From assembly GCA_005889135.1 (NCBI GenBank), contig VBEK01000126.1:1-38777 (forward strand): a DNA stretch of 38,777 bases. The letters are read 5' to 3'. This stretch comes from Chloroflexota bacterium (GTDB lineage: Bacteria > Chloroflexota > Dormibacteria > Dormibacterales > Dormibacteraceae). A model generated the notes under the pieces. The model was given only the letters and a program-made list of their open reading frames with translations, was not told the origin of the DNA and did no database searches. The position numbers and the translations under genes are program-made. Below, in pieces: positions 1 to 38,777 of the stretch; the stretch's first letter is position 1, and each line of letters opens with the position of its first letter.

Positions 1-4
1 AGCC

Positions 5-86
5 GGGCGGCTGGCGGAACTGGTAGACGCGTACGTTTGAGGGGCGTGTGGGGTAACCCATCCGGGTTCGAGTCCCGGGTCGCCCA
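5..86 (+). tRNA. tRNA-Leu, anticodon GAG
   Basis: A complete class II tRNA can be folded by eye. The seven-pair acceptor stem joins 5-11 with 79-85 (one G-T pair). The D stem is GCG/CGC (14-16 with 28-30). The anticodon stem is 32-36 with 44-48, and its loop TTGAGGG places anticodon GAG at 39-41. The long variable arm TGGG-gtaa-CCCA (49-60) is typical of tRNA-Leu, and the T arm CCGGG-TTCGAGT-CCCGG is perfect. The discriminator A86 is followed by CCT, so CCA is not fully encoded and must be added after transcription; a CCA-adding-type nucleotidyltransferase lies at 28474. It decodes CUC/CUU leucine codons. Confidence 0.96.
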
Positions 87-219
87 CCTCAATTCGACGG
101 GTCTCTACATCGGGAAGGTGGCAGACGAGGACTCGCGGGTCGCCGAAGATCCCAAACCGGTAGGCCGTGGCAAGAGGCTACCGGCGTAACCTAGCCGGCC
201 GCATAGTGTTAAAACACGC

Positions 220-1350
220 ATGAAGGGCAATCTCTTGGCGTCCGTAACGGCCATCGTGCTGGCGACGTCGTGCGACGTCGGACCCTCGAGCTCAGTCCCT
301 AGCACGCCCGGAACGGCCGCTCCTTCGAAAACTGCTCTCTCGTCGGTGTACGCGGTGCTGCAGCAAGCATCTCGGGACGGGCAGTACTCCATTTACCTTG
401 TTGGTATCGATGGCCGCATCGCCGGCCATGCCACGGCGCAAGCGCCGTCCCCGGACTATGGGGGCTACGGCCCCCTCGTCAGCACATCGGACCATAAGGT
501 CTACTTCCTCGACGGGCCATCCACGGTGAAGAGCCTCGAGCCCAGCGGCAAGGTTGCCACGGCCGCCACGCTTCCGTCTTCGGCGACGATTCAGGCGCGT
601 TTTTCCGTGAGCCCCGACGACCGCAAGATCGCGGTCGCCCTGCTGACTTACCACGTCGATGGTCTCGCCATCACTTACGGCGGTATGCAGATGTACGTCT
701 CGGACCTGAACGGCGCCAATCGAGTCGACATCTTCAGCTCGCCAAGCGTCGCTGAGTGGCCCGTGGAGTGGCTCGGCGCGGACCTCGTCGTGGCGGTCGC
801 CATACCATTCGCCAACCAGAGTGGCCACGGAGGATCAATTGCGCCGTTCGGTGCCCTCGGCGGATACCACGTCATAAACTCGGCGACCGGCGACCGAGTT
901 GCCGAGTTATGCCCCGCCAAGGAAGGCCTTCCTTTAGGATTGCCGACCCACGAAGGCGTCTTGTGCGAGAGGTACTCCGACGCGGCCGCGATCCTCTACG
1001 ACTGGACGGGCGCGGCGACCAAGCTCGGCAACATTCCGCCGAACCCTGTTTACCAGGCCCTTGAGCCCGGCACTCGGAATTTCATCGTTGACAACGTGAA
1101 CCTCAGTGCAACAAGCATCTACGTCACGGGCGCGACCGGTGACCTGCGCAAGCTGCCAGGACAGGTGGCGGAGCTGGGCTTCATCACAAGAGGCAAGGTG
1201 CTCCTTGCGCTCATTGCTGAGTCCAAGCTGGTCGTCTACGATCTCGCGAGTTCATCGTCGGCCCCGGTCGCCCTTCAGCCCAGCAGCGCAGGAGGGTCGC
1301 CCTACGGCGCCTATGGTTTGCTGGCGGGTCGGCTTCCCGGTGGACTCTGA
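220..1350 (+). CDS. Putative secreted lipoprotein with beta-propeller-like repeats
   Basis: A 376-residue protein of unknown function. The N-terminus has a short hydrophobic stretch (about residues 5-16) ending in LATSC, which resembles a lipobox with Cys18 as acylation site, although the -3 residue is Ala rather than the usual Leu. A Ser/Pro/Thr-rich linker follows (about 22-40). The rest is rich in beta-strand-like segments, including a SVSPDDRKIAVAL motif typical of TolB/WD40-like blades that often sense or bind ligands outside the membrane. No Shine-Dalgarno is visible before ATG 220, so a leaderless message is possible. A terminator-like hairpin overlaps its end. The gene is real by length and codon use; its function is not assigned. 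Confidence 0.7.
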   Translation: MKGNLLASVTAIVLATSCDVGPSSSVPSTPGTAAPSKTALSSVYAVLQQASRDGQYSIYLVGIDGRIAGHATAQAPSPDYGGYGPLVSTSDHKVYFLDGPSTVKSLEPSGKVATAATLPSSATIQARFSVSPDDRKIAVALLTYHVDGLAITYGGMQMYVSDLNGANRVDIFSSPSVAEWPVEWLGADLVVAVAIPFANQSGHGGSIAPFGALGGYHVINSATGDRVAELCPAKEGLPLGLPTHEGVLCERYSDAAAILYDWTGAATKLGNIPPNPVYQALEPGTRNFIVDNVNLSATSIYVTGATGDLRKLPGQVAELGFITRGKVLLALIAESKLVVYDLASSSSAPVALQPSSAGGSPYGAYGLLAGRLPGGL

Positions 1351-1372
1351 GCTCCTGCCGACCTAGCTTTTT
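1326..1372 (+). terminator. Probable intrinsic terminator of the lipoprotein gene
   Basis: GGTCGGC (1327-1333) pairs perfectly with GCCGACC (1357-1363), with an extra G-T pair outside. The stem is followed after TAGC by TTTTT (1368-1372). The 23-nt loop contains the stop codon, so the left arm lies inside the coding region. Arrangement and T tract fit a rho-independent terminator with a large loop. Confidence 0.5.
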
Positions 1373-1484
1373 CCCAAGGCGCCCGAGCCTAAGAGCTGCG
1401 CGGACTTGATGATGTCCCGCGTCGTGCAAAACGCTCCTCTGCCGGCACTCGGCGGTTTGGGGGTGGCAAATTTCACGCATGCGC

Positions 1485-1500
1485 CGGCACTCGGGTGCCG
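1485..1500. other. Small hairpin between the lipoprotein gene and recQ
   Basis: CGGCAC (1485-1490) and GTGCCG (1495-1500) form a six-pair stem with a TCGG loop in the 180-nt spacer between two convergent genes. There is no T tract on either side. The word GCCGGCACTCGG occurs here, again at about 1441 and again near 10100, so it may be a small dispersed repeat. Function unknown. Confidence 0.35.
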
Positions 1501-1531
1501 CGCCCGCCCCGGCCGGTCTGAGACTTGTCCA

Positions 1532-3310
1532 TTACGCCGGTGCTGCGCGCAGCAGCTGGAGGATCTCATCGCCGTACTTGCGTAGTTTTGACTCTCCCAC
1601 TCCCGACACCCGCAGTAGCTCGGCCAGGCTCGCCGGTCTCGCCGATGCGATGGCCGCGAGCGTCGTGTCGTGGAACACCACGTAGGCGGGTACGCCGGCG
1701 GCGCGTGCGGTCTCGAGCCTCCAGCGTCGCAGTCGATCAAGCGTCTCCATAGGGACGTCCCCGGACCGGACTGTCGTCAGCTGGGCCGGCAGCGTGAGGG
1801 AAGGGGTGGTCGTCCCGGCCAGCGCATCGCGGCCGGCAGAGGTGATCTCCACCACCGGGTATTCCCCCGAGCTCTGCCGCGCGAGCCCTGCGTTGATCAG
1901 CCCTGACAGCAGAAGCCTGATTCGCTCCTCTTTCCAGGCGTTCAACGCGCCGTGGAAGCGCAGCTCCTGTACCCAGGGCTGGGCGGCCGACCATTTGGTT
2001 CGCCGGCCGCCGAGGACGGCTGCAACGTTGGCCAGCCCGACCCGCCCACTGAATCTGGCGGTCGCGGCGAGCGCTGCCTGCACCGCCTCGCCTGCGACTG
2101 GCTCCTCGGGTGGTGAGGCTGTTAGGCAGTTGTCGCAGGCGTGACACCGGCGCGCGACGCCCTCCTCGCCAAAGTAGTCAGCGATGCGGGCGTGCCGGCA
2201 TTCGCGCATCTCGGCGTAGGCCATCATCTGCGCCAGCCGCGCGTAGGCGTGCTCTTTGAGCGGCGAGCCTTCCTCCAGGCCTGACTGTTCGATGAAGAAG
2301 CTCTGGAGGTCGCGGTCAGACGGGCTGTAGAGCAACGTGCATTCCGCCGGCTTTCCGTCCCGTCCCGCGCGACCTGCCTCCTGGTAGTACGCCTCAAGGC
2401 TGCCGGGAACGTGGTAGTGAATCACACGACGAATACCCGCTATGTCGACCCCCATCCCGAACGCCGACGTCGCCACCACGACTTGAACGCGGCCGGCGGT
2501 GAAGTCATCCTGCGTGCGGCGCCGTAGGTCTGCATCCTGGCGACCGTGATAGCAAGGGACAAGGAGCTCGGCCGCGAGCTCTTCGGCCGCGGACACCGTG
2601 CCGACGTAGACCAGCGCCTGCTGACCAGGCGTCGCGAGCAGGCGGCGCAGTTGATCGCGCTTGGCTCGCTCGCCGCGGCACCGGATGACCGTGAGCGTCA
2701 GGTTTGGCCGGTTGAATCCGCTGACCGAGATGAATGGATCGCGGAGCTGAAGGCTGCTTGCGATGTCGGCGCGAACCTGTGGGGTGGCGGTCGCGGTGAA
2801 TCCGGCGACGGGCGGCCGCCCGCACGCCGCGATCGCCGCGGACAAGAGCCGATAGTCCGGGCGGAAGTCGTGGCCCCAGGTGGAGATGCAGTGCGCCTCG
2901 TCGACGACGATGCGGCCGACGCGTAGCCTGGCGAGCTGGTCCATGAAACCTGGACGGGCGAGCCTCTCCGGCGCCACAAACAGCAGCCGGTACTCGACGT
3001 CGAGGGCGCGCCGGAGTCTCTCGCGCTGCTCAGCCGGTTCGACTGACGAGTTGATGAATGTGGCCGCGACTCCGCGGTCCGTCAGGCGGTCGACCTGGTC
3101 CTTCATGAGTGCGATGAGCGGCGAGACCACCAGGGTCAAGCCGCCATCCACGACGGCCGGCACCCAGTAGCTGATGCTCTTGCCGGAGCCCGTCGGCGCG
3201 ACGGACAGGACGTCGCGGCCCGCGAGCATCGCGGCCACGACATCCGATTGCCCCGGCCTGAAGGCGTCGAGCCCGAAAACCTCGTTCAGCGTTCGCTCGG
3301 CCCTGTCCAT
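1532..3310 (-). CDS. recQ: ATP-dependent DNA helicase RecQ
   Basis: A 3'-5' superfamily 2 helicase that unwinds recombination and stalled-fork intermediates. Motifs appear in RecQ order: FRPGQ (motif 0), Walker A APTGSGKS, SPLIALMKDQ, DEAH box VDEAHCISTWGHDFRPDY, TATATP (motif III), ATSAFGMGVD and YYQEAGRAGRDG (motif VI). The zinc-binding four-Cys subdomain (CRHARIADYF then CHACDNC) and winged helix follow, with an HRDC domain at the C-terminus (RLRRWRLETARAAGVPAYVVF). At about 592 residues it matches the 609-residue E. coli enzyme. The open frame extends to 3349, but the start at 3310 follows a GGGCGGGA ribosome site and begins MDRAERTL, which fits RecQ better. It is transcribed divergently from the YCII gene at 3441. 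Confidence 0.95.
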   Translation of the reverse strand: MDRAERTLNEVFGLDAFRPGQSDVVAAMLAGRDVLSVAPTGSGKSISYWVPAVVDGGLTLVVSPLIALMKDQVDRLTDRGVAATFINSSVEPAEQRERLRRALDVEYRLLFVAPERLARPGFMDQLARLRVGRIVVDEAHCISTWGHDFRPDYRLLSAAIAACGRPPVAGFTATATPQVRADIASSLQLRDPFISVSGFNRPNLTLTVIRCRGERAKRDQLRRLLATPGQQALVYVGTVSAAEELAAELLVPCYHGRQDADLRRRTQDDFTAGRVQVVVATSAFGMGVDIAGIRRVIHYHVPGSLEAYYQEAGRAGRDGKPAECTLLYSPSDRDLQSFFIEQSGLEEGSPLKEHAYARLAQMMAYAEMRECRHARIADYFGEEGVARRCHACDNCLTASPPEEPVAGEAVQAALAATARFSGRVGLANVAAVLGGRRTKWSAAQPWVQELRFHGALNAWKEERIRLLLSGLINAGLARQSSGEYPVVEITSAGRDALAGTTTPSLTLPAQLTTVRSGDVPMETLDRLRRWRLETARAAGVPAYVVFHDTTLAAIASARPASLAELLRVSGVGESKLRKYGDEILQLLRAAPA

Positions 3311-3440
3311 CAACATCCCGCCCGAGTGTGACGGAATCTCTGGGCCCAATCAGCGGCTCTTAACCAGGCCTGCTGTCGAATCTGGGTGCTGCCGTTCGTC
3401 GCATCGAGTGACGAGCGGATAAAACCCGGGAGAGAAGTGA

Positions 3441-3794
3441 ATGGCGAAATACATGTTTCTTCAATACGTCGACGAGTCGAAGGCGCCGCGACCCGGAACG
3501 CCTGAGCTTCAGCAGCAGATCGACGCCTTCGCGAGGTACCTGGAAGAGGTCCAGGCGGCGGGCGTGTTCCTGAACGGCGATCCCTGCCAGCCGTCGGCGT
3601 CCGGCTTCAGCGTCACCGCCCACGACGGCCAGGCGAAGACCACCAACGGTCCGATGCACCCGCAGTCGCCCTGGCTGAATGGCTACTTCGTCCTCGACTG
3701 TAAGGACAGGGAAGAGGCGGGGAGGTGGGCGGCAAAGAACCCGGCCGCGAAGGGTGGCACAGTTGAGGTTCACCCGATTCTGTCCCTGATGTAG
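3441..3794 (+). CDS. YCII/DGPF-domain protein
   Basis: A 117-residue protein of the YCII-related (DGPF) family, small ferredoxin-fold dimers found in many soil bacteria, often near ECF sigma factors. The family look is clear: MAKYMFLQYVDE at the start, a helix about residues 24-38 (QIDAFARYLEEVQAAG), a TTNGP motif in place of DGPF, FVLDCKDREEAGRWAAKNPAA and a terminal GGTVEVHPI strand. AGAGAAG lies seven to eight nt before ATG 3441, a good ribosome site. No ECF sigma adjoins it, so its substrate or partner is unknown. A hairpin follows the stop codon. Confidence 0.82.
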   Translation: MAKYMFLQYVDESKAPRPGTPELQQQIDAFARYLEEVQAAGVFLNGDPCQPSASGFSVTAHDGQAKTTNGPMHPQSPWLNGYFVLDCKDREEAGRWAAKNPAAKGGTVEVHPILSLM

Positions 3795-3811
3795 TCCCGC
3801 GAAAACAAAGT

Positions 3812-3846
3812 CGCGAGCCGGCCTGCCTCGGAGGCACCGGCTCGCG
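3812..3846. terminator. Strong hairpin, probable terminator of the mazEF operon
   Basis: CGCGAGCCGG (3812-3821) pairs perfectly with CCGGCTCGCG (3837-3846). Inside, TGCCT pairs with AGGCA around a CGG loop, leaving only a two-C bulge. Read on the minus strand, the stem is followed by CTTTGTTTTC, a T-rich tract, so it best serves transcripts arriving from mazEF. On the plus strand it could still help end the YCII message but has no T tract there. Confidence 0.65.
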
Positions 3847-3878
3847 CTCGGACTAGATGTCGTGGACCTCGACTGTAT

Positions 3879-3903
3879 GGTTCGAGTCCCCTGCGGCCCA
3901 CCA
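3879..3903 (+). other. tRNA 3'-end-like fragment A
   Basis: Reads GGTTCGAGTCCCC then TGCGGCCC, A and CCA: a T loop, a 3' acceptor strand, discriminator and encoded CCA end. The T stem does not pair well and no GGGCCGC partner or anticodon arm lies upstream, so this is not a functional tRNA. It sits between the terminator and mazF and resembles fragments B and C. A remnant of an attachment site at a tRNA 3' end is one explanation. Confidence 0.4.
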
Positions 3904-3937
3904 CAGGGCCGCTGCCTTTCCATAGCGCGAACCGCGT

Positions 3938-4282
3938 CTACAGGTCCAGTACCCGCCTCAACCCAGAGTCGACGTCCTGCATCAATGCCCGAGGCAACTT
4001 GCCGACCCTGGAGTCCAGATCGGATCGGTCAATCGTCTGGACTTGAGTCACATTGGCAACCGATTCTCGGGCCAACCCGGCGACCCCCTTGGTAATCAAC
4101 ACATTCCCGGGGGCCGCGGCCCATTTCACGTTGGGGGTGATATCAACGACGGAGACGGTTCGCAAGGCAGAGCGGTTCACGAAGTCAGCGGATATAACCA
4201 GGACCGGACGTCGCAAGGCCGGCGCCGAGCCTCTTGGCGAGCCGAGGTCGGCCCACCAGATCTCTCCCCGGCGGACTACCAA
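3938..4282 (-). CDS. mazF: MazF/PemK-family toxin, probable endoribonuclease
   Basis: A 114-residue toxin of the MazF/PemK family, which cleaves mRNA at short single-stranded motifs and slows growth until antitoxin rebinds. Family features: RRGEIWWADLGSPRG near the N-terminus (the G-[DE]-[IV]-W start and catalytic loop), RRPVLVISADFVN (conserved RP[VA]LV strand), and a late segment GVAGLARESVANVTQVQTIDR matching the S-x-[AV]-x-x-x-Q-[IL]-x-x-[IV]-D motif. The likely start is TTG 4282, overlapping the antitoxin stop in TTGGTAG, which suggests coupled translation and low expression. The antitoxin gene lies immediately upstream in the usual order. Confidence 0.9.
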   Translation of the reverse strand: MVVRRGEIWWADLGSPRGSAPALRRPVLVISADFVNRSALRTVSVVDITPNVKWAAAPGNVLITKGVAGLARESVANVTQVQTIDRSDLDSRVGKLPRALMQDVDSGLRRVLDL

Positions 4283-4515
4283 TCGGACGGAGCCAAGGTG
4301 CGCCTCGACGCGGCTCTACCGAATTCGTCCAGGCTGGTATCCACTTCTTGGCAAACGCGGTTGAGTACGGCGGTCAGGTCCTGGTCCGATTCCTGTTCGG
4401 CCATGAAGCGCGCAAGAGCCTCGGCATACACCTGGCTGCGAGGGATTCGTCGCTTCCGTGCGTACCGCTCCGCGGCCTCATAGATCCGGTCAGGAATTGA
4501 AACGGCAGTCTTCAC
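4276..4515 (-). CDS. mazE: Ribbon-helix-helix antitoxin of the MazF pair
   Basis: About 79 residues: an N-terminal MKTAVSIPDRIYEAAERYAR strand-helix, then RIPRSQVYAEALARFMAEQ, the ribbon-helix-helix DNA-binding fold common to antitoxins. The acidic C-terminal third (ESDQDLTAVLNRVCQEVD and onward) is suited to wrapping the toxin. The open frame reaches 4557, but GTG 4515 gives the classical KTAVSIP start and lies just after a good -10 box, so the message is probably leaderless. Antitoxin-toxin complexes of this class typically bind their own promoter; here that would be 4522-4551. Confidence 0.85.
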   Translation of the reverse strand: MKTAVSIPDRIYEAAERYARKRRIPRSQVYAEALARFMAEQESDQDLTAVLNRVCQEVDTSLDEFGRAASRRTLAPSDW

Positions 4516-4521
4516 ATGGTG

Positions 4522-4551
4522 AGTATAACTCTTCCTACCAGCGGCCGTCAG
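4522..4551 (-). promoter_or_regulatory. Promoter of the mazEF operon, leaderless
   Basis: On the minus strand a -35 CTGACG (4546-4551) and a -10 TATACT (4522-4527) are separated by 18 nt. Six nt lie between the -10 and GTG 4515, so transcription should start at or next to the start codon. Confidence 0.6.
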
Positions 4552-4586
4552 CGCCATAGCGGATCAGGACAGCGACGACCATTGGC

Positions 4587-4611
4587 TGGTGCGAGTCCAC
4601 CGCGGCCACAC
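4587..4611 (+). other. tRNA 3'-end-like fragment B
   Basis: Reads TGGTGCGAGTCCACC followed by GCGGCCACAC, close to a T arm (first T of TTCGAGT changed to G) plus a 3' acceptor strand. It shares GGT-CGAGTCC-C-GCGGCC with fragment A and GGT-CGAGTCCACCG with fragment C. No 5' half is present. It lies just upstream of mazEF, so A and B bracket the toxin-antitoxin module. Confidence 0.35.
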
Positions 4612-4667
4612 CGCTTCGCCGGATGTGAGAGCCCGACACATGCACGCCCCGGCTCGGTGGTTCGATC

Positions 4668-5033
4668 ATGTGGGTTATGGAATTTGACCACTACACGATT
4701 TCGTTGTTAATGCTTCGCCCCGACGCCCCGGCATTCAGTGAGCAAGAGGAGGCCGAACTTCAAGATGCCCACATGTCGCACCTAGCTCAATTGCACCAGG
4801 CCGGTCAATTGCTTGCCGCCGGTCCAGTGCTTGGAGCGCCTGATCGTGACCTTAGGGGTTTTTCGATTCTCAATGTCGATCCGGAGCGAGCGCGGAAACT
4901 CAAAGAACAAGATCCCGCCGTCCGCGCAGGTAAGTACCGCATCGAGGTATATCCGTGGTTGCTTCCTGCGGGCCTTGTTGCGTTCTCAGCTGGGCGCCTT
5001 CCGCGGTCTATGGCAGAAGCTCAGGCCGACTGA
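4668..5033 (+). CDS. YciI-like ferredoxin-fold protein
   Basis: 121 residues; the conserved part starts at Met4 (ATG 4677, MEFDHYTISLLML) and either ATG is possible, with no clear ribosome site for either. The pattern LxxLHQAGQLLAAGPVLG then FSILNVDPERARKLKEQDPAVRAG and YRIEVYPW is that of the YciI family, small alpha-beta dimers with a conserved His (here in MSHLAQLHQAG) and unknown substrates. The base composition is visibly less GC-rich than the genes right of 12 kb, and tRNA-like fragment B lies upstream, which fits acquisition by transfer. It is a different branch from the YCII protein at 3441. Confidence 0.72.
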   Translation: MWVMEFDHYTISLLMLRPDAPAFSEQEEAELQDAHMSHLAQLHQAGQLLAAGPVLGAPDRDLRGFSILNVDPERARKLKEQDPAVRAGKYRIEVYPWLLPAGLVAFSAGRLPRSMAEAQAD

Positions 5034-5303
5034 CCCGGGTAGCTCCGGCATGATCAGCATCGCTTGTCAGGCTTCGACTTTCCCTTGAGTGGGCATCGAG
5101 GCGGATGGACCGACCCTGGAGTACCAAGGATTGGTTCGCGTTACGGAAACTACTGCCCATCACGGAAATCCGCGGAAACGGGGCTTTCGCTCGCCTGCAT
5201 GTGTTGAGCCTCTTCCGCAACAACTTGGGTGGCAACAGATCAGCAACAGCGAACCCTGGTCACGGCCGGAATTCTTTGACTCCGGCACGTTGGTCAGCCC
5301 GAT
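5034..5303. other. Gene-poor spacer before the cyclase
   Basis: About 270 nt with short open frames on both strands, none with a recognisable motif or ribosome site. It presumably carries the promoter of the cyclase gene, but I cannot pick out a convincing -35/-10 pair. Confidence 0.4.
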
Positions 5304-6644
5304 ATGGAAGATCCCGCGATTTCCACTTGCGCGAGCACAATGTCCGGTGTGGCTCGTGCGAAAGCCGCGTCTGCGCTCCGCGGGATCCTCGCGATCGGAT
5401 GCCAGCCGATCGACTCAGACCAGGAAAGGGTCGCCAAAGAAGTCTTCGTCGTGATCGGTCTGGGTGCCGCGCTGGCCGGGCTCGCGTGGGCTGTGATGTA
5501 CGCGGCCCTCGGTAAGCCGCTGAGCGGCTCGATCCCGCTCGTCGTCAGCATCGTCGTGGGCGCCGTTTTTCTGAGGTTCGTCAGCACCAAACGCCTCGGC
5601 AGGCTGCCCGTTCCAGTGCTCGGGCTGATGATCGTGCTCCCGATGCTCCTTCAGTTGAGCCTCGGCGGGTTCGTCCATGGCAGCGCGGTCGTGGTATGGG
5701 CGTTCGCGGCCCCGCTCGGCGCACTCCTTCTGCGGCCCGCTCGAGAGACGACCATCTGGCTCGCCGCGTTCTTCGCCGACCTTCTGATCGCCGCGCTGCT
5801 GGACGGGACGGTGGCGCAGCAGGTGAGACCGTTGCCGGCGGCCGCGATCAACGCACTTTTCGCGCTCAACATCGCCGGCATCGGGACACTCACGTTCGTC
5901 GGGCTGATCTATTTCCGGTCGCAGCGCGACGTCGCCGAGCAGCGGTCGCAGGCGCTGCTGCTGAACGTCCTCCCCGAACCGATCGCGGCGCGCCTCAAGA
6001 GGGGCGAAGAGCCAATCGCTGACCATCACGACGAGATTTCGGTGCTCTTCGCTGACCTCGCCGGGTTCACTATCAGGTCCGCGCACGAGACGCCAGCCGC
6101 CACCGTCGCCGTTCTCAACGAGGTCTTTTCCGTCTTCGACCGGCTGGTCCGGCGCTACGGGCTCGAGAAGATTCGGACGATTGGCGACTCCTATATGGTC
6201 GCCGCCGGAGCCCCGATCGCGCGTCCTGACCATGTCCATGCGATCTGCGACATGGCGCTCGATCTTCAGCAGGAGGTGGCCCGGCTGAATCAGGCAAACG
6301 GTTGGGACCTGAGCTTTCGCGTTGGCATCAACTGCGGTCCCGCGGTGGCCGGGATCGTCGGTCGGGAGAAGTTCCACTACGACCTCTGGGGCGACACCGT
6401 GAACATCGCGAGCCGTATGGAATCGCATGGAGTGCCCGATCGGATCCAGGTCACGGAAGCGGTTTACGAGCGGATGAAGAACGACTTCGTGTTCGAGTGT
6501 CGCGGGCCGATCGAGGTAAAGGGAAAGGGGCCGACCGTGACCTACCTGCTGCTCGGGCGAGCCAGCGAGCACGCGATGCCGGCGGACGGTGTTGCGGTCA
6601 GCGAATCGAGATCCTCATCCCGTTTGTCGGGTCAGGCCACATAA
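5304..6644 (+). CDS. Membrane-bound class III adenylate/guanylate cyclase
   Basis: 446 residues. About six transmembrane helices (roughly 47-70, 77-93, 102-123, 129-143, 149-166, 179-203) are followed by a short signalling helix (AEQRSQALLLNVLPEPIAARLKRGE) and a C-terminal class III catalytic domain (about 240-425). Catalytic features are intact: VLFADLAGFT (first metal Asp), EKIRTIGDSYMVAAG (second metal Asp) and YDLWGDTVNIASRMES (substrate-specifying Asp plus the transition-state Asn and Arg). It should make cAMP in response to a membrane or small-molecule signal; cGMP cannot be excluded. The first 40 residues are not membrane-like, so the true start may be Met14 (5343) or later. No cyclic-nucleotide effector is adjacent; a DUF2652 cyclase-like protein lies 0.6 kb downstream. 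Confidence 0.9.
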   Translation: MEDPAISTCASTMSGVARAKAASALRGILAIGCQPIDSDQERVAKEVFVVIGLGAALAGLAWAVMYAALGKPLSGSIPLVVSIVVGAVFLRFVSTKRLGRLPVPVLGLMIVLPMLLQLSLGGFVHGSAVVVWAFAAPLGALLLRPARETTIWLAAFFADLLIAALLDGTVAQQVRPLPAAAINALFALNIAGIGTLTFVGLIYFRSQRDVAEQRSQALLLNVLPEPIAARLKRGEEPIADHHDEISVLFADLAGFTIRSAHETPAATVAVLNEVFSVFDRLVRRYGLEKIRTIGDSYMVAAGAPIARPDHVHAICDMALDLQQEVARLNQANGWDLSFRVGINCGPAVAGIVGREKFHYDLWGDTVNIASRMESHGVPDRIQVTEAVYERMKNDFVFECRGPIEVKGKGPTVTYLLLGRASEHAMPADGVAVSESRSSSRLSGQAT

Positions 6645-6650
6645 CAACGA

Positions 6651-6735
6651 GGGCTTCGGAGCTAGGTCCCGACGCTTGACGCATAGCCGCCACGGAATTG
6701 CCGCGGAGGCAGGTGGTTCGAGTCCACCGTAGCCC
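6651..6735 (+). other. Degenerate tRNA-like sequence (fragment C)
   Basis: The 3' part has a perfect T arm, GGTGG-TTCGAGT-CCACC (6712-6728), and GTAGCCC (6729-6735). GGGCTTC at 6651-6657 pairs with it in six of seven positions, giving an 85-nt unit. A possible D arm (GAGC/GCTT, 6659-6679) and a variable-arm-like TGCC/GGCA stem can be drawn. However, no anticodon stem forms and there is no CCA. It therefore reads as a decayed tRNA or a chimera left by integration rather than a working gene. Confidence 0.4.
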
Positions 6736-6808
6736 GAGTGAGAACCATCGCGCACCTCCGACGTGCTCCGTAAAGCCGATGAGGAGCGGGCAGCCTTAAG
6801 CTGGTCGC

Positions 6809-7021
6809 GTGGCCGAGAACGAACTCAGACGCCTGCGGTCCGAAAACGTCGAGTTGCTCCGCCTGCTGACCAAACATCAATGGTCCGGCCTGGCGCCGGT
6901 CGGCTCTGTCGGCGCATGTCCCGAGTGCGGCGGTTCGGAACCACCGGATGGTCACGGACATCGTCCCGGCTGTGCCGTCGCGGCTGCCCTGGCCGGGAAG
7001 CCGTTACCCACCTCGCACTGA
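6809..7021 (+). CDS. Small coiled-coil, zinc-ribbon-like protein
   Basis: 70 residues from GTG 6809. An N-terminal helix with heptad character (ENELRRLRSENVELLRLL) is followed by CPECGG, a Gly/His-rich turn (HGHR) and PGCAVAAALAG. The two Cys of CPEC with a downstream His and Cys could bind one zinc ion. Small proteins ending in C-x-x-CGG...H-x-x-x-C-x-x-A-x-AL are common in phage and actinobacterial accessory DNA, which agrees with the neighbouring tRNA-like scar. Function unknown. Confidence 0.55.
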   Translation: MAENELRRLRSENVELLRLLTKHQWSGLAPVGSVGACPECGGSEPPDGHGHRPGCAVAAALAGKPLPTSH

Positions 7022-7206
7022 CAATCTCGTCGTCACTGCCGAGTCCGGTCATCAGAGGGCTGATCGGCCGACCGACGAGCGTCACCCGGTTCGCGTTTCC
7101 CAAACCACGGTTCACCAGGGGCGACTCCTGTTCGGCGACAGTCGTGACCGCATACTTCGCTTGTGCCTTTGTGTCCCAGCTGGCATAAGGCCAAGCTTCT
7201 GGTCGC

Positions 7207-8313
7207 ATGGGATTGAGATCTCGCGGCATCGATCAAGGGCCGGTGCACACCGGGGTCCTCGTCCAGGCCGACATCTCCGGCTACACGCGGTACGTCAGCA
7301 GGACTGCCATTCAGGACTCTTCAGCCACGGTCCGCGAGTTGCTGGGCGTACTCGTCGACGAGATCGGAGGGCGCCTCGAGCCGGCCCAGTTCGAGGGCGA
7401 CTCCGTGACGTTCGCCGGTGACCTGGACGCTCCTCAACTTATCGAGCAGCTGGAGCATGCGTACATCGCTTTCAGACGCAGGCTCCGCGACATGCAGAAA
7501 TGCAACACGTGCACGTGCGAAGCCTGTGCTCGAACCACAGACCTTGCGCTCAAGTTCATTGGCCACCGCGGCGAGTACGCGTGGCAGCCGCTCGGCCACC
7601 GGCGGCAGCAGCTCCACGGCCCGGAGGTCAACAAGTCGTTTCGACTGCTCAAGAATCATGTCCCTCTTCACGAGTACCTGCTGCTGACCTCGGCCGTGCT
7701 GGATCAGCTCGACACGGATAGTCGCGCCTCGTACACGCCTCACATCGAGGAGTACGAGCACGTCGGACGTGTCGAATGCGGATATCGCCCGCTGAGCCCG
7801 GTATGGGAGGCGGCCATCGCCCGCGAGAGGACGCGAGTCTCGCGCGAGGAGGCGCGACTTTACTCGGAGGTAACGCTGCCGACCGGAATCGACCGGACGT
7901 GGCGCATGCTCATCGAGCCTGAATCCATCCGCCGGCTGCACGGACTGCAGGACATCAACATTCGAACTGGAGCGCGCGGAACCGAGCTCGGAGCGGTGTA
8001 CACATGCCAGTACGCCGATCCGCACCGTGAACCGGAGGTGATCCGGGTCACCGAGTCTGACCATGCGGCCGTGCATTCGGTCGTCTACGAAACGAAATCG
8101 ACCGGGCCGCTGTACATGACCGCTTATCTGATGGCGGATGGTGGGGTGACCCGCGTTGGAACCGCCTGGTTGTGGGAGCCCGGCAAACGCAGGCGCCGGT
8201 TTACGAGAAACTCGGTGAAGGACCGCATGAACCAACTGAATGACCGCTTGCTCGAAATGGCGAGGTCTGACCCTCTGGGTTCGGGTTCGGCGAGGAGACC
8301 AGAAGACGAGTAA
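7207..8313 (+). CDS. DUF2652 cyclase-like protein fused to an SRPBCC-like domain
   Basis: 368 residues. Residues about 15-205 match the DUF2652 family: ADISGYTRYV resembles the first metal-binding segment of class III cyclases and FEGDSVTFAG the second. The family's CNTCTCEACA cluster and LALKFIGHRGEYAWQPLG...LLKNHVP block follow. The usual GDTVNxASR cyclase segment is absent, so catalysis is doubtful. Residues about 220-350 (YSEVTLPTGIDRTWRMLIEPES...ELGAVYTCQYAD) look like a START/SRPBCC ligand-binding domain. The two may bind a hydrophobic ligand and relay it. The gene overlaps the start of the downstream oxidoreductase by 74 nt. Confidence 0.8.
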   Translation: MGLRSRGIDQGPVHTGVLVQADISGYTRYVSRTAIQDSSATVRELLGVLVDEIGGRLEPAQFEGDSVTFAGDLDAPQLIEQLEHAYIAFRRRLRDMQKCNTCTCEACARTTDLALKFIGHRGEYAWQPLGHRRQQLHGPEVNKSFRLLKNHVPLHEYLLLTSAVLDQLDTDSRASYTPHIEEYEHVGRVECGYRPLSPVWEAAIARERTRVSREEARLYSEVTLPTGIDRTWRMLIEPESIRRLHGLQDINIRTGARGTELGAVYTCQYADPHREPEVIRVTESDHAAVHSVVYETKSTGPLYMTAYLMADGGVTRVGTAWLWEPGKRRRRFTRNSVKDRMNQLNDRLLEMARSDPLGSGSARRPEDE

Positions 8314-9565
8314 ACGGCCGGTCACGATCGCGTTGGCTGGTACCGGTTCGCGGGGTCGCACGTTCTCCAGCTTCGCGGAGCGATATCCGGAGCGGGCTCG
8401 TGTGGTGGCCGTCGCCGATCCCCGCACCGCTCGCCGCGAGGCGTTGGCCGACCGGCTCGGCGTGGCGGCCGACAGGCGGTTCGACGACTGGCGGGAGCTT
8501 GCCGCATTGCCTCCGTTCGCGGATGCGGTGATCATCACCACGCCGGACTACGAGCACGTCGGCCCTGCATGCCGTTTCGCGGAGTTGGGCTACCACGTGC
8601 TGCTGGAAAAGCCGATCGCACCAACCCGAGCGGGCTGCATCCAGGTGATCGACGCAGTCGAGAAAGCCGGGGTCATACTCGCGATCTGCCACGTGATGCG
8701 CTACACCGCTTACACCGACAAGGTGAGGCAGATCGTGGCTGGCGGTCGGCTGGGCCAGGTTGTCGGTGTGGATCAGCTCGAGCCGATCGGCTGGTGGCAC
8801 TTCGCCCACTCGTATGTGCGGGGTAACTGGCGCCGGTCGGACCACGCAGGGCCCAGCATCTTGACCAAATGCTGTCACGACCTGGACTGGCTCCGATACA
8901 TCGTCGGCCGGCCGGCGGTGGCGGTGTCCAGCCGGGGCGGCCTGCATCACTTCACCGCGGCGAACCGGCCGGCAGGCGCTGCCGATCGGTGTCTGGACTG
9001 TGCCGTCGAGCCGGACTGTCCGTACTCCGCTCCACGGCTCTACCTCGGCTGCCTGGGCGATCCGGCGCTCGAGCGCTGGCCGCTCTCGGTTGTCACGACC
9101 GACCTGACCGAGCCGGGTGTGCGGCAGGCGCTGCGCGACGGCCCGTACGGTCGCTGCGTTTACGCCTCTGACAACGACGTGGCCGACCACCAGGTCGTCA
9201 CGATCGAGTTCGAGGGTGGCGTGACGGCAACGTTGACGATGAGCGCGTTCACGCCCCTCGACCGGCGGCGGACGCGGATCATGGGCACCAGGGGCTTTCT
9301 CGATGGCGACGGGCAACGGCTCACGCTTACCGACTTCGTCACCGGAGAGGTCGAGTCATTCGACCTGGTCCACACCGAAGTGGATGCTGGAGACGGCCAC
9401 GGCGGGGGCGACTACGGCGTGATGAGCGCGTTCCTGGACGCAGTCTCAGCAGGCGATCGATCCCTGGTCCGTTCGGGGCCGCGCGAGTCGCTGGAGAGTC
9501 ACCTCATGGCATTCGCGGCAGAGCGCAGCCGGATGACAGGAGCTCCGGTAAGGGTCTGGGACTGA
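8240..9565 (+). CDS. Gfo/Idh/MocA-family NAD(P)-dependent oxidoreductase
   Basis: 441 residues from ATG 8240, the only standard start before the conserved fold, which begins VTIALAGTGSRGRTF (Rossmann G-x-G-x-x-G). The EKP motif of the family is present in YHVLLEKPIAPTRAGC, followed by the C-terminal beta-sheet domain. A CLDCAVEPDCPYSAPRLYLGC segment (about residues 252-272) gives a Cys cluster found in one subgroup and might bind metal. The substrate is likely a sugar, inositol or similar polyol, but cannot be named. The first 26 residues overlap the upstream DUF2652 gene in another frame and may not all be translated. Confidence 0.88.
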   Translation: MTACSKWRGLTLWVRVRRGDQKTSKRPVTIALAGTGSRGRTFSSFAERYPERARVVAVADPRTARREALADRLGVAADRRFDDWRELAALPPFADAVIITTPDYEHVGPACRFAELGYHVLLEKPIAPTRAGCIQVIDAVEKAGVILAICHVMRYTAYTDKVRQIVAGGRLGQVVGVDQLEPIGWWHFAHSYVRGNWRRSDHAGPSILTKCCHDLDWLRYIVGRPAVAVSSRGGLHHFTAANRPAGAADRCLDCAVEPDCPYSAPRLYLGCLGDPALERWPLSVVTTDLTEPGVRQALRDGPYGRCVYASDNDVADHQVVTIEFEGGVTATLTMSAFTPLDRRRTRIMGTRGFLDGDGQRLTLTDFVTGEVESFDLVHTEVDAGDGHGGGDYGVMSAFLDAVSAGDRSLVRSGPRESLESHLMAFAAERSRMTGAPVRVWD

Positions 9566-9567
9566 AT

Positions 9568-9584
9568 CGCCTGGCAGCTAGGCG
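9568..9584. terminator. Hairpin between convergent genes
   Basis: CGCCT (9568-9572) and AGGCG (9580-9584) form a five-pair stem with a seven-nt loop at the meeting point of two convergent genes and overlapping the stop codon of the minus-strand gene. There is no T tract, so it is at most a weak bidirectional terminator. Confidence 0.3.
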
Positions 9585-9880
9585 CTGCGGTCGGAGCTTT
9601 GCCAGACGCGCGGCGTGCCATACAGGTTGACCAGCGCGGCCGGCATCAGGAACTCGCGGTAGGGCAGTCCCACGTGCCACTCGAAAGGCGCGACCACCGC
9701 CTCAGGTATCTCGAGCTCCAAGATCACGTCGGGGTCATCGTCGCCGGGGCGCTGCTCGAACGGCTGATCGAACAGCCAGACCCCACTGTTGTCGGTCTCT
9801 GTCAGATAGGTGCCGCTCGTCTCGCCGAAGCCGTCTCGCAGGATCGCGGCCCCGTGCTTGGTGGGGTGGTAAAGCTTCAA
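9578..9880 (-). CDS. Small protein of unknown function, possible ART/KptA-like fold
   Basis: 100 residues starting MKLYHPTKHGAAILRDGF. The LYH-x-T opening followed by a short helix ending in GF, then GTYLT, GVWLFDQP and a late YREFLMPAALV resembles small proteins with an ADP-ribosyltransferase-like or KptA-like fold. I cannot confirm the catalytic triad. It is convergent with the oxidoreductase gene. The function is left open; some relatives of this look sit in toxin or defence contexts. Confidence 0.5.
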   Translation of the reverse strand: MKLYHPTKHGAAILRDGFGETSGTYLTETDNSGVWLFDQPFEQRPGDDDPDVILELEIPEAVVAPFEWHVGLPYREFLMPAALVNLYGTPRVWQSSDRSA

Positions 9881-10329
9881 GGCTCTGAAGGATTAATCGC
9901 TGCGGCCTGGCTAATCCTGCTGTGGGTCGTTGCCCTTCACCGCCTTCGTCGAGCACGGGCGTTGGCCTGAGGTGGTCGACATACTCGCCGGGTTCTCGGC
10001 CTTGCTCGTCGACCACCGGTATGTCGTTCACTATTGTCTATCTCGGAAGACCGCGGTCGCCGGCACCCGCGCTCTTCCGAACCGGAGATTCCCCGCCACT
10101 GCCGGCACTCGGCATTAGAGGCGCCGACCTACGTCCGCCCCACGGCCCGCCACGCTAATCGCCCCAAGGACCTGCGCCCCCGACGATGTCGAAGACGGCA
10201 CGGGCGGGGTAAACCGACTACGATTCGCGGCATGAAAGTCTCCGCGGACGTCTTCGACGCCGCGGGAGACCTCTAGCCTCCCGGCCCACAGGCCACTTCG
10301 CTGGACCTCCCGATTCCTGATGAATTGCC
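9881..10329. other. Spacer with possible gene remnants
   Basis: 449 nt without a convincing complete gene. A stretch at about 9930-10118 on the plus strand (TTG start, LPFTAFVEHGRWPEVVDIL...) has GC-rich third codon positions for its first 45 codons and could be a decayed gene. A 14-codon open frame (10231-10276, MKVSADVFDAAGDL) looks like a truncated gene start. No hairpins or promoter boxes stand out. Confidence 0.3.
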
Positions 10330-11652
10330 GTGCCTGCGGGCCGGCGGGAGGTCCTTCAGTTGGCTGTCCGTTCCAAAGATCCGACCTTCGTCTACCTCGT
10401 CATGCAAGTCGGCGGCAGCCTCTTCTTCGCCATGGTCGCGGCCACCAACCTCGTCTACCAGGTCGAGGTGGCCCATTTCGATGCGCTCCAACTTCTCTTG
10501 GTCGGTACCGTCCTCGAGCTCACCTGCTTTGTGTTTCAGGTTCCAACTGGGCTGCTTGCCGACGCCTTCAGCCGGCGCTGGGCCGTCGTTGTCGGCTACG
10601 CGCTTGTTGGCTCGGGGTTCGTGCTCGAGGGCCTTGTCCCGCACTTCATAGCAATCGCCATCGCCCAGGTGATTTGGGGCAGCGGCGCCACCCTTTCCGG
10701 CGGTGCGGATGACGCCTGGATAACCGATGAAGTTGGCGATGAGCGGGCTGGTCGACTCTTCTTGCAAGCGTCGCAATACTCGAGCGCCGCTGGTTTTGTA
10801 GGGATTCTTGTCGGGGTCGGTCTGGCCTCGATTCGGCTCAACCTTCCAATCGTGCTGGGCGGAGGGCTCCTCGCACTGCTTGGTGTCTACCTCCTCTTTG
10901 CGATGACTGAGGCAGGCTTCAAGGCGATCCCTCGTCCCGTGGAAGGCAATCTCGCCAGGTTGGCTTCGGGAGCACGTTCGTCGCTCGCGTCGGTTCGCAG
11001 CCGACCGGTGATCATGACGATCCTTGCCATCACCATCGTATGGGGCCTCTCCGGCGAGGGCATCGACCGGCTCAACCAGATCCATTTCATCAAGGACGTC
11101 GGGTTGCCCACCTTTGCGGGGCTCCCGCCCGTCCTGTGGTTTGGAGTCATTGGTGGCGGCTCGATGCTGATCGGGGTCGCCACCACCCAGATCATCAGAC
11201 TCCGGTTGGATCTCGCTAACCACAATCTCGTGACGAGGTCACTCTTCGCCTTCACGGCGGCTCGAGCCTTGATGCTCGTGGGGTTTGCTCTCGCCACCAA
11301 CCTCGCGCTGGCGATTGGCTTCCTGTGGGTTGCATCGGTCATGGGACAGGCTTTCGGACCCGTGCAGCGCGCCTGGCTCAACCGGTCACTCGATTCGTCC
11401 AACCGAGCCACCCTCTTTTCAGTGGATGGGCAGGCCGACGCGCTGGGCCAGATCGTCGGAGGTCCTATCGTCGGGGTGATCGGCTCAGGGGTGTCGATTC
11501 GCGCCGCGCTGTTGAGCAGCGCCGCTCTCTTAGGCCTAGCACTCCCGCTGTTAGCCAAAGCCTTGGGCCAGGCATCTGGTCGGCCTCCTGCGTTACAACC
11601 GGTCCACGCGGTGGGCGAGAACCTGACCATGCCCTCAGGGCCGAGTTCTTGA
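10330..11652 (+). CDS. MFS transporter, drug/small-solute efflux type
   Basis: 440 residues with about twelve hydrophobic helices and the MFS layout. The loop after helix 2 reads GLLADAFSRRW, the motif A equivalent (G-x-L-A-D-x-x-x-R-[RK]). Two six-helix halves are joined by a charged linker (RPVEGNLARLASGARSSLASVRSRP, about 200-225). A conserved FGPVQRAWLNRSLDSSNRATLFS segment in the second half is typical of a common uncharacterised MFS branch in soil bacteria. GTG 10330 is used; no good ribosome site is seen. It stands alone, so the substrate is not indicated by context. Confidence 0.85.
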   Translation: MPAGRREVLQLAVRSKDPTFVYLVMQVGGSLFFAMVAATNLVYQVEVAHFDALQLLLVGTVLELTCFVFQVPTGLLADAFSRRWAVVVGYALVGSGFVLEGLVPHFIAIAIAQVIWGSGATLSGGADDAWITDEVGDERAGRLFLQASQYSSAAGFVGILVGVGLASIRLNLPIVLGGGLLALLGVYLLFAMTEAGFKAIPRPVEGNLARLASGARSSLASVRSRPVIMTILAITIVWGLSGEGIDRLNQIHFIKDVGLPTFAGLPPVLWFGVIGGGSMLIGVATTQIIRLRLDLANHNLVTRSLFAFTAARALMLVGFALATNLALAIGFLWVASVMGQAFGPVQRAWLNRSLDSSNRATLFSVDGQADALGQIVGGPIVGVIGSGVSIRAALLSSAALLGLALPLLAKALGQASGRPPALQPVHAVGENLTMPSGPSS

Positions 11653-11732
11653 AGAATCCCCCGGTAAGGGAACCGCGCTCACGATCGCGGCGGTGTCGAC
11701 GGCGGCAGACAAGAGGGGGACGGCTCGCTCCC

Positions 11733-12203
11733 TCACAGCTCCTTGCGCATCACCCACGATGGGTGCCCGACCGGCTGCACACTTCCGTCCGGCATCGGCT
11801 CGTCGAACACCTCGTCGGTCTCGCCCTCTCGCGTGTAGCCCAGCCGCTCGTAAAGCCTGATCGCCCCGTCGTTGGCCTTCTCCACGACCAGCGTCGCGTG
11901 CATAACACCGCGCTCGCGCAACACCCGCTCGCCTTCGACGATGAGAGCGGTGCCGAGACCCTGGTCGCGGAATCCGCCGAGGACGAGGAGATGAGAGAGG
12001 ACGCCGCCGGTAAGGTCGACAAGCAGATGCCCGATGGGGAAGCGGCCGTTAGCGTTCGCGACGAGAAGCACGCGGTCGTCGCTCGCCACCGCCGGCGCGA
12101 ACGTGCCTTTCACGTGTCCACTCCAGGTCGAGAGCGCCGGCAGGTCGCGTTCCGTGGCGCGGCGTAGCTCGGCGTCGACGGAAAGCCGCACCTTGCGCGT
12201 CAT
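11733..12203 (-). CDS. GNAT-family N-acetyltransferase
   Basis: About 156 residues from ATG 12203 (MTRKVRLSVDAELRRATERDLPAL); the frame stays open to 12293 but that part overlaps the upstream gene. The acetyl-CoA loop appears as GGFRDQGLGTALI (Q-x-x-G-x-G/A), preceded by strand LSHLLVLGG and followed by the helix HATLVVEKANDGAIRLYERLGYTREGE, the typical A-x-x-LYE-x-x-GF end motif. Ribosomal protein, small-molecule or antibiotic acetylation are all possible. It follows the membrane protein gene with two nt between stop and start, so they form one operon. Confidence 0.88.
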   Translation of the reverse strand: MTRKVRLSVDAELRRATERDLPALSTWSGHVKGTFAPAVASDDRVLLVANANGRFPIGHLLVDLTGGVLSHLLVLGGFRDQGLGTALIVEGERVLRERGVMHATLVVEKANDGAIRLYERLGYTREGETDEVFDEPMPDGSVQPVGHPSWVMRKEL

Positions 12204-12205
12204 CG

Positions 12206-12526
12206 TCAGCGTGACGTCGGAAGCGGCGAGCCGGACAGAAAGATGGAGTTCATCTCGACCATGACCCAGAGCGCAAAGAGAGCTGCGAGGCATCCGGCCA
12301 GAATCGCCGCGCCCCCGACCGGCGTGAGCGGTGTTTTGGCCGCCCGCCGCATCACCACGCCGATGCGCGCGGTCACGGGCACCGCGAGCGCGCCGGCGAG
12401 CAACGCGAGAAAGCCGACGAGGGTCGGCCGGTGCGTGCCGTACAACACCTCCGCCGCCAGAGAGAGCAGCAGGAACACGGCCTCGCCCGCGGCGACCACG
12501 ATCAAAGCCATGCCGACGACGTTCAT
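12206..12526 (-). CDS. Small three-helix membrane protein
   Basis: 106 residues with about three hydrophobic helices (roughly 4-27, 35-55, 72-92) separated by short basic loops (RIGVVMRRAAK). No known family is recognised. It is the first gene of the operon with the GNAT protein and is divergent from the sigma factor gene, with 48 nt between the starts, so both may be controlled from the same small region. Confidence 0.6.
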   Translation of the reverse strand: MNVVGMALIVVAAGEAVFLLLSLAAEVLYGTHRPTLVGFLALLAGALAVPVTARIGVVMRRAAKTPLTPVGGAAILAGCLAALFALWVMVEMNSIFLSGSPLPTSR

Positions 12527-12574
12527 GCCCGCACTCTATTCGCCGCCCCGGGCCCAGCCCTCAAACTATCCGCC

Positions 12575-13126
12575 GTGACCCAGGCCGGGCAGCTCGATCC
12601 CAAGACCCAGTTCCGGCAGCTGTACGACCAGGAGTTCAACTCCGTCTACCGCTCGATCCGAGCCGTCGTCCTCGACTCGGCAGCCGCCGAGGACCTGACC
12701 CAGGAGACCTTCGTGCGCGCCTACCGGGCGCGTCACCGCTACACGCCGACCGCTCCACCAGGGGCCTGGCTGCGGCGCATCGGCGTCAACCTGGCCATCT
12801 CCCACCTGCGGCGTCAGAAGCTCGCCCGCTTTCTGCCCGCCCGCCTGTACACCGCCCCCGACCGGCGCGACTACGACCGTGCCGAGGCGCGCGACGTGGT
12901 CGAGAAGGCGATGCTGGCGCTGAGCCCCAAGCTCCGGGCGGCCATCGTCCTTCATTACTACGAGGGTCTGACCCGGGAGGAGATCGCGGACGTGCTCGGC
13001 GTGCCGGCCGGGACGGTGGCGTCGCGGATCGCGAAGGCGGTGGCGATCATGCGCAAAACGATCGGGAGCGATCAGCAACGCGATGCCGCGCGTTCGAGAA
13101 GTGAAGGTGCCCTACGTGGAAGATAA
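12575..13126 (+). CDS. ECF-type RNA polymerase sigma factor
   Basis: About 183 residues from GTG 12575 (MTQAGQLDPKTQFRQLYDQEF). Region 2 is seen in FNSVYRSIRAVVLDSAAAEDLTQETFVRAYRARHRY (the EDLTQETF core-binding and -10 recognition helix) and region 4 in LSPKLRAAIVLHYYEGLTREEIADVLGVPAGTVASRIAKAVAIMRK (helix-turn-helix for the -35). The frame continues upstream to 12431, but that part is GC-rich shadow sequence over the divergent gene. It overlaps the one-helix protein at 13083, the likely partner. The stimulus is unknown. Confidence 0.92.
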   Translation: MTQAGQLDPKTQFRQLYDQEFNSVYRSIRAVVLDSAAAEDLTQETFVRAYRARHRYTPTAPPGAWLRRIGVNLAISHLRRQKLARFLPARLYTAPDRRDYDRAEARDVVEKAMLALSPKLRAAIVLHYYEGLTREEIADVLGVPAGTVASRIAKAVAIMRKTIGSDQQRDAARSRSEGALRGR

Positions 13127-13394
13127 AACCACCGTAGGAGGGCCGCCCGCGCCCTCCGAAGCTGATGTGAGCCGGATGATCCGGGCAGAGGTTGAAACCT
13201 GGAAACCCCGGCGCGGCCCGGAATGGTCGGATTTGATGATCCGTATTGCCGCCGCCGGGCCCTCGCCGTGGGTCGTCTACACCACCGCGAGCGCCGCGCT
13301 GGTCGTCATCCTCGTCGCCGCGTTCCTGGTCGGCTCGTGGCTGCAGATCGGCGCCCTGGCGCCGCAACCGGTCCAGGTCCACCTGCCTAAGTGA
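13083..13394 (+). CDS. Single-pass membrane protein, possible anti-sigma partner
   Basis: 103 residues, or slightly fewer if GTG 13101 or 13107 is the start. An N-terminal soluble part of about 60 residues (EADVSRMIRAEVETWKPRRGPEWSDLMIRI) is followed by one transmembrane helix (about 66-86, VVYTTASAALVVILVAAFLVG) and a short tail. Position (44-nt overlap with the ECF sigma gene) and topology suggest an anti-sigma factor, but the HxxxCxxC zinc motif of classical ones is missing. It ends in a convergent 8-nt overlap with the next gene. Confidence 0.6.
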   Translation: MPRVREVKVPYVEDKTTVGGPPAPSEADVSRMIRAEVETWKPRRGPEWSDLMIRIAAAGPSPWVVYTTASAALVVILVAAFLVGSWLQIGALAPQPVQVHLPK

Positions 13395-14340
13395 GGAACT
13401 CGATCTCCTCATAGCCGCCGCGCCGGCGGGCCGCCGCGACGACGACCGAGGCCGCAGCCAGGTCCCAGAGCGCAAGCCCGTGTGACTCGAACAACATGAT
13501 GCCCGGCCGCTCCGGGCGCTCCCAACGGCCCGCGACCACGGCGCCGAGCTCCACGGCCTGGCGCCAGTCGAACTTTCCCGCCTCCGCCGCCTGGATCAGG
13601 TCGCCGCTCTCGAGCTGCGCCGCCGCCAGCTGGTCGACGACGACCGTGTGCGCCCGCTCGACGAGCTCGGGTGGCACTTCGGTGCGATTGCGGAAGTTCG
13701 AGCCGACGGCGGCGACGAATGCGTGGGGCTCGACCCACTCGGCCTCGAGCACCGGCGCCGGACTGGTTGTGACCGTGACCACGATGTCCGCTCCGCGCAC
13801 GGCCGTCTCGGCGGTGTCTGCGGCGACGATCTGGACTCCGAGCTGCTCGCTTTGCTCTTCGGCGAACATCGCGCGCTTCTCGGCGTTGCGGCTGTAGACG
13901 CGGAGCTGGTCAATCTCGACGACCCGGGATAGGGCCAGCGCCTGGGTGGCCGCTTGCCACCCCGTGCCGATGAGCCCGATCTTGGCCGGGACGGCGGTCC
14001 CCAGCGCCCGCGCGGCCACGGCGGTGGCCGCGCCCGTGCGGTAGGCGCCCATGAAGTCGGCCTCGACCAGCGCGTCCAGCGAGCCGTCGAGCTTGAACAT
14101 CGCGACCATGAACCGGACGTGGCCGTTGCTGACGGTGTAGCCCTTGAGCCCGGTGCACTTGCCGCCGGGATAGGCGGCGAACATGACGTTGAGGATTCCG
14201 CCTGGCGCAAAGGCGCGTCGCCGGGGCTCGTTGTGGGCGTCGCCCTCACCCAGCTCGCGCATCGCGTCTTCGACGGCGGCGATGACCTCGTCCATCTCGA
14301 TCAGGTCCTGGACGTCGCTCTCGCGCAGGATCAGCGCCAC
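13387..14340 (-). CDS. Ornithine cyclodeaminase / mu-crystallin family protein
   Basis: About 317 residues from GTG 14340 (MALILRESDVQDLIEMDEVIAAVEDAM). The family signature is clear: GYTVSNGHVRF, ADFMGAYRTGAATAVAARAL, then the Rossmann nucleotide motif IGLIGTGWQAATQALAL and the later SNFRNRTEVPPELVERAHTVVVDQ. Members include ornithine cyclodeaminase, alanine dehydrogenase and ketimine reductase; the substrate cannot be told from sequence alone. Its start faces hom with only 24 nt between, so the two share a promoter region. The frame remains open to 14700 but that part is antisense to hom. Confidence 0.88.
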   Translation of the reverse strand: MALILRESDVQDLIEMDEVIAAVEDAMRELGEGDAHNEPRRRAFAPGGILNVMFAAYPGGKCTGLKGYTVSNGHVRFMVAMFKLDGSLDALVEADFMGAYRTGAATAVAARALGTAVPAKIGLIGTGWQAATQALALSRVVEIDQLRVYSRNAEKRAMFAEEQSEQLGVQIVAADTAETAVRGADIVVTVTTSPAPVLEAEWVEPHAFVAAVGSNFRNRTEVPPELVERAHTVVVDQLAAAQLESGDLIQAAEAGKFDWRQAVELGAVVAGRWERPERPGIMLFESHGLALWDLAAASVVVAAARRRGGYEEIEFLT

Positions 14341-14348
14341 GAAACGCG

Positions 14349-14354
14349 AGAATA
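14349..14354 (-). promoter_or_regulatory. Putative -10 box of the cyclodeaminase-like gene
   Basis: TATTCT on the minus strand ends eight nt before GTG 14340, the spacing of a leaderless or nearly leaderless transcript. No good -35 hexamer lies 17 nt further upstream, so the call rests on the -10 alone. Confidence 0.35.
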
Positions 14355-14364
14355 GCTCGCTACG

Positions 14365-15654
14365 GTGTCCCACCCATTGAGCGTCGGCCTTATCGGCCTC
14401 GGCACAGTCGGCTCCCAGGTGGCCGAGCGCATGCTTTCCTGGGCCCCTCAGCTGTCGCGGCGGGCCGGCGTCGAGCTCTGTCTGAAGAAGGTCCTGGTCC
14501 GCGACGTCAGCAAGAGGCGACCGATCGACATCCCCTCTGACCTGCTGACCGCCGACGCCTCGGAGCTGCTCGAGGACAGCTCGATCCAGGTCCTGATCGA
14601 GGTCGCCGGCGGCGACGAGCCGATGCGCTCGTACATCGAGCGCGCCATCCAGGGGGGCAAGCACGTGATCACGGCCAACAAGGTGGTGATGGCCAAACAC
14701 GGCCCCGAGCTCCTCGACCTGGCGGCGGAGAAGAACGTCGACGTCTACTTCGAGGCCGCGGTCGGCGGGGGCATCCCGCTGATCAGCACCTTCCGCGTCG
14801 ACCTACAGGCCAACCGCATCGAGCGCGTGTCGGCGGTGATCAACGGCACGACCAACTACGTCCTCGGCCGCATGTCCGCGGGGGGCCTGACCATGGCCGA
14901 CGCCGTGCGGGAGGCGCAGGAGGCCGGATACGCCGAGGCGGACCCGACCGACGACATCGGCGGCTTCGACGCGACGTACAAGCTCGCCATCCTTGCGTCA
15001 ATCGCCTATGAGATCAAGGTCCGGCCCGAAGAGATCTACCGCGAGGGCATCGATGGCGTGGAGCCGGTCGACTTCCGCTACGCGCGGGAGCTCGGCTACG
15101 CGATCAAGCTCGTCGCCCACACGCAGCGGCACACCGGACGCGTCGAGGCGCGCGTCCATCCCGCAATGGTCTCGCTCGACCATCCGCTCGCTCGCGTCGA
15201 GGGGGCGGAGAACGCGGTCTTCGTCGAGGGCGACCTCGTCGGCCAGGTGCTGCTTGTGGGCCAGGGCGCGGGCGGGCGTCCGACCGCCTCGGCCGTAGTG
15301 GGCGACCTGATCGACCTCTCGCGCTCCATCCGCCGCGGTGTCCAGAGCCGGCCCTCCTTCAGCTTCGATGACCGCGTCGGCGTCGTCCCGATCGGAGAGG
15401 TGAAGACACGCGCCTACTACCGGATCCAGGCCGAAGACAGGCCGGGCGTGGTCGCGGCGGTTGGACAGGTCTTCGCGGAAGAGGGCGTCAGCATCTCGAG
15501 CTTCATCCAGAAAGACGCTTTCTCACACGACCAGACGGCCGAGCTCGTGGTCACCACCCACCCCTCGCTCGACGCGAGCCTGCAGAGGGCGCGTGAGCGG
15601 ATGGCCCGGCTCGAACCGATCCGTGCCGTCTCCTCGTTCCTTCGCGTCTTCTAA
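14365..15654 (+). CDS. hom: Homoserine dehydrogenase with ACT domain
   Basis: Reduces aspartate semialdehyde to homoserine, the branch step to threonine and methionine. 429 residues from GTG 14365; TTG 14377 (MSVGLIGLGTVG) is an alternative. Order of domains: NAD(P)-binding fold with GLGTVGSQVAERML, the catalytic region with VITANKVVMAKHG, AAVGGGIPLI, INGTTNYVLGRM and AEADPTDDIGGFDATYKLAIL, and a C-terminal ACT domain (about 348-425, YYRIQAEDRPGVVAAVGQVF) likely giving feedback control by threonine. It heads the cluster hom-thrC-thrB-lysC and is divergent from the cyclodeaminase-like gene. Confidence 0.96.
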   Translation: MSHPLSVGLIGLGTVGSQVAERMLSWAPQLSRRAGVELCLKKVLVRDVSKRRPIDIPSDLLTADASELLEDSSIQVLIEVAGGDEPMRSYIERAIQGGKHVITANKVVMAKHGPELLDLAAEKNVDVYFEAAVGGGIPLISTFRVDLQANRIERVSAVINGTTNYVLGRMSAGGLTMADAVREAQEAGYAEADPTDDIGGFDATYKLAILASIAYEIKVRPEEIYREGIDGVEPVDFRYARELGYAIKLVAHTQRHTGRVEARVHPAMVSLDHPLARVEGAENAVFVEGDLVGQVLLVGQGAGGRPTASAVVGDLIDLSRSIRRGVQSRPSFSFDDRVGVVPIGEVKTRAYYRIQAEDRPGVVAAVGQVFAEEGVSISSFIQKDAFSHDQTAELVVTTHPSLDASLQRARERMARLEPIRAVSSFLRVF

Positions 15655-15664
15655 GAGGAATCAC

Positions 15665-16735
15665 GTGGGCGTCATCGCGCGCTATCGCGAGCACCTGCCC
15701 GTCGGACCCTCCACGCCGGAGGTCGACCTCCACGAAGGCTCGACGCCGCTGGTCGCGAGCCGCAACATCGGCCGCGCGCTGGGCCTCAAGCACCTCTACT
15801 TCAAGTACGAGGGGCTGAACCCCACTGGCTCGTTCAAGGACCGCGGGATGGTCGTGGCGGTGGCCAAGGCGCTGGAGGACAAAAGCCGCGTGTTCATATG
15901 CGCCTCGACGGGCAACACGTCGGCGTCGATGGCCGCGTACGCCGCGCGCACGGGTGCGCGCGCGATCGTGGTCGTCCCCTCGGGGGCCGGGCCCGCGCAG
16001 GGCGGTCCTCCAGAGATCGCCATGAACAAGCTCTCCCAGGCGCTCATGTATGGGGCGAAGGTCGTCGCCCTGAGAGGCAACTTCGACCACGCGTTGGAGA
16101 CGGTGCGCGACCTGACCAGCCACTACCCCGTCGCGCTCATGAACTCCGTCAACCCACACCGCATCGCGGGCCAGAAGACGGCCGCGTTCGAGATCGTCGA
16201 CGAGCTCGGCGACGCGCCCGACTACCTCGTCCTGCCGGTCGGCAACGCGGGCAACATCACCGCCTACTGGAAGGGTTTTCGCGAGTACCACGCCGCCGGC
16301 CGGGCGACGCGGCTGCCGCGCATGGTCGGCGCCCAGGCGGAGGGCGCCGCGCCCATCGTCACGGGGTCGCCGGTGGCCAACCCGAAGACCGTCGCCTCGG
16401 CGATCCGCATCGGCAACCCTGCCTCCTGGGAAGGGGCGACCTCGGCGCGGGACGAATCCGGTGGCATCATCGCCGCCGTCACCGACACGGAGATCCTCTC
16501 CGCCCAGATCCGGCTGGCCAACAGCGAGGGCCTGTTCGCCGAGCCGGCATCCGCAGCCCCGCTGGCCCTGCTGTTCCGGCTGGTGCGCGACGGCAAGGTC
16601 GACAGGGAGGCGGTCACCGTCGTCGTGCTGACGGGCTCCGGCCTCAAGGACCCCGACGCGGCGCTGAAAAACGTCGAACCGCCCATAGAGCTGGACGGAG
16701 ACGCCCGCACACTCGCTAAGGTCTTGAAGCTGTAA
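15665..16735 (+). CDS. thrC: Threonine synthase
   Basis: PLP enzyme converting O-phosphohomoserine to threonine. About 356 residues from GTG 15665, preceded by AGAGGAA at good spacing and 10 nt after the hom stop; the longer open frame upstream overlaps hom and is not used. The substrate and cofactor motifs are EGSTPLVASRN, YFKYEGLNPTGSFKDRGM (PLP lysine in SFKDRG), CASTGNTSASMAAYAARTG and VGNAGNITAYWKGF (phosphate-binding loop). It ends directly against the ATG of thrB. It belongs to the short threonine synthase type common outside enterobacteria. Confidence 0.96.
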   Translation: MGVIARYREHLPVGPSTPEVDLHEGSTPLVASRNIGRALGLKHLYFKYEGLNPTGSFKDRGMVVAVAKALEDKSRVFICASTGNTSASMAAYAARTGARAIVVVPSGAGPAQGGPPEIAMNKLSQALMYGAKVVALRGNFDHALETVRDLTSHYPVALMNSVNPHRIAGQKTAAFEIVDELGDAPDYLVLPVGNAGNITAYWKGFREYHAAGRATRLPRMVGAQAEGAAPIVTGSPVANPKTVASAIRIGNPASWEGATSARDESGGIIAAVTDTEILSAQIRLANSEGLFAEPASAAPLALLFRLVRDGKVDREAVTVVVLTGSGLKDPDAALKNVEPPIELDGDARTLAKVLKL

Positions 16736-17548
16736 ATGCGGATCAAAGTCCCCGCCTCGATCGCCAACATCGGTCCCGGCTTCGACTGCATGGCCATGGC
16801 CATCGACCTGTGGCTGGAGGTCGAGGCCAACGAGGCGGAGCGGCCCGCCTGGGACTATGAGGGCGAGGGCGCCGACTACCTCTACGCGCACGAGAACCCG
16901 TTCACCCGCCTGACCATGAAGGGACGCGTCCGGAGCGAGATCCCGATGGGCGTCGGGCTCGGCAGCAGCGCCGCCTCGCGCCTGGCAGCCTCCGCGCTGA
17001 TGAGCCCGTGGGACGTGAAGAGCCACGTCGTCGACGCCGGCGCCGACGAGGGCCACTACGACAACGTCGCCGCCTCGGCGTCGGGAGGCATCCGCATCGT
17101 CTCCGAGAAGGTGGACGAGAAGCTGCCGAACCCCGGCTGGGGGATCGCCCTGTTCATCGCCCACCAGCCGCTGCCGACGGAGAAGGCGCGCTCGGTGCTG
17201 CCCGACGAGGTGCCCCTGGGCGATGCGTCGTTCAACGCCTCTCGCACCGCGCTGCTCGTGCGCGCCATCGTCTCCAAGCGGGCGTCCCTTCTGGGCGAGG
17301 CGCTGCGTGACCGGCTGCACCAGCCGCACCGCCTCCACCTCTACCCGTGGGTGGAGGAGGTGATTCACGTCGCGGAGGCCGCGGGCGCTTACGGCGCGGC
17401 GATCTGCGGCGCAGGACCGAGCGTGTTCGCCTTCTGCGCGCCCTCGCAGGCAAACAAGATCGCCAAGGCGATGGAGGAGTCGCACCCGCTGCGTGGCCGG
17501 GCGCTCGTGACCAAGATCACCGACAAGGGCATGTTTCGTACGTTGTGA
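16736..17548 (+). CDS. thrB: Homoserine kinase, compact form
   Basis: GHMP kinase that phosphorylates homoserine with ATP. 270 residues, shorter than the usual 295-310. The N-terminal PASIANIGPGFDCMAMAI strand, the ATP loop IPMGVGLGSSAASRLAAS (P-x-x-x-GLGSSAA) and the late GAYGAAICGAGPSVFAF motif are intact. The segment between the ATP loop and EGHYDNVAAS is about ten residues shorter than in B. subtilis-type enzymes, and the early part is also trimmed. The start directly abuts the thrC stop, and its own stop overlaps the GTG of lysC by four nt, so the whole cluster is one transcript. Confidence 0.93.
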   Translation: MRIKVPASIANIGPGFDCMAMAIDLWLEVEANEAERPAWDYEGEGADYLYAHENPFTRLTMKGRVRSEIPMGVGLGSSAASRLAASALMSPWDVKSHVVDAGADEGHYDNVAASASGGIRIVSEKVDEKLPNPGWGIALFIAHQPLPTEKARSVLPDEVPLGDASFNASRTALLVRAIVSKRASLLGEALRDRLHQPHRLHLYPWVEEVIHVAEAAGAYGAAICGAGPSVFAFCAPSQANKIAKAMEESHPLRGRALVTKITDKGMFRTL

Positions 17549-18762
17549 TCGTCCAGAAGTTCGGGGGAACCTCGGTTGGCTCCGCCGCGCGCATCCGCCG
17601 GGTCAGCCGCCGCATCGCCGACACCGTGAAGACGGGCGAGAAGGTCGTCGCCGTCGTGTCGGCGATGGGCCACACGACCGACCGCCTGATCGCGCTCGCC
17701 GAGAGCGTCAACCCCGACCCGCCGGCGCGCGAGCTCGACATGCTGGTCGCCAACGGCGAGACGATCACCGCGCCGCTCGTGGCGATGTGCCTCCAGGGCA
17801 TGGGCGTGCCCGCGGTGTCGCTATCGGGCGCTCAGGCGGGGGTGCGCACGAGCGGGCACCACTCGCGGGCGCGCATCCGCGACATCAAGCCCGACCGCAT
17901 CGTCGAGGCCCTCGAGCGCAAGCAGGTGCCGGTCATCGCGGGCTTCCAGGGTGTGACGGAGGAGCTCGAGATCACCACCCTCGGCCGTGGAGGCTCGGAC
18001 ACCACCGCCGTCGCGCTGGCCGCCGCCCTGCGCGCCGACGTCTGCGAGATCTACACGGACGTCGACGGCATCTACACCGCCGACCCGCGGGTCGTGAAGT
18101 CCGCGCGGAAGCTGAGCCACATCCAGTACGACGAGATCCTGGAGCTCGCCGCGGTCGGCGCTCGCGTGATACACCCGCGCGCGGTCGAGATCGGCGAGCT
18201 GTACGGCGTGCCGATCCACGTCCGCTCGAGCTTCAACGACCGCGTCGGTACGATGATCGTCGCCCACGTCCCCATGGAAGATCGCCAGCGCGTGCGCGGG
18301 ATCGCGCAGGAGAAGAACGTCGCGAAGATCACGGTCGTCGGCGTGCGCGACCGCCCCGGCGTCGCGGCGACCATCTTCGAGCCGCTCGGCGCGGCGGGCA
18401 TCTCGGTCGACGTCATCGTCCAGAACATCGGCCGCTCGGGCCACACCGACCTGACGTTCTCGGTGGCGGAGTCGGACCTCAAGGCGGCCGAGAAGCTGGT
18501 CAAGGCGGCCGCGAAAGAGGTCGGCGCGAAGCGGGTCTCCTCCGCGGGCGGCATCGCCAAGCTGTCGATCGTCGGCACCGGGATGCTCGGCACACCGGGC
18601 ATCGCCGCGCGCATGTTCCGCGCCCTCGCCGACGGCGGGGTCAACATCGAGATGATCAGCACGTCGGAGATCCGGATCACCTGCCTGGTCGCGCGCGACC
18701 AGGTGGACAGGGGCGCGCGCATCCTCCACCAGGCGTTCGAGCTGGACCAGGACCTCGCGTAG
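17545..18762 (+). CDS. lysC: Aspartate kinase with two ACT domains
   Basis: First step of the aspartate pathway, phosphorylating L-aspartate with ATP. About 405 residues from GTG 17545, which overlaps the thrB stop in GTGA. The kinase domain shows VQKFGGTSVGSAARI, SAMGHTTDRLI, TTLGRGGSDTTAVALAAAL and EIYTDVDGIYTADPRVV. Two ACT domains follow (about 265-335, ITVVGVRDRPGVAATIF, and about 345-405, LSIVGTGMLGTPGIAARMF), the usual layout for lysine and threonine feedback. The length fits the alpha subunit class that also contains an internal beta-subunit start in many bacteria. Confidence 0.96.
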   Translation: MIVQKFGGTSVGSAARIRRVSRRIADTVKTGEKVVAVVSAMGHTTDRLIALAESVNPDPPARELDMLVANGETITAPLVAMCLQGMGVPAVSLSGAQAGVRTSGHHSRARIRDIKPDRIVEALERKQVPVIAGFQGVTEELEITTLGRGGSDTTAVALAAALRADVCEIYTDVDGIYTADPRVVKSARKLSHIQYDEILELAAVGARVIHPRAVEIGELYGVPIHVRSSFNDRVGTMIVAHVPMEDRQRVRGIAQEKNVAKITVVGVRDRPGVAATIFEPLGAAGISVDVIVQNIGRSGHTDLTFSVAESDLKAAEKLVKAAAKEVGAKRVSSAGGIAKLSIVGTGMLGTPGIAARMFRALADGGVNIEMISTSEIRITCLVARDQVDRGARILHQAFELDQDLA

Positions 18763-18765
18763 CCG

Positions 18766-19779
18766 GTGCCGGTAAACGTCGCCATCGTCGGCCCGGCCGG
18801 GGCCGGCAAGACCACCCTTTTCCGCGCCCTGACCGCGGGCCGCGGCGCCGACGGCGTGGGCATGGTCGACATCCCCGACGAGCGTCTCGACCGCCTCGCC
18901 GAAGCGGTGAAGCCGGCGAAGAAGACTCCCGCCCAGGTGCGGGTCGAGGACACCCCGCCCGGCAGCCGCGCCCAGCGCGTCGCGTTCGCCCGCCAGGCCG
19001 ACGTTCTGCTCAAGGTCGCGCGCTGCTTCGGCCCCGACCCTGAACCGGCCGCAGAGCTGGAGGAGTTCGCCCTCGACCTCGTCCTCGCCGACCTCGCGTC
19101 GGTGGAGCGCCGGCTCGACGTGGTCGGCAAGGAGGCGCGGGCGGGGAAGAAGGACGCGGCGGCGGAGGCGGAGGTTCTAACCGTGGCCAAGCAGCATCTG
19201 GACGCGGGCCAGCAGCTGCGCACCCTGGCGCTGGAGCCCGAGCAGCGCGCGACGCTGCTGGGCATCTTCCCCGTCACGCTCAAGCCCGCGATCTATGTGG
19301 CCAACGTCGCGGAGGAGCTGCTGCCGAGCGGAGGCGAGCCGGCGACCAGGGTCGTGAAGCTGGCGGATGCGGAAGGGGCGCCTTCGATCGCGCTGTCGGC
19401 GCGCCTCGAGGCCGAGCTGGCGGAGCTCGATCCCGCCGAGCAGGCGGAGATGCGCGCGGGCTACGGCATCGACGAGTCGGGGCTGGGTCGGATGGCGCGC
19501 GCGGTGTGGGCGGCGGGAGGACTGATCACGTACTTCACCGCGGGCGAGCCCGAGGTGCGGGCCTGGCCCTGCGAGCGGGACGCGCCGGCGCCGATCGCCG
19601 CATCGAAGATCCATACCGACTTCGAGAAGCACTTCATCCGCGCCGAGGTCACGTCGGTCGACGAGCTGGTGGCCGCAGGCTCGATGGACGCGCTGCGCGC
19701 CGCCGGAAAGCTCCGAGTCGAGGGACGGGACTACCGGGTCCAGGACGGCGACGTCGTCTTCTTCCGCATCGGTCGCTAG
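18766..19779 (+). CDS. YchF-like GTPase/ATPase with reduced switch region
   Basis: 337 residues from GTG 18766, three nt after lysC. YchF/Ola1 features: P-loop VGPAGAGKTTLFRALT, VDIPDERLDRLAEAVKPAKKTPAQVRVEDTPPG, a coiled-coil insert (about 100-160, with VERRLDVVGKEARAGKK), the NVAEE motif in the place of the nucleotide-specificity NVDE/NKxD, SARLEAELAEL and a C-terminal TGS domain (about 250-335) ending in GDVVFFRIG. What is missing is the DIAGLVKGASKGEGLGN stretch of true YchF; here DTPPGSRAQRVAF stands in, so the chain is about 25 residues short and switch II is changed. It may be a paralogue with altered hydrolysis. Confidence 0.8.
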   Translation: MPVNVAIVGPAGAGKTTLFRALTAGRGADGVGMVDIPDERLDRLAEAVKPAKKTPAQVRVEDTPPGSRAQRVAFARQADVLLKVARCFGPDPEPAAELEEFALDLVLADLASVERRLDVVGKEARAGKKDAAAEAEVLTVAKQHLDAGQQLRTLALEPEQRATLLGIFPVTLKPAIYVANVAEELLPSGGEPATRVVKLADAEGAPSIALSARLEAELAELDPAEQAEMRAGYGIDESGLGRMARAVWAAGGLITYFTAGEPEVRAWPCERDAPAPIAASKIHTDFEKHFIRAEVTSVDELVAAGSMDALRAAGKLRVEGRDYRVQDGDVVFFRIGR

Positions 19780-20180
19780 GGAATCCCGTACGCCTGCCGC
19801 GTCCGGCGGCGGAGGAGAAAGACCAGCACCGGGATCCCCAACAGGATCACCGACCACGCCGCCGCGACGATGGTCGCCGCGATCCAGCCCCACGGGCGGA
19901 ACCTTCTTAGGCCGTAGTACGCGGCCGCGTGCAGGGCGATCGCGCACAACTCGAAGAAGACGATGATCACGGACTCGACGACCAGCATCTGCTCCGGGTC
20001 GGAAGTGAAGCCCGCTTTGACCAGTGCCTGCTGCAGCTGCTCGCGTCCCGCGGGGGCGGCGAGGATGGCCGCGAACTGGGTCAGCTGGACCAGCCACAGG
20101 ACCGCGCCCGCGGCGAAGAGCCAGGGGAGCCACCGCAGCCTGCTGCCAGGCGGTGATTCAGCCAAAGGCCTTGACACCAC
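19776..20180 (-). CDS. Small multi-helix membrane protein
   Basis: 134 residues from GTG 20180 (or TTG 20165). Three to four hydrophobic helices (about 18-42, 68-90, 97-122) and an Arg-rich C-terminus (RRRTRQAYGIP). Not recognised as a named family. It is convergent with the YchF-like gene (4-nt overlap at the stops), and its start codon lies inside the divergent sigma-70 promoter at 20171-20199, whose GTTATAAC core is itself palindromic and may serve both directions. Confidence 0.6.
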   Translation of the reverse strand: MVSRPLAESPPGSRLRWLPWLFAAGAVLWLVQLTQFAAILAAPAGREQLQQALVKAGFTSDPEQMLVVESVIIVFFELCAIALHAAAYYGLRRFRPWGWIAATIVAAAWSVILLGIPVLVFLLRRRTRQAYGIP

Positions 20181-20199
20181 CTACATTCGGGGTTATAAC
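20171..20199 (+). promoter_or_regulatory. Consensus sigma-70-type promoter
   Basis: TTGACA (20171-20176), a 17-nt spacer and TATAAC (20194-20199) make the best promoter in the window. The predicted start point, about 20205-20206, coincides with the first base of an inverted repeat. It would drive the gene at 20382 with a leader of about 176 nt. Confidence 0.72.
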
Positions 20200-20204
20200 T
20201 TGCG

Positions 20205-20332
20205 GTGGGACACAACATATCGTAGCCAACGTCTCAGCCGGTTGAGTCCCACGGCCCAACGACAGGCAGGCGGACCCCTTCCCGAGTCGCACCCCACGAC
20301 CCAGAAACAGCTCCCCCAACCGCCTGCCTGTC
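20205..20332 (+). ncRNA. Structured leader RNA or small RNA with two inverted repeats
   Basis: Directly downstream of the consensus promoter. GTGGGAC (20205-20211) pairs with GTCCCAC (20246-20252), enclosing a 34-nt loop in which CAAC (20227-20230) can pair with GTTG (20241-20244). Then GACAGGCAGGCGG (20261-20273) pairs perfectly over 13 positions with CCGCCTGCCTGTC (20320-20332) around a 46-nt C-rich loop. I recognise no known riboswitch. It could be a regulatory leader of the gene at 20382, a free small RNA, or a site for a protein. There is no T tract after the second stem. Confidence 0.45.
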
Positions 20333-20381
20333 CTCACCAGATCCCGGGCCGCGCGCAAAGCCCCACTAGACTTGCAGATCT

Positions 20382-20744
20382 ATGGGGCGCAAGGGCAAGA
20401 AGCGAGTCAAGGCCAAGTACCGGCAGCCGATGCGGCCGGCGGGGCCACTGAGCGCCGTCGGGGCAAACGCGACCGGGGCGCAGGCCCCGCAGCGCAGCGT
20501 TTCCCAGGCGCGGGTGGGCGGCGACCAGGCGCTGGTGCGCGCCGTCGAGATGTCCCTCGGCGCCCGCAACCAGATCATCAAAGGCCGCGGCGGGCGCTAC
20601 GTCGTCGAGTCCGCCGACCCCTCGATCCCGCTTGACCGCGTGCCCTACTTCACCAAGGACCTGAAGCGTCTCGGCTTCGTGGGCGTGGTCACGATCGTCC
20701 TGCTCGGAGCCGGCTCCGTCGTGCTGCCCTCGATCGTCAGGTAA
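20382..20744 (+). CDS. Small basic protein with C-terminal membrane anchor
   Basis: 120 residues. The N-terminus is strongly basic (MGRKGKKRVKAKYRQPMRP), followed by a linker and a folded-looking middle (VEMSLGARNQIIKGRGGRYVVESADPSIPLDRVPYFTKDLKRLG). One transmembrane helix near the C-terminus (about 98-116, FVGVVTIVLLGAGSVVLPS) makes it tail-anchored. That is interesting next to an ArsA/Get3-like ATPase 0.6 kb downstream, since Get3 inserts tail-anchored proteins in eukaryotes. No family is recognised. The long leader suggests regulated expression. Confidence 0.6.
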   Translation: MGRKGKKRVKAKYRQPMRPAGPLSAVGANATGAQAPQRSVSQARVGGDQALVRAVEMSLGARNQIIKGRGGRYVVESADPSIPLDRVPYFTKDLKRLGFVGVVTIVLLGAGSVVLPSIVR

Positions 20745-20788
20745 GGGAGTAGAAATCCGGAGTCGAACCGGTAGAGTTTCGACCCGCC

Positions 20789-21349
20789 GTGTCGGTCCGC
20801 ACCAGCGACTCCGCGAACGCCTCGCTGGCCAAGGCAAGCCGCCGCCGTAGGTACGCCGCCGACTCCCACAAGCACCCCGTCAACATCCTCCACCACGAGC
20901 AGGCGACGTTCGGGGAGCAGCTCGCCGACGGGATCGCATCTTTCATCGGCTCGTGGCGCTTTCTCATCGTGCAGACGCTGCTCGTCGCCACGTGGGTGAC
21001 GATCAACTCCCTGCAGGCGACCGGCCGCATCCACATCGACCCTTATCCCTACATCCTGCTCAACCTGGCTTTCTCGACCCAGGCCGCATACACCGGTCCC
21101 GTGCTTCTGCTCGCCGGCAACCGGCAGGCGCAGAAGGACCGGCTCACGCTCGAGCACGCGGCCGCGGAGGCGGACAAGGCCGACCAGCAGAACGTGCAGA
21201 TCCTCGAGGCGATCAAAGATGTGACCGAGATGACAGAAAAGAACACCGAGGTCACGATCCAGGTCCTCAAGCACGTCGAGACCCTGGTCCAGGAGAACGT
21301 CGACGAACTGGTCGCGGCCGGCAAACGGAGGAAAACCCCCCGCACGTAG
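20789..21349 (+). CDS. DUF1003 membrane protein
   Basis: 186 residues from GTG 20789. The DUF1003 core is plain: ADGIASFIGSWRFLIVQTLLVATWVTIN (first helix), DPYPYILLNLAFSTQAAYTGPVLLLAGNRQAQKDR (second helix and the conserved N-R-Q-x-x-K-D-R end). A long helical, coiled-coil-like C-terminal tail follows (about 115-180, rich in Glu, Gln and Val heptads). The family has two transmembrane helices and unknown function. It lies between the tail-anchored protein and arsA-like gene on the same strand, with short gaps. Confidence 0.85.
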   Translation: MSVRTSDSANASLAKASRRRRYAADSHKHPVNILHHEQATFGEQLADGIASFIGSWRFLIVQTLLVATWVTINSLQATGRIHIDPYPYILLNLAFSTQAAYTGPVLLLAGNRQAQKDRLTLEHAAAEADKADQQNVQILEAIKDVTEMTEKNTEVTIQVLKHVETLVQENVDELVAAGKRRKTPRT

Positions 21350-21368
21350 ACGAACGTAGACTCTCGGC

Positions 21369-22568
21369 GTGCGAGTCGTTCTGTTTACCGGGAAGGGTGG
21401 GGTGGGCAAGACCTCCGTCGCCGCCGCCACCGCCGTCCGCTGCGCCGCCGCCGGCTACCGCACCGTCGTCATGAGCACCGACCCCGCGCACTCCCTCGGC
21501 GACTCGTTCGACATCGAGCTCGGGTCGGAGGCCACGCAGGTCGGCAAGAACCTGTTGGCGCACGAGGTTTCCTCACTGCACGAGATGCAGCGGCACTGGG
21601 CCAAGCTGCACGAGTACGCCGTCGAGGTCTTCTCCACGCAGGGCCTGGACGAGGTCCTCGCGGACGAGGTCGCCAACCCGCCGGGCATGGACGAGGTCGC
21701 GTCGCTGATGTGGATCAAGCACTACGCCCAGCGCGCTGAGCACGATGTCCTGATCGTCGACTGCGCGCCCACCGGCGAGACCTTGCAGCTGCTGACTTTC
21801 CCCGATGCCGCCAAGTGGTGGCTGGACAAGATCTATCCGTGGTCGCGCCGGGCGATGCGGGTGGCGCGCCCCGTGCTGCAGCCGATGATGAACATGCCGC
21901 TGCCTTCGGACGAGGTCTACGCGTCGCTGAAGGACCTGCTTCTCGACCTCGATGGCATGCGCAAGGTCCTGACCGATCCGGAGATCACGACCGTGCGCAT
22001 CGTCCTCAACCTGGAGAAGATGGTCGTCAAGGAGGCCAAGCGCGCGTACACGTACCTGAGCCTTTTCGGCTACGTCACCGACGCCGTGATCGTGAACCGG
22101 CTCCTGCCCCGCGACCTGCACGACGAGCTGTTCCAGAAGTGGCAGCGCATCCACCATCGCTATCAGGCTGAGGTCGAGCAGTCGTTCTCGGGCATCCCGA
22201 TCTTCAACGTGCCCCTTTTCGACCGCGAGGTGGTTGGCGAGACGATGCTCGCGCGCATGGCGCAGGCGATCTACGGCGACGAAGACCCATCGCGCCGGTT
22301 CGCGACCTCCAACCCCCAGCGTATAGATAAGGAAGGGAGCGACTACGTGCTGGCGTTGAAGGTGCCTTTCGTGGACAAGTCGGCGGTCGACCTGAGCAGG
22401 CACAACGGCGATCTCTACGTGACGGTCGGCAACTACCGCCGCGAGATCACGCTGCCGCGCGTGCTGGAGCGTCGCGAGACGGCGGGGGCCTCGATCGAGG
22501 ATGGAGAGCTGCGTGTCCGCTTTGCGCCGAAGCCCGAGCAGGTGGAGAAGGGGAAGGCCAGGCGTTGA
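21369..22568 (+). CDS. ArsA/Get3-like ATPase with C-terminal Hsp20-like domain
   Basis: 399 residues from GTG 21369. Deviant Walker A FTGKGGVGKTSVAAA, switch I MSTDPAHSLGDSF, Walker B/switch II region VLIVDCAPTGETLQLLTFP, and the A-loop region IVNRLLPRD define the ArsA/Get3 family. The last 80 residues (DYVLALKVPFVDKSAVDLSRHNGDLYVTVGNYRREITLP) form the Hsp20/alpha-crystallin-like domain seen in bacterial and plant plastid members. No arsenic-binding Cys pattern or arsenite permease is nearby, so a targeting or redox-chaperone role is more likely than arsenic efflux. Its stop overlaps the TTG of the next gene, so the two are coupled. Confidence 0.9.
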   Translation: MRVVLFTGKGGVGKTSVAAATAVRCAAAGYRTVVMSTDPAHSLGDSFDIELGSEATQVGKNLLAHEVSSLHEMQRHWAKLHEYAVEVFSTQGLDEVLADEVANPPGMDEVASLMWIKHYAQRAEHDVLIVDCAPTGETLQLLTFPDAAKWWLDKIYPWSRRAMRVARPVLQPMMNMPLPSDEVYASLKDLLLDLDGMRKVLTDPEITTVRIVLNLEKMVVKEAKRAYTYLSLFGYVTDAVIVNRLLPRDLHDELFQKWQRIHHRYQAEVEQSFSGIPIFNVPLFDREVVGETMLARMAQAIYGDEDPSRRFATSNPQRIDKEGSDYVLALKVPFVDKSAVDLSRHNGDLYVTVGNYRREITLPRVLERRETAGASIEDGELRVRFAPKPEQVEKGKARR

Positions 22569-22813
22569 GCCGCGATGGCGAGCGGGTGATCGAGCTGATC
22601 AACGAGCTTGGCTCGCGGGTCGGGAACGTCCTGTCGGACATGGTTCCGCCGGCGGCTCAGGTGCACCTGCTCAACGCCCAGCGGGAGCTGATCACCGCGC
22701 TCATGCTCATCTACGAGAACCGCGTGGCCCCGGAGCCCGTGGCGCGGCGCGCGCGCCGCGGCCGAGCGGCACGGCGGACGAGCCGGCGCGACCGCAAGAT
22801 CCCGGTCGAGTGA
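22565..22813 (+). CDS. Small helical basic protein downstream of ArsA-like ATPase
   Basis: 82 residues from TTG 22565, overlapping the ArsA-like stop by four nt. The first 50 residues look like two amphipathic helices (ERVIELINELGSRVGNVLSDM, AAQVHLLNAQRELITALMLIYEN); the tail is a run of Arg-rich sequence (ARRARRGRAARRTSRRDRK) that could bind nucleic acid or membrane. Its stop TGA overlaps the GTG of the M50 peptidase. No family is recognised; tight coupling on both sides suggests it works with the ATPase or peptidase. Confidence 0.6.
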   Translation: MSRDGERVIELINELGSRVGNVLSDMVPPAAQVHLLNAQRELITALMLIYENRVAPEPVARRARRGRAARRTSRRDRKIPVE

Positions 22814-23514
22814 GGTTCACCGACCTTCTCATCAGGCTGCTCCTGCTGGTGCCGGCGGTGGTGGTCGCCATCCCCGTCCACGAGATGGGCCACGCCGCGG
22901 TCGCGTACCTCCTCGGAGACCGCTCAGTCCGGTACTTCGGCGGGTTCAACCCCGATCCGAGGCGCTATCTCGAGCCGGTCGGCGTCCTCGCCGTCGCGCT
23001 GGCGCTGGTGGGGTGGGGGAGGCGCGTACCCGTGCAGTCGAACCGGATCAACACCACCCTCCAGAAGGTGCTCGTGGAGCTTGGCGGGCCGGCCGCCAAC
23101 CTGGCGGTAGCGATCGTCCTCGGGTTCGTGTTCCTGGCGGGCAGGCGGGCAGGTCTCCCGGCCTACTACGACTTCGGTCCCGGGCTTCTCCTCGCGGCCA
23201 TCTACGTGATCATCTTCCTGAACCTGTCGATCCTCGCCTTCCAGCTGTTGCCCATTCCCGGGCTCGACGGATGGAACATCATCGAGACGCTCTTTCGCAG
23301 CCGAAACCCACGCTTCTTCTTCGACGTCAGCGTGCGCCGGCGCGAGGTCTGGGCCGGTTGCTTCATCGTCCTGATCGCGTTCCAGTTCCTCGGCCACGTG
23401 AACCTGCTCTGGTACGTGATGGCGCCGTTTTACGAGCCAGCGAGCCTAATCTCATTGCACACATGCGACGGGTACCAAACCGGGATCTCCGCGCTGATTC
23501 CCTGCCTGGTGTAG
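22810..23514 (+). CDS. M50-family site-2-protease-like membrane metallopeptidase
   Basis: About 234 residues from GTG 22810 (MRFTDLLIRLLLLVPAVVVAIPVHEMGHAAVAYLLGDRSVR). HEMGH gives the HExxH zinc site inside the first transmembrane helix. The LPIPGLDGWNIIETL segment supplies the Asp ligand (the N-P-x-D-G equivalent). Four to five further helices and a GPAANLAVAIVLG motif complete the rhomboid-unrelated S2P/SpoIVFB-like core. Such enzymes cut within membranes, often to release anti-sigma factors. Its last 52 nt overlap the start of selA. Confidence 0.85.
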   Translation: MRFTDLLIRLLLLVPAVVVAIPVHEMGHAAVAYLLGDRSVRYFGGFNPDPRRYLEPVGVLAVALALVGWGRRVPVQSNRINTTLQKVLVELGGPAANLAVAIVLGFVFLAGRRAGLPAYYDFGPGLLLAAIYVIIFLNLSILAFQLLPIPGLDGWNIIETLFRSRNPRFFFDVSVRRREVWAGCFIVLIAFQFLGHVNLLWYVMAPFYEPASLISLHTCDGYQTGISALIPCLV

Positions 23515-24812
23515 GGACGCTCGTCAACGAGCCGGCGTACGTCGCGCTCGTCAAAGAGCACGGGCGCGAGCGGGTGGTGGAGGCGATCCGCGCCCAGATC
23601 GCGCGCGAGCGCGCGGGCGGCGGCGACGAGTCCTCGCGCCGCGACGCCGTCGAGGCGAGGCTGAGGGCGGGCGTGGCGCCGCGGCTGCGCCGCGTGATCA
23701 ACGCGAGCGGCGTGATCCTGCACACCAACCTCGGCCGCGCGCCTCTGTCGAAGGCTGCCCTCGACGCGCTCGCCGTGGCGGCCGGATACAGCAACCTCGA
23801 GCTCGACCTGGAGACGGGTAAGCGGGGCGAAAGGGCGACACTTGTGTCCGGCCTCCTTACAGCGCTCTTCGGCGGCGAGGCCGCGCTCGTCGTCAACAAC
23901 AACGCCGCAGCGGTCCTGCTGGCGCTGACCGCGCTTTGCAGGGGCCGCGAGGTGCTCGTCTCGCGAGGCCAGCTCGTCGAGATCGGCGGCGCGTTCCGAA
24001 TGCCGGACGTGATGCGCCTCTCGGGGGCGCGCATGGTCGAGGTCGGCACGACCAACCGCACCCGCGCGTCCGACTATGAGGAGGCGATCACGCCGCGCAC
24101 CGCGGCCATCCTGCGCGTCCACACCTCGAACTTCCGGGTCACCGGCTTCACTGAGTCGGCCTCGCTTCCGCAGCTGGCGGAGGTTGCGCGCCGGCGCGGC
24201 GCGCTGCTGATCGACGACCTCGGCAGCGGCGCGGTGGCCGCCCTCGGTGACGAGCCGACGGTCGGAGAGTCCGTCGCACACTGCGACGTGGTCGCGTTCT
24301 CCGGCGACAAGCTCCTGGGCGGCCCACAGGCGGGGATCGTCCTCGGCAAGGAAGAGGTCGTGCGCAAGATGTCGCGCCATCCGCTGGCGCGCGCCGTGCG
24401 GGTCGACAAGCTCACGCTCGCCGCCCTCGAGGCGACGCTGCGCCAGCGTCTCACCGGGCACGAAGAGGAGATCCCGGTCGAGCGCATGCTGCGCGCCTCG
24501 GTCGAGGATGTGCGCCGCCGCGCGGCGTTCTGGTCGGTGAAGCTGGCCGACCGCGGGGTCGAGACCGAGCTCGTCGACGGTACGTCGGCGGTGGGTGGAG
24601 GCTCGCTGCCGGAGCATCCTCTTCCGACCGTTCTGCTCGCTCTTCGCGGCCCGGCGTCCAAGCTGGCGACCGCCCTGCGCCGCGGCGACCCGGCCGTGAT
24701 CGCCCGGATCGAGGGGGACCGGTGCTGCCTCGACGGGCGCACCGTGCTGAAGGGTGAGGACGAGACGCTGCTAGACGCCGTCGAGGCAGCAGCGTCAACC
24801 ATCAAGAGATGA
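23463..24812 (+). CDS. selA: L-seryl-tRNA(Sec) selenium transferase
   Basis: PLP enzyme that converts Ser-tRNA(Sec) to Sec-tRNA(Sec) using selenophosphate. About 449 residues from ATG 23463, close to E. coli SelA (463). The N-terminal part [37 protein letters not shown] aligns with the tRNA-binding N-domain. [48 protein letters not shown] and the PLP-lysine motif [15 protein letters not shown] are all present. A longer open frame upstream lies inside the M50 gene and is not used. The stop overlaps the selB ATG (ATGA). No selC or selD is seen in the window. Confidence 0.96.
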
Positions 24813-26644
24813 GCTTCGTCGTCGGCACCGCGGGCCACATCGACCACGGGAAGTCGACGCTGATCACGGCCCTGACCGGCATCGACCCGGACCGCCTCGC
24901 GGAGGAGAAACGGCGGGGCATGACCATCGACCTCGGCTTCGCGCACATGACGCTGCCGAGTGGTCGCGAGGTAGGGATCGTCGACGTGCCCGGCCACGCC
25001 CGGTTCATGCGCAACATGCTGGCCGGCGCTCATGGCCTCGACGCCGCGCTGCTCGTGGTGGCGGCGGACGAAGGCCTGATGCCCCAGACCCGCGAGCACC
25101 TGGACGTGCTCGATCTCCTGGAGGTCAAGCGCGGCCTGGTCGTGCTGACCAAGCGCGACCTGGTCGAGGCCGACTGGCTGGCTCTGGTCGAGCAGGAGGT
25201 GATAGCCGCGCTGCGGGGGACGTCACTCGAAGGCGCCCGAGCGCATGCGGTGTCGGCGCTCACCGGCGAGGGACTGACTGAGCTCGTGGCGGCGCTCGAC
25301 GCGCTCCTGGACAGCGCCGAACCGCGTCCCGACGTCGGGCGCCCGCGGCTTCCCATCGACCGCGTCTTTCTGATGAGCGGCTTCGGCACCGTGGTCACGG
25401 GCACGCTGGTCGACGGCTCGATCAAGGTCGGCGACGAGCTCGAGGTCGTGCCCGGCGCCCGGCGCGTCCGGGTCCGCGGCCTGCAGCGGCACAACGAGAA
25501 GGTCGAGAGGGCCGGACCGGGCAATCGCGTGGCCGCGAACCTGGGCGGCGTCGAAAAGAGCGACCTCGCGCGGGGCGACGTCCTCGCCGCGATCGGGGCG
25601 CTGCGGGCGACACGCAGGGTCGACGCAAGGCTGCGAGTGCTCGCTTCGGCGCCGCAGCCCGTCCGGCACGGCGCGCTTCTCCAGCTTCACTCCGGCACCG
25701 CCGAGGCTCCGGCTCGGGTGATCGTGCTCGAGGGTGACCAGGTCGCACCCGGACACGAGGCGTGGGTGCAGCTGTACCTCGAGCGCCCGATCGCCGCGGC
25801 CGACCAGGATCGGTTTGTGCTCCGCGTGCCCAGCCCACCCGCCACGGTCGCCGGCGGGACCTTCGTCGACGTGGCGCCGCGCCGGCACCAGCGCCAGGAC
25901 TCGGCGGTGCGCCAGTCGCTCGAGCGTCGCGCCACGGGCGACGTCCTCGCCGAGGAGCTGCGCAAATACCCGCGCGGCGTGACGGTCGCCGCCCTGCTCA
26001 AGGCGACGACGGCCGTCCACGCCGACGTCGACCGGCTGCACGCGCGCAGGGTCGGGGACTGGATCTTCAGCGACGAGGCGTGGAGGTCGATCGCGTCGCG
26101 CGCGGGTGACGAGCTGGCCGCGTATCACCAGGCCTACCCCTTTCGCGCGGGGATGGCGCGCGAGGAGCTGCGCAGCAAGCTCAGCGTCTCGGCCGCTTCC
26201 TTTCCCGCCGTGGTGCAGGGACTGGTCGAAGACGGCCGCCTGGTGGAGCGAAACGGCTCGCTTTCGTCGCCCGCACACAGCGTGGCCCTCGACACCGAGA
26301 GCGGCCCGGCGCAGGAGCTGATGCGTGTGCTGGCCGAGCAGCCTTTCGCCCCGCCGTCGCTGTCCGAGGCCGCGGCCCGGGCCGGGGCCAGCGAGGAGCT
26401 GGTCCGCGCGCTGGCACTTCAAGGCGACATCGTCCGGGTCGCCGATGACGTCGCGTTCAGCCGCGATGCATACGAGTCGGCCGTCGCCCTCGTCAAGGAG
26501 ATCGTCGCCGCGAGCGGCTCGGTCACGGTCGCCCAGCTGCGTGACCGCATGGGGGCGAGCCGGCGTCCGGTGCTTGCGCTCCTCGAGCACCTGGACGCAC
26601 GGCGCGTGACGCGTCGCGTCGGGGACGCGCGTGTCCTGAGGTAA
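24809..26644 (+). CDS. selB: Selenocysteine-specific elongation factor SelB
   Basis: GTPase that delivers Sec-tRNA(Sec) to the ribosome at UGA codons marked by a SECIS hairpin. 611 residues, matching E. coli SelB (614). G motifs: [17 protein letters not shown] (G1), [12 protein letters not shown] (G2), [15 protein letters not shown] (G3) and VLTKRDLVE (G4). Domains II and III follow ([18 protein letters not shown] and onward), then about 250 residues of winged-helix repeats that read SECIS RNA ([22 protein letters not shown]..., [25 protein letters not shown]). Translation is probably coupled to selA. Its presence implies selenoproteins elsewhere in the genome. Confidence 0.97.
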
Positions 26645-26656
26645 GCTCCCCGAACC

Positions 26657-27529
26657 ATGCGGATAGCCGAGATGCTCACGCGCAGCAAGCCGACGATCTC
26701 GTTCGAGTTCATGGCGCCGCGCAACGAGTCCGAGGTCGACGTGCTGGAGCAGACGGTCTCGACGCTCGCCGGCCATGCGCCGGACTGGGTCTCGGTGACC
26801 TATCGCGTGCGTACGGGCGACAAGACGCTCGAGCTCGTGACGCGGATCAAGCGGCAGTACCACATCGAGGCCATGGCCCACCTCACCTGCGCCAACAGCG
26901 CCGACAGAACGCGCCAGATCCTCAACTGGATGGAGCGGGAGGGCGTGGCCAACGTGCTCGCTCTGCGCGGCGATGATCCCGCGGCGGGGCAGCGCTTCGT
27001 CCCCGCCGACCCCCAGCTGGCGCACGCGAGCGACCTCATCACCCTGGTCAAGCGCAGCGGATATCGATTCGGAGTCGGGGCTGCGTGCAGCGCCGAGAAA
27101 CATCCTGAGAGTCCGACGCTCGACCACGAGATGCGCTACATGCGGCTCAAGGTCGAATGCGGCGCGGACTTTCTGATCACGCAGCTGTTCATGGACAACG
27201 CCTTCTACTTCGACCTGGTGCGCCGAGCGCGCGACGAGGGCATCACCGTGCCGATCGTGCCGGGACTCATGCCGATCGCGAGCAGGCGCTCGCTCGGCGT
27301 CATGACGGCGATGTCAGGGGCTAGCGTGCCGGCGGCGCTGCAGGCGGCGATCGACGAGGCGCCCGACGACGAGGCGATTCGCGCGCTGGGCGTGCGCCAC
27401 TGCATCGCGCAGTGCGCCGAGCTGCTCGAGGCGGGCGTCCCGGGCCTGCACTTCTACACGTTCAACCGCGCCCGGGCGCCGATCGAGATCCTCGAGGCGC
27501 TGCGAGGGCAGCAGCTGCTGGCTTCCTAG
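26657..27529 (+). CDS. metF: Methylenetetrahydrofolate reductase
   Basis: Flavin enzyme reducing 5,10-methylene-THF to 5-methyl-THF for methionine synthesis. 290 residues with the TIM-barrel family motifs: ISFEFMAPRNESEV, VSVTYRV, EAMAHLTCANSA, GVANVLALRGDDPA, GVGAACSAEKHPESPT, GADFLITQLFMDNAFYFDLV, VPIVPGLMPI and GLHFYTFNRA. It starts 12 nt after the selB stop, so it is probably read on the same transcript. The folate link to selenium genes is not obvious; the shared logic may be just operon placement near methionine-branch genes. Confidence 0.96.
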   Translation: MRIAEMLTRSKPTISFEFMAPRNESEVDVLEQTVSTLAGHAPDWVSVTYRVRTGDKTLELVTRIKRQYHIEAMAHLTCANSADRTRQILNWMEREGVANVLALRGDDPAAGQRFVPADPQLAHASDLITLVKRSGYRFGVGAACSAEKHPESPTLDHEMRYMRLKVECGADFLITQLFMDNAFYFDLVRRARDEGITVPIVPGLMPIASRRSLGVMTAMSGASVPAALQAAIDEAPDDEAIRALGVRHCIAQCAELLEAGVPGLHFYTFNRARAPIEILEALRGQQLLAS

Positions 27530-27542
27530 CTGGTGGCAATCT

Positions 27543-27589
27543 CCCTCTCCCTTTCAGGGGATAGGGGTGGGGGGTGAGGGGCAAAGGGG
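27543..27589 (+). other. Hairpin and G-quadruplex-capable tract between metF and the ROK gene
   Basis: CCCTCTCCC (27543-27551) pairs with GGGATAGGG (27558-27566) in eight of nine positions around a six-nt loop. Overlapping this, five runs of four or more G (27557-27560, 27564-27567, 27569-27574, 27578-27581, 27586-27589) with one- to four-nt loops fit the G-quadruplex consensus on the coding strand. The two structures exclude each other. It could end the metF transcript or control the ROK gene. Confidence 0.5.
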
Positions 27590-27590
27590 C

Positions 27591-27611
27591 GGTAACAGAG
27601 GCGTTGTTACC
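27591..27611. promoter_or_regulatory. Dyad upstream of the ROK gene, possible operator
   Basis: GGTAACA (27591-27597) and TGTTACC (27605-27611) form a perfect seven-pair inverted repeat with a seven-nt gap, ending 11 nt before ATG 27623. Size and position fit an operator or a small hairpin blocking the ribosome site. No ribosome site is otherwise visible. Confidence 0.4.
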
Positions 27612-27622
27612 CTAATCCCGCC

Positions 27623-28495
27623 ATGCTGGCGGGAATCGATCTCGGAGGCACCCAGGTCCGCGTCGCCCTCGCGCGCTCGGACGGCCGCCTGGTCGCCAGC
27701 GTCAAGACCCGCACCCACCTCCTCGCCACCCCCCAGGCGATGGTCGACTGGGCGGCGGCGGAGATCGACCGCCACCGCGGCCGGGAGAAGGTGCGCAGCA
27801 TCACCATCGCCGCCCCGGGACCGATCGACATCAAGCGCGGCGTGCTCGTCAACCCGCCCAACCTGCCCTGGCAGAACGTGCCCCTGGTGGCCATGATGGC
27901 CCGCGCCACGGGCGCCAAAGCCCATCTTGCCAACGACGCCGACATGGCCGGGCTGGGCGAGTTCCATCACGGTGCCGGCCGCGGGACCCGGAACATGGTC
28001 TACATCACCTGGTCGACCGGTGTCGGCGGCGGCCTGATCATCGACGGCCGGCTCCACCGCGGCGCTCACGGCACCGCCGGCGAGATCGGGCACATGATCA
28101 TCGACCCCAACGGGCCGCTCGACAACTGCGGCCAGCGAGGCTGCCTGGAGGCGTTCGTGAGCGGCACGGCCCTGGCGCGCGAAACGGGCAAGCCCGCCGC
28201 AGAGCTGTTCGCCAGCGCGGCTCTTGGTGACCACCGCGCGCGCGCGGTGGTGGAGAAGGCGGCGCGTTACATGGGCATCGCCCTGATCAGCCTCACCAAC
28301 GCCCTGGACCCTGAGATGTTCGTCATCGGCGGGGGCGTATCCCGCTCGTGGGCGCTCGTCCAGCCCACCATGCTGGCGACGCTCCGCTCGTCGCCCTTCA
28401 TCAAGCCGGCCCGGCGGCCGAGCCTGCGCCGCGCCCGACTGGGCGACCGGGCAGGGCAGGTCGGAGCCGTGGAATGGGCGCGCATCAACCAGTAG
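27623..28495 (+). CDS. ROK-family sugar kinase, probable glucokinase
   Basis: 290 residues. MLAGIDLGGTQVRVALA is the N-terminal phosphate-binding motif, ANDADMAGLGEF and STGVGGGLIIDGRLHRGAHGTAGEIGH are the sugar-binding blocks with the catalytic Asp (DADMAG) and zinc His (GEIGH), and FVIGGGVSRSW is the adenosine motif. The zinc motif reads LDNCGQRGCLE where C-x-CG-x-x-GC-x-E is usual: the first Cys is Asp, so one ligand may be replaced. There is no N-terminal helix-turn-helix, hence a kinase rather than a repressor. It overlaps the next gene by 22 nt. Confidence 0.9.
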   Translation: MLAGIDLGGTQVRVALARSDGRLVASVKTRTHLLATPQAMVDWAAAEIDRHRGREKVRSITIAAPGPIDIKRGVLVNPPNLPWQNVPLVAMMARATGAKAHLANDADMAGLGEFHHGAGRGTRNMVYITWSTGVGGGLIIDGRLHRGAHGTAGEIGHMIIDPNGPLDNCGQRGCLEAFVSGTALARETGKPAAELFASAALGDHRARAVVEKAARYMGIALISLTNALDPEMFVIGGGVSRSWALVQPTMLATLRSSPFIKPARRPSLRRARLGDRAGQVGAVEWARINQ

Positions 28496-29820
28496 AGGAG
28501 AGTCGGCTTCTAGACCTCCTCAAGCGCGCTGCCGGCGAGCTCGGCGCCACCGCGTGGGTGGTCGGCGGATACGTGCGCGACAAGCTGCTCGGCCGGTCAC
28601 ACCTGGACCTCGACGTGGTGGTCGAGGACGGGGACTCCCTCGCCGTCGCCCGGCGTTTTGCCGCGCTGGCGGGCGCGTCCCCGCCGGTGACGTTCGAGCG
28701 CTTCGGCACCGCCCAGGTGACCCTGCCAGGGCGCCTGGTCGAGTTCGTCACCGCCCGCGTCGAGTCTTACGCCCCCGACTCGCGCAAGCCCGACGTCCGC
28801 CAGGCCACGCTCGACGAGGACCTCCGCCGGCGCGACTTCACGGTCAACACCCTGCTCATGGACCTGGACGGAAACGTCCACGATCGCCTGGGGGCCCGCC
28901 ACGACCTCGAGGGCAGGGTCCTGCGCACGCCAACGGATCCGGAGAAGACGTTCACCGACGACCCGCTGCGCATGCTCCGCGGCATCCGCTTCGCGGCCGA
29001 GCTCGGCTTCGAGCTCGCGCCGGACCTGCTCCCGGCGATGCGCCGCCTCCGCTCGCGGCTGGCGCCGCCGGTCATCTCGGCCGAGCGCATTGCCGAGGAG
29101 CTGCGCAAGATGCTCGTGTCGCCGCGCCCGAAGGGGGCGTTTGAGCTCCTAGACGAGGCCGACCTCCTCGCGGTCATCCTGCCCGAGGTCGCCGCCTGCA
29201 AGGGCGTCGCCCAGACCGGATACCACACCCACGACGTCTTCGGCCACACCCTGCTGGCGGTCGAAGCGACGCCGCCGGACCTGCTGACGCGCCTGGGCGC
29301 GCTCTTCCACGACGTCGGCAAGCCGTCTACGGCCAAAGGCGACGGCACCTTCATCGGCCACGAGGAGATCGGCGCGGCGATGGCCAAGGCGGCGCTCGAG
29401 CGGCTGCGCTTCTCACAGCGCGAGACCGACGTGGTGAGCCGGCTGGTGCGGCTTCACCTGCGGCCCGTCTTTTACCGCTCGGAGTGGACGGACGGCGCGG
29501 TCCGCCGCCTGGCGCGGGACGCCGGGCCGCTGCTCGACCGGCTGATGGCCCTGGCCCGGGCCGACATCGCCGCCTCCGCCTATCCCGAGCCGGAGAAGCT
29601 GGACGAGCTGCAGGCGCGCCTGGACGCCGTCCGCGCGGAGCGTCCTTCGAGGCTCCAGCCCCTGATCACGGGGGAGGAGATCATGCGCGCGCTGGGCATC
29701 GGGCCTGGCCCGGAGGTGGGCCGGATCAAGCAAAAGCTTGAAGAGCTGGTGATCGACGGCGAGCTGCCACCCGAGAGGCAGGCGCTTATCGATTACTTGT
29801 CGGAGCACCAAAACCTCTAG
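28474..29820 (+). CDS. cca: CCA-adding enzyme / poly(A) polymerase family nucleotidyltransferase with HD domain
   Basis: About 448 residues from ATG 28474, overlapping the ROK gene. The class II nucleotidyltransferase head shows AWVVGGYVRDKLLGRSHLDLDVVVE (GG...RD and D-x-D metal site), RRRDFTVNTLLMDLDG and the DDPLRMLRGIRFAAELGFEL (R-x-x-R-F-x-x-x-L/F) motif. An HD domain follows (TGYHTHDVFGHTLLAVEAT, LGALFHDVGKPST) and a C-terminal helical tail (ITGEEIMRALGIGPGPEVGRIKQKLEELVIDG). It should add or repair tRNA CCA ends; the tRNA-Leu at 5-86 does need CCA added. Poly(A) polymerase activity alone is the alternative. Confidence 0.93.
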   Translation: MGAHQPVEESRLLDLLKRAAGELGATAWVVGGYVRDKLLGRSHLDLDVVVEDGDSLAVARRFAALAGASPPVTFERFGTAQVTLPGRLVEFVTARVESYAPDSRKPDVRQATLDEDLRRRDFTVNTLLMDLDGNVHDRLGARHDLEGRVLRTPTDPEKTFTDDPLRMLRGIRFAAELGFELAPDLLPAMRRLRSRLAPPVISAERIAEELRKMLVSPRPKGAFELLDEADLLAVILPEVAACKGVAQTGYHTHDVFGHTLLAVEATPPDLLTRLGALFHDVGKPSTAKGDGTFIGHEEIGAAMAKAALERLRFSQRETDVVSRLVRLHLRPVFYRSEWTDGAVRRLARDAGPLLDRLMALARADIAASAYPEPEKLDELQARLDAVRAERPSRLQPLITGEEIMRALGIGPGPEVGRIKQKLEELVIDGELPPERQALIDYLSEHQNL

Positions 29821-29831
29821 CGAAAATCCCA

Positions 29832-29847
29832 GCAGCAGCTATGCTGC
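29832..29847 (+). other. Hairpin after cca; second stem upstream of the bactofilin ribosome site
   Basis: GCAGCA (29832-29837) pairs with TGCTGC (29842-29847) around GCTA, just after the cca stop. About 14 nt on, CCGCCC and GGGCGG form another stem in the leader before the GGGGAGG ribosome site of bactofilin. There is no T tract, so these may be leader structure rather than a terminator. Confidence 0.35.
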
Positions 29848-29904
29848 GACAGGAGGGACCGCCCGATTAGTGAGGGGAAGGGCGGGCTACCGGGGAGGTT
29901 CGAC

Positions 29905-30420
29905 ATGCCTGAGAGTGCGGTGGAGACTGTCGGAGCGACGGCGCCCAGCGCCAACGGGGACTCTGACCCGCTCGGCCTGGAGACCAGGGCCACGGTGCTG
30001 GCAAAGGAAGACACTCTGTCCGGCAAGCTGGCGCTGAGGGGTCCGGGGCACATGCTCGGCAACTTCAGCGGCCAGATCGAGTGCGACGGCGACCTGCTCA
30101 TCGGGCCGGAGGCCCATGTCGAAGCCGACATCAAGGGCCACCGGATCACGATCTCAGGGCTCGTTCGCGGCAACGTGATCGCGAGCAACCGGCTGAAGAT
30201 CACGAGCACCGGCCGGCTGGAGGGAGACGCCACGGTCGGCGCCCTCGTCGTCCAGGAAGGCGGGGTGCACTATGGCGTGATCCGGGTCCACCCGGAGGGC
30301 ATCCCTGACACGCCGATGGAGCGCATGTCGCAGGTGCCCGCCCAGTCGACCGTCGTAACTTTGAGACCCATGCCCAACGCTGTCGGGAGGGTCCGAAAAT
30401 TCTGGGGTGAGTTCTTCTAG
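29905..30420 (+). CDS. Bactofilin, polymer-forming cytoskeletal protein
   Basis: 171 residues from ATG 29905, with GGGGAGG six nt upstream. The central part (about 28-135) is the bactofilin right-handed beta-helix: repeated short strands such as TLSGKLALRG, GQIECDGDLLIGPEAHVEADIKGHRITISGLVRGNVIASNRLKITSTGRLEGDATVGALVVQEGG. Flanking tails are disordered. Bactofilins self-assemble into nucleotide-free filaments at the membrane that guide cell shape or polarity. It overlaps the next gene by 14 nt. Confidence 0.92.
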   Translation: MPESAVETVGATAPSANGDSDPLGLETRATVLAKEDTLSGKLALRGPGHMLGNFSGQIECDGDLLIGPEAHVEADIKGHRITISGLVRGNVIASNRLKITSTGRLEGDATVGALVVQEGGVHYGVIRVHPEGIPDTPMERMSQVPAQSTVVTLRPMPNAVGRVRKFWGEFF

Positions 30421-30952
30421 TCGACCGTCGAAGAAGCCGTCCCGGGCCCGGGCTCAGGAACCCAGGGCCCGGACGGCGTCCTCCCGGCCCGCCGCGAAGG
30501 CGGCCGAAAGGATTCCGCCCGCGCGCCGGCCGGCGCCGAAACCTGCTCCGCCCCGGCCTGAGCCACGGTCGTACCAGCTGCCGACGCCCAAGCCCCTGCC
30601 GGCGAAGCCGGCCGTGCCTGCGCCGCGGCCTGGGATCCGGCTCGCCGGCTCGGCGTCCTCCCGACTGACGATCAAGCCCAGCCCGCCAACCGGCCCGCGC
30701 CCGCAGCTCCAGCTGTCGACGAAGGTCCGTCCCGGCGGGCCGCGCCGGCTGAGCGAGGTGGAGCTGGACGAGGACGAGGTGCTGATCGACGGCTTTGAGG
30801 CGGTGCTCCGAGACGAGAAGGTGCGGGTCACCGCGGTGCTCGAGCGCACATGCGTCTACGTCGACCGCGGTGGCGACCGCCGGCTCGCGCGCAAGGAAGA
30901 CCTGTGGGTCGAGGCCGACAAGCTGCCGATCCGCCGCCGCGGCCTGAGTTAA
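30407..30952 (+). CDS. Proline/arginine/alanine-rich protein coupled to bactofilin
   Basis: 181 residues from GTG 30407, overlapping the bactofilin stop. The first 105 residues are low-complexity (Pro, Arg, Ala, Lys; repeated PAPKPAPPRPEP and PTPKPLPAKPAVPAP), expected to be disordered and positively charged. The last 70 residues (VELDEDEVLIDGFEAVLRDEKVRVTAVLERTCVYVDRGGDRRLARKEDLWVEADKLPIRRR) look like a small beta-rich domain. No family is recognised. Translational coupling suggests a partner of the filament, perhaps tethering it to the membrane or nucleoid. Confidence 0.6.
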   Translation: MSSSSRPSKKPSRARAQEPRARTASSRPAAKAAERIPPARRPAPKPAPPRPEPRSYQLPTPKPLPAKPAVPAPRPGIRLAGSASSRLTIKPSPPTGPRPQLQLSTKVRPGGPRRLSEVELDEDEVLIDGFEAVLRDEKVRVTAVLERTCVYVDRGGDRRLARKEDLWVEADKLPIRRRGLS

Positions 30953-30965
30953 GTTCTCTCTCGAC

Positions 30966-31970
30966 GTGATCGAAGAACCCAAGATCAATCGCAACCTCGC
31001 GCTCGAGCTGCTGCGGGTGACGGAGGCCGGCGCGCTGGCGGCGGCCCCGCTCCAGGGCCGCGGCAACAAGGAGGCGGCGGACAAGCGCGCGGTGGAAGCG
31101 ATCCGCGAATCGCTCGCGTCCGTCGACATGAAGGGGACTGTGGTCATCGGCGAGGGGGAAAAAGACCAGGCGCCGATGCTCTTCTTCGGCGAGGAGATAG
31201 GCAACGGCCTGGGGCCGGAGGTGGACGTCGCGGTCGATCCAATAGAGGGCACGAGCCTTACCGCCTCCGGGCTGCCGGGGGCCATCTCCGTGGTCGCGCT
31301 CGCCGAGCGCGGGACCATGCTCACGACCCACGTCCACTACATGGACAAGCTCGTCGTCGGGCGCAAGGCGCGTGGTGTGATCGACCTGGAGATGCCGGTG
31401 GAGTGGAATCTGCGCCGGATCGCCAAGGCCGAAGGCCTGCCGGTGCAGGAGCTCACGGTCGTCGTCCTCGAGCGCGACCGCAACACGGACGTCATCGCCC
31501 AGATCCGGGCCGTGGGGGCGCGCATCAAGCTCATCTCCGCCGGCGACGTGGCTGGTGCGCTGGAGGCGGCGCTGGAGACTCGCTTCGGGATCCACTGCAT
31601 GATGGGCTCGGGCGGGGCGACCGAGGGCGTGCTCGCCGCGTGCGCTATCAAGACCATAGGCGGCGACATGCAGGCCAAGCTTTACTTCCGCGACGACAAG
31701 GAGCGGGAGATGGCGGTCAAAGAGGGCCACAAGCCCGACCGGGTGTTGTGCATCGACGACCTTTGCTCGGGCAAGGACGTGTTCTTCGCCGCCACCGGGA
31801 TCACTACCGGCGAGCTGCTCAAGGGCGTGCGCTACGAAGACGTCTATGCGTACACGCAATCGATGGTTTTGCGCTCCACTTCAGGCACGATGCGCATCGT
31901 GGACGCGTACCACCCGATCGACAAGCTGCGGGTCAAGGGGCTGCTGCCAGAGCAGGTCAGGGTCCGCTGA
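30966..31970 (+). CDS. glpX: Fructose-1,6-bisphosphatase class II
   Basis: Hydrolyses fructose-1,6-bisphosphate in gluconeogenesis. 334 residues from GTG 30966, the usual GlpX length. Signature segments: NRNLALELLRVTEAGALAAAPLQGRGNKEAADKRAVEAIR, VVIGEGEKDQAPMLFFGEEIG, VDVAVDPIEGTSLTASGLPGAISV (metal-binding D-P-I-E-G), and MGSGGATEGVLAACAIKTIGGDMQAKL. The start lies 13 nt after the preceding stop. Its stop overlaps the proposed CTG start of the next gene. Confidence 0.96.
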   Translation: MIEEPKINRNLALELLRVTEAGALAAAPLQGRGNKEAADKRAVEAIRESLASVDMKGTVVIGEGEKDQAPMLFFGEEIGNGLGPEVDVAVDPIEGTSLTASGLPGAISVVALAERGTMLTTHVHYMDKLVVGRKARGVIDLEMPVEWNLRRIAKAEGLPVQELTVVVLERDRNTDVIAQIRAVGARIKLISAGDVAGALEAALETRFGIHCMMGSGGATEGVLAACAIKTIGGDMQAKLYFRDDKEREMAVKEGHKPDRVLCIDDLCSGKDVFFAATGITTGELLKGVRYEDVYAYTQSMVLRSTSGTMRIVDAYHPIDKLRVKGLLPEQVRVR

Positions 31971-32767
31971 GCGCTACGGAAGCCGGGCAGTTCCTCACTG
32001 TCGCGGCGAAGTCGCTGGGACCGGCGCAGTGGGAGTGGATCGCGACGGCGCGCATAGTCTCGCGTCAACGCGGCTCGACCGGCGCGGTAGAGGATGTGCT
32101 CGACGACCTCCTCTCCGGCGCCGACCAGGCGATGGTGAACGCCTTCACGAGCGGGTTCCGGGTGACACAGGTGCAGACCGCGATCAGCAAGTCGCTGCCC
32201 GACGCGGCCGCGACCGCCGCCGCTCTCGAATCAGCGCAGGTCGTGGCCCTCGGCATCCTCGTCCGCGAGCAGATGACGCCAGAGCAGTTCGACGCCGTCT
32301 ACAGGCCGTTTGCGACCGTCCTGCCCGGGCCGACCTACAGGCCCGCCGCGTCGATCGACCGCCAGATCGCCGCTTTCCTGCGCCTCCTGCCGACGCTCAA
32401 GGGTGAGGTCGAGGCGGAGGTCGCGGCGGTGGCGAAGACGCTGAGCCAGCCGCCGAAGGTGGCCGCACCGACCGCCGCCGGAGCCGTGCCTGGGTTCGCG
32501 GCGCCGGCGGGCTTGAACCCGGCGGCCAACTACACCGCCGCGTGGAAGCAGGCCATCTCGACCGCCAACCAGATCGGGCGCACGCAGGCGTTTCGGGCCA
32601 TGCAGGACAGCGCCGAGCAGGCGGCGCCGCACGACGGGCTGGGAATCGTCGGCTTCGCGGGGGTGGCCGCGGGGGCGATCTTCATGCGCGACGCGCTGCC
32701 GATCGAGAAGGTGCTCGTGCTCTATGAGCCGTTCGCCTCGGCCTTCCCGTACGAGTCGCTGGGTTAG
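31967..32767 (+). CDS. Protein of unknown function coupled to glpX, likely CTG start
   Basis: About 266 residues if it begins at CTG 31967, which overlaps the glpX stop as CTGA. No ATG, GTG or TTG occurs in frame near this point, yet protein-like sequence starts here ([31 protein letters not shown]). The N-terminal 130 residues are helical with conserved-looking [28 protein letters not shown]; an Ala/Pro-rich linker (about 158-182) and a final segment with a weakly hydrophobic stretch ([22 protein letters not shown]) follow. I do not recognise a family. The frame extends upstream to 31403 only as a shadow over glpX. Confidence 0.6.
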
Positions 32768-34404
32768 GCGGTTCTGACCCCGGCCGCCTTCTCGAGGCCC
32801 AGCTCCTCGACCGCGGTCTCGCGCATCTTGAACTTCTGGATCTTGCCCGTAACGGTCATGGGAAATCCGGAGACGAACTTCCAGTGGCGGGGGATCTTGA
32901 AGGTCGCGATCTTGCCCTTGCACCACGCGGCCAGGTCCTCGCCCGTGGCGCTCGCGCCCTCGCGGAGCTTGACCCAGGCCATCACCTCCTCGCCGTACTT
33001 CTCCGAGGGGACGCCGATGACCTGGACGTCGGCGATGTCGGGGTGCGTGTACAGGAACTCCTCGACCTCGCGCGGGTAGATGTTCTCGCCGCCTCGGATG
33101 ATCATGTCCTTGATCCGGCCGACGATGTTGAGGTAGCCGTCGTCGTCCATGGTCGCCAGGTCGCCGGTGTGCATCCAGCGGCCCGCGTCGATCGCCTCGC
33201 GGGTCGCCTCCTCGTTGTTCCAGTAGCCCCGCATGACGATGTAGCCGCGGCTGCACAGCTCGCCCGGCGTCCCACGCGACACGACCATGCCGGTGGCCGG
33301 GTCGACGATCTTGATCTCGACGTGCGGGTGGACCCGGCCGACGGTGGACACCCTCCGCTCGAGCGGGTCGTCGGTCGTGCATTGGGTGGAGACGGGCGAG
33401 GTCTCTGTCATGCCGTAGGCAATCGTCATCTCGGGGATGTGCATCACGGTCTGCACCTTTTTCATCACCTCGACCGGGCACGGCGAGCCGGCCATGATGC
33501 CGGTGCGCAGCGAGCTGAAGTCGAAGTCCTTGAAGCGTGGGTGCTCGAGCTCGCCGATGAACATCGTCGGCACGCCGTAGAGGGAGGTGCAGCGCTCCTG
33601 CTGCACGGTCTGCATCGTCGCCACCGGGTCGTAGGCCTCGGCCGGAATCACCATCGTCGCGCCGTGCGTCGTGCACGCGAGGTTGCCCAGCACCATGCCG
33701 AAGCAGTGGTAGAAGGGCACAGGGATGCAGACGCGGTCCCGCTCCGAGTACTTCAGCGTCTCGCCGATGAAGAAGCCGTTGTTGAGGATGTTGTGGTGAG
33801 TGAGCGTGGCCCCCTTCGGGAAGCCCGTCGTGCCCGAGGTGTACTGGATGTTGATCGGGTCGTCGAACTGGAGCGTGGACTCGAGCTCCTCCAGCTCGTC
33901 TGCCTTGACCTTCGACGAGTCGCGCTTGAGGGCATCCCACCCGTCCTCCAGCACCAGCGCCTCGCGCAGGGCGGGGCACCTGCCCTTGACCTCGGCGAGC
34001 ATGGCGCGGTAGTCGGCCTGGCGAAAACCGGCGGCCAGGATCAGGAAGCTGGTGCCGGACTGGTTGAGCGCGTACTCGAGCTCGCTCGTCCGGTACGCCG
34101 GGTTGATGTTGACCAGGATCGCGCCCATCGCCGCGGTCGCGTACTGCACGATCACCCACTCGTAGCGATTGGGGGCCCAGATGCCGACGCGGTCGCCTTT
34201 CTTGACACCGCGCGCCATCAAGCCGCGAGCGACCTCCTCGCACTGCGCGATGAGCTCGCGGTAGGTCGCGCGGTAGCCCTGATGCGCGACGACGAGCGCT
34301 TCGCGGTCGCCGTGCCGCGAAGCGGTGCGGCGCAGGTTGGCGAAGATGGGCTCGCCGAGAAGCGGTTGCTCGCTAGCCCCGTGGACATAGCTCAGCTCAG
34401 CCAT
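32764..34404 (-). CDS. Fatty acyl-CoA synthetase, ACSF2/FadD-like
   Basis: Activates a fatty or aromatic acid to its acyl-CoA through an acyl-adenylate. 546 residues from ATG 34404. Motifs of the ANL superfamily: phosphate loop [19 protein letters not shown], the aromatic [11 protein letters not shown] (substrate and adenine), [55 protein letters not shown] (A8 hinge and core) and the catalytic lysine [13 protein letters not shown]. Closest in style to medium-chain ACSF2-type enzymes. It converges with the unknown gene at 31967 (4-nt stop overlap). The 371-nt region upstream holds the palindromic repeats. Confidence 0.93.
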
Positions 34405-34650
34405 CGTTCACACCTCGACTGGATAGGCCGGCCAATGAAGAACCCTCTTGACATTGTCCTCGGATCGTCGCAGGCTGGAGGGAGTTCGTTCTCCGTCGGG
34501 GACCATCGACAGTTCACGCAAAGGTTGGCCTCCACAAGTAGGCAACGGCCGTAAAGCGGCGCAGAAACCAAAAGCGTGTCACCCGGTGGCCTCCGGGTCG
34601 AGGCGGTGTCCGCTGCAGGCGCCGCCTCGTTTTGTGTCCAGGCGAGTCCC
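34405..34650. other. Upstream region of the acyl-CoA synthetase gene
   Basis: About 246 nt without a gene. It should contain the promoter of the minus-strand synthetase, but no clear -35/-10 pair is visible on that strand. A lone TTGACA on the plus strand near 34448 has no matching -10. Confidence 0.35.
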
Positions 34651-34758
34651 CGGATAGTCGCGACTATCCGCGGCACTCGAGGCCCGAACCCCCTCGTTAG
34701 TCGCGACTATCCGAGGTGTTGGCGCCCGAAATCCCTTGTTAGTCGCGACTATCAGGGG
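34651..34758. repeat. Three tandem palindromic repeats, 42-43 bp pitch, with covarying arms
   Basis: The 12-bp palindrome TAGTCGCGACTA occurs at 34655-34666, 34698-34709 and 34740-34751. Each copy lies in a larger hairpin with its own outer arms: copy 1 is a perfect 20-bp palindrome (34651-34670); copy 2 pairs CCTCG with CGAGG (34692-34696, 34712-34716); copy 3 pairs CCCTTG with CAGGGG (34733-34738, 34753-34758, one G-T pair). GCCCGAA also recurs at 42 bp distance (34682, 34724). Arms differ in sequence but keep pairing. Candidates: operator array, REP-like element or RNA hairpins at the 3' end of the MFS transcript. Confidence 0.8.
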
Positions 34759-34775
34759 TGGTCGCGGCGAGACAC

Positions 34776-36050
34776 TCAGCGGACGGTCTTGATGCGGCTC
34801 ACGAAGACGGTGCCGAGGAAGAGAAACACGACCGCGGTCGAAAAGACGATGCGATAGCCCCCGTTACCGTGCGGGCCGTTTAGCGCGTCGATCAGCGGGC
34901 CGCCGAAGAACGGGATGATCGCCTGCGGCAGCGTGAGGGCGATGTGGAAGAGGCCCATATCCTTGGCCGACGCCTTGGGGTCGGGCAGCGTGTCGCAGGC
35001 CAGCGCCCAGTCGACGGCGAAGTAGAGCCCGTAGCCCACACCGTAGGCCACGCCCAGCCCGAACACGAGCGCGGTCGCGGTCGGGTAGAAGGCGATGAAG
35101 ATGATGGCGACCAGGGCCTGCGCCGCGCCGGCGGTGTAGACGAAGACCTTCCGCCGCCTCAAGCGGTCGGACAGCAGGCCGCCGAAGAAACCGAACGGGA
35201 TCGCGGTCGCGACGACCACCAGTAGCCAGTTGGAGGTGAAAGCCTCAGCCCCCTTGCTCGTCCCGAGCACCACGTCGCGGAAGAAGTTGAGAAGGAAGTA
35301 GAGGACCGCGGTGATGCCGGAGGAGACCATCAGGCGCGTGAAGATGACCCAGGCGAAATCGCCCGTGTGGAGCGGCCGGAGGAACTCGCGCACGGCTTCT
35401 CCGAGCGGCCGCTTCGGTCGGGGCGGGATCGGAGTCTCGCCTTCGCCGCGCGCTGCCCACACCGTCGGCAAGAGGCTGAGCAGGGCCACGGCCCCGAGGA
35501 TCAGGTAGATCACGGGGTGGCGGCCGATCAGCGAGGTGACGCCGAGCCCCGCGCCGATGCCGAGCTGAGTCATGGTGGCGAGGAACCCGCTCGCTTTGCC
35601 GGTCTCCTGGGCGGGAACTACGTCGGGGATGATGCCGGCGTAGGCCGCGCCGGCCGCGTTGAAGAAGAACTGGATGATCGCGTAGCCGACGAGCACCAGG
35701 GGGTAGGTGCCGGCGAACATGAGGATGACCAGGCCGGGGAACGTGAGCAGGGTTCCCGCCACCATGATGGGTCGCCGCCGGCCGAAGCGGCTGTGGATGC
35801 GGTCCGACCAGGCGCCCACCAGCGGCGGCACCGTCATCGCCAGAAACCCGCCCACGCCCAGGGCGACGCCGATGCCGGTGTTCTGCAGGTCCTTCTGGGG
35901 GACGACTTCGTCGACCTGGGACTGGAGGAGGACGGTGGTGAGCGGGATCCACAGGAAGTTGCTGCCGAACCAGAAGGCGCTGAGCGCGGCGTGCCTGAGG
36001 TTGCTGAACCCTGTCGCGGTGCTGGTCGGGATGGCGGCGGCCGTGGCCAC
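34776..36050 (-). CDS. MFS transporter, SLC45/GPH-like
   Basis: 424 residues from GTG 36050 with twelve predicted helices. WSDRIHSRFGRRRPIMVAGTLL after helix 2 is the motif A equivalent (D-R-x-x-x-R-x-G-R-R-R-P) of the GPH/SLC45 sugar-transporter branch. GGLLSDRLRRRKVFVYTA is its repeat in the second half, and DWALACDTLPDPKASAKDMGLFHIA is typical of that branch. A glycoside or disaccharide substrate by proton symport is a reasonable guess, not shown by context. It is divergent from the DUF1232 gene with 69 nt between, and its 3' end lies about 20 nt from the palindromic repeats. Confidence 0.88.
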   Translation of the reverse strand: MATAAAIPTSTATGFSNLRHAALSAFWFGSNFLWIPLTTVLLQSQVDEVVPQKDLQNTGIGVALGVGGFLAMTVPPLVGAWSDRIHSRFGRRRPIMVAGTLLTFPGLVILMFAGTYPLVLVGYAIIQFFFNAAGAAYAGIIPDVVPAQETGKASGFLATMTQLGIGAGLGVTSLIGRHPVIYLILGAVALLSLLPTVWAARGEGETPIPPRPKRPLGEAVREFLRPLHTGDFAWVIFTRLMVSSGITAVLYFLLNFFRDVVLGTSKGAEAFTSNWLLVVVATAIPFGFFGGLLSDRLRRRKVFVYTAGAAQALVAIIFIAFYPTATALVFGLGVAYGVGYGLYFAVDWALACDTLPDPKASAKDMGLFHIALTLPQAIIPFFGGPLIDALNGPHGNGGYRIVFSTAVVFLFLGTVFVSRIKTVR

Positions 36051-36119
36051 GCCGGAAGGCTACTGTTAATCGGGTTTCCTGCGGAGCCGGTCCTGGTGTA
36101 CTGTTTGCCGGCCTAGCCC

Positions 36120-36533
36120 ATGCCATCCATCCTTTCGCGGGCAAAAACAGTTCTGCTCGACATGCCGGGACGCGGCAAGCTGGCCTACTGCCTGCTGCGT
36201 GACGAGCGCGTCCCCAGCGCGCCGAAGGCCGTGCTGCTCGCGGCCCTCGGGGTGATCGTCAGCCCGCTCGACTTCCCCGCCTGGATCCCGGTGCTCGGGG
36301 AGCTGGACGTGCTCGCTTTGGGGCTTTTGGCCGTGGAGACGTTCATCGAGGCGTGCCCGGCCGAGATCCGGCGCGAGCACGAGGCCGCGCTCAAGGCGCA
36401 GCGGAGCATCTGGGACCGCGACGTCCGCGATACTGTTGCCATCGCACGGCACGGGGTGAGTCGTCTGTTCAGTCGAATCCGTTCGCGAGTCCGCCACCGC
36501 GACGATTACGAATCCATTTCGGAGGTCGGGTGA
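36120..36533 (+). CDS. DUF1232/YkvA-family membrane protein
   Basis: 137 residues. The DUF1232 core is seen in VPSAPKAVLLAALGVIVSPLDFPAWIPVLGELDVLALGLLAVETFIEACP, where the usual S-P-[IL]-D-[LF]-[IP]-P-D-x-IP-x-[LI]-G-x-[LI]-D-D motif is kept with small changes. Two hydrophobic helices are predicted. An Arg-rich C-terminal tail follows (SRLFSRIRSRVRHRDD). The family's function is unknown. Its last codons contain GGAGG (36521-36525), the ribosome site for rplI, so the two genes are linked. Confidence 0.8.
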   Translation: MPSILSRAKTVLLDMPGRGKLAYCLLRDERVPSAPKAVLLAALGVIVSPLDFPAWIPVLGELDVLALGLLAVETFIEACPAEIRREHEAALKAQRSIWDRDVRDTVAIARHGVSRLFSRIRSRVRHRDDYESISEVG

Positions 36534-36534
36534 A

Positions 36535-36984
36535 TTGCGGGTCTTGCTGACTAAGGATGTCGAGAACGTGGGCCGCGCCGGCGACGTCAAGGAGGTCGCG
36601 GACGGGTACGGCCGCAACTTCCTGCTGCGGCGCAAGCTTGCCGTCGCGGCGGGGAAGGGGGCCGAGGCCGAAGCCCGGCGGTTGCGCGAAGCCGCGCAGA
36701 AGCGCGAGACGAAGGATCGCACCGATGCGCAATCGGTCGCGGACGAGATCGACAACAAGACCGTGGTCGTGCGCCTGAAGGTCGGCGCCGAGGACAAGGC
36801 GTTCGGCTCGATCACCAACCAGGACGTCGCCGCGGCGTTGAAGGCGCAGCACCGCGTCGAGATCGACCGGCACAAGATCGACCTCAGGGAGCCGATCAAG
36901 ACACTTGGTGAGCACCAGGTGGCGCTGAAGCTGCATCGTGACGTGAGCGCCCACGTCAACGTGATCGTCACGCAGGACCGCTAA
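36535..36984 (+). CDS. rplI: 50S ribosomal protein L9
   Basis: 149 residues, the normal L9 length. The start is TTG 36535, placed one nt after the upstream stop and nine nt after GGAGG. The N-domain MRVLLTKDVENVGRAGDVKEVADGYGRNFLLRRKLAV is diagnostic (G-x-x-G-x-x-x-x-V-x-x-G-[YF]-x-R-N-[FY]-L). The long connecting helix and C-domain FGSITNQDVAAALKAQHRVEIDRHKIDLREPIKTLGEHQVALKLHRDV follow. L9 is normally followed by dnaB, as here. The usual rpsF-ssb-rpsR genes upstream are replaced by the DUF1232 gene. Confidence 0.98.
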   Translation: MRVLLTKDVENVGRAGDVKEVADGYGRNFLLRRKLAVAAGKGAEAEARRLREAAQKRETKDRTDAQSVADEIDNKTVVVRLKVGAEDKAFGSITNQDVAAALKAQHRVEIDRHKIDLREPIKTLGEHQVALKLHRDVSAHVNVIVTQDR

Positions 36985-36994
36985 CACGCAGCGC

Positions 36995-38777
36995 ATGGCG
37001 ACCACGCTTCCACTCGCCGCAGGGCGGATACCACCGCACGACCTCGACGCCGAGATCTCGGTCATCGGGTCGGTCCTTCTCGAACCGCTCTCCATCGCCA
37101 AGGTGCTGCAGTTCCTGCACCCCGAGGATTTCTACCGCGAGAACAACGGGCAGATCTACCGCGCGGCCCTGGACCTGTTCGCCGCCGGAGAGCCGATCGA
37201 CAACGTCACCCTGGCGGCGCAGCTGCAGCAGATGGGCCTGCTGGAGCGGGTCGGCGGGCGGGCGCAGCTGGCGTCGATGCAGAGCGCGGTGCCGACCGCG
37301 GCGAACATCGAGTACTACGGCCGGATCGTCAAGGAGAAGGCGTACAAGCGGCGGCTGATCTCGGCCGGCGGGAACATCGCCGGGTTCGGGTACGACGACT
37401 CGGTCGAAGCCGAAGACGCCATCAACCAGGCCCAATCGCTGGTGTTCGGGGTCGCCGACGACCGGGACCAGCGGGAGCTGGCGCGGCTGTACGACCTGCT
37501 CGGCCCGGCGATGGAGCGGATCTCGATCCTCATGGAGAGCGGTCAGGGCGTGGTCGGGATTCCGTCGGGTTTCCACGACCTGGACCGGATGACGGGCGGG
37601 TTCAAAGACAGCGACCTGATCATCGTCGCGGGCCGGCCCTCGATGGGCAAGTGCGCCCGCGACACCACGCTTATCGACGATCCGACAACCGGTGAGCGGA
37701 TGACTATCGAGGAGGCGGTCAAACGAGAGATCTCGAGCATCCACGGGCTTTCCTGGGATGGCCGCATCACGCCGACTGAAATCGGCGCTTGGGTTGACAG
37801 TGGCATCAAGCCGTGCTTCAAGGTCACAACCCGCAGCGGCCGATCGGTCGAAGTCACTGGCCACCATCCATTTCTGACCGTCCGTGGTTGGCAGCCTTTG
37901 CACGACATCGTCGTCGGCGAAAAGATCGCAGTCCCGCGCAGACTCAACTGCTTCGGTAATGACACCACCTGGAGCCTTGGTCTCGTTCGCCTGCTCGCGT
38001 ATTTCATCGCTGAAGGATCACTGACTCATGGAACACCGGGGTTCACGAACACCGATCCGGTGATCATCGAAGACTTCCACGCCGCGGTCGCCGCCGAGTT
38101 TTCAACTCTTCACGTGCGCCGTCACGACATCACGTACTACCCCTCGGCGGACCGTGGCCAGCCGAATCCGTTGAAGGATTGGCTCCGAAAGCTAAACCTG
38201 CTGGACAAGCTCGCCGACGCCAAGCGTTTCCCGGCGTGCGTTTGGCGGTGGGATCGCGAACGATTGCGAGAGTTCGTGAAGGTCTTGATGAGCTGCGACG
38301 GAACCATCTACTCGATGGCGGGTTACCCCCGGATCGAGTTCGCCGTCGCGTCTGAGGGACTCGCACAGGACCTCCACCACGCGTTCGTTCGGTTCGGGAT
38401 CGTCTCGAAACTGTGGAAGAAAAAGGACCGGTGCTGGCGGGTCGAGATCACCGAGCCGGCCTCGGTCGACCGGTATCAGAGGGACATCGGCTGGATCGGG
38501 GAGAAGGCAGTGCGCTTCGAGCGATTTGACGAGCCGCGACGCAGCAATGTCGGAATGCTGCCGAAACAAATCTGGCGGGAAATCCGGTCGGCGACGAGGG
38601 CGCGCGGTCTAACCATGACTGAGCTTGCCTTCCGCGCGGCTGAAAGGGGCGCAGGTGACCGAGGGTTCAATCCTCATGTCTCGCGTGGTCTACCACCAGG
38701 TCGCTTGGCGAACTACGCCGACGTCTTGCGAGATCGCCGGCTGTCGCAGCTGGCAAGCGATCAGATCTACTGGGACG
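36995..38777 (+). CDS. dnaB: Replicative DNA helicase DnaB, partial, interrupted by an intein
   Basis: Hexameric helicase that unwinds the replication fork. The gene starts at ATG 36995 (MATTLPLAAGRIPPHDLDAEISVIGSVL) and is open to the end of the window (594 codons). The DnaB N-domain (about 14-120, HPEDFYRENNGQIYRAALDLF) and linker are complete, and the RecA-like domain begins IPSGFHDLDRMTGGFKDSDLIIVAGRPSMGK. Right after that Walker A lysine (residue 219) the reading frame enters an intein at Cys220. The C-terminal helicase half must lie beyond the window. Translation of functional DnaB depends on protein splicing. Confidence 0.96.
   Translation, partial: MATTLPLAAGRIPPHDLDAEISVIGSVLLEPLSIAKVLQFLHPEDFYRENNGQIYRAALDLFAAGEPIDNVTLAAQLQQMGLLERVGGRAQLASMQSAVPTAANIEYYGRIVKEKAYKRRLISAGGNIAGFGYDDSVEAEDAINQAQSLVFGVADDRDQRELARLYDLLGPAMERISILMESGQGVVGIPSGFHDLDRMTGGFKDSDLIIVAGRPSMGKCARDTTLIDDPTTGERMTIEEAVKREISSIHGLSWDGRITPTEIGAWVDSGIKPCFKVTTRSGRSVEVTGHHPFLTVRGWQPLHDIVVGEKIAVPRRLNCFGNDTTWSLGLVRLLAYFIAEGSLTHGTPGFTNTDPVIIEDFHAAVAAEFSTLHVRRHDITYYPSADRGQPNPLKDWLRKLNLLDKLADAKRFPACVWRWDRERLREFVKVLMSCDGTIYSMAGYPRIEFAVASEGLAQDLHHAFVRFGIVSKLWKKKDRCWRVEITEPASVDRYQRDIGWIGEKAVRFERFDEPRRSNVGMLPKQIWREIRSATRARGLTMTELAFRAAERGAGDRGFNPHVSRGLPPGRLANYADVLRDRRLSQLASDQIYWD
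37652..38777 (+). other. DnaB intein with LAGLIDADG homing endonuclease, partial
   Basis: At least 375 codons in frame. Block A begins at the splice residue Cys (CARDTTLIDDPTTGERMTIEEAV). Block B is VEVTGHHPFLTVRGWQPLHDIVVGEKIAVP, with the T-x-x-H motif. Two LAGLIDADG-like helices (LVRLLAYFIAEGSL and FVKVLMSCDGTI) carry the acidic catalytic residues Glu and Asp. A helical segment (MTELAFRAAERGAGDRGFNPHVSRG) between the endonuclease and the C-terminal splicing blocks looks like an added DNA-binding motif. Blocks F and G and the terminal Asn are outside the window. Insertion in the P-loop is a known DnaB intein site, used for example in mycobacteria. Confidence 0.94.

Follow-up and report, generated by a model that had tools for sequence, protein, structure and literature searches.

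What is a 12-bp palindrome doing when it stands three times in a row between two genes of a Chloroflexota bacterium from soil? In the window, by which we mean the whole stretch of 38,777 nucleotides analyzed here, three exact copies of the core TAGTCGCGACTA follow each other at distances of 43 and 42 bp, and the arms around them differ between the copies yet pair in each, in the second unit with a small internal loop and in the third with one G-T pair (Table 1). The cores and their differing, paired arms had been pointed out in a sequence-only reading and are confirmed, as is the position of the array between the 3' end of an MFS gene and an acyl-CoA synthetase-like gene, where the open reading frames agree and both genes lie on the minus strand. 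Any 12-bp palindrome occurring three times within 120 bp was found in one of 100 dinucleotide shuffles of the whole window. The same reading regarded the paired change of the arms as a sign of selection on hairpins and proposed that the array belongs to a new REP-like family or serves as a multi-site operator.

Table 1. Units and spacers of the array and the genes on both sides of it.
Feature	Position (strand)	Description	Basis
Unit 1	34651..34670 (+)	perfect 20-bp dyad CGGA-TAGTCGCGACTA-TCCG, core 34655-34666; outer, A-core-T type	sequence
Spacer 1	34667..34697 (+)	31 bp, giving the 43-bp period	
Unit 2	34692..34716 (+)	core 34698-34709; arms CCTCG (34692-34696) and CGAGG (34712-34716); T-core-T type	
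Spacer 2	34710..34739 (+)	30 bp, giving the 42-bp period	
Unit 3	34733..34758 (+)	core 34740-34751; arms CCCTTG (34733-34738) and CAGGGG (34753-34758); T-core-T type	
MFS-type transporter gene	34776..36050 (-)	stop codon 34776-34778; 3' end 17 bp from the last arm	ORF; name read from the sequence, no family search
Acyl-CoA synthetase-like gene	32764..34404 (-)	start 34404, 246 bp from the array	ORF; name read from the sequence, no family search

Two observations concern the surroundings of the array. Ahead of the acyl-CoA synthetase-like gene, the spacer (window 34410-34640) is strongly conserved genus-wide, contains a AACGAGGCGG...CCGCCTCG hairpin as well as GGACAATGTCAAGAGGG and has no Rfam match; it is a candidate leader RNA. 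Homologues of the MFS gene were found in 17 of 17 genus genomes, and in the genomes G006, G001, G004, G010 and G005 extra, apparently coding, sequence directly follows this gene. The window has the array alone between 34404 and 34776, and a gene was apparently lost at this place in its genome.

A dispersed family built from dyad pairs

A search of the window's genome (G000; 2.95 Mb in 221 contigs) with TAGTCGCGACTA returned 242 exact copies, arranged in arrays with a period of 42 bp, and none for the reversed control. Across 17 genomes of the genus, which like all genomes compared are incomplete assemblies, TAGTCNNGACTA matched 589 times and a reversed control pattern 22 times; 25 genomes from other genera of the family together gave three TAGTCNNGACTA matches. 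The centre dinucleotide of the 589 cores is CG in 292 cases, GC in 288 and something else in nine. Among dispersed copies the GC centre is dominant only in G000 (242 of 259) and G009 (34 of 47), and three genus genomes have zero or one exact core. No viral contigs with two phased cores were found, and the 12-mer TAGTCGCGACTA was not found in papers of the open-access literature. A Bacteroidales contig (CAMYYB010000035.1) carries a 22-bp tandem repeat that contains TAGTCGCGACTA with other flanks; we rejected it as a family member, its period and arms being unlike. The genome G004 is without TAGTCNNGACTA and has AGAGACATAGTCGC four times in 282 kb (L151-L170), which is possibly a diverged core variant.

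Throughout the genus the element consists of at least two dyads of about 20 bp, CGGA-TAGTC(CG or GC)GACTA-TCCG, placed 42 bp apart, and unit 1 of the window has the form of the first dyad of most pairs. This spacing was observed in 230 of 248 intervals (149/163 in G000 and 81/85 in relatives); the spacers carry little information, yet their length is kept. Exactly two dyads make up 64 of the 74 elements of relatives, and three or four the remaining 10. The G000 elements are the 66 that were fetched out of a larger total, with two, three, four, five, six and seven units in 11, 27, 18, 7, 2 and 1 of them, respectively. Locating an element required one or more exact cores of the CG or GC type, so that fully decayed elements are missed. 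Two single exact cores lacking both CGGA/TCCG arms and a partner (L212 in G014 and L223 in G039) were omitted as chance occurrences, and L217 (G006), with a non-palindromic core only, was dropped. In the resulting set of 140 elements there is no lone unit when decayed in-phase partners (9 or more matches out of 12) are counted.

Gene neighbours were taken from a crude ORF caller. None of the 66 G000 arrays lies inside a called gene. Where both neighbours were called (n = 62), convergent gaps contain 24 arrays, tandem gaps 32 and divergent gaps 6; the respective numbers for 116 array-free gaps are 14, 75 and 27, which amounts to an enrichment in convergent (Fisher's test, p = 8e-5) and a depletion in divergent gaps (p = 0.027). 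The elements are mostly found at gene 3' ends, and at eight of these ends the stop codon is a TAG supplied by the core (distance -7). Dispersed, extragenic, palindromic, multi-unit and mostly placed at gene 3' ends, the repeats are what the proposal of a new REP-like family had foreseen. In relatives without a dyad element at the respective site, other palindromes (CCCCATTCATGGGG, CCCTCTCCCC..GGGGAGAGGG, ATGAGAGGGAACC..GGTTCCCTCTCAT) fill the same gene-end gaps (L073, L076, L298, L305 and others).

Some elements are shared letter for letter or nearly so, namely between G007 and G008 and between G001 and G010. In 12 distinct pairs from shared slots the cores are alike at 18-20 of 20 non-centre positions, and in eight of these pairs the spacers are alike at 4-11 of 22 positions, the background mean being 9.1; core type, orientation and unit number may all differ within a shared slot. 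Directional slot comparisons (n = 74) yielded 52 shared and 22 empty slots, a split that leans towards shared because mostly element loci were sampled. Furthermore, spacers alike at 17-21 of 22 positions recur at different loci of single genomes, which suggests copying.

Conserved cores with spacers near background, a kept 42-bp phase and the excess of convergent gaps (24/62 versus 14/116) could also be explained by a site for a host protein at gene 3' ends, for example an insulator, a transcription block or a site involved in supercoiling or nucleoid structure, from which the nuclease gene described below would have borrowed copies as operator and terminator. We consider this unlikely, since the module that carries the pairs is found at five locations, three genus genomes have at most one exact core and near-identical spacers stand at different loci of one genome.

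Hairpin or duplex site

Compared to dinucleotide shuffles, the three window units fold more stably (z = -3.54, -2.43 and -2.14), as any palindrome would. For the 206 distinct units of the 66 G000 arrays, arm pairing including G-T amounts to 0.533, the same value as expected from column composition (0.533), and at offsets from -3 to +3 it is never more than 0.03 above expectation. For G000, mutual information was also calculated over 15 x 15 positions around the core as well as around the spacer and revealed no excess fitting pairing; spacer-centred columns are above shuffles, as expected of related units. In decayed cores, none of 71 substitutions (27 in G000 and 44 in relatives) is mirrored on the other side. 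In 580 of 589 cores the two centre bases, which do not pair in a hairpin, have kept their symmetry. A comparison across relatives gave a mixed picture of the covariation that the sequence-only reading had expected there: arm positions 3-4 change symmetrically in two-unit elements (n = 2 units) pooled over species (z up to 6.1), mostly, though not solely, because G006 uses GCGA/TCGC, and the signal is weaker without G006; in G000 there is none.

As the arms do not covary in G000 and core substitutions are not mirrored, the earlier argument for selection on hairpins is not supported. Together with the symmetric centre, these results point to the dyad as a duplex site that would be read by a protein with two-fold symmetry. 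RNA hairpins that terminate transcription in both directions or stabilize 3' ends would agree with the location at gene 3' ends, with the folding of the window units and with the other palindromes found at these gaps in relatives that do not have the element. Nevertheless, we regard such a role as very unlikely given the arms, the 71 unmirrored substitutions and the symmetric centre, and a terminator scan of the window spacer found a terminator-like site there and none at the array. A structured RNA with a covarying stem or membership in a known RNA family is not indicated either, with no covariation in G000 and no Rfam matches in the window.

The gene between the dyad pairs

Six intervals from six genomes, each about 1 kb long and bounded by two elements, all contain the same gene. 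The translated intervals were chosen by eye, and three others (L242, L047 and L088) are without the nuclease. The encoded protein of about 300 residues combines an AbiEi-like N-terminal part with a C-terminal DUF559 domain. PADLOC models of AbiEi matched three of three sequences (E 1.2e-15 for G000, 4.1e-16 and 4.8e-14), Pfam AbiEi_1 was above cut-off in two of six and DUF559 (PF04480) in six of six; NCBIfam has no family for the nuclease and PHROGs returned only weak unknowns. In a predicted model (pLDDT 85.1) the N-terminal part has its best Foldseek matches in AbiEi of S. agalactiae (6y8q, E 4.6e-5) and Rv2827c (1zel, 8.6e-5), and the DUF559 part matches solved nucleases weakly, with E values from 0.35 upwards. 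The residues D241, E252 and D254 are invariant in 16 of 16 aligned sequences and may be catalytic. PMC12907096 places a DUF559 protein among the PD-(D/E)XK Vsr-like endonucleases, and according to PMC7319586 the inverted repeats bound by AbiEi and Rv2827c are next to the genes that encode these proteins. The proposal of a multi-site operator is partly supported: the dyads are conserved and kept in phase, which resembles sites for a protein, and the gene lying between copies of them encodes a probable binder.

Mirrored dyad pairs stand on both sides of the AbiEi-DUF559 gene in 11 of 11 complete copies (G000, G009, G010, G014, G016, G012, G007, G011, G005, G006 and a frameshifted copy in G001), and all three incomplete copies of the clade (G003, G002 and C14 of G011) have a pair on the visible side. 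None of 34 other family loci examined, among them L048, has such a pair; these are part of the family matches, and some are cut by contig ends and display one side only. The ten flanked genes in the alignment group together in a single clade, apart from the six other sequences (support 100/99). A decayed fragment in G006 (C59), about 50% identical and of ambiguous placement, has one degenerate pair, so the rule that only the clade is flanked may not be absolute. Several AbiEi-DUF559 paralogues of G000 (C45, C73, C107, C108, C123, C156 and C189) are without adjoining dyads.

It might be assumed that AbiEi-DUF559 belongs to a defence or restriction-like system that acts on foreign DNA, with the dispersed dyads titrating, marking or regulating the protein. 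The similarity to defence-library models, the nuclease domain and the many unflanked paralogues in genus and family are compatible with this assumption, but such a system requires neither pairs exclusively around one clade nor copies multiplying in gene ends, and we judge it to be quite improbable.

Many module ends consist of an intact outer dyad and the inner dyad TCGTCCGGACTA. Several dispersed elements of G001 have the same form, and dispersed pairs therefore look like solo module ends. The array in the window is probably an expanded module end with three units. Judged by the flanking proteins, the module is located at A in G000 and G009, at B in G001, G010, G012, G014, G016, G007 and G002, at C in G005 and G006 and at D in G011 and G003. 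G011 has one more copy, at the end of a contig, whose flank matches none of the sites A-D and which adds a fifth location. With five chromosomal locations, the module has apparently moved. Location A, next to a gene which we take to be rsfS, contains the module in two of 11 resolved genomes and a short spacer in nine (G001 and G007 were left out), and the neighbours there are genes other than an AbiEii toxin partner. Spacers of left and right module ends are alike at just 3-13 of 22 positions, and neither a target duplication nor an exact junction was definable from the module and element loci compared.

In module A the cores are of the GC type at either end, and the other nine modules have CG cores or decayed forms of these. 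Dominance of the GC core is restricted to G000 and G009, the two genomes in which the nuclease belongs to the subclade of location A, although the MFS protein of G000 is as close to that of G006 (90%) as to that of G009 (87%). Nuclease type and core type go together, but as a single event. The presence of the module does not set the copy number: G008 (95% complete) has 68 CG or GC cores and G013 (63% complete) also has cores, with no clade member found in either, and G012 has the module and one exact core.

A possible route of spread and known systems

We think it rather probable that the dispersed repeat represents the ends of a mobile, nuclease-encoding module, and that it is bound and probably spread by this nuclease and not by a RAYT. 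The dyads are associated with the gene; binding, cutting and mobilization by its protein we infer. The AbiEi-like domain would bind the dyads, and two of them on one face of the DNA, four helical turns (42 bp) apart, would give a joint complex; by analogy with AbiEi, the upstream dyads may also autoregulate the nuclease gene. The nuclease would then nick or break the DNA at or near the bound ends, and repair may place a copy of an end, or at times of the complete module, in gaps next to stop codons. Copies lie mostly at gene 3' ends, which might reflect selection against gene damage. In the lineage of G000 the nuclease diverged, the centre changed from CG to GC and the copies multiplied and grew to 2-7 units, steps that may be causally connected. 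More tentatively, and possible rather than probable in our view, the paired-dyad ends are copied around the genome by the AbiEi-type DNA-binding nuclease (DUF559) that they flank, instead of by a transposase, with the centre dinucleotide and the enzyme changing together. If true, REPINs would have been reinvented with a restriction-like nuclease as a class of mobile DNA.

No description of a dyad-flanked AbiEi-DUF559 system was found in the open-access literature. In PMC3733652, REPs of the CGTC type are said to lack a dedicated transposase, which raises the question of what spreads palindromic repeats without a RAYT. In the genus studied here, such repeats are physically linked to a different family of enzymes at five places on the chromosome, and where the two centre bases of the repeat have naturally changed, the nuclease lineage is a divergent one. 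The flanking dyads suggest an unrecognized route for the spread of small palindromic repeats, and AbiEi-DUF559 fusions, which are without function in the family libraries searched, gain a concrete candidate role.

REPIN-RAYT systems are described in excerpts of PMC3116915 and PMC2817692 as dispersed extragenic palindromic doublets with species-specific sequence, tandem clusters and rare or decayed lone units, the cognate gene lying between two inverted copies. Extragenic palindromic units in high copy (242 in G000, with 0 of 66 arrays in genes) and the doublet as basic unit are also found here, as is a gene flanked by inverted copies (11/11). The enzyme, however, is AbiEi-DUF559 and not a Y1 HUH protein, each unit is itself a near-perfect dyad, the phase is fixed at 42 bp and none of the 140 elements is a lone unit. 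That RAYTs move these elements as classical REPs or REPINs is hardly conceivable, even though extragenic doublets at 3' ends and the repeat's TAG as stop codon at eight gene ends recall them. Y1_Tnp (PF01797) was detected in none of the 17 genus genomes, with a control search positive in 5 of 14, and the gene actually flanked encodes a different kind of enzyme; the dyad family is therefore not a member of a RAYT system.

GTAG REPs have the same gene-end habits, including TAG as stop codon, and CGTC-tagged REPs share the gene-end location and the reported lack of a dedicated transposase, as far as a section of PMC3733652 describes them. By eye, GTAG and CGTC are absent from the outer-dyad consensus, which appears to have no CGTC foot, and the inner dyads of the module hold TCGTCC inside the palindrome. 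The protein resembles AbiEi in N-terminal fold and family match, and differs in its fusion to a DUF559 nuclease. Operators of AbiEi, as portrayed in part of PMC7319586, are likewise inverted repeats in pairs beside the own gene, where binding in our case would be analogous; they measure 23 bp with gaps of 3-13 bp, and the dyads described here lie left and right of the gene and also at dozens of loci elsewhere. BIMEs are also regularly spaced extragenic palindromes, to follow an extract of PMC2817692. The flanked protein agrees with DUF559 and Vsr-like nucleases in its domain match and conserved acidic residues. BIMEs and the dyad pairs differ in sequence, phase and associated gene. MIRU repeats of mycobacteria are, as here, tandem intergenic units touching stop codons, with longer units, and we know of no dyad or nuclease associated with them. 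CRISPR arrays are unlike the cores of 12-16 bp with part-conserved spacers seen here. The dyad family is a REP/REPIN-like repeat family with a different enzyme.
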